This document shows, piece by piece, positions 1 to 64,000 of a DNA stretch of 64,000 bases. The translations under genes were made by a program, and so were the position numbers. The number at the start of each line of letters is the position of its first letter. Position 1 is the first letter of the stretch. The notes under the pieces were generated by a model. It saw only the letters and a list, made by a program, of their open reading frames with translations, was not told where the DNA came from and did not search any database. Source of the stretch: Massilia sp. CF038 (GTDB taxonomy: Bacteria > Pseudomonadota > Gammaproteobacteria > Burkholderiales > Burkholderiaceae_D); assembly GCF_900129765.1 (NCBI RefSeq), contig NZ_FQWU01000002.1, positions 1,240,001-1,304,000 on the forward strand, written 5' to 3'.

Positions 1-1025
1 AAATCGGCGACGGTGAATTTGTGGTCTTCGTCGGCCCATCCGGGTGCGGCAAATCGACCCTGCTGCGCATGATCGCAGGCCTCGAACAAATCAGCGGCGG
101 GCAGCTGCATATCGGCGGCAAGCTGGCCAACGACACCCCACCGGCCCAGCGGGGCCTGGCCATGGTGTTCCAGTCGTATGCGCTGTACCCGCACATGACC
201 GTGTTCGACAACATGGCCTTTGCGCTCAAGCTGGCAGGCCAGAAAGGTGCGCAGCTGAACGAGGCCGTGCAGCGCGCTGCCGCCATTTTGCAAATCGGCC
301 ATCTGCTCGATCGCAAACCCAAAGAGCTGTCCGGCGGCCAGCGCCAGCGCGTGGCAATCGGACGCGCCATCGTACGCAAACCGGGCGTGTTTCTGTTCGA
401 CGAACCGCTTTCGAACCTGGACGCCAGCCTGCGCGTGCAGATGCGGGTGGAGCTTAGCCGCCTGCACCAGGACCTCAAGTCCACCATGATTTACGTCACC
501 CACGACCAGGTCGAAGCGATGACCCTGGGCCAGCGCATCGTCGTCATGAACGGTGGCCGCATCGAGCAGGCGGGCACCCCGCACCAGTTATACAACCACC
601 CTGCCAACCTGTTCGTGGCAGGTTTTCTGGGTGCGCCAAAAATGAACTTCATCAAAGCGACCGTGGCGCAGGTGGTGGGCAGCCGCATTGTCGTGCGTCT
701 GCCCGACGGCAGCTTGTTTGCGCCCGAAGTGGAGGCCGGCGACGCCCGCGTGGAGGACCAGGTGACCCTGGGCGTGCGGCCGGAACACATGGGACCGGGC
801 GACACGATCACGCTGACGGTGGCGCACGCCGAATACCTGGGCGACCAGACGGTGGTGTATGGCAGCATGTCAGGCGACGCCAGCCTGATCGCGGTGAAAC
901 TGGCGCCGGATCGCGCACCTCCTTCTGCCGGCAGCACGCTCGGCGTGCAGTTGCTGCCCCATCGCAGCCACCTCTTCAATGCGCAGGGCGCCGCCTTCTT
1001 ACATCCAGTTACCAATAAGCACTGA
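1..1025 (+). CDS. ABC transporter ATP-binding protein, MalK/UgpC type (5' partial)
   Basis: ATPase subunit of a carbohydrate-type ABC importer; it hydrolyses ATP at the cytoplasmic face to drive uptake. The frame is open from the window edge, so the true start lies outside. All nucleotide-binding motifs are visible: Walker [10 protein letters not shown] near base 33, the Q-loop [10 protein letters not shown], signature [14 protein letters not shown], Walker [13 protein letters not shown] and the H-loop YVTHDQ. About 110 residues follow the ATPase domain and fit the TOBE/MOP regulatory domain of the MalK/UgpC/MsmX group ([10 protein letters not shown] near the C terminus). The permease and binding-protein genes are presumably upstream, so the substrate cannot be named. 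Family assignment is firm; substrate is unknown. Confidence 0.93.
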
Positions 1026-1189
1026 AAGCAGGACGTGATTTTGTCGTTTATGTGACAATATGCCCTTCGTCCCGCCAGCGCGTGCTGCCGGGTATCTATG
1101 TTGCCGAATAACATGTTCACTGCCGGACAGGCAGTCGCCGGCCCGGTGCCGACGAATGGCTGTCGCAATGACTTTCAAAAGGATTGTCC

Positions 1190-2500
1190 ATGTCCCAGTT
1201 CCGTCTCGCCCGCATCAGCCTGCTGTTGGCCGCTATTGGCCTTAACGCCGCGCCTGTTTTCCTGACCAGCGCCCACGCGCAAGACAAGGCCGCCGCGCCT
1301 GCCGCCGGCGCCAAGAAGGAAGAACAGATTCGTCCGGAAATGTACAAGCTGATCGAGCCGACCAAGATCAAGGAAATGATCGCTGCGAAAAAATTCGCCG
1401 ACGTGCAGGCTGCCATCACCGCCGCTGAAGCCGTGCCGAATCACACGCCTTACGAGGACTACGTGATCGGCCGCATGAAGGTCGCACTGGGCTATGCATC
1501 GAACAATGAAAAAATGGTCGCCGATTCTCTCGAGTCGACCATCAATTCCGGCTTCCTGGAAAAAAAGGAACTGGAAGACTTCACCATCACCCTGGCCAAC
1601 TCCTACTACACCGCCAAGAACTATCCAAAGGCGATCGAGTGGTACAAGCGCTATCAGAAGGACAGCGCGACGCCTGAAAAAGTGGCTGTGTCGCTGAACC
1701 GCGCTTACTTCTTCGGTGGTGACGTCGCTACCGCCAAGACAGAGCTGGACAAATCGATTGCTGCTGCCGAAGCCGCCGGCAAGCCACCAACCGAAGAAGA
1801 CCTGCGCCTGCTGGCCGGTGTGTACGAAAAAACCAAGGACAAAGATGGCTACGCCAAGGTCATGGAAAAGCTGGTGACCTACTACCCAACGCCGGAATTC
1901 TGGTCCGACATGCTGCGCCGTCTGCAGAACAAGCCAGGCTTCAACGACCGCGTGCAGATCGACTACTACCGTCTGCAGGCCGTGGCCACCACCGAAATGT
2001 CGGCTGACCAGTACGTGGAATACGCCGAGCGCGCCCTGCTGGCCGCATCGTTCGCCGAAGCGAAAAAAGTCGTCGACAAGGGTTACGCCACCAATGTGCT
2101 GGGCCAGGGCAGCGACGCCGCCAAGCACAAGTCACTGCGCGACCGCGTCAACAAGAACGCCGCGGACGATGCTAAGTCGATCGATGCGGGCGAAGCTGGC
2201 GCGCTCAAGGCCAAGACTGGTCTGCCGCTGGTCAACCTGGGCTTCACCTACGTCACCATGGACCAATTCGACAAGGGTATCGGGCTGATGGAAAAAGGCA
2301 TTGCCAAGGGCGGCCTGAAGAACGAGAAGGAATCGCAGCTGCGTCTGGGCGAAGCCTATGCACTGGCCGGCCGCAAAGCCGATGCGCTGAAAGTCTTCGA
2401 AAGCCTGAAAGGCGCGCCGGACACGGTCGGCGACCTGGCACGCTACTGGATCATGTATGTCAACGGTCCTAAGGGCACGCCAGCGGCCAAGACCAACTGA
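1190..2500 (+). CDS. exported tetratricopeptide-repeat protein
   Basis: Periplasmic or exported protein of 436 residues built largely of helical TPR-like units. ATG 1190 is preferred over an in-frame TTG six bases upstream because AAAAGGA lies 6 bases before the ATG. The N terminus is a signal peptide (basic start, LLLAAIGLNAAPVF core, cleavage near SAHAQ). The body is rich in Lys, Ala and Glu with repeated helix pairs, for example LANSYYTAKNYPKAIEWYKR and RLGEAYALAGRKADALKVF, typical of TPRs. A strong terminator follows at 2521, so it is probably transcribed alone. The role is unknown; TPRs suggest protein-protein scaffolding in the envelope. Confidence 0.85.
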   Translation: MSQFRLARISLLLAAIGLNAAPVFLTSAHAQDKAAAPAAGAKKEEQIRPEMYKLIEPTKIKEMIAAKKFADVQAAITAAEAVPNHTPYEDYVIGRMKVALGYASNNEKMVADSLESTINSGFLEKKELEDFTITLANSYYTAKNYPKAIEWYKRYQKDSATPEKVAVSLNRAYFFGGDVATAKTELDKSIAAAEAAGKPPTEEDLRLLAGVYEKTKDKDGYAKVMEKLVTYYPTPEFWSDMLRRLQNKPGFNDRVQIDYYRLQAVATTEMSADQYVEYAERALLAASFAEAKKVVDKGYATNVLGQGSDAAKHKSLRDRVNKNAADDAKSIDAGEAGALKAKTGLPLVNLGFTYVTMDQFDKGIGLMEKGIAKGGLKNEKESQLRLGEAYALAGRKADALKVFESLKGAPDTVGDLARYWIMYVNGPKGTPAAKTN

Positions 2501-2520
2501 TTTTTCAGCTTGCGCAATAA

Positions 2521-2557
2521 GAGCGGTTGCTGGCTTCGGCCAGCGCCGCTTTTTTTT
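2521..2557 (+). terminator. Rho-independent terminator
   Basis: An AGCGG..GCTGGC arm pairs with GCCAGC.CCGCT around a TTCG tetraloop and is followed by eight Ts. It closes the TPR gene transcript. Confidence 0.9.
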
Positions 2558-2636
2558 CGCCCCTTGAGTGCGCCATCGAACATTTGGTTTCGGCGCTTGA
2601 CCGGATACTGGCCTGATTCTACCGAAAGGCCAGACC

Positions 2637-3707
2637 ATGACTGCTGCACGCAAGGGACAGGCACCCGCCAAACTGGGACGCGATGAATTTCATCTCGTGT
2701 TTTCACGCTCCTTCATGGATCCGGCTTTTGATGCGGTGCGAGGCGCGCTCGATCAAGTGGAGCAGACGGCATGGGACAACTACGCTGATTCGCACAAGGC
2801 GCCGGTGACAGTGCCTGCCGGCCCTGGCTTCAAGGATCCCGACTACGACTTGTCGGTGGAATGGAAAGACACGCGCGACCGCCTGCTGGCGGCCGAGGCG
2901 CACCAGAAGCTGCCGTCAACGCGCTCGCGGGTTCTGCTGATTAACGGCTCGGCGCGCAACGACGGCACCTGCCCCGGCGAGATCTCCAAGACGCATCGCA
3001 TGACCATGCTGGCCAAAGAGGTGCTCGAGGCAGAGGGCATTGAAGCAGACGTGCTCGATCTGTCGCTGCTCACGTCCGACTACGACCGTCACATCCATCC
3101 GTGCAAGGGCTGCGTGTCAACCGCCATGCCGCTGTGCCACTGGCCATGCAGCTGCTATCCCAATCACTCGCTGCGGCAAACGAATGACTGGATGAACGAG
3201 ATCTACGAGAAGTGGGTGGCAGCGCATGGCGTCATCATCCTCACGCCGGTGTACTGGTATCAGACACCGGCGGTGCTCAAGCTCATGATCGACCGGCTGG
3301 TGTGTGCCGATGGCGGCAATCCGGATCCTACCTCCACCCATGGCAAAAAGGCTGAGGAGGCCAAGGCGCTGGAACTGACGGGGTGGGACTATCCCAAGCA
3401 TCTGGCGGACCGCGCCTATGGCGTGATTGTCCATGGCGACGTGGCCGGGATCGAGATGACGCGGCGCGGGCTGACCGATTGGCTGGACTGGATGGGATTG
3501 GTGGACGCGGGCAGTTTTGCCAAGCTGGATCGGTTTATTGGCTACTACGAGTCGTACGCCGAAAGTCACGAGGTGTTCGATCGCGATACGGATTTTCAGG
3601 AAGAGGTGCGTAATGTGGCGCGTGCGGTGGGCAAGGCGGTCGGTGAGCTGCGTGCAGGGCGCCTGTCGCAGCCAGATCGGAATCTGCGCCGCCCTCGCCC
3701 CAAATAA
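2637..3707 (+). CDS. flavodoxin-like NAD(P)H-dependent FMN oxidoreductase
   Basis: Cytoplasmic flavoprotein of the NADPH-dependent FMN reductase / NAD(P)H oxidoreductase fold, 356 residues. The start has GAAAGG 7 bases upstream. A non-conserved N-terminal region of about 95 residues precedes the flavodoxin fold, which begins at VLLINGSARNDGTC (phosphate-binding loop for FMN). HPCKGCVSTAMPLCHWPCSC is Cys-rich and followed by TPVYWYQTPAVLKLMIDRL, the usual flavin-site segment. Substrate is unknown. The last codons (DRNLRRPRPK) lie inside a local tandem duplication with a palindromic repeat arm, so the C terminus may have been altered by that event. Confidence 0.85.
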   Translation: MTAARKGQAPAKLGRDEFHLVFSRSFMDPAFDAVRGALDQVEQTAWDNYADSHKAPVTVPAGPGFKDPDYDLSVEWKDTRDRLLAAEAHQKLPSTRSRVLLINGSARNDGTCPGEISKTHRMTMLAKEVLEAEGIEADVLDLSLLTSDYDRHIHPCKGCVSTAMPLCHWPCSCYPNHSLRQTNDWMNEIYEKWVAAHGVIILTPVYWYQTPAVLKLMIDRLVCADGGNPDPTSTHGKKAEEAKALELTGWDYPKHLADRAYGVIVHGDVAGIEMTRRGLTDWLDWMGLVDAGSFAKLDRFIGYYESYAESHEVFDRDTDFQEEVRNVARAVGKAVGELRAGRLSQPDRNLRRPRPK

Positions 3708-3871
3708 TCACCACCACATCATCGTCCTCGCGAAGGCGGGGACCCATAGCACGCTGAGCGACTCCGGAAACATGGATCGCAATCCGCGCCGCCCAAGGCC
3801 CAAATGATCACTACCACATCGTCCTCGCGAAGGCGGGGACCCATAGCACGCTGAACGACTCCGGAAGCATG
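3675..3871. repeat. ~100 bp tandem duplication of gene end plus repeat arm
   Basis: Copy 1 (3675-3774) begins in the last ten codons of the FMN reductase gene and runs through one palindromic-repeat arm. Copy 2 (3775-3871) repeats the same order with about ten substitutions and a 3-base deletion, including a second set of the terminal codons (DRNPRRPRPK then stop). The duplicated terminal codons lie after the gene's stop and are not translated as part of it. Confidence 0.85.
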
Positions 3872-3902
3872 GAATGGGTCCCCGCCTGCGCGAGGACGAT
3901 GT
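3811..3902. repeat. palindromic intergenic element (REP-like), GTCC class
   Basis: Inverted pair: the arm ATCGTCCTCGCGAAGGCGGG is followed about 45 bases later by its complement CCCGCCTGCGCGAGGACGAT. It lies between two convergent genes and ends two bases from the stop codon of the cupin gene. A single unpaired left arm of the same family sits at 3717-3750. Confidence 0.85.
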
Positions 3903-3903
3903 T

Positions 3904-4863
3904 CTACGGCCTCACCTTTGCAAGTACACCGCGCTTGTGCTCGGGTATATGCGCCCCCGGATCAACCTCCCCATCAAACACATAATGCGCAAACATGGCC
4001 GCCCAGGCCTTGCGTTGTTCCGGCGGCAGCTCTCGCAAATTCTGCATGCAGCTCACCAGCGACTCAAACGGACTCGCCCCGCTCGACGTGCGCCACCAGT
4101 AATTGACCAGGATATTCAGAATGCCAGTCGACTGCACATGATGCCACCACAAGGTGGGAATATAGAGTGCATCGCCCGGCGCCAGATCAGCCACCAGCGC
4201 ATTGGCCAGCGCCTCCCGAAAACGCGGAAACCGTTCGAAATCCGGCGCATTGAAATCGACCATGCTGATGGGCGTGGGCGTAGGTGCAAAGTCCAGCGGA
4301 CCAATATACAGATTGGCCACTTGCTCCGGCGGGAACAAGGTAAAGCGCCGCTTGCCCGCCACGACGCAAGCGATGTTGTTCGACTCGTCAAAGTGCGCCG
4401 GTGTGGTGATAGTGTTACCCAGCCAGATGCGCGGCCGCACCGCCGCATCCAGCAATGGCAGCACATTTTCCTGTGCAAAGCGCGGCAGGCACTCGTCAAT
4501 CAGCGCGCTCTGGACCGCCACTGATGGCGGTGCGGCAAATTGCGAATAGCGCGCCAGCTGCTCAATCACCGCACTCACGGGCAGCTTGCGGCGCGCAAAA
4601 TTGAAGCCGTTCATATCGTTTTGATAGAACAGGCGCCCCTTTTCAGCTGCGGGTGCCAGCAGCGCGTCAACTTCAGCACCGCTGTCGCAGGCGATCAGGT
4701 AGTTACAGATATCTTCCGGTGCGCCCTGCCCCAGCCTGACGGATGGCCAATGACGCACGAAGCCGCGCAAAATGGCCGGCTGGTAACTTGCCTGGATGGT
4801 AGCAAAGGTCTGTGCATCGACATCGTGCCACTCGGGCACCGCCGTCATCGTTGTCGTCGTCAT
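3904..4863 (-). CDS. cupin-like JmjC-type (Cupin_8) oxygenase
   Basis: 319-residue protein of the cupin-8/JmjC fold, a family of Fe(II)/2-oxoglutarate-dependent hydroxylases. HFDESNNIACVVAGKRRFTLFPP carries the facial-triad His and Asp (HxD) with the usual basic co-substrate segment; the distal His is in YIPTLWWHHVQS. It lies downstream of the TonB-dependent receptor on the same strand, behind a terminator. Cupin-like genes commonly sit beside receptors of this class in Xanthomonas and Caulobacter nutrient-scavenging loci. There is no strong ribosome site; Met at 4863 is used, Met at 4848 is possible. The substrate is unknown. Confidence 0.85.
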   Translation of the reverse strand: MTTTTMTAVPEWHDVDAQTFATIQASYQPAILRGFVRHWPSVRLGQGAPEDICNYLIACDSGAEVDALLAPAAEKGRLFYQNDMNGFNFARRKLPVSAVIEQLARYSQFAAPPSVAVQSALIDECLPRFAQENVLPLLDAAVRPRIWLGNTITTPAHFDESNNIACVVAGKRRFTLFPPEQVANLYIGPLDFAPTPTPISMVDFNAPDFERFPRFREALANALVADLAPGDALYIPTLWWHHVQSTGILNILVNYWWRTSSGASPFESLVSCMQNLRELPPEQRKAWAAMFAHYVFDGEVDPGAHIPEHKRGVLAKVRP

Positions 4864-4879
4864 GGTCGAATTCTGGCAT

Positions 4880-4917
4880 AAAAAAACCCGCCAGGGCCAA
4901 AATCGGCCGAGGCGGGT
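4880..4917 (-). terminator. terminator of the TonB-dependent receptor gene
   Basis: On the minus strand ACCCGCC and GGCGGGT pair, with an internal GGCC pairing, and are followed by seven Ts. It lies 28 bases after the receptor stop codon. Confidence 0.87.
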
Positions 4918-4944
4918 ATGAGATGAGGCTTACGACAGAATGTC

Positions 4945-7725
4945 TTAGTACTTCAGACGCAGACCCGCATAGTACTGCGCGCCATTGGCGTAGAAGCGCG
5001 AAGGCTGGTCTTTGTTGTAGACATAGTTCTTCAGGATCGGATTGTTCAAGTTCTGGCCACTGATCGACAGGGTCAGGTTCTTGCTGATCGAGTAGTTGAA
5101 CGACAGCGACAGCTGGCCAACAGCATCCTGGTACAGCGGGGTGCCGCGGTCCTGGGCTGCCAAGTACGCCGAACGCCAGGCGTAACCGACACGCGCGTTC
5201 CAGCGGTCGTTCTCGAAGAAGGCGCCAATGTTCGACGTCACTTTCGAGGCGCCCAGCATGTCGCATGGCTCTTGCGAGGTGACGGTCTGGGTCGCAGGGC
5301 AGGAACCGAAGGCTTGCTGCGAGTCAGCCAGCGTCAGGTTGCCATCGAGGCCGAAACCGGCGCCAAGCGGTACCTGTGCTGCAAATTCCGCACCCTTGAT
5401 GCTGGCGCGAACGTTCACTGGCGACGTGATCGAGTACTGAGCAAATACCGGTTGACCCGACTGCTCCGACGCACGGCTGTCGATGAAGGTGCCGGTGGAG
5501 ATGCCGTAGCCAACGTAGTCATGCAGGTCCATGTAGAACAGACCAGCCGACACGAGAGCGCGCGGAGCGAAGTACCACTGCACGGTTGCGTCGATGTTGT
5601 TCGAAATGACTGGCTTCAGTTTCGCGTTGCCGCCGTTGCCGGTGTGGGTTTCGTCGGTCAGGCTGACGGTGCCACCCAGTGCGCCGAAATCAGGACGCGA
5701 CATGGTGCGCGATACGCCAAAGCGGGCCACAACGTCCTTGTTCACGTCGAGCTTCAAGTTGAAGCTAGGCAGAACCTTGGTGTGGTTGTTTTCGATCGAG
5801 GTCTGCTGCACGAAACCGCCCCATGGATAGGCAGGCAGGTTTGCGCCAGGTACCTGATTCGGCACGATCTGGTAACCGTTCGAAGTGCCTTCGGTACGTA
5901 CCACGCGCACGCCAACGTTGCCGCTCCAGCCGTCACCTTCCATGTCGCCCGAAATGTAGGCGGCTTTGGTCTTTTCATTCAGCGCGAACATCTCGCTGTA
6001 GTAGGTGCGTTCCAGGCTGCGGTTCGAGTGCGCATCACCCCAGGCTTGCAGAATGCTGCGGTCGATTTCCCATACGTTGCGTGGGAAGGTGCCGCCCAGG
6101 TCTTTGCCGAAGTCCGATGGATAGCGGCTGCCGTTCCAGGCTGGATTCGTGTTGGCGGTACCTGGTTCGGTATTGGCCCAGTTCGGACCTTGCGCCACGG
6201 TGAAGTTGCTGCGGTCATGGTCGGTGCCACGCAGGCCGAACTTGATCACGTTCATGGGGCCCAGATCAACCTTGTACTCTGCATCGATCTGCGCGTAGGT
6301 CTCTTCATCGCTGGTGGTCGCTGGCGACAAACCAAACACCCAATCCAGAATGGTGCCGGTGAAGGTCGACTGGTCACCGCCCAGGAACTTGACGGTGGCA
6401 GGGCTGCCCAGACCATTCAACTGGTAGCTGGCGCCGGTGTTGATGATGTCACCTTCGTACACGCCTTGCGACGGGGTGGCGCCGGTGCCGCGCGTCTTGC
6501 CGGCCTGGCCGCGGACGACGAAGCCTTCGCTGACGCGGTACTTGAATGCCAGGTCCAGGAAGTCCGACTTGGCGTAAGCGCCCTCGCGCACGATGTCATC
6601 GACGATACCGTAGCGCAGTGGCGCCGCGGTGGTGCCCTTGTTGGCGAAGCTGGCCGAGGTCAGGGTGCCATTGTGGACGGTGTAGGTATCTGGCGACACA
6701 CCGCCGCTGATCATGCCGCTGCCCAGCTGGTCGGTCATGAAGTTGCGGTTGTAGTTCGACGCGGTCAGCTTGGAGCTGAAGAAGGTCGCTTCAGCGCTGA
6801 AGTCGCGCGATGGCTTGAACTGCACATCCACCAGGCCGCCCTTGCGCTCGCGTTCCTGTTCGAACAGCGAGGAGCCGATCAGACGCGGGTACCAGACATT
6901 GGCAAGGTCAGGATGGGCCACTGCCACCGGGCTGGTTGGCGACACCTGGGTCCACTGCAGCAGTTCCTGGCCGTCGCGGCGCAGGCTGCGCTTTTCCGAG
7001 AACCCTTGCAGCATCACGCCAAAGGTATTGGCATCGTTCTTCCAGTTGACCAGGGCGCTGAACTGCGGGTCGGTCTTGCCGGCCAGAGTCGAATGCACGG
7101 CCTGGATATTCGCTTCGAACGAGAGCGGATCCTTGAAGTCGAGCGGGTGACGGGTGATCACGTCGACGGTACCGGCAACGCCGCCTTCAACCAGATCGGC
7201 GGTCGGGCTCTTGCGCACCACAACCTGACCCACGATTTCCGATGGCAGCAGCGAGTAGCTGGCGCTGCGGCCAACGGCGCCGCCCACCTGGTCGAGTACG
7301 AACCAGTCGCCCGATGAAATGGCATGGCCGTTGATGACGGTCTGGGTCAGGCTTGGCGCGGTGCCGCGCAGGCTGACGCGGTCGTTTTCATCGAAACCGC
7401 CGGAACCGGCAGCCGAGGAACTGATGTTCACACCAGGCAGGCGTTGCAGCGAGTCGGCGACGTTTTTGTCGGGCATCTTGCCCACGTCTTCGGCAGTGAT
7501 CACCTCCACGTTGGCGGCCGCATTGCGTTTGGCCGTCAGCGATTGCTGCAGGGACGCGCGAATACCGGTCACGATGACCACTTCCGGTTCTTTCTGCTCG
7601 ACCTGCTGGGCTTGAGCCGGCATTGCCACGCTCAATACCAGCAAGGCCGATGCTGCCGCCACTGGCGTCAGACGGTTGATGCCCTGCTTTGCGTGCTTGC
7701 CAACTGCTGCCTGATTCTGCTTCAT
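4945..7725 (-). CDS. TonB-dependent outer-membrane receptor (TIGR01782-like)
   Basis: Outer-membrane active transporter of 926 residues driven by TonB-ExbB-ExbD. ATG 7725 was chosen because AAGGGGG lies just upstream and a signal peptide follows (ALLVLSVAMPAQAQ). A TonB-box-like EVVIVTGIRASL precedes the plug domain (NVADSLQRLPGVNI, VSLRGTAPSLTQ), and the barrel ends in the aromatic-terminated strand AGLRLKY. Length and the DRVSLRG plug motif match the large Xanthomonas/Caulobacter type receptors that import oligosaccharides or similar scarce nutrients. The divergent GntR/UTRA gene suggests substrate-induced control. A 7-bp hairpin is in the 5' leader. Ligand is inferred only as a sugar or derivative. 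Confidence 0.95.
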   Translation of the reverse strand: MKQNQAAVGKHAKQGINRLTPVAAASALLVLSVAMPAQAQQVEQKEPEVVIVTGIRASLQQSLTAKRNAAANVEVITAEDVGKMPDKNVADSLQRLPGVNISSSAAGSGGFDENDRVSLRGTAPSLTQTVINGHAISSGDWFVLDQVGGAVGRSASYSLLPSEIVGQVVVRKSPTADLVEGGVAGTVDVITRHPLDFKDPLSFEANIQAVHSTLAGKTDPQFSALVNWKNDANTFGVMLQGFSEKRSLRRDGQELLQWTQVSPTSPVAVAHPDLANVWYPRLIGSSLFEQERERKGGLVDVQFKPSRDFSAEATFFSSKLTASNYNRNFMTDQLGSGMISGGVSPDTYTVHNGTLTSASFANKGTTAAPLRYGIVDDIVREGAYAKSDFLDLAFKYRVSEGFVVRGQAGKTRGTGATPSQGVYEGDIINTGASYQLNGLGSPATVKFLGGDQSTFTGTILDWVFGLSPATTSDEETYAQIDAEYKVDLGPMNVIKFGLRGTDHDRSNFTVAQGPNWANTEPGTANTNPAWNGSRYPSDFGKDLGGTFPRNVWEIDRSILQAWGDAHSNRSLERTYYSEMFALNEKTKAAYISGDMEGDGWSGNVGVRVVRTEGTSNGYQIVPNQVPGANLPAYPWGGFVQQTSIENNHTKVLPSFNLKLDVNKDVVARFGVSRTMSRPDFGALGGTVSLTDETHTGNGGNAKLKPVISNNIDATVQWYFAPRALVSAGLFYMDLHDYVGYGISTGTFIDSRASEQSGQPVFAQYSITSPVNVRASIKGAEFAAQVPLGAGFGLDGNLTLADSQQAFGSCPATQTVTSQEPCDMLGASKVTSNIGAFFENDRWNARVGYAWRSAYLAAQDRGTPLYQDAVGQLSLSFNYSISKNLTLSISGQNLNNPILKNYVYNKDQPSRFYANGAQYYAGLRLKY

Positions 7726-8072
7726 AATTCCCCCTTGGATTGTTCGGCTTCCTTGTGGAAGCCTGTTCGTTTTCGTCACCACCACTTTGTCGAATTGGTA
7801 CAACCACCTCTAAAACCAATCTAACGCCAATATACTACTGTTTAATACCAGAACACTACCAATTCAGATAATAATTTTGTACGCATAAGTGTCTCGTGGG
7901 GCGCGAGCGGCAGATGGCGCCAAGTGGTCTGGTCGACGCGACGTTGTTGAAAGCACATCCTAGGGCAAAATGCTGTTGGTGGTCTTTTTTTGGTATTATC
8001 GGTTCCGGCCATCCGGCCCTTTGACAAGTGTGGCAAACACGCACCACTTTTAAAAAATGAAGGCGTATTGGT
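7726..8072. promoter_or_regulatory. divergent control region with repeated TGGTA half-sites
   Basis: 347 bp between the receptor and GntR genes. It holds a perfect 7-bp hairpin GGCTTCC/GGAAGCC at 7746-7763 in the receptor leader. Five TGGTA-type half-sites lie at 7796-7802 (TGGTACA), 7844-7850 (complement of TGGTATT), 7857-7863 (complement of TTGGTA), 7991-7997 (TGGTATT) and 8069-8075 (TGGTATG). TGGT-type half-sites are typical of HutC/DasR-type GntR operators, so these are candidate binding sites. No other gene is visible here. Confidence 0.45.
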
Positions 8073-8810
8073 ATGACTTCCCTTGCCACCATCATGGAAA
8101 ATCTGGCCCAGACCAGCAGCCTGCCGCTGTATCAACAGCTGCAGCGCGCCCTGCGCGAAGCCATCGACAAGCGCCTGTTTGGTCCCGACGAGGCGCTGCC
8201 CGCCGAGCGCCAGCTGGCCACCGACCTGGCCGTGTCGCGCATCACGGTGCGCAAGGCGATCGATGGCCTGGTTTCGGAAGGCTTGCTGGTACGCCGGCCC
8301 GGTTCGGGCAACTTCATCAATACCAGAATCGAAAAGAACTTCGCCAAGCTGACCTCCTTCTCCGAGGATATGCGGGCACGCGGGCGCACACCGCGCAGCG
8401 TCTGGCTCAAGCGCTCGGAAGGCACAGTCACACCGGAGGAAGCACTGCGTTTGCGGCTGTCGCCCGGTGCGCCCGTGTACCGCTTCAACCGGATTCGCTA
8501 TGCGGACGAGATCCCCATGTGTCTGGAATTTGCGACCATCGTTGCCTCTGCCCTGCCCAGCCTGGAGACAGTGGGCATTTCGATGTATGAAGCGCTGGAA
8601 GACGCGGGCAACCGCCCGGTGCGCGCGCTGCAGCGGCTGTCGGCGATCCTGCTCAATGCGGAGCAGGCCAAGCTGCTGCAGTCGAACGAAGGCGATGCAG
8701 GCCTGTGCGTGGAACGCCTGGGCTTTTTGCGCGATGGCCGCGCGGTGGAGTTTTGCCGCTCCTACTTCCGCGGCGACATGTATGACTTTGTGGCGGAGTT
8801 GAGCTCATGA
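8073..8810 (+). CDS. GntR-family (HutC/UTRA) transcriptional regulator
   Basis: DNA-binding repressor of 245 residues. An N-terminal winged helix (PLYQQLQRALREAI, LPAERQLATDLAVSRITVRKAIDGL, about residues 18-75) precedes a C-terminal UTRA effector-binding domain (YRFNRIRYADEIPMCLEF onward). The subclass includes NagR/DasR/YvoA regulators that sense amino-sugar phosphates, but the effector here is not proven. GAAGG lies 9 bases before the ATG. It is divergent from the TonB-dependent receptor and overlaps the next gene by ATGA, so the two are translationally coupled. The repeated TGGTA half-sites upstream suggest it controls the receptor and itself. Confidence 0.92.
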   Translation: MTSLATIMENLAQTSSLPLYQQLQRALREAIDKRLFGPDEALPAERQLATDLAVSRITVRKAIDGLVSEGLLVRRPGSGNFINTRIEKNFAKLTSFSEDMRARGRTPRSVWLKRSEGTVTPEEALRLRLSPGAPVYRFNRIRYADEIPMCLEFATIVASALPSLETVGISMYEALEDAGNRPVRALQRLSAILLNAEQAKLLQSNEGDAGLCVERLGFLRDGRAVEFCRSYFRGDMYDFVAELSS

Positions 8811-9415
8811 GTACAAACGAGATGCAATCGACCGCTTTCGTCGATCACGCCAGTGCAGCCATTGCCGGTGCGCTGGCTGGGGTCCCCGATGCGGACCTGG
8901 CCGACATCTACGCACTCTCGCTATTTGTGTTTGAGATGGACGACGATCCACGCCAGTCGATGCTGCAACTGGGCTTCAATACGCGCGCGCAGCTGGCGTC
9001 GCAAATCCCCTTTGTCCGCGATCCACAGGAAGCAAAGTGGAACTTTGCGTTTTGGCTCCAGAACGAACTATTGTTCATCGGGGAGCCTGGCACACCCAGT
9101 GGCGACCTGCTGGAGGCGCTGCTGCGTGCACAAGGCTTGTGGTACACGGATGAACAGGAAGATGCCAATTTCGAGGCATGCACGCCGATTGCAGAGGCCA
9201 TCACGGCCCGCTTTGTCGCGCTGAGTGTCGCGATCGCGCGCAATCTGCACACCTCGGGCTTGATCGAGCGCCGGTTTGGTCGCCCGATCCCCGTGATCGT
9301 GCACGAACTTGAATACTACGACGAGATTGTCGAACAGACCGCGGCTGCGAACCCGCCTGGCCTGAGTGCTGAATTCTCGGCCTGGGTTGCAGGTCAGGGA
9401 AGCGCAATGCCCTGA
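8807..9415 (+). CDS. uncharacterised protein coupled to the GntR regulator
   Basis: 202-residue soluble protein of no recognised family. The start codon overlaps the regulator stop (ATGA), so expression is coupled. The protein is acidic, without signal peptide or membrane segment; visible features are YALSLFVFEMDDDPRQSML near the N terminus, a Trp-rich KWNFAFWLQNELLF segment, and ELEYYDEIVEQT near the C terminus. The composition resembles small cytosolic DUF proteins of the immunity/SMI1 or DUF4303 sort, but this is only an impression. Its pairing with a sugar-type regulator is the main clue to function. Confidence 0.75.
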   Translation: MSTNEMQSTAFVDHASAAIAGALAGVPDADLADIYALSLFVFEMDDDPRQSMLQLGFNTRAQLASQIPFVRDPQEAKWNFAFWLQNELLFIGEPGTPSGDLLEALLRAQGLWYTDEQEDANFEACTPIAEAITARFVALSVAIARNLHTSGLIERRFGRPIPVIVHELEYYDEIVEQTAAANPPGLSAEFSAWVAGQGSAMP

Positions 9416-9478
9416 TAATGGGCCGTTGCTTCAGATGCCAGGCCAAGCGCTGTATGCTGCCGTCGCAACATGATTCAA

Positions 9479-9588
9479 CCACCACGTCGCCCTCGCGGAG
9501 GCGGGGGCCTATACCATTTCACCGAATTCTATAAGGTGGCATGGGTCCCCGCCAAGGGGGGCGCCGAGCCCGAGGACGATGTAGTGGT
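9479..9588. repeat. palindromic intergenic element with a disrupted right arm
   Basis: The left arm CGTCGCCCTCGCGGAGGCGG is followed by a right arm split by extra bases (CCCCGCC, then GCCCGAGGACGATGT). The element runs to the stop codon of the minus-strand SDR gene. Confidence 0.75.
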
Positions 9589-10370
9589 CAAATTGCGGTC
9601 AGGCCGCCGTCAACCGCCAGTTGATGGCCAGTCACAAACGAACTCTTGTCCGAGCACAGCCACAAAGCGGCATTGGCGATTTCGGCCGGTTCGCCAAAAC
9701 GCCCGACCGGATGCACATTGCGCAGCTTCTTCTCCCGCTGCGGTTCGCGTTCCAGTGCGCGCGCCATCATCGGGGTGTTGATCACACCCGGGCAGACGCT
9801 GTTGATGCGGATGCCGTTGCGGGCATACTCGGCTGCTGCGGTCTTGGTCATGCCCACCACAGCGTGCTTGCTGGCCGCGTACGCAGGCTGAGTCGGGGCG
9901 CCCACCAGTCCCGCCACCGATGCCGTGTTAACAATGGTGCCGCCCGTTTCCTGCTTGAGCATCTGACGAATCTCGTACTTCATGCACAGGAAGGTACCCT
10001 TGACGTTCACGTTCATAATGCGGTCGAACAAGGCTTCGTCGGTGTCGGCCAGCGGCTGCGATTCTTCCTCGATGCCAGCGTTGTTGAACGCGCAATCCAG
10101 GCGTCCATAATACGCAACAGTTTTGTCGATCAAGGCTTCCACTTCGGCAGCGCGCGTGACATTGCACTGCACAAACAAGGCCTTGCCGCCACCTTCGACG
10201 ATCATCGCCGCGGTTGCGTGACCACCGTCAACCGAGGTATCGGCCACCACCACGCAAGCGCCTGCACGCCCGAACGCCACTGCCGCTGCACGGCCAATGC
10301 CCCCTGCCGCCCCAGTTACGAGCACGACTTTGCCCTCGAACGAGGTATCTCTCTGCTGTTTGATCGCCAC
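9588..10370 (-). CDS. SDR-family oxidoreductase
   Basis: Classical short-chain dehydrogenase/reductase of 260 residues, NAD(P)-dependent, cytoplasmic. The TGAAGGIG cofactor loop is at residues 19-26, NNAG at 96-99, and the catalytic Ser151, Tyr164 and Lys168 are present (YAASK). The C terminus FVTGHQLAVDGGLTAI is typical. An acidic residue after the second strand (VVADTS) favours NAD. The start is GTG at 10370 with GAAAGG upstream; no ATG fits. It is a single gene with a repeat element at its stop codon. Substrate is unknown. Confidence 0.93.
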   Translation of the reverse strand: MAIKQQRDTSFEGKVVLVTGAAGGIGRAAAVAFGRAGACVVVADTSVDGGHATAAMIVEGGGKALFVQCNVTRAAEVEALIDKTVAYYGRLDCAFNNAGIEEESQPLADTDEALFDRIMNVNVKGTFLCMKYEIRQMLKQETGGTIVNTASVAGLVGAPTQPAYAASKHAVVGMTKTAAAEYARNGIRINSVCPGVINTPMMARALEREPQREKKLRNVHPVGRFGEPAEIANAALWLCSDKSSFVTGHQLAVDGGLTAI

Positions 10371-10460
10371 GATGGTACGCCTTTCAGATTGCTAAAACGA
10401 AGCTTTCGCTTCCCTACAGCAACATGGTAGCGTACTTATCGGTAGCTTGCTAGCAAGTAA

Positions 10461-10910
10461 TTACTGACGGGCACGCTTTTCGTGCGATTGTTGGTGAGAA
10501 CTGATCCGCGACAGCTCGCCCATCTCCTCGGCCAGGAACTCAAGCAGGTCGTCGACGCTGACAATACCGGTCAACGCGCCGCCATTGTTGACCACGGGAA
10601 CGCGGCGAATCCCGCGAAAGCGCATGCGCTCGATTGTCTCGTAGACATCATCATCCGCGGTGGCAGTGAGTAAGTCGTCACTCATGATGTCGCCCACCAG
10701 CAGGCTGGCCGGATCGAGGCCCAGGGCGATGACAGATACCACGATGTCGCGGTCGGTGATGATCCCGACCGGCAGCTTTTCGCCATCGCGCTGGTCGACG
10801 ACCACCAGGTCGCCGACGTGATGGCTGCGCATGAGCAAGGCAGCGCCCTGCACTGTTTCGTCACGCGTACAGTAAATGGTCTGTACTGTGCAAATTTCCC
10901 CGACTCGCAT
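10461..10910 (-). CDS. tandem CBS-domain protein
   Basis: 149-residue cytoplasmic protein consisting of two CBS domains, a nucleotide-sensing pair that usually binds AMP, ATP or S-adenosylmethionine. The first domain covers about residues 1-65 (VGIITDRDIVV), the second about 70-130 (RRVPVVNNGGALTGIVSVDDLL). ATG 10910 was chosen over a codon five residues upstream because GGGAGGT lies 6 bases before it. It is a stand-alone gene, so the partner protein is unknown. Confidence 0.9.
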   Translation of the reverse strand: MRVGEICTVQTIYCTRDETVQGAALLMRSHHVGDLVVVDQRDGEKLPVGIITDRDIVVSVIALGLDPASLLVGDIMSDDLLTATADDDVYETIERMRFRGIRRVPVVNNGGALTGIVSVDDLLEFLAEEMGELSRISSHQQSHEKRARQ

Positions 10911-11031
10911 GAGACCTCCCGGCAATTGCCGCTGTGGTTGCGCGCGCGCAGAATGGCGCGCGAAAGGTCTACGCTATCGCGGGCAATCTGCACCGGTCTT
11001 GCGCTTGCTCAAAGCAGTACGGGAACGTGTT

Positions 11032-11376
11032 TTACGGTTTGGACTCGCCAGGAAGCGGCAAGATACAGGCGTCAATGATCTGGAGATCGTTGTCTTTTGC
11101 GAAGTCGCGGACGAAATGGTAGGCCAGCGGTTCGATTTTTTGCAGGTCGTTATTGACCACCACCGCCTTCACACCATTCAGGACGGTTGGGCGCACATAG
11201 GGGGAAAACTGCAGATGGGCATTGCGGCCGCCGGAACCAGCCGGCCTGAAACAGGACATGACGCCGCACAGGCGCTCGGCCCAGTCACTGGGCCGGAACT
11301 GCCTGCCATCGCTGGTGAGGCCAAGAATGAAGAACTCTTCAGCGAGCTTCATCTTGTTTTCAGGTAACTCGGCCAT
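11032..11376 (-). CDS. DUF3579 family protein
   Basis: Small (114-residue) cytoplasmic protein with the family hallmark FRPSDWAERLCGVMS, conserved through beta-proteobacteria and without assigned function. The N terminus EEFFILGLTSDGRQFRPSDW and the middle KAVVVNNDL are typical. It stands downstream of the CobD/CbiB-like gene on the same strand but is separated by two overlapping hairpins and a TATAAT sequence (complement of 11410-11415), so it likely has its own promoter. Confidence 0.88.
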   Translation of the reverse strand: MAELPENKMKLAEEFFILGLTSDGRQFRPSDWAERLCGVMSCFRPAGSGGRNAHLQFSPYVRPTVLNGVKAVVVNNDLQKIEPLAYHFVRDFAKDNDLQIIDACILPLPGESKP

Positions 11377-11430
11377 AGGGCGGCGTGGGAGCTTGGTGGG
11401 AACCTCAGTATTATATCTTATAGAAGACTG

Positions 11431-11461
11431 GGAATGCTGATCGGATGCATTCCTCCGATCA
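11431..11461 (-). promoter_or_regulatory. two mutually exclusive hairpins at the cobD-like stop codon
   Basis: GGAATGC (11431-11437) pairs with GCATTCC (11447-11453), and TGATCGGA (11438-11445) pairs with TCCGATCA (11454-11461). The stems interleave, so only one can form at a time. There is no following T-run. It may be an attenuator-like or processing structure between the CobD/CbiB-like and DUF3579 genes. Confidence 0.4.
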
Positions 11462-12418
11462 ACCCAGCCACGCTGCGCCCGACAGCAGCAGCAACAGCAT
11501 CATCCATAGTAACAGGGCGCGCCAGACCAGGCCGACGGTGCTTTGCAGGGCGCGCGCGTTCGGCTCTTCGCCAGGCATGACTTCGGCTTCACTGTCGGTC
11601 GAGTCGACGGTTGCCGCGTCCGGCGGCAGCACCTTCGAGGCGTTTTCGTTGGGGGTACCCAGACGCACGCCCATGGCACCGCCGCCGGCGGCCAGGATGA
11701 TGCCGCGCGCTTCGTCGCTCCAGCGGTGGGCGAAATTGCGCCAGGCGTAAATGGCATCTTCAAAATTGCCAACCACGGCAAAGGCGACGGCGGTCAGGCG
11801 CACAGGCAGCCAGTCGATCCAGTAAAAAGCGCGCGCGGCAAACTGGCCGAAGGCTTCGTTTTTCATGTGCTCCGGCTCGTTCCAGGCACGCGCCAGGTAT
11901 TCCGAGACGCGGTACATCACCGCACCAGCCGGCCCCAGAGGCATCAGGAACCAGAAGAACACGCCGAACACATTGCGGTGCGTGGTCACGAGCGACTTTT
12001 CCACGGCGATGCGCGCCACTTCCGATACATCCATGCCAACCGTGTCGATGCGGGTCCACTCGGCCAGGAGATTGCGGGCCGCGTGTTCGTCGCCCGCCGA
12101 CAAAGCCAGCTGGATCGACGTGAAGTAATGACTGTAATGGCGGAAGCCCAGCGTCAGGTAGACGATCAGCACGTTCCAGGCAAAGGCGGCAAACAGGCCC
12201 ACATAACTGAACAAAGCCCAGTAGATGACGGCAGTGGGGATCATCAAACCGGCCATCAGCAGCAGCCAGCCCATCCGGCCATTGCTGGCATCGCCTGCGT
12301 TGAACCACGCTTCCATGCGCATGGCCAGGGCCTTGATTTCGGCATAAATCAGATTGTCTGCGCGTAGCGGTTTGAGTTGCTCGATGAGCAGCGCGCAAAG
12401 AATGGAGAGAAATGTCAT
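11459..12418 (-). CDS. CobD/CbiB-family integral membrane protein
   Basis: 319-residue inner-membrane protein related to CobD/CbiB (adenosylcobinamide-phosphate synthase family). In beta-proteobacteria this branch occurs outside cobalamin operons and its function is not settled. Hydrophobic segments include WLLLMAGLMIPTAVIYWALF, VYLTLGFRHYSHYF, FFWFLMPLGPAGAVMY and a C-terminal LLLWMMLLLLLSGAAWLG. AAAGGAC precedes ATG 12418, which is preferred to a TTG one codon upstream. No other cobalamin gene is visible nearby, so true cobamide synthesis should not be assumed. Confidence 0.85.
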   Translation of the reverse strand: MTFLSILCALLIEQLKPLRADNLIYAEIKALAMRMEAWFNAGDASNGRMGWLLLMAGLMIPTAVIYWALFSYVGLFAAFAWNVLIVYLTLGFRHYSHYFTSIQLALSAGDEHAARNLLAEWTRIDTVGMDVSEVARIAVEKSLVTTHRNVFGVFFWFLMPLGPAGAVMYRVSEYLARAWNEPEHMKNEAFGQFAARAFYWIDWLPVRLTAVAFAVVGNFEDAIYAWRNFAHRWSDEARGIILAAGGGAMGVRLGTPNENASKVLPPDAATVDSTDSEAEVMPGEEPNARALQSTVGLVWRALLLWMMLLLLLSGAAWLG

Positions 12419-12520
12419 CAAGAGTCCTTTTGGGTTGTTGCTATACAGCGTCGCCCGCTACGATAGCGCAGAGCAGGGGATGAATCAAACTTATTGGTAA
12501 TTATGTGTAAGAGTGATAAC

Positions 12521-12620
12521 GGCCACTACATCGCCCTCGCGAAGGCGGGGGGCCATATCATGTTGAACAACTTCGGGTACATGGTATGGGCCCCCGCCTC
12601 CGCGAGGGCGATGTGTGGTT
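12521..12620. repeat. palindromic intergenic element, GCCC class
   Basis: The arms ATCGCCCTCGCGAAGGCGGG and CCCGCCTCCGCGAGGGCGAT are complementary. The GTCC/GGAC positions of the 3.8 kb element are changed together to GCCC/GGGC. It ends at the stop codon of the NUDIX gene. Confidence 0.87.
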
Positions 12621-13284
12621 ACGCGCGCAGGAAATGGAACAGGTTGCGCAACATGCCGGCGGTGGCGCCCCAGATGAAAAACCGCTCGTAAGGCATGGCG
12701 TAGAAACTGCGCTTGCCTGCCCCATCGGGCATGTCGAACGACAGGCGCCGATGATTTTCCGCGTTCATCAGGAACGCCAGCGGCACTTCGAAGATTTCGG
12801 CCACTTCGTCGGGATCGGGCGTCAGCGCAAACGGTGGCTTGACCAGGCCCACCACCGGTGTCACGCGGTAACCGGTGCCAGTCACGTAATCGGGCAAGGT
12901 GCCCAGCACTTCCACATGCTGCCGATCGAGGCCGATTTCCTCTTCGGCTTCGCGCAGGGCCGTGTCAACGGACGAGCTGTCGTAATCTTCTGCGCGCCCG
13001 CCCGGAAAGCTGATCTGGCCCGCGTGGTCGGTCAGATGCGCGGTGCGCTGGGTCAGCAGCATCGACAAACCCGCTTCGCGCTCGACCAGCGCAATCAGGA
13101 CCGCAGCAGCGGTAATGCGTTCGCGTTGCATGAAAGCCGCTTCGGCCGGTTCCGCTTCCCATGCCACCGGGTTGGCAAAGCGCGCACGCAACCAGTGGGC
13201 CAGCAGGCGCTCGGCATCGAGCGCGCCCTCGGCGCCTACCGCGTCAACGGGCAGTTTCTCTGGATCGAATGAAATCTTTGACAA
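12619..13284 (-). CDS. NUDIX hydrolase, CoA pyrophosphatase (NudL/YeaB) type
   Basis: Mg-dependent pyrophosphohydrolase of the UPF0035/NudL group, which cleaves CoA and derivatives. The group signature LLTQRTAHLTDHAGQISFPG runs into the Nudix box, whose catalytic helix LREAEEEIGL is intact. TTG 13284 is proposed as the start because AGGACAAG precedes it and the upstream ATG at 13314 lies inside the rplS terminator on the same strand. This gives 221 residues, in the usual size range. It lies directly downstream of the ribosomal operon but beyond its terminator. Confidence 0.9.
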   Translation of the reverse strand: MSKISFDPEKLPVDAVGAEGALDAERLLAHWLRARFANPVAWEAEPAEAAFMQRERITAAAVLIALVEREAGLSMLLTQRTAHLTDHAGQISFPGGRAEDYDSSSVDTALREAEEEIGLDRQHVEVLGTLPDYVTGTGYRVTPVVGLVKPPFALTPDPDEVAEIFEVPLAFLMNAENHRRLSFDMPDGAGKRSFYAMPYERFFIWGATAGMLRNLFHFLRA

Positions 13285-13302
13285 AACACTTGTCCTATAA
13301 AC

Positions 13303-13333
13303 AAAAAAAGGCATCCGGGAAGGGATGCCTTTT
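13303..13333 (-). terminator. terminator of the rpsP-rplS operon
   Basis: AAGGCATCC and GGATGCCTT pair around a short loop and the minus-strand transcript ends in a run of seven Ts. It lies 20 bases after the rplS stop codon. Confidence 0.9.
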
Positions 13334-13353
13334 CAGTAACGCAGCCGCTAAGA

Positions 13354-13740
13354 TTACTTAGGTGCAGCAGCGGAAGCAGCGCGACGGTTTGGCAGTTTCT
13401 CTTTGATACGTGCCGATTTACCCGAACGCTCACGCAGGTAGTACAGCTTGGCGCGGCGAACATCACCACGGCGCTTGACTTCGATCGATGCGATCAGCGG
13501 GGAATACAGCTGGAACGTACGCTCTACGCCTTCGCCGGACGAAATCTTACGAACGATGAAGTTCGAGTTCAGGCCACGGTTGCGACGGGAGATCACCACG
13601 CCTTCGTATGCCTGGGCGCGCTTGCGGGTGCCTTCGACGACGTTGACGTTGACGATAACGGTATCGCCAGGTGCGAAATCAGGAATCGATTTACCCAGAC
13701 GGGCAATTTCTTCTTGCTCAAGTTGTTGAATCAGGTTCAT
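13354..13740 (-). CDS. rplS: 50S ribosomal protein L19
   Basis: 128-residue large-subunit protein located at the 30S-50S interface. Family landmarks are [55 protein letters not shown] and [18 protein letters not shown] 13740 gives the standard N terminus ([11 protein letters not shown]). It is the last gene of the conserved operon rpsP-rimM-trmD-rplS. A short Ala-rich C-terminal tail ([10 protein letters not shown]) is typical of Burkholderiales. Confidence 0.98.
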
Positions 13741-13841
13741 TTTTATAACTCCAATAACCATCGTGCTGGCACTACCTACGCCCAGTAGAGGATGGGGTTT
13801 GACGGCGAGCGACATGCCCGCAGTCGGTTGAAACAACAGGT

Positions 13842-14588
13842 TTACAAACCTGCCAAAAACTTTTCGTCGGCCTTGCTCAGCTGTCCGGCGCTGCGCGCCT
13901 TGAGCAGCAAATCGGGCCGCTTGCGGGCAGTCGCTTCAAGCATCTTCTCGCGCCGCCACTTGACGATCTCTGCGTGGTTGCCGCCCATTAGCACTGGCGG
14001 CACGCCCACACCTTCATAACTGTCCGGCCGCGTGTAATGGGGCGAATCGAGCAAGCCCTTGACGAAACTGTCTTCGACTGCCGAAGCATCGTCGTTCAGC
14101 ACGCCCGGCAATTGCCGCACCACCGCATCCATCAGCGCCATCGCCGGCAATTCACCGCCCGACAGCACGAAATCGCCGAGGCTGATTTCTTCATCGACCA
14201 CCCGGTCCAGCAAACGCTGGTCGACTGCTTCGTAACGGCCGCACAGCAACACCAGACCCGGTTCTTCCTTGAGCTGCATGACCTTCTCATGGGTCAGCGG
14301 CTTGCCTTGCGGGGACATGAACACCACGCGCGGCACTGGCAATTCCAGCATGACCTGACGCTGCTTGGCGGCGCCAATGGCAGCCTCCAGCGGCTTGGCC
14401 AGCATCACCATCCCGGGGCCACCGCCATACGGGCGGTCGTCCACCGTACGGTGATTGTCGCTGGTGAAATCGCGTGGATTCCAGGTCGACAAGCCCCAGC
14501 GCTTTTGCTCGAACGCGCGGCGGGTCACACCCGACTGCGTCAGCGCGGCAAACATCTCTGGAAACAAGCTCACGACGTCAAACTGCAT
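13842..14588 (-). CDS. trmD: tRNA (guanine-N1-)-methyltransferase
   Basis: 248-residue SPOUT-class enzyme that methylates N1 of G37 in tRNAs with G at position 36, preventing +1 frameshifting. [13 protein letters not shown] is the classical N terminus; [13 protein letters not shown] and the knot region [20 protein letters not shown] form the SAM site, and [30 protein letters not shown] is present near the C terminus. It is the third gene of the ribosomal operon, about 26 bases after rimM and 101 bases before rplS. Confidence 0.98.
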
Positions 14589-14614
14589 CGGAACCTCGCT
14601 GCGTGGCGGGGGCC

Positions 14615-15181
14615 TTAATAATCGAGGCCCCAGTCCACCGTTATTTTTTTGCCTGCCTGGTCAACGGTCTTGACGAACTGGTCGACAAACGGGATCAGGC
14701 GCTCAGGCGCCTTGTCTACCGCGGCATCAGGCACAGGAGTGATGCGCAAAATGCTTTGCGCGCCGTTGTGCATCATGTCGGTCACCTGTCCCAAGGCCTC
14801 GCCTTGCAGGTTCACTACGTCCAGCCCGATCAGATCGGACCAGTAAAATTCATCTGCCGGCAACTGGGGAAACTGGCTGCGCGGAATCGACACAGCGGCG
14901 CCCTTGAGCGCCTCCGCAGCATCCCGCCCGAGCGTGTCGACCAGCTGGGCCACGACGTCGCCGCCGTGCATTTTTGCAGTCCGTACCGAAACGGTCCGCA
15001 AGGCCGGTTTATCCAGCCACCAGGTTTTGACGGCCAGCAGCGCATCCGCATCGTCCGAAAACGGGGTGACCCGAATCGAACCGGTGACGCCAAAGGCGCC
15101 GGACACATATCCGACTTGCGTCAGATCGTCGGGGGCTTGCACCCCGGATGCTGCCGGACCGCTCAAACCTGAAACAGACAA
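14615..15181 (-). CDS. rimM: 16S rRNA processing protein RimM
   Basis: Ribosome maturation factor for the 30S head, 188 residues as drawn. The N-terminal RimM domain starts at [22 protein letters not shown] and the PRC-barrel domain contains [13 protein letters not shown] and LRITPV, ending in [26 protein letters not shown]. The chosen start is TTG 15181, immediately after the rpsP stop codon. It has no clear ribosome site, so it is probably reached by coupling; a GTG 14 codons further in (VQAPDDL) is an alternative. Confidence 0.95.
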
Positions 15182-15430
15182 TTAAGCTGCTTTTGGCTGG
15201 CTTGCAACCAGACGTGCAACGGTTGGCGACAGTTGTGCGCCAACGCCTTGCCAGTGAGCCAGACGGTCTGCGGCGATACGCAGGCCAACTTCAGCACCGG
15301 CTGCCATTGGGTTGTAGAAACCAATGCGCTCGATGAAGCGGCCATCGCGGCGATTGCGCGAGTCCGTTGCAACGATGTTGAAGAATGGGCGCTTCTTGGC
15401 GCCTCCACGTGCTAAACGAATAACGACCAT
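15182..15430 (-). CDS. rpsP: 30S ribosomal protein S16
   Basis: 82-residue small-subunit protein. [20 protein letters not shown] and [14 protein letters not shown] are diagnostic. ATG 15430 gives the canonical length. First gene of the rpsP-rimM-trmD-rplS operon; a consensus promoter lies about 40 bases upstream. The rimM start codon follows the stop with no gap. Confidence 0.98.
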
Positions 15431-15470
15431 AATAATTCCAAAAAGTTGTGCTGGGCGGAAAAAGCCGACA

Positions 15471-15500
15471 ATTATAGCGCGCTCCGCCGCACAGCAGCAA
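15471..15500 (-). promoter_or_regulatory. sigma-70 promoter of the rpsP operon
   Basis: On the minus strand TTGCTG (15500-15495) is followed after 18 bases by a perfect TATAAT (15476-15471), 40 bases before the rpsP start. Spacing and position suit a strong housekeeping promoter. Confidence 0.75.
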
Positions 15501-15676
15501 GCGTTAATGACAACAAGGCGCGCACATCGGGAAGAATCGAGCATTATCGCCTATTTTGGCCGGCAGCGCCAATGCCCCTGCCCTGTCAAAATGGAGAAAA
15601 CTGCGTGAACGCGGCAGTTTTGACCGATACTGGCGCCTTTGCAGCCGCCCCAGACTGCCTTTTACGATCTTTTTTC

Positions 15677-16093
15677 ATGCCTACTTCACACAAAAACAAG
15701 ACCTTCGCCACCTTCCTCGCCTTGCTTGCAGGCGGCCTTGGCGCGCACCGCTTTTACCTGCGTGGCAGTCTCGACAAGATCGGACTGATGCATGTGGCCA
15801 GCGTGCCCATTGCCGGTCTGGTGATCGGTCTGATGCCACAGGCGAACGAATTCTACAAGCTGCTGCCTGTTGCCATCTCGTTTCTGGTGGGTTATCTGGA
15901 GACACTCATCATCGGCCTGATGCCGGATGAGAAATTTGACGCGGCCTTCAATGCCGGCTCCGGCAAGAAGTCCGACACCAGCTGGATCGTCGCCGTGCTG
16001 CTGGTAGCGACCATGCTGGTTGGAACCACCGCCCTGATTCTGACGATGACGCGCTTTGTCGACCTGAGCTACACAGGCGGCGCCTACGGCTGA
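15677..16093 (+). CDS. TM2-domain membrane protein
   Basis: 138-residue inner-membrane protein. HKNKTFATFLALLAGGLGAHRFYLRG is the TM2 signature (two membrane segments with a conserved turn G-x-H-x-F-Y). Further hydrophobic segments are IAGLVIGLM, LLPVAISFLVGYLETLIIGLM and IVAVLLVATMLVGTTALIL. ATG 15677 gives the usual TM2 N terminus but lacks a ribosome site; an in-frame GTG at 15605 has GGAGAA before it and would add 24 residues. Function is unknown. The stop codon lies inside a perfect hairpin. Confidence 0.85.
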   Translation: MPTSHKNKTFATFLALLAGGLGAHRFYLRGSLDKIGLMHVASVPIAGLVIGLMPQANEFYKLLPVAISFLVGYLETLIIGLMPDEKFDAAFNAGSGKKSDTSWIVAVLLVATMLVGTTALILTMTRFVDLSYTGGAYG

Positions 16094-16109
16094 GTCTAAG
16101 GACTCAGCC
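16088..16109. terminator. perfect 9-bp hairpin between convergent genes
   Basis: GGCTGAGTC and GACTCAGCC enclose a TAAG loop. The stem includes the stop codon of the TM2 gene. No T-run follows on either side, so its action as terminator is inferred from its place between convergent genes. Confidence 0.5.
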
Positions 16110-16134
16110 GCAGTACTGCTCTTACTGCATCTAC

Positions 16135-18117
16135 TTAGTGCGCGGCACGGCGGTTTGCCATATCGTCACGCACTTGCTGCTTGCTGGCGGTGCCGGTCAT
16201 GAAGCTGGCCGGACGCACACTGGAACTGCTCAGGGCGGTGGCCGGATTCAGGTTGGCCGCCCAGCTCTTGCCCACTTTCATCTGAATAGGGGCAGGCAGC
16301 AAATCCACTTCGGCAGGATCGATCCACGGAGCGATCTTCTGCAACACCAGCTTGATACGCGGCTTGACACCAGGTGCGCCAATGCGGCCACGCTGGCCCC
16401 AGCCAACGATCAGCGTTTCAGCGGTATCGCCATCCTTGAAGGCGTTGGTGTAAGCCACGTCATACTGGAAGTTGTAGCGATAGCTGACCATGAATTCTTC
16501 GAACAGCATCGCCAGATCTTCGCGCGAACTGTCGGTGCCGTTGATCGAATACGCATAGTCGTCATTGGCAACGTCAGCCTCGAAGAAGGCACCCACTTGC
16601 GCCGCCGTGTAGGCTTTCTCGAAAGGCTCGGCTGGTTTGCCCAAATACAGGATTTGACCGAGACGTTTCATCTGCGGCGACGTCAGCGGATACGCCTTGG
16701 CCAGCGCATCCGATGGTAGCGCCAAGCTATCCAAGCGTGGAATGGCATTCAGATAGATAGGCAAAGCACCATTCAAATTGCGGTCGTTTGGCGAGAAGAA
16801 ATCGTTGGCGTGGGCCAGTTCGTGGTACATCAGACGGCCGAGCACCACTTGTACCTGGGTAATCGGACGCGTATCACGTTCGTAGATCGGATAGCTTTCC
16901 AGCACATAGTCATTGTTCTGCACAATGCGGCCGAGACCGGTGAAATTCAGGCTGTCGCCAAAGCTGGAGCGATAGTCAGGCACCTCGGTCACCACATCGC
17001 GCTGCTCGGGTGTCATCCACAGATTATTGGCATCAAGGTAAATTGCGCCAGTGCCCACCGTGTAGAAACTCGGACGCACATGCGAACCGATCACAATCGC
17101 GGTCACGCCACCCAGCAACTTGCGGAAGTCACCAGCAGGGTCCTGATTTTCCAGGAAGTTCTGGAAGTTCGCGCCCAGGAAATCGTGCGACACAAGCACG
17201 CGGCCCATGATTTGCTCAATGCTGGCGTCCTTGCCGACGCCGGCTTCAGTCGAGAGCAGCGGCAAGGTCGAGACCGGGCACAGATTATGATTCGTACTGC
17301 TGACGAAGTACAGGCTGACATCGTAGGTGCACTTGGCCAGCACGCCGGCGTAGGCACTGGCCTTGCGGTACGGATGCACGCGCGCTGTGTGTTCGAAAAT
17401 ATAGCCGTTCGGCGTCGCCGCCTGGCGGTCAATGCTGACGATCACGTCGTCCGAATCCGTCTTGCCGGTGCTGGTGGTCACCGTGGCACGGAACTTCAGC
17501 GCGACATCGTTCGGCACGTCGGCCAGATCGCGCGATTTGAACATCAGCACGCTCTTATCCGTGGTGTCCATCGTGACCTTCGGGCCGGCCACTTGGGTCC
17601 ATGTAATGTTGGTCACCGTTTCGCCGCTTGCGGCCAGATAAGGCCAGGCACGAATCGAGGTATCCGTCCCCGGACGCACTGAATGGTCGTTGCGCAGCGT
17701 GATGTAGCTCGATGCCGGCGCAGCGTCAATCACGATGTCGGCAGTGGCCGAGGCAGGGCTGCCATTGGCCAGCACAACGTCGGCTTTCAGACGCACAGTG
17801 CCGACCTTGCCTGCGGTTTCGATGGCCACGGTTGGCGTCTCCGCCGCACTCAAGGCCACTTGCGGCCCACTGACCTGCGACCACACCACGCTTTGCAGCG
17901 GCGCGCCGCACGACAACACGGCAGCACCCGCCACTTTGCCGCTGGCGACCGTTGCATCAGAGACAATCTGAATCTGGCTCGAGCAGCTGTCCGGCGGCGT
18001 GAGCACGATATTGGGCGTGGTACCGCCGCTGCCACCACCGCCGCCGCCGCAGGCAGCCAGCGTCATTGCAAGAGTTACGGCCGCCGGCAGGCGGAGGGCC
18101 GGGATTTTAGTTTTCAC
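16135..18117 (-). CDS. large lipoprotein with Ig/PKD-like repeats and an HExxH motif
   Basis: 660-residue lipoprotein. GTG 18117 (AGGAAA upstream) gives a clean lipoprotein signal peptide ending in TLAAC with the lipidated Cys, followed by a Gly/Ser linker. Residues about 50-250 contain two PKD/Ig-like units (VVWSQVSGPQVALS, ITWTQVAGPKVTMD). The C-terminal half holds MYHELAHANDFF, with HExxH at residues 432-436, and a possible third ligand in LFEEFM (Glu540/541) about 105 residues later, which resembles a zincin metallopeptidase. No known peptidase family was recognised. Envelope location is firm; enzymatic activity is a hypothesis. Confidence 0.82.
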   Translation of the reverse strand: MKTKIPALRLPAAVTLAMTLAACGGGGGGSGGTTPNIVLTPPDSCSSQIQIVSDATVASGKVAGAAVLSCGAPLQSVVWSQVSGPQVALSAAETPTVAIETAGKVGTVRLKADVVLANGSPASATADIVIDAAPASSYITLRNDHSVRPGTDTSIRAWPYLAASGETVTNITWTQVAGPKVTMDTTDKSVLMFKSRDLADVPNDVALKFRATVTTSTGKTDSDDVIVSIDRQAATPNGYIFEHTARVHPYRKASAYAGVLAKCTYDVSLYFVSSTNHNLCPVSTLPLLSTEAGVGKDASIEQIMGRVLVSHDFLGANFQNFLENQDPAGDFRKLLGGVTAIVIGSHVRPSFYTVGTGAIYLDANNLWMTPEQRDVVTEVPDYRSSFGDSLNFTGLGRIVQNNDYVLESYPIYERDTRPITQVQVVLGRLMYHELAHANDFFSPNDRNLNGALPIYLNAIPRLDSLALPSDALAKAYPLTSPQMKRLGQILYLGKPAEPFEKAYTAAQVGAFFEADVANDDYAYSINGTDSSREDLAMLFEEFMVSYRYNFQYDVAYTNAFKDGDTAETLIVGWGQRGRIGAPGVKPRIKLVLQKIAPWIDPAEVDLLPAPIQMKVGKSWAANLNPATALSSSSVRPASFMTGTASKQQVRDDMANRRAAH

Positions 18118-18291
18118 GACGTTTCCTGACTGAGAGGGTTGTTCATGTTCGCGTAACGAACTGTGCCACACACCATTATATTTGGCCGCACGAATGTGTG
18201 AGCAGAAGAAACAAAGAATGTTTTCGCCACACCAGCTGGCTTACAATGCTTTTGCTTAACCCGTAACAATACACTATTCAGGAGAACAACA

Positions 18292-18882
18292 ATGTTAAAA
18301 CGTCCATATTTCTTAGGCATGATCCTCGGTTTTGTCATGCTGAGCGCTCAGGCAGCACCACGCGACCAATACGAGACGGATACCCGTGAAGCGGCTGCCC
18401 GCTACGCGGAAGACCGCGCCATCTGCAATGATGAACGCAACAACGGCCAGCGCATGAAATGCCTGCGCGCCGCCAAGGAAGAAAACACGCGCCTGCTGGC
18501 TGAAGCCAAGGCACGCAATCCGGGCAATGATGCTCAGCGCGGCGGCGGCTGCAATGATTGCGCCAAGGTGCTGTCGGTCAATGTATCGACCCGCAAAGGC
18601 GAAAGCAATGCGCTGGGCCTGATTGGCGGTGGCGTGGTGGGCGGCTTGCTTGGTAATCAAGTGGGCGGCGGTAACGGCCGCAAGGTGGCCACCGTGGCCG
18701 GTGCGGTCGGCGGCGCTTACGCTGGCAAGAAGATTCAGGAAAGCGCCAATTCGACCAAGGTCTGGAACGTGGAAGTCGAATACGAAAACGGCCAGCGCCG
18801 CACCTTCGGTTTCGAACACGACCCACAACTGCAGCGCGGCGACCGCGTGCGCAATGCGGGCAAGTCGATTACGCGTATGTAA
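18292..18882 (+). CDS. glycine-zipper 2TM-domain outer-membrane protein
   Basis: 196-residue exported protein. AGGAG precedes ATG 18292; the signal peptide ends at MLSAQA/APRD. The middle is Cys/charged (residues about 30-100, CNDERNNGQRMKCL, GGGCNDCAKVL). A glycine-zipper segment ALGLIGGGVVGGLLGNQVGG with GAVGGAYAGKKIQE follows, matching the Rick_17kDa / 2TM family. The C terminus VEYENGQRRTFGFEHDPQLQRGDRVR is a small beta domain common to the family. Function is probably structural in the outer membrane. Its last 41 bases were copied in the tandem duplication downstream. Confidence 0.88.
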   Translation: MLKRPYFLGMILGFVMLSAQAAPRDQYETDTREAAARYAEDRAICNDERNNGQRMKCLRAAKEENTRLLAEAKARNPGNDAQRGGGCNDCAKVLSVNVSTRKGESNALGLIGGGVVGGLLGNQVGGGNGRKVATVAGAVGGAYAGKKIQESANSTKVWNVEVEYENGQRRTFGFEHDPQLQRGDRVRNAGKSITRM

Positions 18883-18888
18883 TTAGCC

Positions 18889-19000
18889 AACCACATCGTC
18901 CTCGCGCAGGCGGCGGTGCGACGCCTCGCGACCCATGCCACGTTACCGAAGTTATTCAACGTGGTATAGGTCCCCGCCTCCGCGAGGACGATGTGGTGGT
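18889..19000. repeat. palindromic intergenic element, GTCC class
   Basis: The arms ACATCGTCCTCGCG and CGCGAGGACGATGT flank a centre with its own small palindrome (CCACGTTACCGAAG / TTATTCAACGTGG). The left arm carries an extra GCGGTGCGACGCCTCGC-like insertion. Confidence 0.83.
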
Positions 19001-19004
19001 TTGC

Positions 19005-19083
19005 TTAGAACTGCTCTTCGCTTTAGGCCAGCACGCCTGCGCTGCCTTCCACAATTGCCGTGCGCAGACCCGCTGCCAGGCTC
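19005..19083 (-). pseudogene. 3' fragment copy of the acyl-CoA dehydrogenase gene
   Basis: 79 bp copy (74 of 79 identical) of the last codons of the downstream dehydrogenase gene. It would encode GLRTAIVEGSAGVLA, then a premature stop in place of the Leu codon, then SEEQF. It is a by-product of the tandem duplication and not expressed as a gene. Confidence 0.85.
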
Positions 19084-19124
19084 ACCGCGTGCGCAATGCG
19101 GGCAAGTCGATTACGCATATGTAA
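19084..19124 (+). pseudogene. 3' fragment copy of the glycine-zipper gene
   Basis: 41 bp copy of the last codons (RVRNAGKSIT-H-M, stop) of the glycine-zipper gene, one base different from the original. It is fused directly to the dehydrogenase fragment, marking the duplication junction. Confidence 0.85.
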
Positions 19125-19138
19125 TTAGTTAGCGCCAA

Positions 19139-19177
19139 ACACATCGTCCTCGCGAAGGCGGGGACGATGTGGTGGTT
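19139..19177. repeat. collapsed palindromic element
   Basis: ACATCGTCCTCGCGAAGGCGG is followed at once by GGACGATGTGGTGG, that is, a left arm joined to the tip of a right arm with the centre lost. It ends at the stop codon of the dehydrogenase gene. Confidence 0.8.
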
Positions 19178-19180
19178 TGC

Positions 19181-20974
19181 TTAGAACTGGTCTTCGCTCA
19201 AGGCCAGCACGCCTGCACTGCCTTCCACAATTGCCGTGCGCAGACCCGCTGCCTGGCTCAGAATGTGGTCTGCAAAGAAGCGCGCCGTCGCGATCTTGGC
19301 CTTGTAGAACGAGGCATCCCCTGCCCCTTCATCGAGCCGCTGCTGCGCTACCAGCGCCGCGCGCGCCATCATCCAGCCACCAAGCACAATGCCAGCGAGC
19401 TTCAGATACAGCACGCTGCCCGAGAACACGCCCTTGATGTCGGACTTCATGTTACCGGCAACGTAGTCGACAACGGCTTCGAGCGCCGCACTGCCTTCGG
19501 TCAACGCGCGATGCATGGCCTTGAAATCGTCACCCTTGGCCGCTGCCAGCTGCGCTTCGGTGGCACGCACCTGGGCCAGGATCGACTTGGCTACGGCGCC
19601 GCCGTCGCGCACTGTCTTGCGGCCGACCAGATCATTGGCCTGAATCGCAGTGGTGCCTTCGTAGATGGTCAGGATCTTGGCGTCGCGGTAGTGCTGGGCG
19701 GCGCCCGTCTCTTCGATGAAGCCCATGCCGCCGTGGATCTGCACGCCGTCGCGGGTGACGTCCTGCGACATTTCGGTCGACCAGCCCTTGATGATCGGGA
19801 CCAGGTATTCGTACACTGCCAGATTGGCCGCGCGCGTGTCCGGATTCTCGTCGTGATGGGCAACGTCGCTCACGCCCGCGCCGAAGTAGGCCAGCGCGCG
19901 CGCCGCTTCCACCTGCGAGCGCATCGACATGAGCATGCGCCGCACGTCCGGGTGGTGAATGATCGATACCGGACCCGGCGAACCGGCCAGGTCGCGCGAC
20001 TGCACGCGGTCTTTGGCAAAGGCCACCGCTTGCTGATAGGCGCGGTCGGCCAGGCCGATGCCCTGCATGCCCACGCCGAAGCGTGCTGCATTCATCATGA
20101 TGAACATGTATTCGAGACCGCGGTTTTCTTCGCCTACCAGGGTGCCGATGGCGCCGCCATGGTCGCCGAACTGCAGCACGGCAGTCGGGCTGGCCTTGAT
20201 GCCGAGCTTGTGCTCGATCGAGACGCAGTGCGCATCATTGCGCGCGCCCAGGGTGCCGTCGGCATTGACCAGGAATTTCGGCACGATGAACAGCGAAATG
20301 CCCTTCACGCCAGGGGGCGCGTCCGGCGTACGCGCCAGGACCAGGTGCACGATGTTCTCGGCCATGTCGTGCTCGCCGTAGGTAATGAAGATCTTGGTGC
20401 CGAAGATCTTGTAGGTGCCATCGCCCTGCGGCACGGCGCGGGTGCGCACGGCAGCCAGGTCGGAACCGGCCTGCGGCTCGGTCAGATTCATGGTGCCGGT
20501 CCACTTGCCTGATACCAGTGGCTCCAGGTACGTCGCCTTCTGCTGGTCGGAGCCGGCTGTCAGCAGCGCTTCAATGGCACCATCGGACAGCAGCGCCACC
20601 AGCGCAAATGAAATCGAAGCCGCATTGAGCATTTCGATGCACGGCGTGGCAACCAGCTTGGGCAAGCCCTGGCCGCCGAATTCGGTCGGGTGCTGCACGC
20701 CCTGCCAGCCCGCTTCGGCAAAACTCTTGAACGCTTCCTTGAAGCCCTTGGCAGTGGTGACCTGGCCGTCGTGCCAGAAGCTCGGGTCCTTGTCGCTGGT
20801 CCAGTTCAGGGGCGCGACCACGCTGCCGCAGAATTTGGCATTTTCTTCGAGTACCGCTTCGACCGTGTCGGCGGTGGCGTCTTCACAGCCAGGCAGCGCG
20901 TTGACGGTGGACAGTCCGGCCAGTTCGTTCATCACGAACAGCATGTCTTTGATGGGGGCGTTGTAGCTCACCAT
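19181..20974 (-). CDS. acyl-CoA dehydrogenase with C-terminal extension (DmdC-like)
   Basis: FAD enzyme of 597 residues that oxidises an acyl-CoA and passes electrons to ETF. Seen: FAD-site MNLTEPQAGSDLAAVRTRA, FGTKIFITYGEHDM, and the catalytic-base segment IYEGTTAIQANDLVGRK. The extra N-terminal helix and the roughly 120-residue C-terminal domain after the catalytic Glu set it in the group containing 3-methylmercaptopropionyl-CoA dehydrogenase and beta-oxidation paralogues. Downstream, etfA and etfB lie on the same strand but are upstream in transcription order, separated by a terminator. The exact acyl substrate is unknown. Confidence 0.93.
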   Translation of the reverse strand: MVSYNAPIKDMLFVMNELAGLSTVNALPGCEDATADTVEAVLEENAKFCGSVVAPLNWTSDKDPSFWHDGQVTTAKGFKEAFKSFAEAGWQGVQHPTEFGGQGLPKLVATPCIEMLNAASISFALVALLSDGAIEALLTAGSDQQKATYLEPLVSGKWTGTMNLTEPQAGSDLAAVRTRAVPQGDGTYKIFGTKIFITYGEHDMAENIVHLVLARTPDAPPGVKGISLFIVPKFLVNADGTLGARNDAHCVSIEHKLGIKASPTAVLQFGDHGGAIGTLVGEENRGLEYMFIMMNAARFGVGMQGIGLADRAYQQAVAFAKDRVQSRDLAGSPGPVSIIHHPDVRRMLMSMRSQVEAARALAYFGAGVSDVAHHDENPDTRAANLAVYEYLVPIIKGWSTEMSQDVTRDGVQIHGGMGFIEETGAAQHYRDAKILTIYEGTTAIQANDLVGRKTVRDGGAVAKSILAQVRATEAQLAAAKGDDFKAMHRALTEGSAALEAVVDYVAGNMKSDIKGVFSGSVLYLKLAGIVLGGWMMARAALVAQQRLDEGAGDASFYKAKIATARFFADHILSQAAGLRTAIVEGSAGVLALSEDQF

Positions 20975-21013
20975 GATCTCCTAGTTTTGTTCTGTAAAAG
21001 TTAGCGCCACTTT

Positions 21014-21110
21014 TATCGCCCTCGCGCAGGTGCAGGCGCATGCGCCTGCCCCATAGCACGCTGACCGAATTCGGACATGTGTTATAGATCCCCGCCTTCG
21101 CGAGGACGAC
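21014..21110. repeat. palindromic intergenic element, hybrid arms
   Basis: The left arm TATCGCCCTCGCGCAGG is of the GCCC class and the right arm CCCCGCCTTCGCGAGGACGA of the GTCC class, so the arms pair imperfectly. The left arm also carries the insert CAGGCGCATGCGCCTG, itself a palindrome. Confidence 0.75.
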
Positions 21111-21115
21111 ACCGC

Positions 21116-21164
21116 AAAAAAAAACGCATCCCGCCATGGGTTCTTGCCTCATGGTGGAATGCGT
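21116..21164 (-). terminator. terminator of etfBA
   Basis: On the minus strand ACGCATTCCACCATG pairs with CATGGCGGGATGCGT (13 of 15 standard pairs) and is followed by nine Ts. It lies 15 bases after the etfA stop. Confidence 0.85.
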
Positions 21165-21178
21165 CTTTGCGCTGGCTA

Positions 21179-22111
21179 TCAGCCGAGTTGCTTGACCAGG
21201 TCTGGCACGACTTCGAACAGATCGCCCACGATGCCGTAGTCGGCGACCGAGAAGATCGGCGCTTCCGGATCCTTGTTGATGGCAACGATGGTCTTCGAAT
21301 CCTTCATGCCGGCCAAGTGCTGGATCGCGCCCGAGATACCGACGGCGATGTACAGCGATGGCGCCACGATCTTGCCGGTCTGGCCCACTTGCCAGTCGTT
21401 TGGCACGAAGCCTGCGTCGACCGCAGCGCGCGACGCGCCCATGGCTGCGCCCAGCTTGTCGGCCAATGGCTCGAGGATCTTGAAGTTGTCGCCCGAACCC
21501 ATACCACGGCCACCAGACACGATGACTTTGGCAGCGGTCAGTTCCGGACGGTCCGACTTGGCCAGTTCACGGCCAACGAAGGACGATTTGCCCGAATCGG
21601 CAACGGCGCCAACTGCTTCGGTGGCGGCCGAACCGCCAGTGGCGGCAGCCGAATCGAAACCGGTGGTGCGCACGGTGATGACCTTGACCTTGTCGGACGA
21701 CTGCACGGTGGCGATCGCGTTACCGGCGTAGATCGGGCGCTCAAAGGTGTCTGGCGAATCGACCTTGGTGATTTCGGAAATCTGGGCCACGTCCAGCTTG
21801 GCGGCCACGCGCGGCAGGATGTTTTTACCGTAGGCGGTGGCAGGCGCGAGGATGTGCGAGTAGGCGCCGGCGATGGCCAGCACTTGCTCGGCCACGTTTT
21901 CGGCCAGGCCGTCAGCGTGGTGAGCGGCGTCGGCCACCAGCACCTTGGTCACGCCGGCGATCTGCGCAGCTTCCGCTGCGGCGGCGCCGCAGTTGCTGCC
22001 AGCGACCAGGATGTGGACTTCGCCACCGCACTGCGAAGCGGCGGTAACGGTGTGGTGGGTGCTTCCCTTCAGGGATGCGTTGTCGTGTTCTGCGATGACT
22101 AATGCGACCAT
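21179..22111 (-). CDS. etfA: electron transfer flavoprotein subunit alpha
   Basis: 310-residue FAD-binding subunit of ETF, which carries electrons from acyl-CoA dehydrogenases to ETF:ubiquinone oxidoreductase. [15 protein letters not shown] is the typical N terminus; the C-terminal FAD domain shows [53 protein letters not shown] and [23 protein letters not shown] 22111 follows etfB by 13 bases, so the two form one operon. Confidence 0.98.
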
Positions 22112-22124
22112 GATCTGTCCTTTA

Positions 22125-22874
22125 TTAAATAACTTTGGCTTCGGTGCGCAGCTTGGCAACCAGGGTTGCGGCGTCCGGAACCTTGATGCCGGCCGAACGC
22201 TTGGCTGGCTCGACAACTTTCAGGGTCTTCAGGCGCGCGGCCACATCCACACCCAGGTCTTCCGGCTTGACGACGTCAAGCGGCTTTTTCTTGGCCTTCA
22301 TGATGTTTGGCAGCGTCACGTAGCGCGGCTCGTTCAGGCGCAGGTCGGTGGTGACGATGGCTGGCAGCGTCAGCGCCAGCGTTTCCAGGCCGCCGTCCAC
22401 TTCGCGGGTCACGGTCACTTTACCGTCTTCCAGCACCACTTTCGAGGCGAAGGTCGCTTGCGGCCAGCCCAGCAGGGCTGCCAGCATCTGGCCGGTCTGG
22501 TTGGAGTCGTCGTCAATGGCTTGCTTGCCCAGGATGATCAGCTGTGGCTGTTCCTTGTCGGCCAGGGCCTTGAGCAGCTTGGCGACTGCCAGCGGCTCGA
22601 GTTCGGCGCTGGTTTCCACCAGAATGCCGCGGTCGGCACCAATGGCCATGCCGGTGCGCAGGGTTTCCTGGCACTGGGTTACACCGCAGGACACGGCGAT
22701 CACTTCGGTCACCTTGCCGGCTTCTTTCAGACGCATCGCTTCTTCGAGTGCGATTTCGTCGAACGGATTCATCGACATCTTGACGTTGGCGATATCGACG
22801 CCGCTGCCATCGGACTTGACGCGTACTTTGACGTTGTAATCGACAACGCGTTTGACGGGAACCAGGACTTTCAT
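22125..22874 (-). CDS. etfB: electron transfer flavoprotein subunit beta
   Basis: 249-residue AMP-binding subunit of [41 protein letters not shown] and [25 protein letters not shown] are diagnostic, and the C-terminal recognition-loop region [20 protein letters not shown] is intact. First gene of etfBA; a TATAAT and a perfect GCACGATCGTGC palindrome lie upstream. Confidence 0.98.
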
Positions 22875-22924
22875 AGGTATGCCTTTGGGAAATGTAATTG
22901 GTGACGTTTGCTAAAGTGGCCTAG

Positions 22925-22972
22925 ATTATAAGAGGAAAATCGTTTCAACACTAAATTAAAGCACGATCGTGC
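22925..22972 (-). promoter_or_regulatory. etfBA promoter region with palindromic operator
   Basis: TATAAT on the minus strand (22930-22925) stands 51 bases before the etfB start, with only a weak upstream hexamer. A perfect 12-bp palindrome GCACGATCGTGC lies at 22961-22972, near the -35 side. Beta-proteobacterial etf genes are known members of TetR-type fatty-acid regulons (FadP/PsrA), so this is a candidate operator of that kind; the match to any one consensus is from memory. Confidence 0.45.
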
Positions 22973-23067
22973 GATTTTTAGCTAGAGGAAAACACCTAAT
23001 CTTCATGGGCGCGCGATTGAATGGGAAACAAGGGGCGAAGGTACGAGCCTGCCCCAGTGAAAAATGC

Positions 23068-23325
23068 TTATTTGCGGCGCATCAAAAACGTGAACTCGAA
23101 GCCGTTTTGCGAGTGCGACAACAGGGCGTTGCCGGTTTGCTTGGCAAAGGCCTGGAAGTCGCGCACGGAACCGGAATCGGTTGCGACGATTTTCAGCACT
23201 TCCCCGGTGGCCATCTCGGCCAATGCCTTCTTGGCTTTCAAGATTGGCAGTGGACAGTTGAGACCGCGGGCATCAAGTTCCTTTTGGAATTCCATGATTT
23301 CGTTGTCGAACGTGGTATCGCTCAT
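23068..23325 (-). CDS. TusA-family sulfurtransferase-like protein
   Basis: 85-residue cytoplasmic protein of the TusA/SirA fold. LDARGLNCPLPILKAKKAL holds the CPxP sulphur-acceptor motif, followed by the typical EVLKIVATDSGSVRDFQAFAKQTGN. Members carry persulfide sulphur for tRNA thiolation or sulphur oxidation; the pathway here is not shown by context. The start is uncertain: Met 23325 gives the usual length, Met 23352 would add nine residues. It is a single gene between etfBA and alaS. Confidence 0.9.
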   Translation of the reverse strand: MSDTTFDNEIMEFQKELDARGLNCPLPILKAKKALAEMATGEVLKIVATDSGSVRDFQAFAKQTGNALLSHSQNGFEFTFLMRRK

Positions 23326-23544
23326 CGAATGCTCTGCTGGGTTGGTTGTCATGCTCACGGAAGTCAATATACCTGAATTCCATAAATTTGACGCACCGCA
23401 CCAATATATAAGTTTTTTGTTGCATGGTCACAACGACAATGGACATGTCGCAATTGCCACGTTCTAATGCGGCTGACAGAGGGAGAAACGGGGAGGAACG
23501 GCAGGAATGCAGGAGGCATGAGGACTTAGGTAAACCCCACTAAA

Positions 23545-23635
23545 ACGTCGTCCTCGCGAAGGCGGGGACCCATTCCACGTGACCGAAGTTGCTCAACGTG
23601 GGATGGGTCCCCGCCTCCGCGAGGACGATGTGGTA
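23545..23635. repeat. palindromic intergenic element, GTCC class
   Basis: The arms CGTCGTCCTCGCGAAGGCGG and CCGCCTCCGCGAGGACGATG flank CCACGTGACCGAAG / TTGCTCAACGTGG. The element abuts the stop codon of alaS. Confidence 0.87.
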
Positions 23636-26245
23636 TTAGGCGCGCTGGGCCACCCAGGCTGCCACGCCTTGCAGCGCTGCTGGCAGGCCGCTTGGATCGG
23701 TACCACCAGCTTGCGCCATGTCTGGACGGCCGCCGCCCTTGCCGCCCACCTGCTGGGCGACAAAGTTGACCAGCTCGCCCGCCTTGACCTTGGACGTCGC
23801 GTCGGCGGTCACGCCGGCAATCAGGCTGACCTTGCCATCGGCCACGCTGGCCAGCACGATGGCGGCGGTTTTCAGCTTGTCCTTGAGCTTGTCCATCGTC
23901 TCGCGCAAGCGCGCCACGTCGGCCCCGTCGAGGGTCGCGGCCAGCACCTTGATACCGTTCACGTCCACTGCCTGGGTCACCAGTTCGTCGCCCTGCCCGG
24001 CTGCCAGTTTCGACTTGAGCGCGGCCAGTTCCTTCTCGAGCGACTTGACGTGATCCTGCACCTGGGCGATGCGGGCGGTCAGTTCGTCCGGATGGGTTTT
24101 CAGTGCGCCTGCGGCTTCTTTCAGGTTCTTGTCGAGCGACTGCACCACAGCCAGCGCGCCCTCGCCCGTCACCGCTTCCACGCGGCGGATACCGGAAGCG
24201 ACGCCGCCTTCAGCGACAATTTTAAACAGGCCGATATCGCCCGTGCGCTGCACGTGCACCCCGCCGCACAGCTCTTTCGAGGTGCCGATGTCGAGCACGC
24301 GCACTTCGTCGCCGTATTTTTCGCCGAACAGCGCCATGGCGCCATGCTTGACGGCGTCGTCAAACGACATGTGCTGCGCCTGGGTCGCATGGTTGTCGAT
24401 GATTTCGCGGTTGACAATGGTTTCGACCTTGGCGATTTCTTCGGCCGTCAGCGGCGCGTTGTGCGAGAAGTCGAAGCGGGTACGCTCGGCATCGACCTGC
24501 GAGCCTTTTTGCGCCACATGGCCGCCCAGCACTTCGCGCAGCGCCTTGTGCATCAGGTGGGTCGCGGAGTGATTGCGGATGGTGCGCGCGCGGATCGCTT
24601 CATCCACATTGGCGCTGACCGCGTCGCCCACCTTCAATGCGCCGGACTTGAGCACCCCGTGGTGGCCGAAGACGTCAGCCTGGATCTTGAGCGTGTCGCT
24701 GACGACAAACTGCGCGCTGCCCGCGCTGATGACACCCTGGTCGCCCACCTGGCCGCCCGATTCGGCGTAGAACGGGGTGGTGTCAAGCACCACGATGCCG
24801 TCCTGGCCAGGCGCCAGTTCCTGCACTGCGCTGCCATTGGCATACAGTGCCACGACCTTGCTGCTGAAAACGAGATTGTCGTAACCGACGAACTTGTTCT
24901 TTTCGCCCGCGTAATCGACCTTGCTGTCCTTGGTGGTCTTGCCGCCTTTGCGCGACAGGTCCTGGCTTTCTTTCAGAGCCGCGTCGTAGCCGGCCTGGTC
25001 GAACGACAGACCGCGCTCGCGGCAAATGTCAGCCGTCAGATCGGGCGGAAAGCCATAGGTTTCGTACAGGGTGAAGGCAGTCGCGCCGTCAATGCCCTTG
25101 CCGTCTTTGGCCAGCTGCGCTTCCAGTACTTTCATGCCGGTTTCCAGCGTCTCGCCAAAGCGCTCTTCCTCGGCCTTGAGCATCTGGGCGACGCGGTCCT
25201 TGGCTTCTTCCAGCTCCGGATAGGCGGCGCCCATCTCGATGGCGAGATCGGCCACCAGCTTGTAGAAGAAGGCCTTGGTCTGACCCAGCTTGTGGCCATG
25301 ACGCAGGGCGCGGCGGATGATGCGGCGCAGGACGTAGGCACGGCCTTCGCTGCCAGGAATGACGCCGTCGACGATCATGAAGGCGGACGCGCGGATATGG
25401 TCAGCGATCACGCGCAGGGACTTGTTTTCCAGGTCGGTGGCGCCGGTTTCGCGCGCAGCGGCTTTAATAAGGGCCTGGAACAGGTCGATCTCGTAGTTCG
25501 AATGCACGTGCTGCAGCACGGCGGCCAGGCGTTCCATGCCCATGCCGGTATCGACGCATGGTTTTGGCAGCTTGTGCATCACGCCCGCTTCGTCGCGGTT
25601 GAACTGCATGAACACCAGGTTCCAGATTTCGATGAAACGGTCGCCATCTTCGTCGGGCGAGCCAGGCGGACCGCCAGCGATGTCGGCGCCATGGTCGTAG
25701 AAGATCTCGGTGCAAGGGCCGCATGGGCCGGTGTCGGCCATCTGCCAGAAATTATCGGACGCGTAGCGCGCACCCTTGTTGTCGCCGATGCGGATGATGC
25801 GCTCTTTCGGCACGCCCACTTCGTTGGCCCAGATGTCGTAGGCTTCGTCGTCTTCCATGTAGACAGTGACGGTCAGCTTGTCGGCCGGCAGGCCGTAGAC
25901 CTTGGTCAGCAGCTCCCAGGCGTAGTTGATGGCGTCGCGCTTGAAGTAGTCGCCAAAGCTGAAATTGCCCAGCATTTCAAAGAAAGTGTGGTGACGCGCG
26001 GTGTAGCCGACGTTTTCCAGGTCATTGTGCTTGCCGCCGGCACGCACGCAGCGCTGCACGGAGGTGGCGCGGGTGTAGGGGCGGCTGTCAGTGCCGGTAA
26101 ACACGTCCTTGAACTGGACCATGCCGCTGTTCGTCAACAACAGGGTGGGGTCATTCCCCGGCACCAGCGAGCTGGAACGGACAATCGTGTGGCCTTTGGA
26201 TTCGAAGAATTTAAGGAATTTGTCGCGAATTTCGGATGATTTCAT
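23636..26245 (-). CDS. alaS: alanyl-tRNA synthetase
   Basis: 869-residue class II synthetase that charges tRNA-Ala (about 876 in E. coli). [22 protein letters not shown] is the canonical N terminus. Motif regions [24 protein letters not shown] and [18 protein letters not shown] are present. The editing domain has the zinc ligands in [10 protein letters not shown] and [13 protein letters not shown]. The C-terminal Ala domain ends [14 protein letters not shown], the tRNA-contact motif. An inverted repeat GCTATAA/TTATAGC (26272-26293) spans a possible -10 sequence; E. coli AlaRS is known to repress its own gene through a palindrome, so similar control is possible. Confidence 0.98.
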
Positions 26246-26317
26246 GTCGTTTGGGCGAGAAAGAGCAGCATGCTATAAAAAATCGATTATAGCGTAGTCG
26301 CCGGGAGGGATATACAC

Positions 26318-26938
26318 AGGGGAGCCTTGCCGACTTCGGGCAAGTGGAATAGCCCCCCGCCTGCGCGAGGGCGATGTTTTGGCGGCGCCAAGATCAGTGT
26401 TACATCGCACTCGCGAAGGCGGGTGCCCATGCCACCTCATCGAATTCGGACAAGTGGAATAGCCCCCCGCCTGCGCGAGGGCGATGTGGTAGCGGCGCAC
26501 GGAGATAAGTGTTACATCGCACTCGCGAAGGCGGGTGCCCATGCCACCTCACCGAATTCGGACAAGTGGAATAGCCCCCCGCCTGCGCGAGGGCGATGTT
26601 TTGGCGGCGCCAAGATCAGTGTTACATCGCACTCGCGAAGGCGGGTGCCCATGCCACCTCACCGGATTCGGACAAGTGGAATAGCCCCCCGCCTGCGCGA
26701 GGGCGATGTGGTAGCGGCGCACGGAGATCAGTGTTACATCGCACTCGCGCAGGCGGGTGCCCATGCCACCTCATCGAATTCGGACAAGTGGAATAGGCCC
26801 CCGCCTGCGCGAGGGCGATGTTTTGGCGGCGCACGGAGATCAGTGTTACATCGCACTCGCGAAGGCGGGTGCCCATGCCGCCTCACCGGATTCGGACCAC
26901 TGGAATAGGCCCCCGCCTGCGCGAGGGCGATGTGGGGC
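26318..26938. repeat. tandem array of ~112 bp palindromic units
   Basis: Five units start at 26397, 26509, 26619, 26731 and 26843 (spacing 112, 110, 112, 112), each beginning GTGTTACATCGCACTCGCG and ending in GCCTGCGCGAGGGCGATG; a partial unit precedes them from 26318. Unit tails alternate between TTTTGGCGGCG and TGGTAGCGGCG. The left arms belong to the CAC class and the right arms to the GGG class, so arms within one unit do not match fully. The array fills the 696 bp between alaS and the phosphodiesterase gene; no gene is visible there. Confidence 0.88.
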
Positions 26939-26941
26939 GGC

Positions 26942-27703
26942 TCAGCGTGGACCCGCAGGCCCGATCAAATCAATCCGGTCGGTACACATGCCGTCCACAC
27001 CCCAAGCCATGATTTCCCCGGCACGCGCGGCATCGTTGACGGTGTAGCAAAACAACCCGAACCCGGCATCCTTGATCTGCCTGGCCAGCGCCGGCGTGAG
27101 CAACTTGTGATTGGTGTGAACAGCCACCGCTTCCAGCACGCGCGCCTGGGCCAGCCAGTCGGGCGGAACGTCATCAATCAGCAAAGCACGCGGCAGATCC
27201 GGTGCGGCGGCCTTGGCAGCGGCCAGCGCCACGGTACTGAACGACGACAGCAGCGGCACCATGGGATCTTCGCGCGCGATCTCCAGCCCGAAGATGGCGC
27301 GGGTCAGCTCGGCCACGGCCTTGCCTGTGGCCTCTTCAAAGCCGTCGGCCGGCTTGATCTCGATATTCATCCAGATGCCGTGGGTGCGGCAAAAGTCGAC
27401 AAACTCGGTAAAGAGCGGCACCGGCTCGCCCTGGAAGCGGGCCCCAAACCAGCTGCCGGCGTCCATGGCCACCAGTTCGGCGGCGTCGTAATCGAACACG
27501 TTGCCGCTGCCGGCCACGGTGCGGCCCAGGTAGGGATCGTGCATCACCACCGGCACGCCGTCGCGCGCCAGCATGACGTCGAATTCGACGGCGCGGTAGC
27601 CGTGATCGAGGCCGCACTGCAAGCCGGCGATGGTGTTTTCCGGGGCCAGCTTGCCGCCGCCACGGTGCGCGAGAAATCGAGGGTAGGTCCACATGGGCGC
27701 CAT
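26942..27703 (-). CDS. glycerophosphodiester phosphodiesterase
   Basis: 253-residue enzyme that hydrolyses glycerophosphodiesters to glycerol 3-phosphate and an alcohol, UgpQ-like and cytoplasmic (no signal peptide). The catalytic motifs AHRGGGKLAPENT, the acidic pair AVEFDVMLARDG and the general acid VVMHDPYLGRT are intact; the barrel closes with FCYTVNDAARAGEIMAWGVDGMCTDRIDL. Met 27703 or 27694 could be the start. It begins 8 bases after the upstream regulator stop, on the same strand, so the two may be co-transcribed. The array of repeats abuts its stop codon. Confidence 0.93.
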   Translation of the reverse strand: MAPMWTYPRFLAHRGGGKLAPENTIAGLQCGLDHGYRAVEFDVMLARDGVPVVMHDPYLGRTVAGSGNVFDYDAAELVAMDAGSWFGARFQGEPVPLFTEFVDFCRTHGIWMNIEIKPADGFEEATGKAVAELTRAIFGLEIAREDPMVPLLSSFSTVALAAAKAAAPDLPRALLIDDVPPDWLAQARVLEAVAVHTNHKLLTPALARQIKDAGFGLFCYTVNDAARAGEIMAWGVDGMCTDRIDLIGPAGPR

Positions 27704-27710
27704 GCTAGCA

Positions 27711-28703
27711 CTATTGACCGGCGGCGGCGCGAAAACGGCGCCGGTACTCGGCCGGCGTATGGCCGACGTGGCGCTTGAACAGCGCGCCGAAGGTGGCCAC
27801 ATCGCCATAGCCCACCGCCTCGGTCACCTGTGCCACGCTGCACGCATCTGTTTCAAGCAACAACTTGGCCTTGCCAATGCGGGCCTGCTGCAAATACGCC
27901 AGCGGCGACTGGCCCGTTTCGTCTTTGAACCGGCGCAGCAAGGTGCGTCCGCTGACGTGGAAGGCGGCAGCCAGCGTCGCCAGGTGGTAGGACTCGGCCA
28001 GGCGCAGATCGAGCCAGCGCGCCACGTTGGCGGCGAAGCTCGCTGCAGGGCGCGGCAGCATGCGCTGGTCAACCCATGCCGCCTGGCTGCTGCGTTCATC
28101 GAGCAGCGCCATGCGCGCCACTGCGCGCCGCACGCGCGCACTGGCGCTGGCGCCAATGAAGTGGAGCGCCAGGTCAAAGGCCGCGCTGAATGAACCGGTG
28201 GTGGCAACGCCACCATCGTCCTGCAAGAGTGCGGCGGGATCGACTTTGGCCGCCGGAAACCGCTGTGCCAGTTCGGCCGCGAACATCCACGAGGTGGTCG
28301 CGCGGCGCCCGTCCAGCAAGCCCGCCTCGCCCAGCAAAAACGCGCCAACGCAGACAGCGGCCACGCGGGTGCCGCGGGCAAATGCGCGCGCGATATAGGC
28401 CACCTCGGGCGCCAGCTTGGCATGCGGCGCGAGACAGGCGGCGCGGTTGCCCAGGTCCATGCCCGGCACCACCAACAGGCCGCGCGGCGCCCGGGGCGCC
28501 CGCTGGGTTCCCAGCCGCAGACCGCCAGCGGCGACGATCTCGCCGCCGGACAGGCTGATCACGCTGACGCTGAACAAGGCTGCACTGCCTGGCTCGAGCG
28601 CCTGCGCGACACGGTTGGCCAACAGCAGGGTGTCGGACAGGCCGAATACTTCCATTCCCATGCATCCCGGGTAAGCGAGCAGCGATATGTGTTGTGTCGT
28701 CAT
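27711..28703 (-). CDS. GlxA-type AraC regulator with DJ-1/PfpI domain
   Basis: 330-residue transcription factor. The N-terminal DJ-1/PfpI-like domain (about residues 1-185) contains AAVCVGAFLLGEAGLLDGRRATTSW with a Cys at the nucleophile elbow, though in this class the domain is thought to be a sensor. The C-terminal AraC domain has two helix-turn-helix units (HLATLAAAFHVSGRTLLRRFKDETG and SVAQVTEAVGYGDVATFGALFKRHVG). ATG 28703 was chosen. The gene is divergent from the DJ-1 family gene at 28798, with 94 bp between, so it probably regulates that gene. Confidence 0.92.
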   Translation of the reverse strand: MTTQHISLLAYPGCMGMEVFGLSDTLLLANRVAQALEPGSAALFSVSVISLSGGEIVAAGGLRLGTQRAPRAPRGLLVVPGMDLGNRAACLAPHAKLAPEVAYIARAFARGTRVAAVCVGAFLLGEAGLLDGRRATTSWMFAAELAQRFPAAKVDPAALLQDDGGVATTGSFSAAFDLALHFIGASASARVRRAVARMALLDERSSQAAWVDQRMLPRPAASFAANVARWLDLRLAESYHLATLAAAFHVSGRTLLRRFKDETGQSPLAYLQQARIGKAKLLLETDACSVAQVTEAVGYGDVATFGALFKRHVGHTPAEYRRRFRAAAGQ

Positions 28704-28797
28704 GCTGGCGATAATGCCATAAAAAATGGCGAAGCCGCCAATACCTGGCACGCAGGAGACAGCCCACAATGCTCCCATCAACCACAGGAGAACCAGA

Positions 28798-29460
28798 ATG
28801 CGACTTTCAATTTTGCTGTTTGACGGCTTTACCGCCCTTGATGTGGTGGGCGGCTATGAAGTGCTGGCCAATGTGCCCGGCATGACGCTTGAATTTGCCG
28901 CCGCGAGGCCAGGTCCGGTGGCCGCCGACAGCGGCGCGCTGGGCCTGATGGCCACCCTGTCCTACGCCGATCTGCATGCCACCGATCTCCTGTATGTGCC
29001 GGGCGGACCTGGCGTGCAGGCAGCGCTGCAGGACAGCGCCCTGCTGGCCTGCATTGAACGCGTGAGCCCGGCCAGCAGCTGGACAATTGGCATCTGCAAC
29101 GGCGTGCTGCTGCTGGGCGCCGCCGGCTTGCTGCGCGGGCGCCGCGTGACAACCAACTATTTTGCACGCGAACAGGCACGCGCATTCGGGGCCGAGGTGC
29201 TGCCCGAGCGTTTTGTGCACGACGGCCGTCTGCTCACCGGCGCCGGGGTTTCCAGCAGCGTTGACACGGCGCTCTACCTGGCCGGCCAGCTTGGCGGCAC
29301 CACGCTGGCGCGCACCATCCAGCTCGGCATTGAATACTATCCTGCGCCGCCGTTTGGAAATGGCACGCCGGACGGCCAAGCCCAAGCCTTGAAGGATGTG
29401 GTGGCGCAAGTCGAACGCACAGCCGCACAGCGCCTGGCAGCACGGCACATCCCCTTTTAA
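28798..29460 (+). CDS. DJ-1/PfpI family protein
   Basis: 220-residue cytoplasmic protein of the DJ-1/PfpI superfamily. FDGFTALDVVGGYEVL, LYVPGGPGV and the nucleophile-elbow segment IGICNGVLLLGAAGLLRGRRVTTNY are visible, with Cys in ICNG. AGGAG precedes the ATG. Members include isonitrile hydratases and glyoxalase/chaperone-like enzymes; the exact reaction is unknown. It is followed 12 bases later by a metallo-hydrolase, so the two form an operon under the divergent GlxA-type regulator. Confidence 0.9.
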   Translation: MRLSILLFDGFTALDVVGGYEVLANVPGMTLEFAAARPGPVAADSGALGLMATLSYADLHATDLLYVPGGPGVQAALQDSALLACIERVSPASSWTIGICNGVLLLGAAGLLRGRRVTTNYFAREQARAFGAEVLPERFVHDGRLLTGAGVSSSVDTALYLAGQLGGTTLARTIQLGIEYYPAPPFGNGTPDGQAQALKDVVAQVERTAAQRLAARHIPF

Positions 29461-29472
29461 GACAGGCGCACC

Positions 29473-30291
29473 ATGCACATTACCCAACTGCGCAACGCCA
29501 CCATCATCATTCAAACCGGGGCGCACCGGATTCTGGTTGACCCCATGCTGGCGCCGAAAGGAGCCCTGCCGCCCCTGCGCCTGTTTGACGGCAAACGCTT
29601 GCGCAATCCGCTGCTCGATTTGCCAGACGTTGCCGAAGCGGCGCTAGCAGGCGTGACGCACTGCCTCATCACGCACTGCCAAAAAGGCCATTTCGACCAT
29701 CTGGACCGCGCCGGCAAACGCTTTCTGCGCGAGCGTGCCATACCGGTGTTCTGCAGCGCGAACGACGCGCCGTACTTGCGCGCACGCGGCCTGCATGTTC
29801 AGGCGCTGGCGCCGGCCGACGCTGTGCCCGTGCCGTTCCTGGAGGGCAGCATCCAGACGGTACGCTGTACGCATGGCGAGGGGTGGGTGGGGCGCATCAT
29901 GGAACACGGGGTCGGCTACCTGATCCGCATGCCAGGCGAGCCCAGTCTTTACCTGAGCGGCGACACGATCCTGTCGCAGACGGTGCGCGCCTTTGTGCTG
30001 ACGCACCAGCCGCAAGTATGCGTGATTCCGGCCGGCGGTGCGCGCCTGGATCTGGGCGGCGAGATCATCATGGGGCCTGATGAAGCGCTGGCGTTTGCGC
30101 AGCTGGCCACTGGTGCTGTCATCGCCAACCACCTGGAAGCACTGAGCCACTGCCCGCCCACCCGCGCCGCCCTGGCGCAGGCAGCGCGTGCGTGCGGCCT
30201 GGGCGCGCGCCTGCTGGTGCCGGGCGACGGCGAAACGCTGGCGTTTACCGCAAGTGGCGCAGTGGCGACCAGGGTGACACCAGCCAGATGA
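29473..30291 (+). CDS. MBL-fold metallo-hydrolase (UlaG-like)
   Basis: 272-residue metallo-beta-lactamase-fold protein. MHITQLRNATIIIQTGAHRILVDPML matches UlaG/YtkL-like lactonases. The metal site is a variant, ITHCQKGHFDHLD, with four residues between the first His and HFDH. LYLSGDTIL supplies the Asp ligand and VIANHLEALSHC a distal His. It shares an operon with the DJ-1 gene and overlaps the convergent DUF1294 gene by 47 bp at its 3' end. Confidence 0.87.
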   Translation: MHITQLRNATIIIQTGAHRILVDPMLAPKGALPPLRLFDGKRLRNPLLDLPDVAEAALAGVTHCLITHCQKGHFDHLDRAGKRFLRERAIPVFCSANDAPYLRARGLHVQALAPADAVPVPFLEGSIQTVRCTHGEGWVGRIMEHGVGYLIRMPGEPSLYLSGDTILSQTVRAFVLTHQPQVCVIPAGGARLDLGGEIIMGPDEALAFAQLATGAVIANHLEALSHCPPTRAALAQAARACGLGARLLVPGDGETLAFTASGAVATRVTPAR

Positions 30292-30598
30292 ACAAACCGG
30301 CATTCAGGACGATCGTGACCCAGAGGCGGGCGCGGAATGATTGCTTGCTTGATTTGTGACGCAGCAGCGCCTGGGCCAGCACGGCGCCTGGCCAGCCGCA
30401 GGCCAGGCCAGCGAGCAGGAGCAAATTTTCGGAGGTGCGCCAGCGCCCTGCACGCGCCGCTGCCTTGTCCATCATGTACATGACGAAGCACAGCACGCTG
30501 CCCACGATGTAGGGCGCCGCAATCCAGGGGGTCCGCCCCCACCATTCGATGGCGCCGGCCATGGCGGCTGCAAAGGCAATCAGGGCAAGAAAAAGCAT
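30245..30598 (-). CDS. DUF1294 membrane protein
   Basis: 117-residue inner-membrane protein with the DUF1294 pattern FVMYMMDKAAARAGRWRTSE, LLLLAGLACGWPGAVLAQALLRHKSSKQSF. Hydrophobic segments flank it on both sides (residues about 1-18, 25-45, 95-112). Often found fused to a cold-shock domain in other bacteria, but stand-alone here. Function is unknown. The 3' ends of this gene and the metallo-hydrolase overlap convergently. Confidence 0.87.
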   Translation of the reverse strand: MLFLALIAFAAAMAGAIEWWGRTPWIAAPYIVGSVLCFVMYMMDKAAARAGRWRTSENLLLLAGLACGWPGAVLAQALLRHKSSKQSFRARLWVTIVLNAGLFIWLVSPWSPLRHLR

Positions 30599-30742
30599 GG
30601 CGAATTATTGATGCACGGAAAATTTGAGTGTATGCCGCCAGGCAATACAAGTCCATCCCTTCCCTGTTTTCGGCTGAAAGTCTGTTGCCGCGCTGGCGGC
30701 TTTGTGCGATATTTGTTTTTTAAATAAGATTGAGATTCGATC

Positions 30743-31411
30743 ATGCACCCACTTTCCCGCACTGCCCTTCTGCTCGCGCCGCTGCTGCTCGTTGCCTGTG
30801 GCAAGAAAGCACCGGATACCACCGCGCCGCCAACCTTGCCCACCCCGGCCCCGGTCGCCGCGCCCGCCGCGCCGGCGCCATCCGCCGAACCAAGCGACGA
30901 ACAGCGCGCGCAAGCGGAAAAACAAAAGGCACTCGAGTACGCCACGATGGAAGACCAGTACATCAACGATCCGCGCGCGCAATGGGCCAGCACGGCCAGC
31001 GCCTCCAGTACCTTTGGCGACCCGGCACCGTCGGACAGCAATCTGCCCAAAAATGCCACCGGCAAGGTTGACGGCGACGATTGGCTCAACAACAACCAGA
31101 CCATCGGCTTTGATACGCTCGAGCTTGGCTATGAGAAGCCGGTGGCGGCCACCGAAGTGCGGGTGGTGGTGCCCTCGGGCGAAGGGATCGAGGCCATCAG
31201 CAAAGTCGAACTGCAAGATACCGAGGGCAAGTGGAATGTGATCTGGAGCGGCGTGCCGGACGCCAAACGCGACGATCGCGGCCCGCGCAGCTGGTACGTG
31301 CGCAGCTTTGAAAAAACGCCGTACAAGGTCAAGGCCGTGAAGTACACCTTTGCCAACAACCTCTATCACGGCTATAAAAAAGTGGACGCGGCCCAGTTGA
31401 TCGGCGATTAA
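30743..31411 (+). CDS. lipoprotein with a discoidin-like C-terminal domain
   Basis: 222-residue lipoprotein; the signal peptide ends in LLLVAC with the lipidated Cys followed by a Pro/Ala-rich linker (residues about 25-55). The C-terminal ~130 residues look like a single beta-sandwich: GFDTLELGYEKPVAATEVRV, ISKVELQDTEGKWNVIWSG, VKAVKYTFANN, as in F5/8 (discoidin) carbohydrate-binding domains. Family is not firmly recognised. Its place in the envelope is clear; a role in polysaccharide binding is inferred only from the fold impression. Confidence 0.8.
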   Translation: MHPLSRTALLLAPLLLVACGKKAPDTTAPPTLPTPAPVAAPAAPAPSAEPSDEQRAQAEKQKALEYATMEDQYINDPRAQWASTASASSTFGDPAPSDSNLPKNATGKVDGDDWLNNNQTIGFDTLELGYEKPVAATEVRVVVPSGEGIEAISKVELQDTEGKWNVIWSGVPDAKRDDRGPRSWYVRSFEKTPYKVKAVKYTFANNLYHGYKKVDAAQLIGD

Positions 31412-31537
31412 ACGGCCTGTCCATGCGCTCGGTGTGATGCCGAACAGATCGATTCGGCCAGACCGCTTACGCTCCAGTGCTCAAGACGGCGCGCCCGGCG
31501 CGCCGAAGTTTCTTTCTCGCACAATTGGAGGCACGCA

Positions 31538-32056
31538 ATGGCATTCGATATCGGCAATTTACTGCAGCAATATCTCGGCGGCGCGCCCAACGTGAACGCA
31601 GGCCGCGCCCTGGACGACTTCGACCAGGTGGCCCAGAACGCGCCGCGCGCATCCGTCGCGCAGGGCGTGACCGAAGCGCTGCGCTCGGACCAGACGCCAC
31701 CATTTGCACACATGGTCAGCCAGTTGTTTGACAAGAGCGACGCGACCCAGCGCGCCGGCATGCTCAACCAGATGCTGCGCGGCATCGGGCCCGGCACGCT
31801 GGCCTCGCTGGCGGGCGGCGCTCTCAGTCATTTATTCCGCGGCAATGAAAGCCCAGCCGCGCTCACGCCCGAGCAAGCGGCCCAGATGACGCCCGATCAG
31901 GTGCGCCAGATTGCCGAAGACGCGCAACAACAGGACCCCGGCATTGTCGAGCGCATGGGCGACTTCTACGCAGAACATCCGACCCTGGTGAAAACCATCG
32001 GCGGCGCCGCACTGGCCATTGTCCTGGGGCGTGTTGCCGAAGGCATGCGTCATTAA
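31538..32056 (+). CDS. uncharacterised Ala/Gln-rich protein
   Basis: 172-residue protein with TTGGAGG before the ATG. It opens MAFDIGNLLQQYLGGA and contains two hydrophobic/glycine stretches (IGPGTLASLAGGALSHLF, TLVKTIGGAALAIVLGR) separated by an acidic Gln-rich region LTPEQAAQMTPDQVRQIAEDAQQQ. No domain was recognised with confidence. It is 23 bases upstream of a DUF3597 gene, and the pair forms an operon. Proteins of this kind occur next to DUF3597 in other beta-proteobacteria in my recollection, unverified. Confidence 0.75.
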   Translation: MAFDIGNLLQQYLGGAPNVNAGRALDDFDQVAQNAPRASVAQGVTEALRSDQTPPFAHMVSQLFDKSDATQRAGMLNQMLRGIGPGTLASLAGGALSHLFRGNESPAALTPEQAAQMTPDQVRQIAEDAQQQDPGIVERMGDFYAEHPTLVKTIGGAALAIVLGRVAEGMRH

Positions 32057-32079
32057 CTTCACCTTAAAGGAGTCACACC

Positions 32080-32490
32080 GTGGGTATTCTCAGCAATATT
32101 TTCCATAAAATTTTCCCATCCTCGCATCCGGCCGTGCAAACCACGCCGGTCACGCCAGGCGGCTCGATGCAGTCCAGCGCACCGCAGGCGGCACCGGCCA
32201 CGCAGGCAAGCGCAGCGCCGCCTGCCGCGCCGATGGAACAAATCGACGTCGAATCCATTCTAAGTGGCATGCCACAGGCACAAACGCTCAACTGGCGCAC
32301 CTCGATTGTCGACCTGCTCAAGCTGCTCAATCTGGACAGCAGCCTGCAGTCGCGCAAGGAACTGGCGGCGGAGCTCGAATACAAGGGCGACACCGGCGAC
32401 TCCGCCTCCATGAATATCTGGCTGCACCGCCAGGTCATGAACAAGCTGGCCGCCAATGGCGGCAAGGTGCCGGCCGACCTGCGCGACTAA
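32080..32490 (+). CDS. DUF3597 family protein
   Basis: 136-residue protein starting at GTG 32080 (AAAGGAGTC upstream). The low-complexity N-terminal half is rich in Ala, Pro and Gln. The C-terminal 85 residues match DUF3597: VDLLKLLNLDSSLQSRKELAAELEYKGDTGDSASMNIWLHRQVMNKLAANGGKVPADL. The fold is a small helical domain of unknown role. Second gene of a two-gene operon. Confidence 0.9.
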   Translation: MGILSNIFHKIFPSSHPAVQTTPVTPGGSMQSSAPQAAPATQASAAPPAAPMEQIDVESILSGMPQAQTLNWRTSIVDLLKLLNLDSSLQSRKELAAELEYKGDTGDSASMNIWLHRQVMNKLAANGGKVPADLRD

Positions 32491-32505
32491 GCAGGGCTAC
32501 CGCGC

Positions 32506-33555
32506 TCAATCGGGCAGCGCAAGTTGCCCTGGTGCGCCGCACGCAAAGCAGAAGCGCGCAAACGCGCTTTTGCGTGTGTGGCAACTGGCGCATGCATCGA
32601 ACAAGCCGATGCCACAATGCGGGCAAAAGTCGAGCCCCGTGTTTTTCAGATCCAGCGGCCGCTCGCAGCCGGGACAGACCGACTTGGCCAGGCGCGTATA
32701 GACCATGTCATAGCGCAGTGTCTGGCGCCGTTTGGCTTCCGGCAGCGCTTCGCTTGCCTGCTGGCGCGCCAGGTAGCGCTGCAGCGCTGCAATGGCGTAG
32801 CGGCCAGCCAGTACCGTAACCACGATCCCGACGATATAGCGCACATAGCCGCCATAGCTTGGCAGGTAAGGCACCAGTTCCACAAAAAACGCAAACGTGG
32901 CAAAAAAGATGAAGCCCCAGACAAACGGCCAGGACGGGGTATGGCGTTTTTTGGCAAACAGCCAGCCCGCCACCACCAGCAAGGGCAAGGTCAGCGCCAG
33001 GCGATACAGGAACACGCGCAATTCACGCGCCCGCTCCGCCTTTGCCAACGCGGCCCGGGCCGGCGTCTCCAACGCTGCCTGTGCCTTGGCCGCGCGTTCA
33101 CGCGCCTGGTGTGCGTCCAGCAGGGCCTGATCCTGCTCTTCCACCTGCGCCAGCGCTTGCCGTTCGGCCGCCTTGAGCTGGTCCAGCGCGCGGGTGCGTT
33201 CGATCAGTTCGCTGTCCTGGTCGGGCCGCGCCGTGACGCGACGGGTCATCAGCCAGTTGGCAAAGGTGCTCTGGGCCGTGGCGGCGTTGGCGCGCGCCAC
33301 CTTGTGTTTCTGTGCGGCCTGGTCGCGCGCATCGTCGGCCCGCTGCAATGCGCGCTCGGCCTGTTCGGACGCCAGCTTGACCGCGCCACCCTGTGCAGGA
33401 TCGATGAACTGTTCCAACCGTAGTGGCGGCTCGACATCCCACAAGTTATCCACCAGCTTACCACCCAGACCAATCAGAAATCCGGCAAAGACAAATGCCA
33501 CCAGCCAGAGCGCGCGCTGCATCCAGCGCTGCGTCAGACGCAATCGATTGCTCAT
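32506..33555 (-). CDS. membrane protein with coiled coil and double zinc ribbon
   Basis: 349-residue protein starting at ATG 33555 (GGAGG 5 bases upstream). A first membrane segment (LWLVAFVFAGFLIGLGGKLV) is followed by a long charged coiled coil (about residues 65-185, Ala/Glu/Arg/Gln rich). Three further membrane segments (LALTLPLLVVAGWLF, WGFIFFATFAFFVELV, YIVGIVVTVLAGRYAIA) follow, and a C-terminal zinc ribbon pair CPGC..CPHC and CASC..CFAC faces the cytoplasm. No known family; the layout suggests a sensor or assembly scaffold. Confidence 0.8.
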   Translation of the reverse strand: MSNRLRLTQRWMQRALWLVAFVFAGFLIGLGGKLVDNLWDVEPPLRLEQFIDPAQGGAVKLASEQAERALQRADDARDQAAQKHKVARANAATAQSTFANWLMTRRVTARPDQDSELIERTRALDQLKAAERQALAQVEEQDQALLDAHQARERAAKAQAALETPARAALAKAERARELRVFLYRLALTLPLLVVAGWLFAKKRHTPSWPFVWGFIFFATFAFFVELVPYLPSYGGYVRYIVGIVVTVLAGRYAIAALQRYLARQQASEALPEAKRRQTLRYDMVYTRLAKSVCPGCERPLDLKNTGLDFCPHCGIGLFDACASCHTRKSAFARFCFACGAPGQLALPD

Positions 33556-33728
33556 GTCGCCTCCGTATAGAAAGTGCCAAGGCTCGCATGCCGGCAGGCG
33601 CGGGGCCAGCGCGTGCGCGATAGCAGCAGCGCACGCCACGCACGGGATCGGAATCTGCTACTGGTGCCGTGCGTGGGCGCAACAATTGCAGGTAAAATAC
33701 TTGGGTCACCCATTTACCATTGAGAACC

Positions 33729-34172
33729 ATGAAACCACTGCTGCTTGTAATGTTGCTGGCATCCACACCGGCATTTGCCGATGATGCCGCGGTCCTGACC
33801 TGCCGCAACCTGAAGGACCCGGCCTTGCGCCTGGCTTGTTACGACGGCATCAGTGTGGCCGCCAAGCCGCTGGCCAAGGCCACTGAGCCAGCATCGCCAG
33901 CGGCCATCAAAGCAGCCGAGCAATCGTTCGGGCAGCCGCAGAAGGCGGTGATCAACGCCATCGAAAGCACGATTCCAGGCAAGTTCGAAGGCTGGGAACC
34001 GAACCAGCAATTTACGTTGGCCAACGGTCAAGTGTGGAAGATTGTCGACGGCAGTTCGGCCTATTTCGTCGGCAACGACGTCAAGGTCCGCATTGAAAAG
34101 GGATCGTTCAGCGCGATGTTCATGAAAATCGAAGGCAGTACGCAATACCCGACCGTACGGCGTGTCAAATAA
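33729..34172 (+). CDS. small exported protein with paired cysteines
   Basis: 147-residue periplasmic protein. The signal peptide LLLVMLLASTPAFA is followed by DDAAVLTCRNLKDPALRLACYDGI, the CxxL...LACYD pattern found in many small type-VI- and T3-associated or DUF2155-like exported proteins. The C-terminal half WKIVDGSSAYFVGNDVKVRIEKGSFSAMFMKIEGS resembles a small SH3-like beta domain. ATG 33729 follows a weak GAGAA; a TTG nine bases upstream is less likely. Function is unknown. Confidence 0.8.
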   Translation: MKPLLLVMLLASTPAFADDAAVLTCRNLKDPALRLACYDGISVAAKPLAKATEPASPAAIKAAEQSFGQPQKAVINAIESTIPGKFEGWEPNQQFTLANGQVWKIVDGSSAYFVGNDVKVRIEKGSFSAMFMKIEGSTQYPTVRRVK

Positions 34173-34305
34173 AAGCCGGCTCTGAGGCCAATGCAAGACC
34201 TATCCACAGCATGACTGCGCTGCGTCAGCTTGCTCCTTGAAATACGAACTTTCCCGTTTTGGTGGCCATCTAATTTTTCAGATGATCACCATGCGGGCAA
34301 GCTTC

Positions 34306-36576
34306 ATGACTCAAGCACCGTTCGACCCCAGCGCTGGCCGCCTGCAACTGTGGGGCGGCCTCGAATGCACCGTCAACCGGATTGAAAGCGACTATTTCAA
34401 CCAGATCGAACGCAATGGTCACCTCCATCGCGATGACGACATTGCCCGTTTTGCCTCGCTCGGCATTGCGGCCATCCGCTACCCTGTGCTCTGGGAAAGT
34501 ACCGCGCCAGACGGACTGGCCAAGGCCAACTGGTCCTGGCCCGACCGCCGCCTGGAGGCGCTGCGCGCCGCTGGCATTGCGCCCATCGCTGGCCTGGTCC
34601 ACCACGGCAGCGGGCCGCGCCATACCAGCCTGATCGACGACCACTTTGCCAGCGGGCTGGCCGAATTTGCCGGCGCCGTGGCGCGCCGCTATCCCTGGGT
34701 ATCCGATTACACGCCCGTCAACGAACCGCTCACGACTGCCCGCTTCAGTGCCCTGTACGGCCTGTGGTACCCGCACGGGCGCAGCAACACCCTGTTCATC
34801 CGCGCCCTGCTCAACCAGTGCAAGGCCATCGTGCTGTCCATGCGGGCCATCCGCGCGGTCAATCCCCAGGCCCGGCTGGTGCAAACCGACGATCTGGGCA
34901 AAACCTACAGCACCCGGCCCATGCGCGCCACTGCCGCCTTCTACAACGAGCGGCGCTGGCTGGCCTGGGATCTGCTGTGCGGCCGTGTCGGCCCCGGCCA
35001 TGCACTGTGGCGCTACCTGACCCGTCACGGCGCCACGCCGGCCGAACTGAGCTGGTTCCGCGCGAACCCCTGCCCGCCCGACGTTATCGGCGTCAATTAC
35101 TACGTCACCAGCGAGCGCTGGCTCGACCATCGGGCCGAGCGCTTCCCTGCCCACTACCGCGGCCACGCAGGCGCGCGCCCCTGCGCCGACATTGAAACGG
35201 CGCGGGCGCTGGCTACACCCACGGCCGGCATTGGCCCCCTGCTGGACGAAGTCTGGCAGCGCTACGGCATTGCCCTGGCCGTTACCGAAGCGCATATCGA
35301 CGCCAATCGCGAAGACCAATTGCGCTGGCTGCGGGAAATCTGGAACGCAAGTCAGCGCGCGCGTCAGCGCGGTATCGACCTGCGCGCGGTCACGGTCTGG
35401 GCCCTGCTCGGCTCGTACGACTGGAACAGTCTGGTGACTCAAAACAAGGGCTACTACGAACCCGGTCCGTTCGACGTGCGCGGGCCGCAACCGCGCCCCA
35501 CCGCGCTGGCCGGCATGATGCGCGAACTGGCGGCCGATGCGCCGCTGTCCCATCCGGTGTTGCACGGACTGGGCTGGTGGCGCCGTTCCGGCCGCTTCCT
35601 GTGCCCGCCCATTGCCACGCGCGCCGGAGCGGCGCTGCCGCCTGAGACCAGCGCCGCGGCGCCATCGCCCATTTTGATCACTGGTGCCACCGGCACGCTG
35701 GGCCGCGCCTTTGCCCGCATCTGCCAGCGCCGCAATCTCGCTTACCGCCTGCTCACGCGCGAGGAAATGGACATTGCCAACCCGGCTTCGGTAGAGCGGG
35801 TCATGCAGCAGTACGCACCCTGGGCCGTGATCAACGCCAGCGGCTATGTGCGCGTTGACGACGCAGAACACGATGTCGAACGCTGTTACCGCGAAAACGT
35901 CCAGGGCCCGGCCACGCTGGCCGCCATCTGCGCGCGCCACCAGGTCCACCTGACCACTTTCTCCAGCGACCTGGTGTTCGACGGCATGCAAGCCTTCCCC
36001 TACATGGAAGATGCCGAGGTGGGGCCGCTCAGCATCTATGGCCACAGCAAGGCCGCGGCCGAGCAGATCGTGCTTGCCCAGCACGCCGGCGCGCTGATCG
36101 TGCGCACCAGTTCCTTCTTCGGCCCCTGGGACAGCGCCAATTTCGTCACCATCGTGCTCGATACCCTGGCGCGCGGCGCCCCGTTTACCGCCGTGAGCGA
36201 CATCACCGTCTCGCCCACCTATGTGCCCGATCTGGTGCATGCCTGCCTCGACCTGATCATCGACCGCGAGTGCGGGGTGTGGCACCTGACCAACGCCACC
36301 GCCCTCACCTGGGGCGAGCTGGCCCATGCAGCCGCATGCCAGGCCGGCATCGATCCTGGCCGGCTCGAACTGCGCCTCGCGGCCGACTTCCATTACCCCG
36401 CGCGACGGCCGTATTACAGTGCCCTGAGCAGCCGGCGCGCCATTTTGCTGCCCCCACTGGACGACGCGCTGGGCCGTTACATTGCCATGCGCACAGAGCC
36501 TGAACAGCTTGACGAGCGCCTGTTCGTGGCCGAAACACGCCACGTGCCAGGGCAAGCCCAGCGCCAGGCCAGTTAA
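34306..36576 (+). CDS. fusion of GH1-like glycosidase and RmlD-like NAD-dependent reductase
   Basis: 756-residue two-domain protein without signal peptide. Residues about 15-430 are a GH1 beta-glycosidase-like barrel: YTPVNEPLTTARF holds the acid/base Glu140, and AVTEAHIDAN the nucleophile-position Glu328 in place of the usual TENG. Residues about 457-735 are an RmlD/dTDP-4-dehydrorhamnose reductase domain with ILITGATGTLGRAF, the INASGYVRVDDAEHD segment, and YGHSK with Tyr578. The start is uncertain (34282, 34291 or 34306; no good ribosome site). The fusion suggests processing of a deoxysugar glycoside; both activities are inferred from family only. Confidence 0.88.
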   Translation: MTQAPFDPSAGRLQLWGGLECTVNRIESDYFNQIERNGHLHRDDDIARFASLGIAAIRYPVLWESTAPDGLAKANWSWPDRRLEALRAAGIAPIAGLVHHGSGPRHTSLIDDHFASGLAEFAGAVARRYPWVSDYTPVNEPLTTARFSALYGLWYPHGRSNTLFIRALLNQCKAIVLSMRAIRAVNPQARLVQTDDLGKTYSTRPMRATAAFYNERRWLAWDLLCGRVGPGHALWRYLTRHGATPAELSWFRANPCPPDVIGVNYYVTSERWLDHRAERFPAHYRGHAGARPCADIETARALATPTAGIGPLLDEVWQRYGIALAVTEAHIDANREDQLRWLREIWNASQRARQRGIDLRAVTVWALLGSYDWNSLVTQNKGYYEPGPFDVRGPQPRPTALAGMMRELAADAPLSHPVLHGLGWWRRSGRFLCPPIATRAGAALPPETSAAAPSPILITGATGTLGRAFARICQRRNLAYRLLTREEMDIANPASVERVMQQYAPWAVINASGYVRVDDAEHDVERCYRENVQGPATLAAICARHQVHLTTFSSDLVFDGMQAFPYMEDAEVGPLSIYGHSKAAAEQIVLAQHAGALIVRTSSFFGPWDSANFVTIVLDTLARGAPFTAVSDITVSPTYVPDLVHACLDLIIDRECGVWHLTNATALTWGELAHAAACQAGIDPGRLELRLAADFHYPARRPYYSALSSRRAILLPPLDDALGRYIAMRTEPEQLDERLFVAETRHVPGQAQRQAS

Positions 36577-36640
36577 CACGCCATTGCGCAACACCCCTTG
36601 CGCTAGAATAGCCGCCAAACTATTCTGCAAGGACGACCCG

Positions 36641-38395
36641 GTGCAAGAACATGGCTTCCCCTATCTGCGTGAAATTCTCCTGTTCCTCTCACTGGCCGGC
36701 ATTTTAATTCCCACCCTGGCGCGGCTGCGCATCAACCAGGTGCTTGGCTTCCTGGCCGTCGGGGTCGTGCTGGGTCCGTTTGGCCTGGGGCTGTTTGCCC
36801 AGGCCACACCCTGGCTTGCCTACCTGACCTTCCCCCGCGTCGACGGCGTGATGGCACTGGCCGAGCTGGGTGTCATGTTCCTGATGTTCATGATCGGGCT
36901 GGAATTATCGGCCGCGCGCCTGTGGGCCATGCGGCGCTGGGTCTTTGGCGCTGGCAGCTTACAAGTGGGCGCCAGTGCCCTGTTGATTGGCGCGGCCAGC
37001 TGGCTGCTGTTTGGCCGGCTCGATACCGCCATCATTGTCGGCTTCGTGCTGTCGCTGTCCTCGACCGCGGTGGTGATGCAGTTGCTGACGGCCCAGAACA
37101 GCACCACCAGTCCGCTCGGCCAGGCGGCGTTTGCGGTTCTGATGCTGCAGGACCTGGCGGTGGTGCCGCTGCTGATTTTGGTGGGCGCCATGCGCCAGGA
37201 TGCGCCTGGCAGCCTGGGCGCACTGGTGGCGCTGGCGATGCTCAAGGCGGCGCTGGCCATCGCCATGATTTACCTGGTGGGCGGGCGCGTGGTCCACCCT
37301 TTGTTTCGCGCGTTTGCCCGGCACCGCCAGCCGGACGTGTTCATGGCGCTCATTTTGCTGACCACGCTGGGCATTGCCGGCCTGTCGGCGGCAGCGGGCC
37401 TGTCCATGGCGCTGGGCGCGCTGATTGCCGGCGTGCTGCTGGCCGAGACCGAATTCAAGCACGAAGTCGAACTGATGATCGAACCGTTCAAGGGTTTGCT
37501 GATGGGCTTGTTCTTCATGACGGTGGGCATGAACATGGATGTGCGCCTGATGCTTGCCCATCCATTGTGGCTGGCCGCCGCGGTGGCGGGCCTGTTTGCG
37601 GTCAAAGGCAGCGTTGTCGCACTGCTGTTTCGCGCGGGCGGCCTCAGCTGGGGGCGCGCACTGGAAGGTGGCTTGCTGCTCGGTCAGGGCGGCGAATTCG
37701 CCTTCATTGTGATCGGCTACGCCGTGGCGGGCAAGCTGGTGGAACCGGGTCTGGGCCAGCTGATCACGCTGGCCGTGGGCCTGTCGCTGTTTGTCACGCC
37801 GCCGCTGGCGCGGCTGGGGCGCAGCCTGGGCGAACGCTGGGAAAGCGCGGCTGATTTGGCTGCCGCCGCGCAGGCGCACGACGCGCTCGAAGCGGTGCGC
37901 GGACGGATTATCATCGCCGGGTTTGGGCGCGTGGGGCGGCAGCTGGCGCGCCTGCTCACGGCCCAGGGCATCGCGTTTGTGGCGTTTGAAAACGATGCGC
38001 GCCTGGTGGCCAAGCTGCGCGCCGAGGGCTTGCCAGTCTACTTTGGCGACGCCTCGCGCGCGGAATTGCTGCGCCGGGTCGACGCCGGCGCGGCACCTGC
38101 CATTGTGCTGACCATGGACCACGCCGCATCGGCCCTGCACGCGGTGCGTGGCATCCGGCGCGAATTTCCGAAAGTCGCCGTGTACGCCCGCTCGCGCGAC
38201 GAAAAGCATGCGCTCGCGCTGAAGCAGGCTGGCGCCACCATGGTGGTCCCCGAAACGCTGGAGGCGAGCTTGCAGTTATCTGCCTCGGTGCTGGAAGCGA
38301 TGGGCATGGATGCGGCCCATGTCGACCGCATTGTCGACGCCGAACGCGGCCTGTTTCTGGCCGCGCTGGCCGACAAAGCCGGTGCATCCCAGTGA
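36641..38395 (+). CDS. Kef-type monovalent cation:proton antiporter with RCK domain
   Basis: 584-residue CPA2-family antiporter. GTG 36641 has AAGGA 7 bases upstream. About a dozen membrane segments make up residues 10-390, including LNELSAARLWAM-type ELGVMFLMFMIGLELS and GQGGEFAFIVIGYAV. A C-terminal Rossmann/RCK domain (RGRIIIAGFGRVGRQLARLL, VYFGDASRAELLRR) binds NAD(H)/glutathione-type effectors in KefB/KefC and YbaL. Probable role is K+ or Na+ efflux and pH control. It is followed 12 bases later by a solute-binding protein gene. Confidence 0.93.
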   Translation: MQEHGFPYLREILLFLSLAGILIPTLARLRINQVLGFLAVGVVLGPFGLGLFAQATPWLAYLTFPRVDGVMALAELGVMFLMFMIGLELSAARLWAMRRWVFGAGSLQVGASALLIGAASWLLFGRLDTAIIVGFVLSLSSTAVVMQLLTAQNSTTSPLGQAAFAVLMLQDLAVVPLLILVGAMRQDAPGSLGALVALAMLKAALAIAMIYLVGGRVVHPLFRAFARHRQPDVFMALILLTTLGIAGLSAAAGLSMALGALIAGVLLAETEFKHEVELMIEPFKGLLMGLFFMTVGMNMDVRLMLAHPLWLAAAVAGLFAVKGSVVALLFRAGGLSWGRALEGGLLLGQGGEFAFIVIGYAVAGKLVEPGLGQLITLAVGLSLFVTPPLARLGRSLGERWESAADLAAAAQAHDALEAVRGRIIIAGFGRVGRQLARLLTAQGIAFVAFENDARLVAKLRAEGLPVYFGDASRAELLRRVDAGAAPAIVLTMDHAASALHAVRGIRREFPKVAVYARSRDEKHALALKQAGATMVVPETLEASLQLSASVLEAMGMDAAHVDRIVDAERGLFLAALADKAGASQ

Positions 38396-38407
38396 TATGA
38401 TAGCCGT

Positions 38408-39160
38408 ATGAACAAGCACATTGCACAGATGGTGCTGGCGGTGGCAGCGATGCTGGCCGGGATATGGGCCGCGCCGGCGCACGCCGAACCAGTGCATGTC
38501 TACACTGCTGCCAATTTCGCGCCGCTGATGCTGGCCGACGGGCGTGGCGTGTATCCGGACCTGGTGGCCTGGCTCAACCGCCAGAACCTGGGCGAGCTGC
38601 AGTTTGAATTACATTACATGCCGCGCAAGCGGCTGCAGGTCAAGCTCGAAGACGGCACCCTCGATGGCATTGTGATCGGCATGATGCCCGAATGGCTGGA
38701 CGACCGCGCGCAGAAAAAATACCACTGGACCGTCCCCTTCGATACCGACCATTTCGCCCTGGTGTCGCTGGCTGCGCGGCCCGTCATGCCGAACCGCCCT
38801 GCTTCGCTCAAGGGCGCCACGCTCGGTGTCACGCTGGGTTACGTCTATCCTGGCCTGGATGACTGGATCGAGCGCGCCGGCTTGCTGCGCAGCGGCGGCA
38901 TCAGCGACGAAAAAAACATTGAAAAGCTGCTGCGCGGGCGCATCGACTGCGTGATCGTGGCCGAATCCATGGCGCGCTACTTCATCCGCACGCACAAGCT
39001 GGAACACAAGCTGCGCTTGGCGCCGCTGCCAGGCCAGGCGACCGAGCGCCGCTTCCTGGTACAGCACCGCGACGCGGCCGTATTTGAACTGCTGGCGCCG
39101 GCCATGCGCCAGCTGCACGACGACCCCGCCTGGCAACAGGCCCTGCACGCCTACCAGTAA
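38408..39160 (+). CDS. periplasmic solute-binding protein (SBP_bac_3 fold)
   Basis: 250-residue exported protein; the signal peptide ends at APAHAEPVHV. The two-lobed type II binding fold is visible in YTAANFAPLMLADGRGVYPDLV, LEDGTLDGIVIGMMP and LKGATLGVTLGYVYPGLDDWIE. No permease or ATPase gene is adjacent, so it may serve as a sensor domain-like orphan or a ligand carrier. It is 12 bases after the antiporter gene, same strand, and ends 12 bases before the convergent FAD oxidoreductase gene. Confidence 0.87.
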   Translation: MNKHIAQMVLAVAAMLAGIWAAPAHAEPVHVYTAANFAPLMLADGRGVYPDLVAWLNRQNLGELQFELHYMPRKRLQVKLEDGTLDGIVIGMMPEWLDDRAQKKYHWTVPFDTDHFALVSLAARPVMPNRPASLKGATLGVTLGYVYPGLDDWIERAGLLRSGGISDEKNIEKLLRGRIDCVIVAESMARYFIRTHKLEHKLRLAPLPGQATERRFLVQHRDAAVFELLAPAMRQLHDDPAWQQALHAYQ

Positions 39161-39172
39161 GCGCCGCCGGCA

Positions 39173-40786
39173 CTACGCTAGAATTTTTCGCGCCGCCTCG
39201 CAGCCCCACCATGCCGCCTCTTCGAACACAGAAAAACCGGACAGGTCGCCATGCGCGAACAGGATCGGCCCGTCCGCCTCGCGCAACGCACGCAGGCCCG
39301 CGTTACTGCGAAAGCCTGGCAGCGGCGCCGCCATGGCGTGACCGCGCAAAGTAATGTCGACCCGCTCCACGTTGGCAGCGAACTTCCAGCCGTAGGCGCT
39401 TTGCAGGTCGGTGCTGGCCAGGGCCACCAGCTCGCTGCCGCTGGCGGCCAGCATCCATTTGCGCGCCGCGTCCGGCGTGCGGTCCGACAGCGCCACGTAA
39501 GCGCTGAACACGGTTTTGGGCGGTGGCGTCACGCGGATGTCCTGATGGGTCGACACCACATAGCCCAGACCGGGCTCCTGGTACACCACGTTGTCCCACG
39601 ACAGTGGCGCATCGGGCAGTTCGGGCGGAAACCCCTTCATCAGGAAGTTCGCCACCATCCACGGCGCATACACGGGCGTGTGCAGTTTGGGGTCGAAGCC
39701 CAGCGCGGCGATGTCTTCCACCACGCGCGCCGCCACATACAGCGGCATGGCGCAAATCGCGCGGCGCGCCCTGACCAGGTAGGTACTGGGCATGCCATCG
39801 GCGAGCGTGAAGCACAGCGCTTCGACGCCGGCCCCGCTGCGCTTGACCGAGACGACCGTGCCAGAGCGCCGTTCAATGCCGGAAAACGCGGCCATTTTTT
39901 CGGCCACGGGTTGCAGTCCCCCTGGCCAGGTCAGCCAGGCGCCATTGCCCGCGTTGGCCGCTTTGCCCCAGCGGCTGCAGTAGTAATGCAGGCCGGCCCA
40001 GGCCGAGACCTTGTCGTAGCGGGTGCCGTAATCGTCGCGGCAGCAGTAGTTCAGGTACCAGTGCAGGGTTGGCGACGTGTAGGCATTCTGGTCAAGCCAG
40101 TCCTTGAGGGTGATCCGGTCCAGGCCATCGTAGGCGGGGTCTCGCGAGGAGCGCACCGTGGGAAAGACGAACACGCGCTGGCCGTCGCTCCCACGCAGCT
40201 GGCGCAGGCGCTCGACCTCGGCGAAGAAGCGCCGGTGTTCGGCCAGTTCGGCCGCAGCCAAGCCATGCGTGGGCAGGAAGCCCTCCTGCCAGGCGCCCTG
40301 GTACAGCAGCCGCTCCTCCGGGCCGTGCAGGATGAAGCGTTCGTCATAGGTCGGTCTTTCGGCAAACGGGTCGCGCTCGATGATGCCAAGGTCGTACAGG
40401 ATTTCGCGCACATGCACCGACTCCGGCGAGGGCAAAGGCAGGTAGTGGCCACCGGTCGGATATGCCAGGTCGCCGAACTGGCCGCCGGCCGCGTTGCCGA
40501 ATGGCTGAGGGCCGTCAATCATCATGGCGCCGCGGTGCCCGCCTTTTTTCAGCTGCATGGCGGCGGCCAGGCCGGCAATGCCCGAGCCAAGGATCACGAC
40601 GTCGGTGTCGATGCTGGCCGAGGGCGCAGGGAGCGGCTTGCCGCGCAGGTCGCGCAGAAAATGGCCTTCGGCGCGGCCCGGATAATGCACGCGCGGCGTG
40701 ATCTCCTGCCATTGGTGGAAGGCCAGGCCGCTCAGGGCAGCCGCGCCGGCAGCACCGGCGACAGATAAAAAGGAACGCCGGTCCAT
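39173..40786 (-). CDS. Tat-exported FAD-dependent oxidoreductase
   Basis: 537-residue flavoprotein of the amine-oxidase/phytoene-desaturase-like superfamily. The N terminus MDRRSFLSVAGAAGAAALSG fits a Tat signal (R-R-x-F-L), so it likely acts outside the cytoplasmic membrane. VVILGSGIAGLAAA (residues 63-76) is the FAD dinucleotide motif, and the C-terminal FAD contact is at ILFAHGDLSGFSVFEEAAWWG. Its ATG shares a base with the stop of the aminopropyltransferase-like gene upstream (TGATG), so the two are coupled. Polyamine or amine oxidation is a reasonable guess from superfamily and neighbour, not proven. Confidence 0.88.
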   Translation of the reverse strand: MDRRSFLSVAGAAGAAALSGLAFHQWQEITPRVHYPGRAEGHFLRDLRGKPLPAPSASIDTDVVILGSGIAGLAAAMQLKKGGHRGAMMIDGPQPFGNAAGGQFGDLAYPTGGHYLPLPSPESVHVREILYDLGIIERDPFAERPTYDERFILHGPEERLLYQGAWQEGFLPTHGLAAAELAEHRRFFAEVERLRQLRGSDGQRVFVFPTVRSSRDPAYDGLDRITLKDWLDQNAYTSPTLHWYLNYCCRDDYGTRYDKVSAWAGLHYYCSRWGKAANAGNGAWLTWPGGLQPVAEKMAAFSGIERRSGTVVSVKRSGAGVEALCFTLADGMPSTYLVRARRAICAMPLYVAARVVEDIAALGFDPKLHTPVYAPWMVANFLMKGFPPELPDAPLSWDNVVYQEPGLGYVVSTHQDIRVTPPPKTVFSAYVALSDRTPDAARKWMLAASGSELVALASTDLQSAYGWKFAANVERVDITLRGHAMAAPLPGFRSNAGLRALREADGPILFAHGDLSGFSVFEEAAWWGCEAARKILA

Positions 40787-42297
40787 CAGCGAATCACCTT
40801 GCCCCAGTCGCGTTCAAACTCATTGACCAGCGACTGGGTATTGAGCTGATTGGGCGCCATCACCCGGCGCGGCATATCGGGCGGGAAGATGAACATTTCG
40901 CGCGTGGTCGCTTCGTTCAAAAAGCGCATGGGCAAGCGGTACGACACGGGTGGACGGAACGCGGCCTGGGGCGAGGCCATGACAAAGCCCCACTCGCCAA
41001 ACGACGGTACATAGGCGTGGAAGGGCCAGGTCCGCATGCCCACTTCGCGCAGGGTCGCGTCAATGGTCCAGAAAGCATTCGGCGCAAAAAATGGTGAGGT
41101 CGACTGCACCACCACCAGACCGTTGGCAGCCACGTGTTTTTTCACCATGCCGTAGAACGGCACCGAATACAGCTTGCCAAGGGCGAAACTGGAAGGATCG
41201 GGGAAATCGATGATCACTGCATCGAACATTTCGGTGCTGTTTTGCAGCCAGATGGCGGCGTCGGTATTGATCACGCGTGCGCGCTTGTCGGAAAACGAGC
41301 CGGCGTTGAGCTTGGCCAGTTCGGCGCGCCGGGTGAATGCGCCCGTCATGGCAGGGTCAAGGTCAACCACGGTGGCATGTTCGATATTCGGATAGCGCAG
41401 GACTTCGCGCAAGGCCAGGCCATCACCGCCACCGAGGATCAGCACGCGTTTTGCCCAGGGCAGCGACTCCAGCGCGGGATGCACCAGCGCTTCGTGATAG
41501 CGGTATTCGTCGCGCGAAGAGAACTGCAAATTGCCGTTGATGTAGAGGCGCGTGTCGTCCTTCCATTGGGTGATCACCAGGCGTTGGTAGGGCGTGGTGG
41601 TGGCATACACGATCTGGTCGCCAAACAGGCCATGCTCGCCCCAGCGCACCATGGCGTCCGACAGCGAAAAGCCGCACACCAGCACCAGCATCACGCCAGC
41701 GGCGCGCAGAGCGCGTCCCCCCGTATTTTTCAGCTCCTTGCGAAACACATACAGCGTCCAGATGCCCACGCCCACGTTGAGCATCCCGAACAAAAATCCG
41801 GTGCGCACCAGGCCCAGGTAAGGCGCCAGCACCAGTGGGAACAGCAGCGAGACCGCCAGTGCGCCCAGGTAGTCAAAGGTCAGCACCCGGCTCACCAGTT
41901 CATTGAAGGCGGTGTCGCGTGCGTTCAGCGCGCGCATCACCAGCGGCACTTCCATGCCCACCAGCGCGCCAATTATGAACACCAGCACATACAAGAGGGT
42001 GCGAAACGGCGCTGTCATCCATGAAAACGACATGAACAGCAGTGCGGCCGAGACGCCACCAATCAGGCCGACCGCCAGTTCAATATCGATGAAGCGCGCC
42101 AGCACGTCGTCTTCGCTGACATACTTGGAGAAGTGCGCGCCCACGCCCATGGCAAACAGGTAGCAGCCGATAATGGTGGAAAACTGCAGGATCGAGTCAC
42201 CCAGCAGGTAGCTCGACAAGGCGCCGGCAATGAGTTCGTACGCCAGGCCGCAGGAAGCGACAACAAAGACGGACAGGATCAGAATTTTTTTGGTCAT
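40786..42297 (-). CDS. membrane-anchored polyamine aminopropyltransferase (SpeE-like)
   Basis: 503-residue protein. Residues 1-210 form about seven membrane segments, the N-terminal half of membrane-bound spermidine-synthase-like proteins. The cytoplasmic SpeE domain (about 220-480) has RLYINGNLQFSSRDEYRYHEALVHP (residues 250-274), the GGGDG nucleotide loop (289-293), VVDLDPAM and IIDFPDPSS with the Asp pair. It is predicted to transfer aminopropyl groups from decarboxylated SAM; the acceptor is unknown. It is divergent from the DUF350-SPFH-DUF4178-SpeD operon, whose SpeD could supply the donor. Confidence 0.92.
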   Translation of the reverse strand: MTKKILILSVFVVASCGLAYELIAGALSSYLLGDSILQFSTIIGCYLFAMGVGAHFSKYVSEDDVLARFIDIELAVGLIGGVSAALLFMSFSWMTAPFRTLLYVLVFIIGALVGMEVPLVMRALNARDTAFNELVSRVLTFDYLGALAVSLLFPLVLAPYLGLVRTGFLFGMLNVGVGIWTLYVFRKELKNTGGRALRAAGVMLVLVCGFSLSDAMVRWGEHGLFGDQIVYATTTPYQRLVITQWKDDTRLYINGNLQFSSRDEYRYHEALVHPALESLPWAKRVLILGGGDGLALREVLRYPNIEHATVVDLDPAMTGAFTRRAELAKLNAGSFSDKRARVINTDAAIWLQNSTEMFDAVIIDFPDPSSFALGKLYSVPFYGMVKKHVAANGLVVVQSTSPFFAPNAFWTIDATLREVGMRTWPFHAYVPSFGEWGFVMASPQAAFRPPVSYRLPMRFLNEATTREMFIFPPDMPRRVMAPNQLNTQSLVNEFERDWGKVIR

Positions 42298-42364
42298 GGG
42301 GCGCTTTTTAAACTATGATTCCGCAGATGCTGTCAATTTGACTATTTTACTTGGGGAGGACCGC
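42298..42364. promoter_or_regulatory. divergent promoter region with GTCAA-T-TTGAC inverted repeat
   Basis: 67 bp separate the starts of the aminopropyltransferase-like and DUF350 genes. A perfect 5-bp inverted repeat with a 1-base centre, GTCAATTTGAC, lies at 42332-42342. GGGGAGGA at 42354-42360 is the ribosome site of the DUF350 gene. The short gap implies shared control of both operons. Confidence 0.45.
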
Positions 42365-42751
42365 GTGCCCGCCATCCTAAACTATCTGCTGCACCTTGCC
42401 ACGGCGGTCGCGCTGGTCATGGCGTATTTCGTCATCTACACGCGCATGACGCCGTACGACGAAGTGACGCTGATCCGCCAGGGTAACCAGGCCGCAGCAC
42501 TGTCCCTGGGCGGCACCCTGATCGGTTTTGCCCTGACCATTGCGTCAGCGCTGATGCATACCCAGGACTACTATCAGTTTCTGGGCTGGGCCGGTGGCGC
42601 CATGCTGGTCCAGGTGCTGGTATTCCAGATTGCCACGCGCTTGCTGAACATGTCGAAGGACCAGATCGAAGCGAACAACTGCGCTTTCGGCACCCTGCTC
42701 GGTTCCCTGTCGATCGCCATCGGGCTGGCCAACGCCGGCGCCATTTCCTGA
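42365..42751 (+). CDS. DUF350 membrane protein (YjfL-like)
   Basis: 128-residue inner-membrane protein with four hydrophobic segments, starting at GTG 42365 (GGGGAGGA 5 bases upstream). The sequence EVTLIRQGNQAAALSLGGTLIGFALTIASALMH is the core of DUF350, here with the family's charge pattern in the first and third segments. E. coli YjfL is the known relative; it lies in a cluster with a PspA-like protein and a glutathionylspermidine-synthase-like enzyme. First gene of a five-gene operon. Confidence 0.9.
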   Translation: MPAILNYLLHLATAVALVMAYFVIYTRMTPYDEVTLIRQGNQAAALSLGGTLIGFALTIASALMHTQDYYQFLGWAGGAMLVQVLVFQIATRLLNMSKDQIEANNCAFGTLLGSLSIAIGLANAGAIS

Positions 42752-42782
42752 TTTACCCGCATTCACCGCACCGGAGGCTACC

Positions 42783-43805
42783 ATGTCACTAGGCTCATTC
42801 ATCAAGAAGCAGTTTATCGACGTTTTGCAGTGGAACGAGGAGACCGAAGGCGTACTGGCCTGGCGCTTCCCGATGCAGGACTTTGAAATCCAGAATGGCG
42901 CCATCCTCAATGTGCGCGAATCGCAGGTGGCGGTGTTCGTCAACGAAGGCGTGATCGCCGACGTGTTCGGCCCCGGCACCCACAAGCTGACCACGCAAAC
43001 GCTGCCGATTCTGACCAACCTGAAAAACTGGGACAAGTTCTTCGATTCGCCATTCAAGTCCGATGTGTACTACTTCAGCACGCGCGTGCAGACCGGGCGC
43101 AAATGGGGCACGCCGCAACCGATCACGATTCGTGACAAAGACTTCGACATGATCCGTGTGCGGGCCTTCGGCATGTTCTCGTACCGGGTCGCCGATGCAC
43201 GTAAATTTTTCACCGAAATCAGCGGCACGCGCGAGGTGTACACCCGCGACGAAGTCGAAGAACAGCTGCGTGGCCTGCTGATGGCCACCATGGCCTCATC
43301 CCTGGGCGGCGCCAATGTGGCCTTCCTCGACATGGCAGCCAACCAGGCCCTGATGGCGCAGTCGGTCAAGGGCGACCTGGCTGCCGCGTTTGCCCGCTAT
43401 GGCATTGGCCTGGATGAATTCAACGTCGCTTCCGTCAGCCTGCCCGAAGAGCTGCAGGCCGCGCTGGACGAGCGCATCTCGGCGGGCATGAAAGGCGGTC
43501 TGTCGGCCGACAAGATGGCTGGCTTCACCAAGTTCAATGTCGCCAGCAGCATTCCCCTGGCCGCGCAAAATGAAGGCGGCCTGGCCGGCATTGGCGCTGG
43601 CCTGGGTGCCGGCGCGATGCTGGGCCAGGCGATGGCGCAGGGCATGGCCAGTGCCACTGCGCAGCCGGCTGCCCCGGCAGCAGCGGCGGAGGTGCCAATC
43701 GAAGAGCGTCTGGCCAAGCTCAAAGGCTTGCTCGACAAGGGGCTCATTTCAGCCGCCGACTACGACAGCACCAAGGCGGAGCTGCTTAAAAAGCTGATCG
43801 GCTGA
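42783..43805 (+). CDS. SPFH-domain protein with SHOCT-like tail
   Basis: 340-residue protein with the bacterial YdjI-like SPFH (band 7) layout. The SPFH core covers about residues 20-240, including GAILNVRESQVAVFVNEGVIADVFGPGTHKL and YYFSTRVQTGRKWGTPQPI. A flexible Ala/Gly/Met-rich stretch follows (about 250-300), then a C-terminal SHOCT-like helix pair RLAKLKGLLDKGLISAADYDSTKAELLKKL. SHOCT tails often mediate oligomerisation at membranes. It is the second gene of the operon, 31 bases after DUF350. A membrane-associated scaffold role is inferred. Confidence 0.88.
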   Translation: MSLGSFIKKQFIDVLQWNEETEGVLAWRFPMQDFEIQNGAILNVRESQVAVFVNEGVIADVFGPGTHKLTTQTLPILTNLKNWDKFFDSPFKSDVYYFSTRVQTGRKWGTPQPITIRDKDFDMIRVRAFGMFSYRVADARKFFTEISGTREVYTRDEVEEQLRGLLMATMASSLGGANVAFLDMAANQALMAQSVKGDLAAAFARYGIGLDEFNVASVSLPEELQAALDERISAGMKGGLSADKMAGFTKFNVASSIPLAAQNEGGLAGIGAGLGAGAMLGQAMAQGMASATAQPAAPAAAAEVPIEERLAKLKGLLDKGLISAADYDSTKAELLKKLIG

Positions 43806-43815
43806 CCGCTACTCC

Positions 43816-45273
43816 ATGCAGACTGTCTCCTGTCCGAGCTGCGGCGCCCCGGTTGATTTTCGTTCGCACGCCTCCGTCATGGCGGTGTGCGTGTACTGCC
43901 GCGCGTCCGTCATCAAGGATGCCGATGCGGTCAAGGATCTGGGCAAGATATCAGCGGTGCTGGAAGACTTTTCGCCTCTGCAGATCGGCACCGCCGGCAC
44001 CTTCGGTGGCCGCGGTTTTACCGTGGTCGGGCGCATCCAGCTGCGCTACGACCAGGGCCTGTGGAATGAATGGTATCTGCTGTTCGACGACGGCAGCAGT
44101 GCCTGGCTGGGCGACTCGTCCGGCCTGTTTACCATCACCACAGCGCAAGACATCGGTCCGCCCTTGCCGGACTTTCATGAGCTGGTACCCGGCCAGAGCT
44201 ACCAGATCGGTAGCGAAAATTACACCGCATCCGAAAAACGCGAGGCGCAATGCATCGGCGGTGAAGGCGAGCTGCCGTTCCGGGTGGGCGATGGCTGGAC
44301 CATCCGCGTGGTCGATTTCCGCCGCGCCAATCTGTTCCTGACGCTCGATTACACTGACGGCGCCGTTCCCGTGGTCTACCGCGGGCAGGCAGTGCTGCTG
44401 CCCGAACTGCGCTGCCAGCTGCTGCGCGACGAGGATCAGATCAAGACCAGCACTGGCAAATACCGCGCGCGCGTCGAGGCGCTTGACTGCCCTTCCTGCG
44501 GCGGCGCGATCAAGTATGTGCCAGGCATGACGGCCAACCTGGTGTGCCCGAGCTGTGCCACCCAGCTCGACGCGTCCGGCCCCGAGGCCACCGTGCTGGC
44601 AGCCGGCGAAACCGTCGAGCGTATGGTCAACACTCTCGCGCTGGGCGCGACCGCCATGATTGCCGGCAGTAGCCATACCGTGATCGGCGCCATGGTGCGC
44701 ACCGACGAAGAAGGCACCGAATGGACCGAGTATCTGGTCTATAGCGCTCGCGCCGGATTTTTCTGGCTGGTCGAAACTGACGAGGGCTGGTTCCGCGCCA
44801 GCGTGCTGCCAAGCTGGCCGGAGCCTGCAGCGCCAGGGGCGCATTCGGTCCGGGTCGACAACCACGCCTACACCAAACTGTACGACTATACGGCCACGGT
44901 ACGCTATGCCGCCGGCGCCTTCAACTGGCGCGTCGCTGTCGGCGACGAGGTCCGGGTATCGGAATTTGAAAGTGGTCAGGCCACGCTGGCAGCTGAGCTG
45001 ACCGAACACGAGCTGACCTGGTCGCGTTCCACGACGGTCGCCTTCGATCAGATCAAGACCTGGTTCGGTGCCGACGTCAAGGGCACGGGGCCGGCGGCCG
45101 TGAAGGCGCCATCGTCCCTGCTTGGCGGCCAGATGAAATTCGTCTGGTGGATCCTGGGCCTGAACGCGATTCCGATCCTGTTCGCCTTTGGTGAGACCTT
45201 CCTCATGACCGTGGCAGCGCTGGTTGCGCTGTTTTACCCGGCCAGTTATTTCCAGGGCAGCGACAACGAATGA
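43816..45273 (+). CDS. DUF4178 protein with zinc ribbons
   Basis: 485-residue protein. It begins with a zinc ribbon, MQTVSCPSCGAPVDF and AVCVYCRA; a second one, LDCPSCGGAIKYVPG and VCPSCATQLD, lies at about residues 219-247. Each ribbon is followed by a DUF4178 beta domain (DEEGTEWTEYLVYSARAGFFWLVE is typical). Two hydrophobic segments at the C terminus (FVWWILGLNAIPILFAF, FLMTVAALVALFYPASYF) anchor it. Third gene of the operon, 10 bases after the SPFH gene; its stop overlaps the next start (ATGA). Confidence 0.87.
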   Translation: MQTVSCPSCGAPVDFRSHASVMAVCVYCRASVIKDADAVKDLGKISAVLEDFSPLQIGTAGTFGGRGFTVVGRIQLRYDQGLWNEWYLLFDDGSSAWLGDSSGLFTITTAQDIGPPLPDFHELVPGQSYQIGSENYTASEKREAQCIGGEGELPFRVGDGWTIRVVDFRRANLFLTLDYTDGAVPVVYRGQAVLLPELRCQLLRDEDQIKTSTGKYRARVEALDCPSCGGAIKYVPGMTANLVCPSCATQLDASGPEATVLAAGETVERMVNTLALGATAMIAGSSHTVIGAMVRTDEEGTEWTEYLVYSARAGFFWLVETDEGWFRASVLPSWPEPAAPGAHSVRVDNHAYTKLYDYTATVRYAAGAFNWRVAVGDEVRVSEFESGQATLAAELTEHELTWSRSTTVAFDQIKTWFGADVKGTGPAAVKAPSSLLGGQMKFVWWILGLNAIPILFAFGETFLMTVAALVALFYPASYFQGSDNE

Positions 45274-45437
45274 ACAACAAATACATCGCCTACGCCGTGG
45301 TACTGACCATCGCCATCACCATCATCAACTGGTACAGCTTTCTGAGCACGGCCCGCAGCAGTGGCGGGCGCGGTAGCGGCTGGAGTTCGCACAGCAGCAG
45401 CGGCTGGGGCGGCGGCAGCGGCGGCGGACATAAATGA
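45270..45437 (+). CDS. 55-residue membrane micro-protein with Gly/Ser/Trp/His tail
   Basis: Short gene lying between the DUF4178 and SpeD genes with four-base overlaps on both sides (ATGA at 45270 and 45434), a strong sign that it is real and coupled. The product is MNNKYIAYAVVLTIAITIIN, a single membrane helix, followed by WYSFLSTARSSGGRGSGW and a tail rich in Ser, Gly, Trp and His (SSHSSSGWGGGSGGGHK). No family was recognised. Its place suggests a partner of the DUF350/SPFH/DUF4178 membrane complex. Confidence 0.82.
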   Translation: MNNKYIAYAVVLTIAITIINWYSFLSTARSSGGRGSGWSSHSSSGWGGGSGGGHK

Positions 45438-45805
45438 CGACGTCGTCGCACCGTCCCGCAGGTTCGCACCTGCTGGCCGACTTCTATGGTGTGGCGCCCG
45501 AGGCGCTGGTGTCGTGCGACGCCATCGATGCCCTGCTGCGCGATGGTGCTGCCGCTGCCGGCGCCCATATCCTGCACAGTCACTTCCACAGTTTCGGTGC
45601 GCAGCAGGGCGTGACGGGCGTGGTGCTGCTGGCCGAATCGCACATTTCAATCCACACCTGGCCCGAATTCGGCTTTGCCGCAGTCGACATTTTCATGTGC
45701 GGCAGCGCCCGCCCCGCTCTGGCGCTGGCGGTCATCGAGCAGGCGCTGGGACCGGCGTCCTCGATCGTGCAAACGATCGCCCGGGGCGGAGCTGTCCCGC
45801 TATAA
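45434..45805 (+). CDS. speD: S-adenosylmethionine decarboxylase proenzyme
   Basis: 123-residue class 1B AdoMet decarboxylase. The autocleavage site is AESHISIHTWPE, with Ser69 the pyruvoyl precursor, His74 and Cys89 (IFMCG) at exactly the spacings of the Thermotoga enzyme (Ser63/His68/Cys83). It makes decarboxylated SAM, the aminopropyl donor. It starts inside the preceding micro-gene (ATGA), so it is the last gene of the DUF350 operon. Here it presumably supplies the divergent membrane aminopropyltransferase and not the usual soluble SpeE. Confidence 0.93.
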   Translation: MTTSSHRPAGSHLLADFYGVAPEALVSCDAIDALLRDGAAAAGAHILHSHFHSFGAQQGVTGVVLLAESHISIHTWPEFGFAAVDIFMCGSARPALALAVIEQALGPASSIVQTIARGGAVPL

Positions 45806-45838
45806 TTGCTGCCTCTTTTGCAATCAATCACCGACACC

Positions 45839-47083
45839 ATGACACAAGCATTTGAAGCCATGCCCAAGGCACTGGGCCATATCCGCGTTCTCGATCTGTC
45901 GCGCGTGCTGGCCGGCCCGTGGTGCTCGCAGAACCTGGCTGACCTGGGTGCCGATGTGATCAAGATCGAACGGCCCGGCGTGGGCGACGACACCCGCGCC
46001 TGGGGCCCGCCCTACGCCAAGGATGCCGATGGCAACGACACCACCGAAGCGGCCTACTACCTGGCCGCGAATCGGGGCAAGCGTTCCGTCACGGTCGATA
46101 TCGCCAGCGCCGATGGACAAGCGCTGATCCGCGAACTTGTGCTGCACGCGGACGTGGTACTGGAAAATTACAAGGTCGGCCAGCTCAAGCGCTATGGTCT
46201 CGATTACGATGCGCTCAAGGCGATCAAGCCGGACCTGGTGTACTGCTCGGTCACCGGCTTTGGCCAGGACGGGCCATACGCCCACCGCGCCGGCTACGAT
46301 TTTCTGATTCAGGGCATGGGCGGACTGATGTCCGTAACCGGTGAACGCGACGACCTGCCCGGCGGCGGCCCGCAGAAGGCCGGCGTGGCGCTGACCGACC
46401 TGATGACCGGCATGTACGCCACCGTCGCCGTGCTGGCTGCGCTGACGCACCGCGACCGCAGTGGCCAGGGCCAGCACATCGACATGGCCCTGCTCGACAC
46501 CCAGGTGGCCATGCTGGCCAATGTGGGCAGCAACTACCTCAATAGCGGCAAGGCGCCCAAGCGCTGGGGCAATGCCCACGCCAACATCGTGCCCTACCAG
46601 ACCTTTGCCTGTGCTGACGGCCATATCATTGTTGCGACCGGCAATGACGGGCAATACCAGAAGTTCGTGGAAGTGGGCGAACGTCCGGAACTGGCCACGG
46701 ATGCGCGCTTTGCCACCAACCCGCAGCGCGTCAAGCATCGGGACGTGCTGGTACCGATCCTGGCCGAGATGGTCAGGACGCGCACGCGTGACCAGTGGAT
46801 TGCGCAGCTGGAGGCGGTGGGCGTGCCCTGTGGCCCGATCAACGATATCGGCGAAGTATTCGACAATCCGCAAGTCAAGGCACGCGGCATCGCTGTCGAA
46901 ATGGACCATCCGGCGGCCGGCAAGGTCAAGCTGGTACGCAGCCCCATGAAGCTGTCCGTCACGCCGGCCGAGGCAGCACTGCCGCCGCCACTGCTTGGCC
47001 AGCATACCGATGAAGTGCTGCGCGAGGTACTGGGCCGCAGCGAGGCGCAGATCGCCACGCTGCGCGCCAACGGCGTGCTATAA
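45839..47083 (+). CDS. CaiB/BaiF family CoA-transferase
   Basis: Class III CoA-transferase of 414 residues that moves CoA between carboxylic acids. HIRVLDLSRVLAGPWCSQNLADLGADVIKIERPGVGDD and VLENYKVGQLKRYGLDYDALKAIKPDLVYCS are textbook; LTDLMTGMYATVAVLAAL carries the conserved Asp region. ATG 45839 is used; Met 45860 is an alternative. A TATAAT at 45802 overlaps the speD stop and may be its own -10. The last codons overlap the convergent DUF1223 gene by 6 bp. Substrate acids are unknown. Confidence 0.93.
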   Translation: MTQAFEAMPKALGHIRVLDLSRVLAGPWCSQNLADLGADVIKIERPGVGDDTRAWGPPYAKDADGNDTTEAAYYLAANRGKRSVTVDIASADGQALIRELVLHADVVLENYKVGQLKRYGLDYDALKAIKPDLVYCSVTGFGQDGPYAHRAGYDFLIQGMGGLMSVTGERDDLPGGGPQKAGVALTDLMTGMYATVAVLAALTHRDRSGQGQHIDMALLDTQVAMLANVGSNYLNSGKAPKRWGNAHANIVPYQTFACADGHIIVATGNDGQYQKFVEVGERPELATDARFATNPQRVKHRDVLVPILAEMVRTRTRDQWIAQLEAVGVPCGPINDIGEVFDNPQVKARGIAVEMDHPAAGKVKLVRSPMKLSVTPAEAALPPPLLGQHTDEVLREVLGRSEAQIATLRANGVL

Positions 47084-47851
47084 GGTTTTTGCAGCTTGCG
47101 CGGGACAGGCGTTCAATGTCAGCGCCTGCAGCACGTCTCCCTGGTCGGTCTGCACAAACGCGCTCACGCCCATTGTGTCGGGCGTGGCGCCCGGCGGCAG
47201 GGTCAACCAGCGCGCCAGAGACGCTTTGCCGTCCTTCCCCAGCACCGTTGGCGCCAGCCAGTCGCGCACCACAAATGCGTGTTTCAGGGTGCGGCCGCCG
47301 TTTTCTCCAGCCGTTACCTTGCTGGTAGCTGACTGCTGGATCAGCGCCACATGCAAGGCCGCGCCCGGCGGTCCCTGCGCGTCGATTCGCACGGGCAGAC
47401 CGGCAGCCGCGGGCGCATCGAGCTTGATGGCGATGCCGGCGCGCGCCGGCATGGCGTTGATGCGGGCCACGGCCGCGTTCAAGCCACCTTCCCAGTTGCG
47501 CAGCTCTTTGCCGGCGACAAAAAACTCGGGCGTGTAGATGGTGCGCGTGTGCGCCAGATCGGACAGCCAGCGCTGCCGCTCAGTGAAGGCTTTGCGCGAG
47601 AACGGGTCCGTCCAGCCGATATAGTTCCAGTAATCGACATGCAGCGCCAGCAGAACGGCCTGGCCGGCATGCAGCCCGGCGCTGCGGCGGGAAGCAAGAA
47701 ACGCATCGGCCGGCGGACAGCTGCTGCAGCCTTCCGACGTGTACAGCTCGACCAGCGCCACGGTCTGGGCGCCACTGGTGGCGCTGCAGCCAAGCGCCCA
47801 CGCCGACTGTGCGGCCAGCGCAAGCGCGCCGCCCAATAACAATTTTTTCAT
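47078..47851 (-). CDS. DUF1223 thioredoxin-like exported protein
   Basis: 257-residue exported protein. ATG 47851 has GGGAGAC upstream; the signal peptide ends near AQSAWA. The N-terminal thioredoxin-like domain has the family's VELYTSEGCSSCPPAD, with Cys42 and Cys45, followed by LALHVDYWNYIGWTDPFS and a DUF1223-type C-terminal beta domain. Redox activity is likely in the periplasm, target unknown. It lies 46 bases after the response-regulator stop on the same strand. Confidence 0.9.
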   Translation of the reverse strand: MKKLLLGGALALAAQSAWALGCSATSGAQTVALVELYTSEGCSSCPPADAFLASRRSAGLHAGQAVLLALHVDYWNYIGWTDPFSRKAFTERQRWLSDLAHTRTIYTPEFFVAGKELRNWEGGLNAAVARINAMPARAGIAIKLDAPAAAGLPVRIDAQGPPGAALHVALIQQSATSKVTAGENGGRTLKHAFVVRDWLAPTVLGKDGKASLARWLTLPPGATPDTMGVSAFVQTDQGDVLQALTLNACPAQAAKTL

Positions 47852-47897
47852 TCGCGTCTCCCTGTCCTGACGATTGGTCGGCCGACAGCGCCAAACC

Positions 47898-48572
47898 TTA
47901 CACCGGCGCGTCGAACCGGTAGCCAACGCCATACACCGATTGCAGACATTCCCCCAGCGCGGGCACGGCGGCCAGCTTGCGGCGAATATTTTTGATATGG
48001 GAATCGACCGTCCGGTCATTGATGTCGCGCTGGTCCTCGTGCGCCAGGTCGAGCAGCTGCTGGCGCGAATAGACGCGGCCCGCATGCTCGATCAACTCGG
48101 CCAGAATGCGAAACTCCACCGGCGTGAGAGGGAAAACAGCGCCGCCGTGCATGATCCGCAGGCCGCGCCGGTCGACCGCAAGTGGCGTCGCCGTAGCCGC
48201 ATGCGCGGCCGACCGGCGCAAGTGCGCCCTGACCCGGGCCGCCACTTCGCGCGGACTGAAGGGTTTGCAGATGTAGTCATCGGCCCCGCTATCGAGCCCC
48301 AGCAGGCGGTCGACTTCATCGACCCGGGCGGTAATCATGATGATGGTCGCATCCGTAAAGGACCGCGCCTGGCGGCATACTTCCAGCCCATCGAGTCCCG
48401 GCAGCATCAGGTCAAGCAAAATCAGGTCGACCGCTTCCTGTCTTAGAAAGGCCAGCGCCTGGGCGCCATCGCCAATACGGCTGACGCGGTGACCATCGGC
48501 CTCGAGATAGTCGGCCAACAGGGCGGCAATCTTGACGTCGTCCTCCACCACCAGCACATGCCTTGCACTCAT
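47898..48572 (-). CDS. OmpR-family response regulator
   Basis: 224-residue two-component regulator. Receiver domain with acidic pocket (VVEDD), phospho-acceptor Asp54 (ILLDLMLPG) and Lys in YICKPF; C-terminal winged helix (FRILAELIEHAGRVYSRQQLLD, DRTVDSHIKNIRRKL). Closest to the BaeR/CreB type by sequence feel. Its ATG overlaps the downstream end of the kinase gene by four bases, so kinase and regulator are coupled, with the kinase second in name but first in coordinates on the opposite strand. Confidence 0.95.
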   Translation of the reverse strand: MSARHVLVVEDDVKIAALLADYLEADGHRVSRIGDGAQALAFLRQEAVDLILLDLMLPGLDGLEVCRQARSFTDATIIMITARVDEVDRLLGLDSGADDYICKPFSPREVAARVRAHLRRSAAHAATATPLAVDRRGLRIMHGGAVFPLTPVEFRILAELIEHAGRVYSRQQLLDLAHEDQRDINDRTVDSHIKNIRRKLAAVPALGECLQSVYGVGYRFDAPV

Positions 48573-50026
48573 TGCTTGCCTCCTTCGAGTGGCAGGCGCA
48601 GTTCCATGCGCACGCCGCCCAGCTGCGACGGATAAGCGGCAAGGGTGCCGCCGTGGGCACTGGCCATCGCCTTGCAGATGGACAGCCCCAGTCCGCTGCC
48701 ACCGCGCGCGCGCGAACGGGCCGCGTCAACCCGATACAGGCGCTCGAAGATCGCTTCGAGTGCTTCAACGGGCACGCCGGGTGCGCTGTCTTCGACGACC
48801 ACGCTGGCCCAGGCGCCCTCGCCGCTCAGACTGACAGCAATCCGGCCACCGCTATCGGTATAGCGTACGCTGTTTTCCAACAGATTGACGAACAGCTGGG
48901 TGAGCCGGTGGGCATCGGCGCGGACCGGCATGGAGCGCGGCGCCAGCGCCACGTCAAGCGCCAGGCCAGCACCAGCGGCGCGTTCGCGATAGCGCGCCAG
49001 CAGCGGGGCCAGCAGCGCGCCCAGATCCACGCGCTGCCATTCAAATTGCAGCCCGCCGGCATCGGCCAGCGTCAGCTGGTGCAGGTCGTCCACCAGTTTA
49101 TTCAGACGCAGTACTTCTGCATGCAGCGAGGCCAGGGCGCTGGTGTCGGCCGTGCGAATGCCATCGATCAGTGCTTCGATCTCGCCGCGGATGACGGTGA
49201 GTGGGGTACGCAGTTCGTGGGCCACATCGGCCAGCAGTTTGCGCCGGTCGCGTTCACTCGATTCGAGCGCCTGCGCCATCGCGTTGACGTGCAGCGCCAG
49301 CTCGGCCAGCTCGTCGCGCGACAGCAGCGGCGCCCGTGCCTCGAACTGGCCTTGCGCCAGGCGCGCGGTCACCTCGCGCAGGGCCGCCACGGGCCGCAGC
49401 AGATGGCGCGCCAGCCAGAATGCCAGCAAAACGGATACGAGCACCAATATGCACGCGACCAGCACGATATCGCGTACCTGCTCGCGCAGAAACAGCGACG
49501 CGGTGGCGTCCTCGCCGGCAGTGCGCACGAGGGGACGCAGGCGAATCGTGGCCACCGTCCTGCCATCGACGACGACCGCGCGCTCGATCGTGCGCGGCAC
49601 CTCGCGCGGTCCGAACAGGGGTTCGCCATCGGCATCAAAAATGGACAGGCGCGGCGCGATGCCCATCGGGTCGCGCATGCCGGGCCGCTCGCGCATGTCA
49701 CGGGGGCGTTCGTCAAAGCGCTCTGGTGCTGTGGGCAGGCGGCGCGCTGGAAGCCCGCCCTCGGCCTGCAATTGCGGCGTCATCTGCGCCAGCAGCTCGG
49801 TGATGGCGCGCGGGCGGTGCCGCAGCCAGTCGAAATTACCCTCGTCACGATAGCGCCTGGCGAGCAGGCTGCTCATCTGCTCGATGTCCTTGGCCTGCAC
49901 CTGGTTCAGGTAGGCCACAAAGCCGCGCTGCAAATTGATGCTGGCGACCCAGGCCATCGTGCCGACGCAGAGGATCACAATGGCGATCACGGCCAGCGCG
50001 ATCTTGCGCGCGATCGTCAGCCGCAT
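48569..50026 (-). CDS. BaeS-like sensor histidine kinase
   Basis: 485-residue membrane kinase. An N-terminal helix (IALAVIAIVILCVGTMAWV) and a second at about residue 190 (DIVLVACILVLVSVLLAFWL) enclose a ~150-residue periplasmic sensor rich in Arg, Pro and Met. The HAMP linker follows (LLRPVAALREVTARLAQG), then the phospho-acceptor DVAHELRTPL near residue 265, and the ATPase N-box (LVNLLENSVRYTDSGG), G1 and G2 (GGSGLGLSICKAMASAHGG) regions. It transcribes first and overlaps the regulator start by four bases. Confidence 0.95.
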   Translation of the reverse strand: MRLTIARKIALAVIAIVILCVGTMAWVASINLQRGFVAYLNQVQAKDIEQMSSLLARRYRDEGNFDWLRHRPRAITELLAQMTPQLQAEGGLPARRLPTAPERFDERPRDMRERPGMRDPMGIAPRLSIFDADGEPLFGPREVPRTIERAVVVDGRTVATIRLRPLVRTAGEDATASLFLREQVRDIVLVACILVLVSVLLAFWLARHLLRPVAALREVTARLAQGQFEARAPLLSRDELAELALHVNAMAQALESSERDRRKLLADVAHELRTPLTVIRGEIEALIDGIRTADTSALASLHAEVLRLNKLVDDLHQLTLADAGGLQFEWQRVDLGALLAPLLARYRERAAGAGLALDVALAPRSMPVRADAHRLTQLFVNLLENSVRYTDSGGRIAVSLSGEGAWASVVVEDSAPGVPVEALEAIFERLYRVDAARSRARGGSGLGLSICKAMASAHGGTLAAYPSQLGGVRMELRLPLEGGKQ

Positions 50027-50118
50027 GCTGCGCTCTGGTGGTTGCGTATCACGGCTGGCCTTTCCGCTCTAACGGTCAAGGCCCCATCATACCCGCCAAA
50101 TGTGCAGCGAATGTGGAT

Positions 50119-51333
50119 TCAGGCTGGCAGCGCCTGGGCAGGGGCCAGCGGCTCCAGGGCACGCAGGTGCAGCGCGATGGCCAGCGCCAGACCGAGCGCC
50201 AACGCCAGCAGCGCGACCACGCCAGGCCAGGCGCCCCTGCTCCAGACCACACCGGAAAGCGAGCCGATGACGCTCGAACCAACATAGTAAAAGAACAGAT
50301 AAAGGGCCGATGCGAGCGCATTGGCACCGCGCGCGCGGCGCCCCACCCAGCTGCTGGCCACCGAATGCGAGGCGAAAAAACTGAAGGTAAACACGGCCAT
50401 GCCAGCGACGATCAGTACCAGGGTATTCGACAGCGTCAGCAGCAGGCCCGCCAGCATGGAGGCAATGACCATCCACAGCACATTGCGCCGGCCAATGCGG
50501 TCAGCCAGGCGTCCGGCCCAGACAGCGCTGAACATGCCGATCAGGTACAGCACCGACAACAAGCCGACCGCGCTCTGGCCAATTGCAAAAGGGGCCGCCA
50601 GCAGGCGAAAGCCAATGTAGTTGTACAAGCTGACAAAAGCGCCCATCAGCAGGAAGGAGAACAGGAACAGCCAGCGCATGCCGCTGTCGCGCAAATGGCC
50701 GCGTGCGTCGTGCAGCAGCGCCAGCGCCCCGCCCTTCTGCACGGGCGCTGGATTGCCTGGCTCGGGCAGGCTGCGCCAGAATTCGAACGCCGCGTACATA
50801 CCTGCCGCGCCGGCAGCCGCCATCGACCAGCGCCACGAAGCAAAATCGCTGATCAACGATGCCGCGACGCGGCCGACCATGCCACCCACGGCAGTGCCGC
50901 CGATGTACACGCCCATCGACAAGCCCAGCGAACCAGGTTCAATTTCGCGTCCCAGATACGCCATCGCCACCGCGGGCATGCCGCCCAGGGCAAAGCCAAG
51001 CAAGGCGCGCAGCACCAGCAACTGCAGGAAATTCTGGGCAAATGCGCACAGCAGGGCCAGCACGGCGGCCGCTGCCAGCGCGCCCGACATGAGACGTTTG
51101 GCGCCGATCCGGTCCGCGACCGGGCCGCTCAGCAGCAGTGCAATGGCCATGCACAGAGTCGAGATCGACAAGGTCCAGCTGCTCTGCGCCGGCGTCAGCG
51201 CGAACGCGTGGCCCAGAACCGGCATCAGGGGCTGGAGGCAGTACAGCAGGGCGAAAGCGGAAAAGCCGCCGTACAGCATGGCTTTGTTAATGCGCTTGAA
51301 GGCGGGGCTGCCGGCGGTGGCAGGGTGGTACAT
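50119..51333 (-). CDS. MFS transporter (YnfM-like exporter)
   Basis: 404-residue secondary transporter with about 12 membrane segments. ATG 51333 has AAGGA 7 bases upstream; the upstream codons at 51378 are less likely. MFS landmark GPVADRIGAKRLMS (loop 2-3) and the later GRLADRIGRRN repeat are visible. It is divergent from a LysR regulator (99 bp apart), a common arrangement for substrate-induced efflux pumps. Substrate is unknown. Confidence 0.93.
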   Translation of the reverse strand: MYHPATAGSPAFKRINKAMLYGGFSAFALLYCLQPLMPVLGHAFALTPAQSSWTLSISTLCMAIALLLSGPVADRIGAKRLMSGALAAAAVLALLCAFAQNFLQLLVLRALLGFALGGMPAVAMAYLGREIEPGSLGLSMGVYIGGTAVGGMVGRVAASLISDFASWRWSMAAAGAAGMYAAFEFWRSLPEPGNPAPVQKGGALALLHDARGHLRDSGMRWLFLFSFLLMGAFVSLYNYIGFRLLAAPFAIGQSAVGLLSVLYLIGMFSAVWAGRLADRIGRRNVLWMVIASMLAGLLLTLSNTLVLIVAGMAVFTFSFFASHSVASSWVGRRARGANALASALYLFFYYVGSSVIGSLSGVVWSRGAWPGVVALLALALGLALAIALHLRALEPLAPAQALPA

Positions 51334-51432
51334 GGCGGATCCTTGGAGAGTGCTTATGCACATCGTATGATTGCGCATTAATACTGTCCAATATATATTT
51401 GTGCGACATTTAATATAAAAAATCGATTTATT

Positions 51433-52326
51433 ATGGAATTACGCCACCTGCGCTACTTCATCGCTGTCGCCGAGGAATTGCACTTCACCCGTGCTGCCGA
51501 GCGCCTGCACATCGGCCAGCCGCCCTTGAGCCAGGCCATCCAGGCGCTGGAAGCGGACGTGGGCGCCCAACTATTCGAACGGACCAAACGCTCGGTGCGG
51601 CTGACTGGCGCCGGCCAGCTGTTCCTGGCAGACGCGCGCCGGATCCTGGCGCTGGCCGACGAAGCCACCGACACTGCACGGCGCGCACAGCGTGGCGAGG
51701 CGGGCGAACTGCGCATTGGTTTTACCTTTTCCACGCCCCTCACGCCCCTGTTTGCTACCGTGATCAACCGCTACCGGCGGCAGTATCCAGCCGTGAGCCT
51801 CAAGCTGCACGAGATGGCCACGCTGCCGCAGCTGGACGCACTGTCGCAGCGCACGCTCGACCTGGGCTTTGTGCGGCCGACGGAGACGGCGGCGCCGCCG
51901 GAAATCGTGTTCGATGCGCTGCGCGAGGATCCGCTGGTCGCGGTGTTGTCCACGGCGTCGCCGCTGGCACGCAGACGGCCGGTCGCCATGCACGAGCTGA
52001 AGGACATGCCGTTCGTGATGTATCCGCCCACGGCGGGGGTGGGGATCTATCCGCAGATTTTCAGGTTGTGCCGCGAGGCGGGTTTTACGCCAACCATCGG
52101 GCATGTGGCGGGGGAAGCATCGACCATCATTGGGCTGGTGGCGGCCGGGTGCGGAGTCTCGGTGCTGCCTTCCTCGTTCAACCGGATTCACATGGATGGG
52201 GTGTGCTATCGGCCCATTACCGACAGCGGTGCCACCACCACGCTGCTGCTGGCGCGGCGCAGTGATGAGAAGACCGCGCTAGTGGAGGCGTTTGTGGCGC
52301 TGGCGATGGCGGCGGCGAGTGAGTGA
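51433..52326 (+). CDS. LysR-family transcriptional regulator
   Basis: 297-residue regulator. The N-terminal helix-turn-helix ELRHLRYFIAVAEELHFTRAAERLHIGQPPLSQAIQALE is canonical, and the effector domain follows (ELRIGFTFSTPLTPLFATVINRYRRQYP). BenM/CatM-like N-terminal features suggest an aromatic or carboxylate effector. Divergent from the MFS gene, which it likely controls. Confidence 0.95.
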   Translation: MELRHLRYFIAVAEELHFTRAAERLHIGQPPLSQAIQALEADVGAQLFERTKRSVRLTGAGQLFLADARRILALADEATDTARRAQRGEAGELRIGFTFSTPLTPLFATVINRYRRQYPAVSLKLHEMATLPQLDALSQRTLDLGFVRPTETAAPPEIVFDALREDPLVAVLSTASPLARRRPVAMHELKDMPFVMYPPTAGVGIYPQIFRLCREAGFTPTIGHVAGEASTIIGLVAAGCGVSVLPSSFNRIHMDGVCYRPITDSGATTTLLLARRSDEKTALVEAFVALAMAAASE

Positions 52327-52349
52327 GTTTGCAGGGAGAGCTGAGGTGG

Positions 52350-52423
52350 TATGGGCACCCGCCTGCGCGAGTGCGATGGAGTGGCGGGCTACCACATCGC
52401 ACTCGCGCAGGCGGGTGCCTATT
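52350..52423. repeat. palindromic intergenic element, CAC class
   Basis: The arms GGGCACCCGCCTGCGCGAGTGCGAT and their complement around GGAGTGGCGGGCTACCAC form a near-perfect inverted repeat. The GTGCGAT/ATCGCAC positions co-vary relative to the GTCC and GCCC classes. Orientation of the arms is reversed relative to the other elements. It ends 18 bases from the stop codon of the next gene. Confidence 0.85.
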
Positions 52424-52440
52424 CAACGCTTGCGCTGGCG

Positions 52441-53334
52441 TCAGCCGTAATCGGCATCCAGCTCCGAACCGGCATAGTTCTCCAGTTCCGCGAACAGGGT
52501 TTTCATGGCAGTGCGGGTCGGGATCTTTTGAATCACGGTGCAGTGGGTGCGATACGATTCGATCCGCTCGGCGATCACCGGCTGGTGCTGCGCCGGCACC
52601 TGGGCCAGCAGCGCCGCCCAACCGGCCTCGTAGTCCGGCTTGTTCTTGCGCACTGACTTGACCATGCGCTCGAACTCCTTTTGCCCGGTACGCGCGACAA
52701 TGCGCCCGCCGCCTTCAATGGCCGAAATGATGGCCACCGCAATCACGCCTTCGGCATTGAGATCGGGATCGTTGATCGGCCCCGCGTAGTGATGGCGCCG
52801 CAGCCAGCCTGCCGCACGCACAATTGCCTGCACCTGCTTGCGCTGGGTGTGCTGCTGCTCGTATTTCTCGTAGCCGGCCCAGTTCTGGCCCGGATCGGCG
52901 TGGCAGATGTCGACAAACAGCTCCTTCAGGCGGCGCTGCAGGTAGACCGGGTCCTGGTCGTACTCGCCCACCAGCGAATCCTCGGGCAGCGCAGCAAGCT
53001 CGCGAATCAGGCGAAACCCCGCCTGGAACGCGTGCTCGGCGCCGTGCTCGATGAGGAAGTCGAGCGCGGCGTCATCGCCCTCGTGCAGCAGTTCGTGCTC
53101 CAGCCCGAGCGAAACCCCGCCCACGGTCAGGAACAGCGCCTTCTGAATGCCTTCGGCGGTTTTATCGTTGGTGAATTTTTCAGCCACCATGGCGGTGATA
53201 CCGGCCAGTTCGTCGGCCAGGATGACGGCTTCATCTTCGACCGGGCGTGTGCCCAGCACGCGCAGCGCGCGCACCAGGCGAGGCAGGCGTTCTACAACGA
53301 GTGCTGGCAGCATGGCTGGTGCGGCCCCTGTCAC
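52441..53334 (-). CDS. uncharacterised protein, fourth gene of the J-domain operon
   Basis: 297-residue soluble protein of no recognised family. GTG 53334 overlaps the upstream stop by four bases; Met 53313 (MLPALVV) is an alternative start. The sequence is mostly helical, with LVRALRVLGTRPVEDEAVILADELAGITAMVAEKF, YEKYEQQHTQRKQVQAIVRAAGWLRRHHYAGP and ERIESYRTHCTVIQKIPTRTAMKTLF. Its operon with a J-domain protein suggests a partner or client of DnaK. No nucleotide-binding motif was seen. Confidence 0.8.
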   Translation of the reverse strand: MTGAAPAMLPALVVERLPRLVRALRVLGTRPVEDEAVILADELAGITAMVAEKFTNDKTAEGIQKALFLTVGGVSLGLEHELLHEGDDAALDFLIEHGAEHAFQAGFRLIRELAALPEDSLVGEYDQDPVYLQRRLKELFVDICHADPGQNWAGYEKYEQQHTQRKQVQAIVRAAGWLRRHHYAGPINDPDLNAEGVIAVAIISAIEGGGRIVARTGQKEFERMVKSVRKNKPDYEAGWAALLAQVPAQHQPVIAERIESYRTHCTVIQKIPTRTAMKTLFAELENYAGSELDADYG

Positions 53335-54110
53335 GAGAAGATTCCGGTGCCAATGCTCTTGCGGGTGCCGCGCTTGGGCACCGCGCTGCGGGCCGACGGC
53401 ACCTGCTTGCGCAGGCGGTACAGCAGCTCCTTGGTCGAGCGCTGCAGGAATTTGGGCTCTTCGTCCGGGTCGTCCGAGAATTCGGCGTCGGCCAGGTCGC
53501 CACTGTGGCGGAAATCGGGGAACAGCTCGAACAGGGCGCGGTCCCAGCCATCTTCACTGGCCTTGGCCAGTTCGATCGCCAGCGGCACGATGTCGCTGTC
53601 GGACGAGGTCTGGCCGGTGATGTACGGGCCTTTGGCCAGAATTTCGCCTGCCACTTCCAGAATCTCGCGCGGGGCCATCGAGAACAGGATGGCAAACGCG
53701 GTCGAGCCATGGTCGCTGGCCGAGGCTTCAGCGAGCAGTTCGTGGCGGCGTTCCACGTCGTCGGTGGAGAACACGATGCCATGCACGTGGGCGAACAGGG
53801 TTTCAGCCACGCGCTCGGGATCGTCCTCGATCATGTCGTCGGACCAGGTGGCGGCAAAGAAGGCCAGGCTGTCGGCCCAGGCCTTGGGCGGCACCAGCAG
53901 CGTGGCCAGCGAGGTTTTGCCGCCGTCAAAGCCGGACAGGTGCAGCGCGGTGACCTGGGGCGGCAACTGGCCCAGCACGTCGACCACGGCCAGGTCGCCA
54001 TGCTGCTCGACCGCTTCGGAAAACGCCTGTTCGGCGTGGTGCAGCGAGCCGGCCAAAACCAGCTCGGTGACCTGCTTGTGCAATGCCGGGAGATTGGACT
54101 TGTCGCTCAT
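53331..54110 (-). CDS. uncharacterised protein, third gene of the J-domain operon
   Basis: 259-residue soluble protein. ATG 54110 follows the upstream stop directly (TAAATG) with GGAGAG just before. Mostly acidic helical sequence (LAFFAATWSDDMIEDDPERVAETLFAHVHGIVFSTDDVERRHELLAEA) and a basic C-terminal tail, RKQVPSARSAVPKRGTRKSIGTG. No family was recognised. The four-base overlap with the following gene and the zero gap before it mark a tight translational unit. Confidence 0.8.
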   Translation of the reverse strand: MSDKSNLPALHKQVTELVLAGSLHHAEQAFSEAVEQHGDLAVVDVLGQLPPQVTALHLSGFDGGKTSLATLLVPPKAWADSLAFFAATWSDDMIEDDPERVAETLFAHVHGIVFSTDDVERRHELLAEASASDHGSTAFAILFSMAPREILEVAGEILAKGPYITGQTSSDSDIVPLAIELAKASEDGWDRALFELFPDFRHSGDLADAEFSDDPDEEPKFLQRSTKELLYRLRKQVPSARSAVPKRGTRKSIGTGIFS

Positions 54111-54608
54111 TTACTCTCCTTCCTGGTCGAACATGTTGGCAAAGTCGTCGGACACGCCGTCTTCGTCGGCCACATCGTCGCCGTCATCGTTTTCGCCCAG
54201 CTGGTCGAAGGACTGGTCGTCTTCGTCCCACATGCGCGGGTGCTTGAACAGAAAAGCGGTGATGATGGCCTGGCGCGCCAGGTCGGGATGGTTCTCGGTC
54301 ATGGCTGCATACATGGCCGCGGCCTCGCCTTCGCAGGCAGCCATGGCGAATACTTTGGACGGATTGCCGCCGTCGTATTCGGCAGCTTCCGCCAGCAAGC
54401 CCTTGGTATTACTGAAGGTGATGTGATCGACCAGGGCAAAGCTCATCATGTTGACGTCTTCGATGCCGCCGCCGTCGGCGTATTCGCCGATCAGGGCATC
54501 CTGCATCATCTGATAGTTCTTGCGGTTTGGCGGGTCGCCCAAAATGCCGTCGATCTGGCCGCCAAGTTCGCGCGACTGGTAGGCAAATTCGGGATGTACT
54601 TTTCTCAT
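54111..54608 (-). CDS. uncharacterised acidic protein, second gene of the J-domain operon
   Basis: 165-residue protein. ATG 54608 has CAGGAC upstream. The N-terminal ~120 residues are helical (FAYQSRELGGQIDGILGDPPNRKNYQMMQDALIGEY), ending in RQAIITAFLFKHPRMW. The last 40 residues are strongly acidic (DEDDQSF, ENDDGDDVADEDG), possibly a flexible tail binding basic partners. No family was recognised. It lies 31 bases after the J-domain gene. Confidence 0.8.
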   Translation of the reverse strand: MRKVHPEFAYQSRELGGQIDGILGDPPNRKNYQMMQDALIGEYADGGGIEDVNMMSFALVDHITFSNTKGLLAEAAEYDGGNPSKVFAMAACEGEAAAMYAAMTENHPDLARQAIITAFLFKHPRMWDEDDQSFDQLGENDDGDDVADEDGVSDDFANMFDQEGE

Positions 54609-54639
54609 GTTCTGGTCCTGTTGGTGTTGCTTGTTCTGA

Positions 54640-54930
54640 TTAGGCTGGCAAGGCCACGCCGTTCAACTGGAATACGGAGCGCCATAGCTCGAAGGCTTCG
54701 GCCTCGGCATCGAGGATGATGCGGTGGTTCACGCTCTGGTTGTATTCGTCGCGCTTGACCGGATCGGACAGGATTTCGTAGGCCTTGGTGATGCTCTTGA
54801 AGCGCACTTCGGCGCCTGGCGCGTCGTTGCGGTCAGGGTGGTAGCGCATGGCGAGCGAGCGGTAGATCTTCTTGATCTCGTCGTCGCTGGCATTGGGCGC
54901 CACTCCGAGGATAGCGTATAAATTTTCCAC
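54640..54930 (-). CDS. minimal J-domain (DnaJ-like) co-chaperone
   Basis: 96-residue protein, essentially one J domain: [32 protein letters not shown] with the catalytic HPD and the usual helix [13 protein letters not shown]. No Gly/Phe, zinc-finger or client domain; a 20-residue hydrophobic/aromatic tail ([18 protein letters not shown]) follows. Start is GTG 54930 with GGAG 9 bases upstream. As first gene of a four-gene operon it may deliver the following proteins, or their clients, to DnaK. Confidence 0.9.
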
Positions 54931-55003
54931 TAGGAAACTCCGGCGGCAGCCAAACTATAAAGCAGGATTATCCTATAGAACGCGGCTGGCTGGTAAAACC
55001 GCC

Positions 55004-55110
55004 AAACATCGTCCTCGCGAATGCGGGGACCCATAGCGCCTTGTCGCCGCCATCCGTTCAACTTCGGCCAGGTGCTATGGGTCCCCGCCTTCGCGAGGAC
55101 GATGTGGTGG
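55004..55110. repeat. palindromic intergenic element, GTCC class
   Basis: The arms CATCGTCCTCGCGAATGCGG and CCCGCCTTCGCGAGGACGATG flank CCCATAGCGC.. / ..GGTGCTATGGG. It lies between the divergent J-domain operon and glnS. Confidence 0.85.
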
Positions 55111-55206
55111 TGTGCTTGCTATGTGTTTATCGGTGGTTTTGGGCATCGCACTGTGCCTTGTACGGTAAAATGCCCGCAACCTGATCATTTCACGCCCTAT
55201 TCCTTC

Positions 55207-56955
55207 ATGAGCAACGATAAAAGCACTCCCGCGAACGCGCCCTCGTCGAATTTCCTGCGCGGCATCATCGAACACGACCTGGCGGCTGGCACCCACGTGC
55301 GCCCGGGTCTGCCGCAGGTCATCACCCGCTTCCCGCCCGAGCCGAACGGCTATCTGCACGTCGGCCACGCCAAGTCGATCTGCGTGAACTTTGGCCTGGC
55401 GCGCGACTTTGCCGGCCGCTGCCACCTGCGCTTTGACGATACCAACCCGGAAAAAGAAGACACCGAATACGTCGACACCATCATCGACTCGGTCAAGTGG
55501 CTCGGTTTCGACTGGAAGCAGAGCGACGCCGAACACCTGTACTACGCCAGCGACTACTTCGAGCAGCTGTACACCATGGCCGAGTACCTGATCGTCAACG
55601 GCCACGCCTATGTGGACAGCCAGAGCGCCGAAGACATGCAGAAAAACCGCGGCAATTTCGGCACGCCGGGCACCAACTCGCCCTTCCGCAGCCGCCCTGC
55701 CGAGGAATCGCTGGCGCTGTTCCGCGCCATGCGCGCCGGCCAGTTCAAGGATGGCGAGCATATCCTGCGCGCCAAGATCAGTGAAGACGCGATGGCGTCG
55801 CCGAATATGAACATGCGTGACCCGGCCATTTACCGGATCCGCCATGCGCACCACCACCGCACCGGCGACGCCTGGTGCATCTACCCGATGTACGACTACA
55901 CCCATCCGATTTCAGATGCGCTGGAAAACATCACGCATTCCCTGTGCACGCTCGAATTCCAGGACCACCGCCCGTTCTACGACTGGCTGCTGGCCACCCT
56001 GACGCCAGGCGGCTTCTTTGCCCAGCCGGTGCCGCGCCAGTTTGAATTTGCGCGCCTGAACGTGACCTATGTGGTGACCAGCAAGCGCAAGCTGCGCCAG
56101 CTGGTGGACCAGGGCATTGTCAGCGGCTGGGACGATCCGCGCATGCCGACCATTGTGGGCCTGCGCCGGCGCGGCTATACGCCTGAATCGATCCAGCTGT
56201 TCTGCGACCGCATTGGCGTGTCCAAGGCCGACAGCTGGATCGACATGAGCATCCTGGAAGGCGCCTTGCGCGACGACCTCGATCCGAAGGCGCCGCGCGC
56301 CACGGCCGTGCTGCGTCCACTCAAGCTGATCATCGATAACTTCCCCGAAGGCGAAAGCGTCGAGTGCACCTCGCCGGTCCACCCGCACTTCCCGGAGCGG
56401 GGCGTGCGCACCTTCCCCATCACGCGCGAACTGTGGATCGAGCAGGACGACTTCATGGAAGTGCCGAGCAAGGGCTACTTCCGCTTCTTCCCGCCAAATG
56501 GCGACACCCCTGGCAGCCGGGTGCGCCTGCGCCACGGCTACGTGGTCGAATGCACCGGCTACGACAAGGATGCCAGCGGCGCCGTCACCGCCGTGCACGT
56601 GACCTATTTCGAGGACAGCAAATCGGGCACCGAAGGCTCGAACAACTACAAGGTCAAGGGCAATATCCACTGGGTCAGCGCCGCCACCGCGCTGGCGGCT
56701 GAAGTGCGCCTGTACGACCGCCTGTTCACCGAAGCGCAGCCCGACGCCGGCGGCAAGGATTTCCTGGCCGCGCTCAATCCAAACGCCCTGGAAGTGGTCA
56801 ACGCCTACCTGGAGCCGGGCATGAGCGCGGCTGTGGCCGACCAGCGCTTCCAGTTCGAGCGGCACGGCTATTTCGTGGCCGACCGCATCGATTCGCAGCC
56901 AGGCAAACCGGTGTTCAACCGCGTCACCACGCTGAAAGATAGCTGGGCAAAATAA
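55207..56955 (+). CDS. glnS: glutaminyl-tRNA synthetase
   Basis: 582-residue class I synthetase that charges tRNA-Gln (554 in E. coli). PNGYLHVGHAKSICVNFGLA holds the HIGH-type motif and VVTSKRKLRQLVDQGIVSGWDDPRMPTIVGLRRRGYTPESI holds a KMSKS-type motif in which Thr replaces the Met of E. coli (MSK). The C-terminal anticodon-binding beta-barrels (SPVHPHFPERGVRTFPITRELWIEQDDF) are intact. ATG 55207 gives the normal length. A terminator follows at 56997. Confidence 0.98.
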   Translation: MSNDKSTPANAPSSNFLRGIIEHDLAAGTHVRPGLPQVITRFPPEPNGYLHVGHAKSICVNFGLARDFAGRCHLRFDDTNPEKEDTEYVDTIIDSVKWLGFDWKQSDAEHLYYASDYFEQLYTMAEYLIVNGHAYVDSQSAEDMQKNRGNFGTPGTNSPFRSRPAEESLALFRAMRAGQFKDGEHILRAKISEDAMASPNMNMRDPAIYRIRHAHHHRTGDAWCIYPMYDYTHPISDALENITHSLCTLEFQDHRPFYDWLLATLTPGGFFAQPVPRQFEFARLNVTYVVTSKRKLRQLVDQGIVSGWDDPRMPTIVGLRRRGYTPESIQLFCDRIGVSKADSWIDMSILEGALRDDLDPKAPRATAVLRPLKLIIDNFPEGESVECTSPVHPHFPERGVRTFPITRELWIEQDDFMEVPSKGYFRFFPPNGDTPGSRVRLRHGYVVECTGYDKDASGAVTAVHVTYFEDSKSGTEGSNNYKVKGNIHWVSAATALAAEVRLYDRLFTEAQPDAGGKDFLAALNPNALEVVNAYLEPGMSAAVADQRFQFERHGYFVADRIDSQPGKPVFNRVTTLKDSWAK

Positions 56956-56996
56956 CAGGCCCGCAGCGTCGCCTTGGCGCGACAAATCGCTCAAGC

Positions 56997-57032
56997 AATC
57001 CCGCTCCGGCTCACGCTGCAGCGGGATTTTTT
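56997..57032 (+). terminator. terminator of glnS
   Basis: AATCCCGCT and AGCGGGATT pair around a loop and are followed by six Ts. Confidence 0.9.
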
Positions 57033-57060
57033 GATTCCGCGCAATTCTTTCTGTTTGAAA

Positions 57061-57081
57061 CCTATCAGTACCGATAGGTAC
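57061..57081. promoter_or_regulatory. overlapping inverted repeats upstream of the histidine kinase gene
   Basis: CCTATC..GATAGG and, overlapping it, GTACC-GATA-GGTAC form two interlocked palindromes 37 bases before the proposed start at 57118. A candidate operator; no known regulator is assigned. Confidence 0.35.
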
Positions 57082-57117
57082 TTTATTTGCCTCCCATGCG
57101 TTAACTTAGATCAAACC

Positions 57118-59004
57118 ATGCATCGCCATTTGCGGCTACCGAAAGGATTGCAACGCGCAATGCGTACCCTACAATCACCTTTGAATCTGTTTTCGACCAC
57201 GCGGCCGGTCATGTGGGTAGGTTTGCCGCTCTCGCTTGCCGTGGGCCTGGCCTTCTACTTCACCACCGCCAGTTCGATCGAGTCCGATTCGCGCCAGCGC
57301 TTCGCCGCCCACGCGCAAAATGCCAGCAACATCATCGTGGCGCGCATCAAGTCGTACACCGATGTCCTGCGCGGCACCGCCAGTATCTTTCAGACCAGTT
57401 ACCCGCTCACGCGGCGCCAGTTCCATGGCTATGTCAGCGGCCTGCAACTGGAAAAATATTTCCCGGCCATTGAAGCGATCAGCTATGCCGAGTACGTGAA
57501 GGACGCCGACCGCGATGCCTTCGAACGACGCATGAATCAGGAGCTGACGACCGACAATGACATGACGCAGCCGTTCAAGATTCGGCCGCCCGGCCGGCGC
57601 GCCGAGTACAGCGTGCTGACCTATATCGAGCCGCTCGACAATGGCAACAAGGCGGCCGGCTTCGACCTGCAAGCCAATCCGCTCCAGCATGCCAACCAGA
57701 TTGCGCTGCGCGATGGCGGCCAGCTGATTTCATCGGGCATGCCGATTGCCGCCATGGCCGGCCCGAACCGCACCGGACTGGGCATGCGCTTGCCCATCTA
57801 TCTGCCGCATGCACCCACCAATACCATGCAGGAGCGGCGCGACGCCTTTGTCGGCTCGGTCGGGATTGCCTTCTCGGTCGACAAGCTGGTGCTGGGCGTG
57901 ATCAACCAGATGCCGGTGCAGAATGTGCGCATGATGCTGGTCGATAACGCCGTCAGCATTGAAGGCAAGCGCGGCCGCGTGCTGTTCGACACGGCGCTGG
58001 AGGCACCGGCCGTGGAGCACTCCAGTCTGCTGCGCGGCGGGCGCTTTTCCACCACCCTGGCAATTGACTTCAACGGGCGCGCCTGGGATGCCGTGTTCAG
58101 CGTCGACGCGAGCGACCTGTACACCGGCTTTGAAGAATTCGTGCCCTGGCTGGCGTTGCTGGCCGGCTTTGTCAGCACCATGCTGCTGTACGCCCTGTTC
58201 CATGCCCTGACCTCCTCGCGCCGGCGCGCCATCAAGATGGCCAAGGGCATGACGCGCGAATTGCGCGAAAGCCAGGCCAAGCTGCAGCAGTCGCACCAGA
58301 ACCTGCGCCGCCTGGCGGCCCACGCCGACCAGATCAAGGAAGGCGAGCGCAAGCGAATAGCGCGCGAAATTCATGACGACCTGGGCCAGAACCTGCTGGC
58401 CTTGCGCATCGAAGCAGACATGCTGGCCACCCGCACGCGCGAGCGCCACCCCCGCCTGCATCTGCGCGCGCGCTCGACCCTGTCGCAAATCGACGCCACC
58501 ATCAAGAGCGTGCGCCAGATCATCAACGACTTGCGCCCGAACGTGCTCGACCTGGGCTTGTCGGCAGCGGTGGAATGGCAGATTGCCGAGTTCAAGCGGC
58601 GCACCGGCATTGCCTGCGAACTGATTGACGAACCCAAGGAAGTGCTGCTGGGCGACCATGCCGCCACTGCCTTCTTCCGCATCTTGCAAGAGTCACTGAG
58701 CAACATCGTGCGCCATGCGCATGCCACCAGCGTGCGCGTGGAGCTGCGCTCGAATGGCCGCCAGCTGACCATGACGGTGACGGACAACGGGATCGGCCTG
58801 GGCGCGCGCGAACGGGGCAAGGTTGGCTCGTTCGGGCTGGTGGGGATCGAGGAGCGTATCAGCATTCTCGGCGGCTCGTTTTCGATCAGCAGTACCGACG
58901 GGGAAGGCACAACAGTCTGCGTGTCCGTGCCCCTGCATGCCGAACCGCATCATGCGGTCACGCCCGGCCTGGGCTTGCATGACCGGCACGCCGCCACTGT
59001 CTGA
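57118..59004 (+). CDS. CHASE-domain NarL-type sensor histidine kinase
   Basis: 628-residue orphan sensor kinase. A membrane helix (VMWVGLPLSLAVGLAFYF) precedes a periplasmic CHASE domain (DVLRGTASIFQTSYPLTRRQFHGYVSGLQL, IEAISYAEYV); a second helix (PWLALLAGFVSTMLLYALF) is followed by a coiled coil and a HisKA_3 domain with His419 in REIHDDLGQNL, then an ATPase domain with GFGLVGIEERISILGG-type FGLVGIEERI. NarL-type kinases pair with LuxR-family regulators, but none is adjacent. The start is uncertain (57118 or 57160). Confidence 0.9.
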   Translation: MHRHLRLPKGLQRAMRTLQSPLNLFSTTRPVMWVGLPLSLAVGLAFYFTTASSIESDSRQRFAAHAQNASNIIVARIKSYTDVLRGTASIFQTSYPLTRRQFHGYVSGLQLEKYFPAIEAISYAEYVKDADRDAFERRMNQELTTDNDMTQPFKIRPPGRRAEYSVLTYIEPLDNGNKAAGFDLQANPLQHANQIALRDGGQLISSGMPIAAMAGPNRTGLGMRLPIYLPHAPTNTMQERRDAFVGSVGIAFSVDKLVLGVINQMPVQNVRMMLVDNAVSIEGKRGRVLFDTALEAPAVEHSSLLRGGRFSTTLAIDFNGRAWDAVFSVDASDLYTGFEEFVPWLALLAGFVSTMLLYALFHALTSSRRRAIKMAKGMTRELRESQAKLQQSHQNLRRLAAHADQIKEGERKRIAREIHDDLGQNLLALRIEADMLATRTRERHPRLHLRARSTLSQIDATIKSVRQIINDLRPNVLDLGLSAAVEWQIAEFKRRTGIACELIDEPKEVLLGDHAATAFFRILQESLSNIVRHAHATSVRVELRSNGRQLTMTVTDNGIGLGARERGKVGSFGLVGIEERISILGGSFSISSTDGEGTTVCVSVPLHAEPHHAVTPGLGLHDRHAATV

Positions 59005-59281
59005 CACCTGCGCGTGTTGTCCTAAACAGACTCGGGATGATGCAGAAAGCATGCTGTCGGCGGACGCGCTATGCGCTAGGAATAAACCATTTTGTTTGTT
59101 GAGTTAAGTCAAAAAGACCAGGACGCACGGGCGCACCATCCTCATCTAGTAACGGGAATCAATGTAATTAGGAAAAATTTCCCACTAGAAATCAGGACGA
59201 GGAAATCCACCCGTACTGTCTCCACCGTCACAAAAACCAGGGATGCTTTATCACAACCACACTCTATAAAGAGGTTCAATC

Positions 59282-60241
59282 ATGCTCAACAATTCCACCT
59301 TCCAAGCTATCGCCGCGCTCGACCTGGAGCCGATTAAAACCAAGCTCATGCACGTTGCGTCGGGCGAAGGCTGGAGCCAGGCACGGGCCGATGCGATCGA
59401 AACCGAATACCGCCGCTTTCTGTACCTGATGCACGCGTTTCCGCAGGAGGAAACCGCGCCAACTGTTGACGTGGACACGTTCTGGCACTATCACATTCTG
59501 GACACCATGAAATACGCCACCGATTGCGACCAGGTGTTCGGCTACTTCCTGCACCATTACCCCTACCTGGGCGTGCACGGCGAGAGCGATGCCGGCGCCG
59601 AACAGCGCGGTGGCGAACGCATGCGCGAATTGTATGAAGCGACCTTCGGCGAAGCGTATATTCGCGCTGAATCCTATGGCAGCGCCGCAGCGTATTGCAT
59701 GATCCGTCCCGACCAGCAAGCCGACGCGGCGCAGGCAGCGTACTGCATGATCCGGCCTGACCAGCCAGCCGCCGCGGCGCAGGGCGCCAGTGCCGCGTAT
59801 TGCATGATTCGCCCTGACGATGCGGCTGGCCAGAGCGCAAATGCGGCGTACTGCATGATTCGTCCTGACAGTGCGGCGGCCAAGGGCGCGAGCGCGGCCT
59901 ATTGCATGATTCGCCCGGACAGTGTGGCTGCCAACGCTGCGGCGGCGGCATACTGCATGATTCGCCCAAGCACGGGCGCAGCCGCGAAGGCGCAGACAGC
60001 CTATTGCATGATCCGGCCTGGGAAGAAAGCAGCCAAGGGCGCTGAAGTGGCGTACTGCATGCTGCGACCGGGAAGCCAGAGCGCCGCGGACGCGCAAGCC
60101 GCGTATTGCATGATCAGGCAGGAAGACGCCGCAGCCGCCGGCGCCAGCGACGACGCTGCGCCGCGCGCCATGCTGGTCAGCAGCGCCGGCGTGCAGTGCG
60201 CCAATCAGGGTGGGCACACGGCAATGGCCGTGGCGGCATGA
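59282..60241 (+). CDS. protein with GRDP-like domain and nine YCMIRP repeats
   Basis: 319-residue cytoplasmic protein; AGAGG precedes the ATG. Residues 1-130 resemble the glycine-rich-domain-containing-protein-like (GRDP, PF07173) fold, with VDVDTFWHYHILDTMKYATDCDQVFGYFLHHYPY-type His/Tyr-rich core. Residues 136-280 hold nine copies of AAYCMIRP at a nearly exact 17-residue period (Cys at 139, 155, 174, 191, 208, 225, 242, 259, 276); copies 7-9 drift (AYCMLRP, AYCMIRQ). Linkers are Ala-rich and variable. No export signal. No modifying enzyme is adjacent. Function unknown; metal binding, peptide processing or a polymer-like role are options. Confidence 0.87.
   Translation: MLNNSTFQAIAALDLEPIKTKLMHVASGEGWSQARADAIETEYRRFLYLMHAFPQEETAPTVDVDTFWHYHILDTMKYATDCDQVFGYFLHHYPYLGVHGESDAGAEQRGGERMRELYEATFGEAYIRAESYGSAAAYCMIRPDQQADAAQAAYCMIRPDQPAAAAQGASAAYCMIRPDDAAGQSANAAYCMIRPDSAAAKGASAAYCMIRPDSVAANAAAAAYCMIRPSTGAAAKAQTAYCMIRPGKKAAKGAEVAYCMLRPGSQSAADAQAAYCMIRQEDAAAAGASDDAAPRAMLVSSAGVQCANQGGHTAMAVAA
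59687..60121 (+). repeat. nine-unit 51-bp coding repeat (YCMIRP array)
   Basis: The nine units encode AAYCMIRP plus a variable linker; seven of the eight intervals are 51 bases or differ by one codon (48, 57, 51 x6). Codons for the conserved residues vary synonymously (TAT/TAC, ATC/ATT, CGT/CGG/CGC, CCC/CCT/CCG), so the protein motif is kept while the DNA has drifted. Confidence 0.9.
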
Positions 60242-60347
60242 GGTAGATGCCCGGCTTCATGCTGGGCTGGGTGGCGCGTCCAGCAGGACGCGCCAGCGGG
60301 CACGGCGGCGCTGTGACTGGCAGCCGCCTGCCCCGAAGCTGCAGGGC

Positions 60348-60617
60348 TTAGCCGGCGGCGTTGAATGGCGTGATCGTCACGCCCATCAAGGATTTCAATT
60401 CCCGGATACTGAATTCGCTGACCTCGTGCATGCGCAGCAGAATCGTCGCGCCAATCGGCAAGGTGCGATGGCGAATCTTGCTGATCACGGGCGGCGCCAC
60501 TTCCAGCGCGCGCGACAGCGCGGCATCATTCTTCAGATTCAAGCGTTCCATGATCGCATCGAGGACCTTGTTGGGGTCATAAGTCGGTTCGGTAGGCACG
60601 TGGCGGATCGTCGTCAT
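60348..60617 (-). CDS. small helix-turn-helix protein
   Basis: 89-residue protein with a central Cro/CI-type helix-turn-helix, LSRALEVAPPVISKIRHRTLPIG, between helices KVLDAIMERLNLKNDAA and TILLRMHEVSEFSIRELKSLMG. No other domain. It is convergent with the repeat-protein gene and 106 bases from it, and could regulate a nearby gene. Confidence 0.8.
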   Translation of the reverse strand: MTTIRHVPTEPTYDPNKVLDAIMERLNLKNDAALSRALEVAPPVISKIRHRTLPIGATILLRMHEVSEFSIRELKSLMGVTITPFNAAG

Positions 60618-60816
60618 GAGTCAATTCTTTCAAAAAATCACATTCCGCGGCAAATTCGCCCGCGGCGCTTACATACAGTAAAAAACGCGTCTATATCCCA
60701 GGATCGGCAGAACAAACTGTGGCCTCTGCGCGAACAGCAAGATCAACGACAGTCTTGTTGACATTTGCTCAAGCCGTGACATTTTCACACAAAATATCAC
60801 GTTTTCGAAAATGTTT

Positions 60817-61074
60817 CTAGCGTGCGTGGTATTGCTGTAGCACTTGTCTCACTGGGGCGAGCATCCAGTCGAGGGCAATTCGGGCCGCTAGCTGCGAGTA
60901 CGATGTGGGAATTAGATAGAATTGCACCAAAGCAGAAGTGGGCGAAGTTTCCATCCGCCAGCCGAGCTGACGGCGGATTTCTTCCGGCGGTGGCGGGGGA
61001 CGGCGCGCCACTTCGCGCGCCAGCATGTAGGCGCGAACTTGTTCCTTGGTAGGTTGAATGATGCGGTGCGGCAT
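60817..61074 (-). CDS. small uncharacterised protein
   Basis: 85 residues from ATG 61074. It starts MPHRIIQPTKEQVRAYMLAREVARRPPPPPEEIRRQLGWRM, a helix with a proline run, then a hydrophobic C-terminal half (SALVQFYLIPTSYSQLAARIALDWML). No family is recognised. A longer start at 61161 exists but lacks a ribosome site. Moderate confidence that it is real, from composition and even spacing between its neighbours. Confidence 0.6.
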   Translation of the reverse strand: MPHRIIQPTKEQVRAYMLAREVARRPPPPPEEIRRQLGWRMETSPTSALVQFYLIPTSYSQLAARIALDWMLAPVRQVLQQYHAR

Positions 61075-61179
61075 ATGGCGGGCTCTAGCACATGTCCATG
61101 CAAGTGTGACGACATGGCTCACGATACGGCCCGCTGCCGGGGCGCACTTGAGAAGACTCAAATGCGCGCGGGGAAGGAA

Positions 61180-61383
61180 TTATTTCTTTTGGCTGGACAG
61201 GTAAATCGTCTTGGCATCCTGATGGGCCCGGTCAAGGTTGCGCAAGGCATCGTTCTCGTCATGCGCAACAAAAAACTCGGCATCTTGCGCCTTGACCACC
61301 AGCTTGATGGCGGCCGCATCGCTGAGATTGTATTTTTCGGTGATCAGGGTGGTGACCTCATCAAGATATTCTTCGTACGTCAT
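61180..61383 (-). CDS. small uncharacterised acidic protein
   Basis: 67 residues from ATG 61383 (GAGAAC upstream): MTYEEYLDEVTTLITEKYNLSDAAAIKLVVKAQDAEFFVAHDEND. It is acidic and helical, with no known domain. An upstream ATG at 61416 overlaps the stop of the epimerase gene by four bases (ATGA), so either start implies coupling to that gene. Confidence 0.72.
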   Translation of the reverse strand: MTYEEYLDEVTTLITEKYNLSDAAAIKLVVKAQDAEFFVAHDENDALRNLDRAHQDAKTIYLSSQKK

Positions 61384-61412
61384 GGCGTTCTCATGGTGCT
61401 GGGTTGGAAGCG

Positions 61413-62303
61413 TCATTTTACCAGCGCCATGGCGGCCACGGCAGGCACCAGATCCGGATAGCGCAGGCGCACGCCCAGCTCGGCCTTGATGCGGCCATTG
61501 CGCATGCGGCGCGACTCCGACATGAACGATAGCAGCATGGGCGAGACTTGCGCGGCCAGTTGCGCGCGCGCCACGCGCGGCGGGCGCGGCATGCCGAATG
61601 CATCAGCGACGGTGTCGAAATAATCGGCCATCTTCATGTGGGTATCGTCCACCGCATGATAAATCCGTCCAGGCCCGCCCCTGAACAAGGCCAGCGCCAC
61701 AATGCGCGCCAGGTCGTCGGCATGAATGTGGTTGGTGTACACATCGTCCTGCGCCAGCAGCGCCGGCGTGCCCTGCTCCAGCCGTTTGAGCGGCAAGCGC
61801 TCGGGCGCATAGATGCCCGGCACGCGCAGGATGGCCAGATGGCCGCCGCGGCGCCGGGCCCAGGCGCGCAGCACCTGCTCGGCATCGACCCGGCGCCGGG
61901 CGCGCGCATTGTGCGGGGCCACCGGCCGCGTTTCATCGATCACGGCCCCACCGCAATCGCCATACACGCCACTGGTGCTGACATAAACCACACGCGCGCC
62001 CTCAGGTAGAATGGCGCTCAGATGGCGGGTGCGGCGGTCCAGCAAGCCCTCGGACTGGGGCGGCGCCAGATGCACCACCCGGTGCGCCAGCGCAGCCAGG
62101 CGCGCCAGCGTCTGTGGCTGGTCCAGGTCGGCCACGATCGGAATGGCCCCCGCCGCGCGCAACAGCGCACAGCGCGCCGGGTTGCTGGTGACGGCAAACA
62201 CGCGAAAGCGCGCGCGCACCAGCGGCAGCAAGCGCATGCCGACATCACCGCAACCGAGAATCAGCAGGCGCGGACGCTTGCTCTTGTTATTGATTTGTTT
62301 CAT
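61413..62303 (-). CDS. NAD-dependent epimerase/dehydratase-like protein (YeeZ-like)
   Basis: 296-residue extended-SDR protein. LLILGCGDVGMRLLPLV is the dinucleotide loop, VVYVSTSGVYGDCGG the catalytic region, and DDLARIVALALFRGGPGRIYHAVDD the C-terminal NAD/substrate part. The Tyr of YxxxK is seen in STSGVYGD but the Lys is not at the usual place, as in YeeZ-like members. The start at 62303 is only nine bases from the divergent start at 62313, so no promoter fits between them. Confidence 0.85.
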   Translation of the reverse strand: MKQINNKSKRPRLLILGCGDVGMRLLPLVRARFRVFAVTSNPARCALLRAAGAIPIVADLDQPQTLARLAALAHRVVHLAPPQSEGLLDRRTRHLSAILPEGARVVYVSTSGVYGDCGGAVIDETRPVAPHNARARRRVDAEQVLRAWARRRGGHLAILRVPGIYAPERLPLKRLEQGTPALLAQDDVYTNHIHADDLARIVALALFRGGPGRIYHAVDDTHMKMADYFDTVADAFGMPRPPRVARAQLAAQVSPMLLSFMSESRRMRNGRIKAELGVRLRYPDLVPAVAAMALVK

Positions 62304-62312
62304 AAGGATAGT

Positions 62313-63338
62313 ATGAGTTTCCAGATCACTGTTCAGCCCAGCGGCCACCAATTTGCCTGCGACGCCGACGAAACCGTTCTCTCGGCCGCCATCCGCGCCG
62401 GCATCGGCCTGCCTTACGGCTGCAAGAATGGCGCCTGCGGCTCATGCAAGGGCAAGGTCGTCAGCGGCATGGTCGAGCACAAGGCACACCAGCAGCGCGC
62501 CCTGACGGACGATGAAAAAGCCGCCGGCTTCGCCCTGTTCTGCTGCGCCACCACCGGCGCCGACCTGGTGATCGAAGCGCGCGAAGTGGGCGGCAGCAGC
62601 GAGTATCCAGTCCGCAAAATGCCATCGCGGGTGGCCAGCATCGAAAAAGTCGCGCCGGACGTGGCCGTCATCACCCTGCAACTGCCGGCCAACGAAGTGC
62701 TTGCCTACCGGGCCGGACAGTATATCGAGTTTCTGCTGCGCGATGGCAAGCGCCGCAGTTACAGCATGGCCAGTGCGCCGAATCTGGATGGGCCGCTGAC
62801 GCTGCACATCCGCTACATGGCAGGCGGCATGTTTACCGAACACGTCTTCAACACCATGAAAGAGCGCGACATCCTGCGCTTCGAAGGGCCGCACGGCAGC
62901 TTCTTTTTACGCGAAGAATCGGACAAGCCAATCGTGCTGCTGGCCTCGGGTACTGGCTTCGCCCCGATCAAGGCGCTGGTTGAGCACTTGATCCACCTGG
63001 GCTCGACGCGGCCCGTGCATTTGTACTGGGGCGGACGGCGCCCGCTCGACCTGTACATGCACACCCTGTGTGAAAGCTGGGCCGCCACGCTGCCGAACTT
63101 CCGCTACGTGCCGGTGATCTCGCACGCCTTCCCTGAAGACCACTGGACGGGCCGGACCGGCTTCGTGCATGCAGCGGTGATGGCCGACCTGCCCGACCTG
63201 TCCGGCTACCAGGTCTACGCCTGCGGCGCGCCGGTCGTGGTCGATAGCGCGCGGCGCGACTACGTGGCCCAGTGCGGCCTGCCGGCGGACGAATTCTACG
63301 CTGACGCCTTCACCAGCGAAGCCGACCTGCACACCTGA
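62313..63338 (+). CDS. 2Fe-2S/FAD reductase (CDP-6-deoxy-delta-3,4-glucoseen reductase family)
   Basis: 341-residue enzyme. AAGGATAGT precedes the ATG. The N-terminal plant-type ferredoxin has GCKNGACGSCKG with Cys37, 42 and 45 and a fourth Cys in FCCATTGA. The FNR-like part has the FAD motif RRSYSMAS and the NAD motif GTGFAPIKA, and ends in YACGAPVVVD. Members pass electrons from NAD(P)H to deoxysugar dehydratases or other oxygenases. Product annotation in this family is automatic; the real partner is unknown. Confidence 0.9.
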   Translation: MSFQITVQPSGHQFACDADETVLSAAIRAGIGLPYGCKNGACGSCKGKVVSGMVEHKAHQQRALTDDEKAAGFALFCCATTGADLVIEAREVGGSSEYPVRKMPSRVASIEKVAPDVAVITLQLPANEVLAYRAGQYIEFLLRDGKRRSYSMASAPNLDGPLTLHIRYMAGGMFTEHVFNTMKERDILRFEGPHGSFFLREESDKPIVLLASGTGFAPIKALVEHLIHLGSTRPVHLYWGGRRPLDLYMHTLCESWAATLPNFRYVPVISHAFPEDHWTGRTGFVHAAVMADLPDLSGYQVYACGAPVVVDSARRDYVAQCGLPADEFYADAFTSEADLHT

Positions 63339-63428
63339 GCGTCCGCTCCCGGGCGCACAGCGCCCGCCTTCACAACGTGCCACATCTGCACCCCAGGTCG
63401 CAGAACACATCTCTGCCCAAAACTAACC

Positions 63429-63591
63429 GGGGTCAGACCTCAATACTGCAATTTTTTGGTGCCATAGCCGCAGCTTTGTTTGTGGTTTGTGGCCCGGACG
63501 CATCCGTCCTGCGACATCTGGTCCCGCAGGATACGAAAAGTATTGCAGAAACGAAGTTTGGGGCCATGTTGCAGTAATGAGGTCTGACCCC
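63429..63591. repeat. 163 bp element with 23-bp terminal inverted repeats
   Basis: GGGGTCAGACCTCA at the left end and its complement (with 22 of 23 bases matching over the full arms) at 63569-63591 enclose a 117 bp centre. No transposase is present. It resembles a MITE-like or REP-type element of Burkholderiales with the GGGGTCAGACC end. Confidence 0.83.
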
Positions 63592-63731
63592 GATTGGGGA
63601 CATACGCCGATACAGCAACATGTTGGTGTCTTCAGGTCGGGTTGTGTGGCGTTTTGTGGCCAGCGCGCACCGGTTCTTCGACGCCAGGTGATGCAGGCGA
63701 CGAAAATCTTGCAAAAATGAGGTCTGACCCC
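63569..63731. repeat. second unit sharing the GGGGTCAGACC arm
   Basis: The right arm at 63569-63591 recurs in the same orientation at 63709-63731, 140 bp further on, enclosing another 117 bp spacer. The two units thus share an arm. The last arm ends eight bases before the stop codon of the acyltransferase gene. The 400 bp from 63339 to 63738 holds no gene. Confidence 0.75.
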
Positions 63732-63738
63732 GGTGGGG

Positions 63739-64000
63739 TTAGCGGCGTTTGACGGTGCTGGCGTCGAACTGGTCGCTGTTCTTGCCGGTGATGCCGGCGT
63801 AGAACTGCTGGATTTCGGCCATGTCGGCAGCGATGTCGCCAGTGGGCATGAACATGCGGCCGATGCCGCCGGTCTTGTGCTTGAAGTCGAGGTAGGCCAG
63901 CGCGATCGGCACACCGGCCCCATGCGCCATGTGGTAAAACCCGGTCTTCCAGTGCGTGACTTTGCCGCGCGTGCCTTCGGGCGCCACGATGATGGCCAGC
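63739..64000 (-). CDS. PlsC-type 1-acylglycerol-3-phosphate acyltransferase (5' partial)
   Basis: C-terminal part of an acyltransferase that makes phosphatidic acid or a related lipid. LAIIVAPEGTRGKVTHWKTGFYHMA contains the PEGTR motif of the PlsC family; the usual VPIALAYLDF follows. The frame runs off the window, so the start and HX4D motif are not seen. The gene ends in DASTVKRR, with a repeat element 8 bases downstream. Confidence 0.88.
   Translation of the reverse strand, partial: LAIIVAPEGTRGKVTHWKTGFYHMAHGAGVPIALAYLDFKHKTGGIGRMFMPTGDIAADMAEIQQFYAGITGKNSDQFDASTVKRR

Follow-up and report, generated by a model that had tools for sequence, protein, structure and literature searches.

Plant proteins of the GRDP type combine RNA-binding parts with glycine-rich parts. 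In the open-access literature, outside of which most subscription papers lie, no report was found that links the GRDP-like domain to bacterial peptides or gives it a function in bacteria. Several families of bacterial peptide precursors are modified on Cys by MNIO (DUF692) enzymes, according to excerpts of PMC12452194; the same excerpts present those TIGR04222 proteins that have Cys-rich ends as proposed substrates of MNIO enzymes, proof of their modification being awaited. In plants, burpitides are made by BURP-domain copper peptide cyclases that exist in fused autocatalytic and in split forms, mostly with several cores (excerpts of PMC12186524).

We analyzed a stretch of 64,000 nts from Massilia sp. 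CF038, referred to as the window. An ORF at positions 59282-60241 of the + strand encodes a protein of 319 aa in which a GRDP-like N-terminal domain, named WHxH after its motif, is followed by nine Cys-containing units. Computation established the family of this gene, its domain, its repeats, the selection on the cores, their turnover and the association of the domain with Cys peptides both in cis and in trans. On balance, we favor the reading that the gene encodes a fused multi-core RiPP-like peptide precursor, with a putative action of the domain on the cores in cis.

The array gene and its N-terminal domain

The features of the locus are the following (window coordinates, strand, feature):

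56974..59004, +, upstream neighbor, CHASE sensor histidine kinase (CHASE, HisKA_3 and HATPase_c; Pfam)
59282..59665, +, N-terminal GRDP-like (WHxH) helical domain, residues 1-128 (PF07173, alignments, AF2)
59690..59710, +, core unit 1, AYCMIRP (C139)
59738..59758, +, core unit 2, AYCMIRP (C155)
59795..59815, +, core unit 3, AYCMIRP (C174)
59846..59866, +, core unit 4, AYCMIRP (C191)
59897..59917, +, core unit 5, AYCMIRP (C208)
59948..59968, +, core unit 6, AYCMIRP (C225)
59999..60019, +, core unit 7, AYCMIRP (C242)
60050..60070, +, core unit 8, AYCMLRP (C259)
60101..60121, +, core unit 9, AYCMIRQ (C276)
60122..60241, +, C-terminal tail and stop, without an RPxL ending
60348..60617, -, small convergent gene, 89 aa (Pfam and NCBIfam searches)

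The nine units share the consensus A-Y-C-M-[I/L]-R, and their Cys residues are located at 139, 155, 174, 191, 208, 225, 242, 259 and 276, exactly as listed in an earlier note made from the letters of this DNA. That note had described nine AAYCMIRP units at a strict period of 17 residues. The number of units was right but the exact sequence is found in six of the nine only, unit 7 being TAYCMIRP, unit 8 VAYCMLRP and unit 9 AAYCMIRQ, and the strict period is refuted by Cys-to-Cys spacings of 16 and 19 residues ahead of six spacings of 17. Two further Cys residues lie outside the repeats, C82 within the domain and C306. AYCM occurs nine times in the tail and at most twice in any of 20,000 shuffles of it; this count was used instead of a 5-mer test, in which the observed value of 8 was equalled by one of 2,000 shuffles, the Ala run being the presumed cause. 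The Tyr codons of the cores (59690-60121) alternate strictly between TAT and TAC (permutation P 0.004); no significant trend of this kind was detected when 62 arrays were pooled (z 1.51). The window also contains an unrelated tandem repeat at 26330-26941, with a 112-base unit present in 5.5 copies at 91% matches.

The assignment of the N-terminal part to a GRDP-like domain, also made in the earlier note, was upheld: the window protein scores 24.2 bits against PF07173, for which the Pfam gathering cut-off is 22.7, the match being limited to residues 42-81 and to positions 100-143 of the 143 of the profile, i.e. its last third. Some relatives miss the cut-off (21.2 bits for the protein of locus L203). 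No other domain exceeds its Pfam cut-off in the window protein. In NCBIfam, no family was matched by the window protein, by nine members of a set of ten that comprised domain, transporter and fused proteins (the exception, from L091, belongs to TIGR04222), or by nine small peptides and one domain protein from the split loci described below. Two AF2 models of the domain are all-helical with pLDDT values of 86 and 88; searching their fold against the PDB gave no match with E < 0.001, and phmmer against PDB sequences gave zero matches up to E 10. As there is neither a solved homologue nor a fold match, catalysis by the domain is treated as putative.

The window's genome carries a single copy of the WHxH domain, and the domain is present in all 17 genomes of the genus. 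The N-terminal 128 residues of 42 relatives are 58-83% identical to those of the window protein. Alignments of the close subfamily revealed residues that are invariant or nearly so (D65, W68, H69, H71, D74, T75, Y78, D81, C82, H92 and P94), C82 being invariant across 43 aligned rows. The conserved His, Asp and Cys residues suggest a metal site or an active site; alternatively, the domain could be a carrier, recognition or immunity (protective) domain.

Synteny, selection and core turnover in Oxalobacteraceae

The family was collected by a scan with one genome per species, from which the best 80 of 129 relatives, corresponding to 79 loci, were retained. Within this set, 77 loci come from Massilia, Janthinobacterium, Duganella, Pseudoduganella, Rugamonas or Telluria; the other two belong to an "Oxalobacteraceae bacterium" and to a MAG labelled "Burkholderiaceae bacterium". 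Janthinobacterium and the Telluria group, to which the remaining named genera belong, are part of the Oxalobacteraceae. Gene order is fixed, with glnS followed by the CHASE histidine kinase gene, the array gene and the small convergent gene. Counting the window, the kinase gene adjoins the array gene in 79 of 80 loci and the convergent gene is kept in 72; the 89-aa product of the latter matches no Pfam family, and its best NCBIfam match, a HigA-type antitoxin, reaches 15.9 bits for a cut-off of 47.7. In 62 of 80 loci, a gene for an MFS transporter follows the array gene at a distance of about 3.4 kb, without adjoining it; none was found in the window, whose end is 3.8 kb past the array gene. 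Its position gives only a hint that bears on export of the cores. The neighbor clusters scanned, which lie within about 8 kb of the array genes of Oxalobacteraceae, yielded no recognisable modifying enzyme and no recognisable protease. At one locus (L191:5592-6062), a copy of the domain gene located behind glnS-like and kinase-like genes has WRYH in place of WHxH and a tail with one AWS and no array; this copy may be decaying.

Units of the family begin with Ala, seldom with V, S, P or F, followed by an aromatic residue or His and then by Cys or Ser. At least three aromatic-[C/S] units are present in 78 of 79 arrays (78 loci and the window, L002 being omitted), with a median of nine and a range of 2-18. 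Besides AYCMIRP of the window, cores include AYCMYRP, AWCGRAP, AWCMGTT, AFCGIVR, AYSGVP, AYSAAPG, AHSGVVG and AWSASPR. An RPxL C-terminal ending is found in 51 of 79 relatives, comprising all 48 of the Ser type and 3 of the 31 of the Cys type. The earlier note had placed the function in the repeats, a view that would be refuted by homologues in which the domain is kept but the repeats are lost or scrambled and Cys is not conserved. The outcome of this check is mixed: in homologues with the domain the repeat sequence is wholly changed, yet the aromatic-[C/S] pair after Ala is retained.

Selection was measured by comparing units within each array that has at least four of them, which gave 77 arrays; L002 was left out because of a frame break inside its array, and L036 and L079 because they do not reach four units. 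In the window array, pS is 0.734 and pN 0.046 for the core, compared to 0.617 and 0.496 for the linker. Over all unit pairs of the 77 arrays, the values are 0.552 and 0.114 for the core and 0.587 and 0.442 for the linker; replacements are thus about 4 times rarer in the core than in the linker, and synonymous differences are alike. By position, pN/pS in these arrays is 0.08 at Ala (-1), 0.05 at the aromatic residue (0), 0.07 at Cys/Ser (+1), 0.19-0.56 at +2 to +5 and 0.56-0.94 at ten linker positions. The core is under purifying selection within arrays and the linkers drift. With similar synonymous divergence and few core replacements, the copies are not just recent duplicates and their protein sequence is maintained, which bears out for the window the earlier statement that the core is kept at the protein level while its codons differ.

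Conservation inside an array is combined with turnover between species. Thirty-six kinds of five-residue cores were found across 74 syntenic genes, uniform inside a gene and differing between species, and 47 of these genes have Ser in place of Cys. On the GlnS tree of these genes, no fewer than 40 changes of the five-residue core were counted, along with 16 of the aromatic residue and at least 4 between Cys and Ser. Tandem paralogues of a single genome bear unlike cores (AWSARAP and AYSGAAT in L199, AWCQLG and AFSLAAAP in L197, and likewise in L196), so that paralogue sorting may explain part of the changes. Core distance was correlated with the distance of the N-domain of the same gene once GlnS and kinase distances were controlled (partial r 0.47; p 0.0033, the lowest value attainable with 300 permutations); this correlation is suggestive and confounded, because domain and core reside in one gene and tandem paralogues exist.

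Cys tails in cis and small Cys peptides in trans

Outside the family, the domain is scattered. It was detected in 56 of 399 genomes of the order (E 1e-3, mostly distant members), in 25 of 369 of the class sample (1e-14), in 6 of 398 of the phylum sample (1e-15) and in 11 of 240 and 2 of 78 genomes of two other classes (1e-18). Many members end in short Cys tails such as NPCKSTDCR, NPCAATRCR and CRTPGACK. One member from another class carries six PAMCGGMLK-type units joined to its domain (L181), and three AWCSL and five YCA units are found in plasmid members from Variovorax and Cupriavidus. All 19 complete distant relatives (L090-L110) have Cys in their last 40 residues and 18 of them have at least 7 Gly there; L094 runs off its contig, and L103, missed by the search pattern, nevertheless ends in Gly/Cys runs. 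The relative in L091 is a TIGR04222 membrane protein with the WHxH motif and a Cys/Gly tail. WHxH proteins with Cys-rich tails were also observed on six viral contigs (L214, L215, L217, L218, L219 and L221), three of which exceed 300 kb. Overall, 184 of 201 distinct domain strings have Cys or A-aromatic-Ser in the tail, 10 have neither and 7 are truncated; 136 of the 184 come from the window's family, the 248-aa frames of L091 and L093 among the other 48 were judged spurious, and Cys in the tail is a loose criterion where tails are long.

The ten proteins without such a tail were considered separately. Six of them adjoin a small Cys peptide (L133, L141, L142, L203, L226 and L227) and a seventh, L140, has a weak candidate; a neighboring small Cys peptide was looked for and not found in L182/L208, L183/L209 and L225. 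Most homologues that lack repeats end in a Cys tail or lie next to a Cys peptide. Of 19 tail-less domain genes, 13 had a small Cys ORF in their vicinity, compared to 32 of 177 control genes taken from these loci (one-sided p 1.0e-5); the numbers were 8 of 19 and 13 of 177 when at least two Cys were required (p 1.6e-4). Both counts used a small-ORF criterion that was drawn up after the cases had been seen and whose size and position limits missed L141 and L227.

Where the domain is tail-less, the peptide gene is often upstream of the domain gene. Three sets of split peptides have a common core and a varying N-terminus. A KAFCGKLCMP peptide is present in L203 and L227, from two genera of one family; a C-terminal HCQGxGxW is shared by L142 (Halomonas), L226 (Pseudomonas) and L133, which comes from a genome of the window's order; and L261-L265, L267 and L268 have Cys-cluster peptides whose genes lie near the beginning of the domain gene or overlap it, with CxGxC in all seven and CxGxCx[SG]GxC in five. 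The peptide of L272 has a Gly/Cys run, and the domain gene of this locus itself reads in two frames. In the cyanobacterium Stanieria (L141), the domain gene is followed by a 43-aa ORF with AFCFL and GFCFL and then by a methyltransferase gene. The anatomy of a RiPP, a ribosomal precursor in which a conserved part can be told apart from a core, is present both in the fused arrays and in the split peptide genes, the latter having cores that are conserved and N-termini that diverge. In a set of 17 regions made of the closer matches in the class sample (16 of 25 genomes), a Cys tail in cis was found in 5 and an adjacent Cys peptide in 8; of the rest, L259 and L270 have neither (the ORF of L270 is doubtful), the peptide frame of L266 is not open and L269 has no intact domain gene.

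The other genes of these loci vary. Three loci, each from a different lineage (L132:1-6966, L136:217-7183 and L139:6941-13134), encode a short domain protein with a Cys tail, a SAM methyltransferase, a TauD dioxygenase and a UvrA-like ABC ATPase of 1221 to 1397 aa; the UvrA DNA-binding domain is above cut-off in L136 and L139, and the ATPase of L132, the frame of which runs off its locus, is alike by sequence. Partners in L203 are a methyltransferase and an MFS transporter. L142 and L226 encode homologous membrane proteins of about 440 aa (28% identity) that remain below every Pfam cut-off (MatE at 20.2 bits for a cut-off of 24.9 in L142, none in L226), and L142 also carries an AHL synthase and LuxR. 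Genes for TonB-dependent receptors were found in L261, L265, L267 and L272, for TonB in L264, L265, L267 and L268 and for ABC transporters in L261 and L262. As an observation apart, the pairing of peptide and WHxH domain in L261-L265, L267, L268 and L272, in several cases with TonB-type or ABC genes, forms a metallophore-like layout. Methanobactin clusters also have TonB-type uptake. The term TonB-dependent appears at least 12 times in PMC3621798.

The WHxH domain and the Cys/Ser core peptide are fused in some lineages and encoded side by side in others, a pattern that is classically taken as evidence of joint function. As no modifying enzyme was recognised among the peptide, domain and transport genes of several split loci, the domain is the leading candidate for the modifier. 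Combined, the species-specific cores and the split operons that pair the domain with small Cys peptides support a multi-core peptide substrate, one of the two resemblances proposed in the earlier note.

Interpretation of the array and comparison with known systems

The second resemblance was to a Cys/Met metal-binding polymer, which can be extended to an intact, unprocessed array with metal-binding or redox activity. Cys residues are regularly placed, members of the wider WHxH superfamily end in Cys/Gly-rich tails and several split operons have TonB-receptor neighbors. The lack of Met conservation weakens this proposal, and so does the replacement of Cys by Ser, which is seen in 47 of the 74 syntenic genes and took four or more C/S changes; moreover, the residues that follow Cys are near-identical within a gene, a constraint beyond what simple ligation would call for. 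We consider such a polymer unlikely for the array, and the Cys-rich tails and TonB-receptor neighbors leave room for metal binding in relatives. The Ala-rich linkers, the variation from 2 to 18 copies and the low-complexity composition would be expected of passive repeat expansion, giving a disordered, aromatic-rich sticker-and-spacer tail that yields no peptide product; purifying selection on cores whose synonymous sites have diverged, and the existence of separate peptides in split operons, make this improbable. We give similarly little credence to a pheromone sensed by the adjacent CHASE histidine kinase. This kinase is an almost constant neighbor, its CHASE domain diverges fast (mean distance 0.54 versus 0.31 for the kinase part), cores are species-specific and core distance correlates with CHASE distance with GlnS and kinase controlled (partial r 0.25, p 0.0033). 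However, the correlation drops to 0.04 (p 0.12) when the N-domain is controlled as well, and coevolution with the sensor was rejected since the CHASE signal depends on that of the N-domain; paralogues of one genome bear unlike cores, and no response regulator was recognised beside the array gene.

The cores might also be substrates of an MNIO enzyme encoded elsewhere in the genome. MNIO genes are present in 17 of 17 genomes of the genus and in 115 of 195 of the family, more precisely in 56 of the 62 family genomes with a strong domain match and in 59 of the 133 others, and the relative in L091 is a WHxH-bearing member of TIGR04222, the family in which proteins with Cys-rich ends are proposed MNIO substrates (PMC12452194, in excerpt). 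Against this, 6 of the 62 genomes have no MNIO match, the co-occurrence follows phylogeny, and MNIO is absent among the 25 families listed of the 76 matched by 49 neighbors of distant WHxH genes. The window's genome has four MNIO genes, none of them beside the array gene. The nearest, about 76 kb away, resides in its own operon (L278:4466-6927), where an MNIO-DUF2063 fused gene accompanies a DUF2282 protein gene and a DoxX gene, in agreement with the bufferin layout of MNIO, DUF2282, DUF2063 and DoxX given in the excerpts of PMC12452194. An MNIO as the modifying enzyme was rejected on the distance and on the six genomes, and this reading is very unlikely. A second MNIO gene of the genome adjoins a gene for an 88-aa Cys protein without Pfam family.

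We return to the fused multi-core precursor. In the mechanism we propose, the N-terminal helical WHxH domain would act in cis on the nine A-Y-C-M-I-R-P cores, the Ala-rich linkers between them being expendable. Through its Asp, His and Cys residues, and perhaps a metal site, the domain would modify or escort each core at Cys/Ser; proteases would cut the linkers to release several identical small peptides, which would then be exported and might serve as metal-binding or signalling peptides. Exchange of Cys and Ser together with a variable aromatic residue would point to chemistry on the Cys/Ser side chain or on the backbone rather than to plain thiolate metal binding. The window gene is probably a peptide system of the fused multi-core type, based on a domain that is not known to have such a role, and it looks like an unrecognised route to small, probably modified, cysteine peptides in a soil-type bacterium. 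A broader and more tentative proposal, which we regard as possible without favoring it, is that the WHxH/GRDP domain is a modifying enzyme founding a RiPP-like class in Pseudomonadota and a cyanobacterium: it would act on aromatic-Cys/Ser cores and on Cys cores of other kinds, in trans in split forms and in cis in fused single- and multi-core forms, with a conserved, fast-changing multi-core array in Oxalobacteraceae and exported, re-imported metallophores in the TonB-linked forms.

If the proposed reading is right, a domain that is mostly known from plants, as the "glycine-rich domain" family, would acquire a function in the making of bacterial peptides, and a look beside WHxH domains could bring to light many small Cys peptide genes that lack annotation. 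With 36 core types on a common chassis, the arrays of Oxalobacteraceae are a natural set of variants for the study of self-modification on a single purified protein. They also provide a lead on TIGR04222 proteins, whose modification, according to excerpts of PMC12452194, awaits proof.

Compared with known systems, the window gene shares Cys-containing cores with methanobactins, bufferins and TIGR04222 proteins (PMC12452194, in excerpt), and the WHxH motif is shared with TIGR04222 through L091. It differs from MNIO-associated precursors in that no MNIO gene is adjacent, Ser may replace Cys and the domain is fused to a tandem array. The window protein reaches the gathering score of plant GRDP-like/DUF1399 proteins (PF07173; AtGRDP2) over 40 residues only, and has tandem peptide repeats instead of the plant architecture. 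Microviridins, multi-core bacterial RiPP precursors (PMC5934393, in excerpt), likewise have several cores per precursor; here, a folded WHxH domain takes the place of a short leader, and no known RiPP-modifying enzyme was recognised nearby. The closest working analogue is provided by the burpitides, which also have fused and split forms and multiple cores. The BURP family is absent from the Pfam matches of the window protein up to E 1, and the system described here differs in being bacterial, in its unrelated domain, in its aromatic-Cys/Ser core and in a chemistry that is so far inferred.
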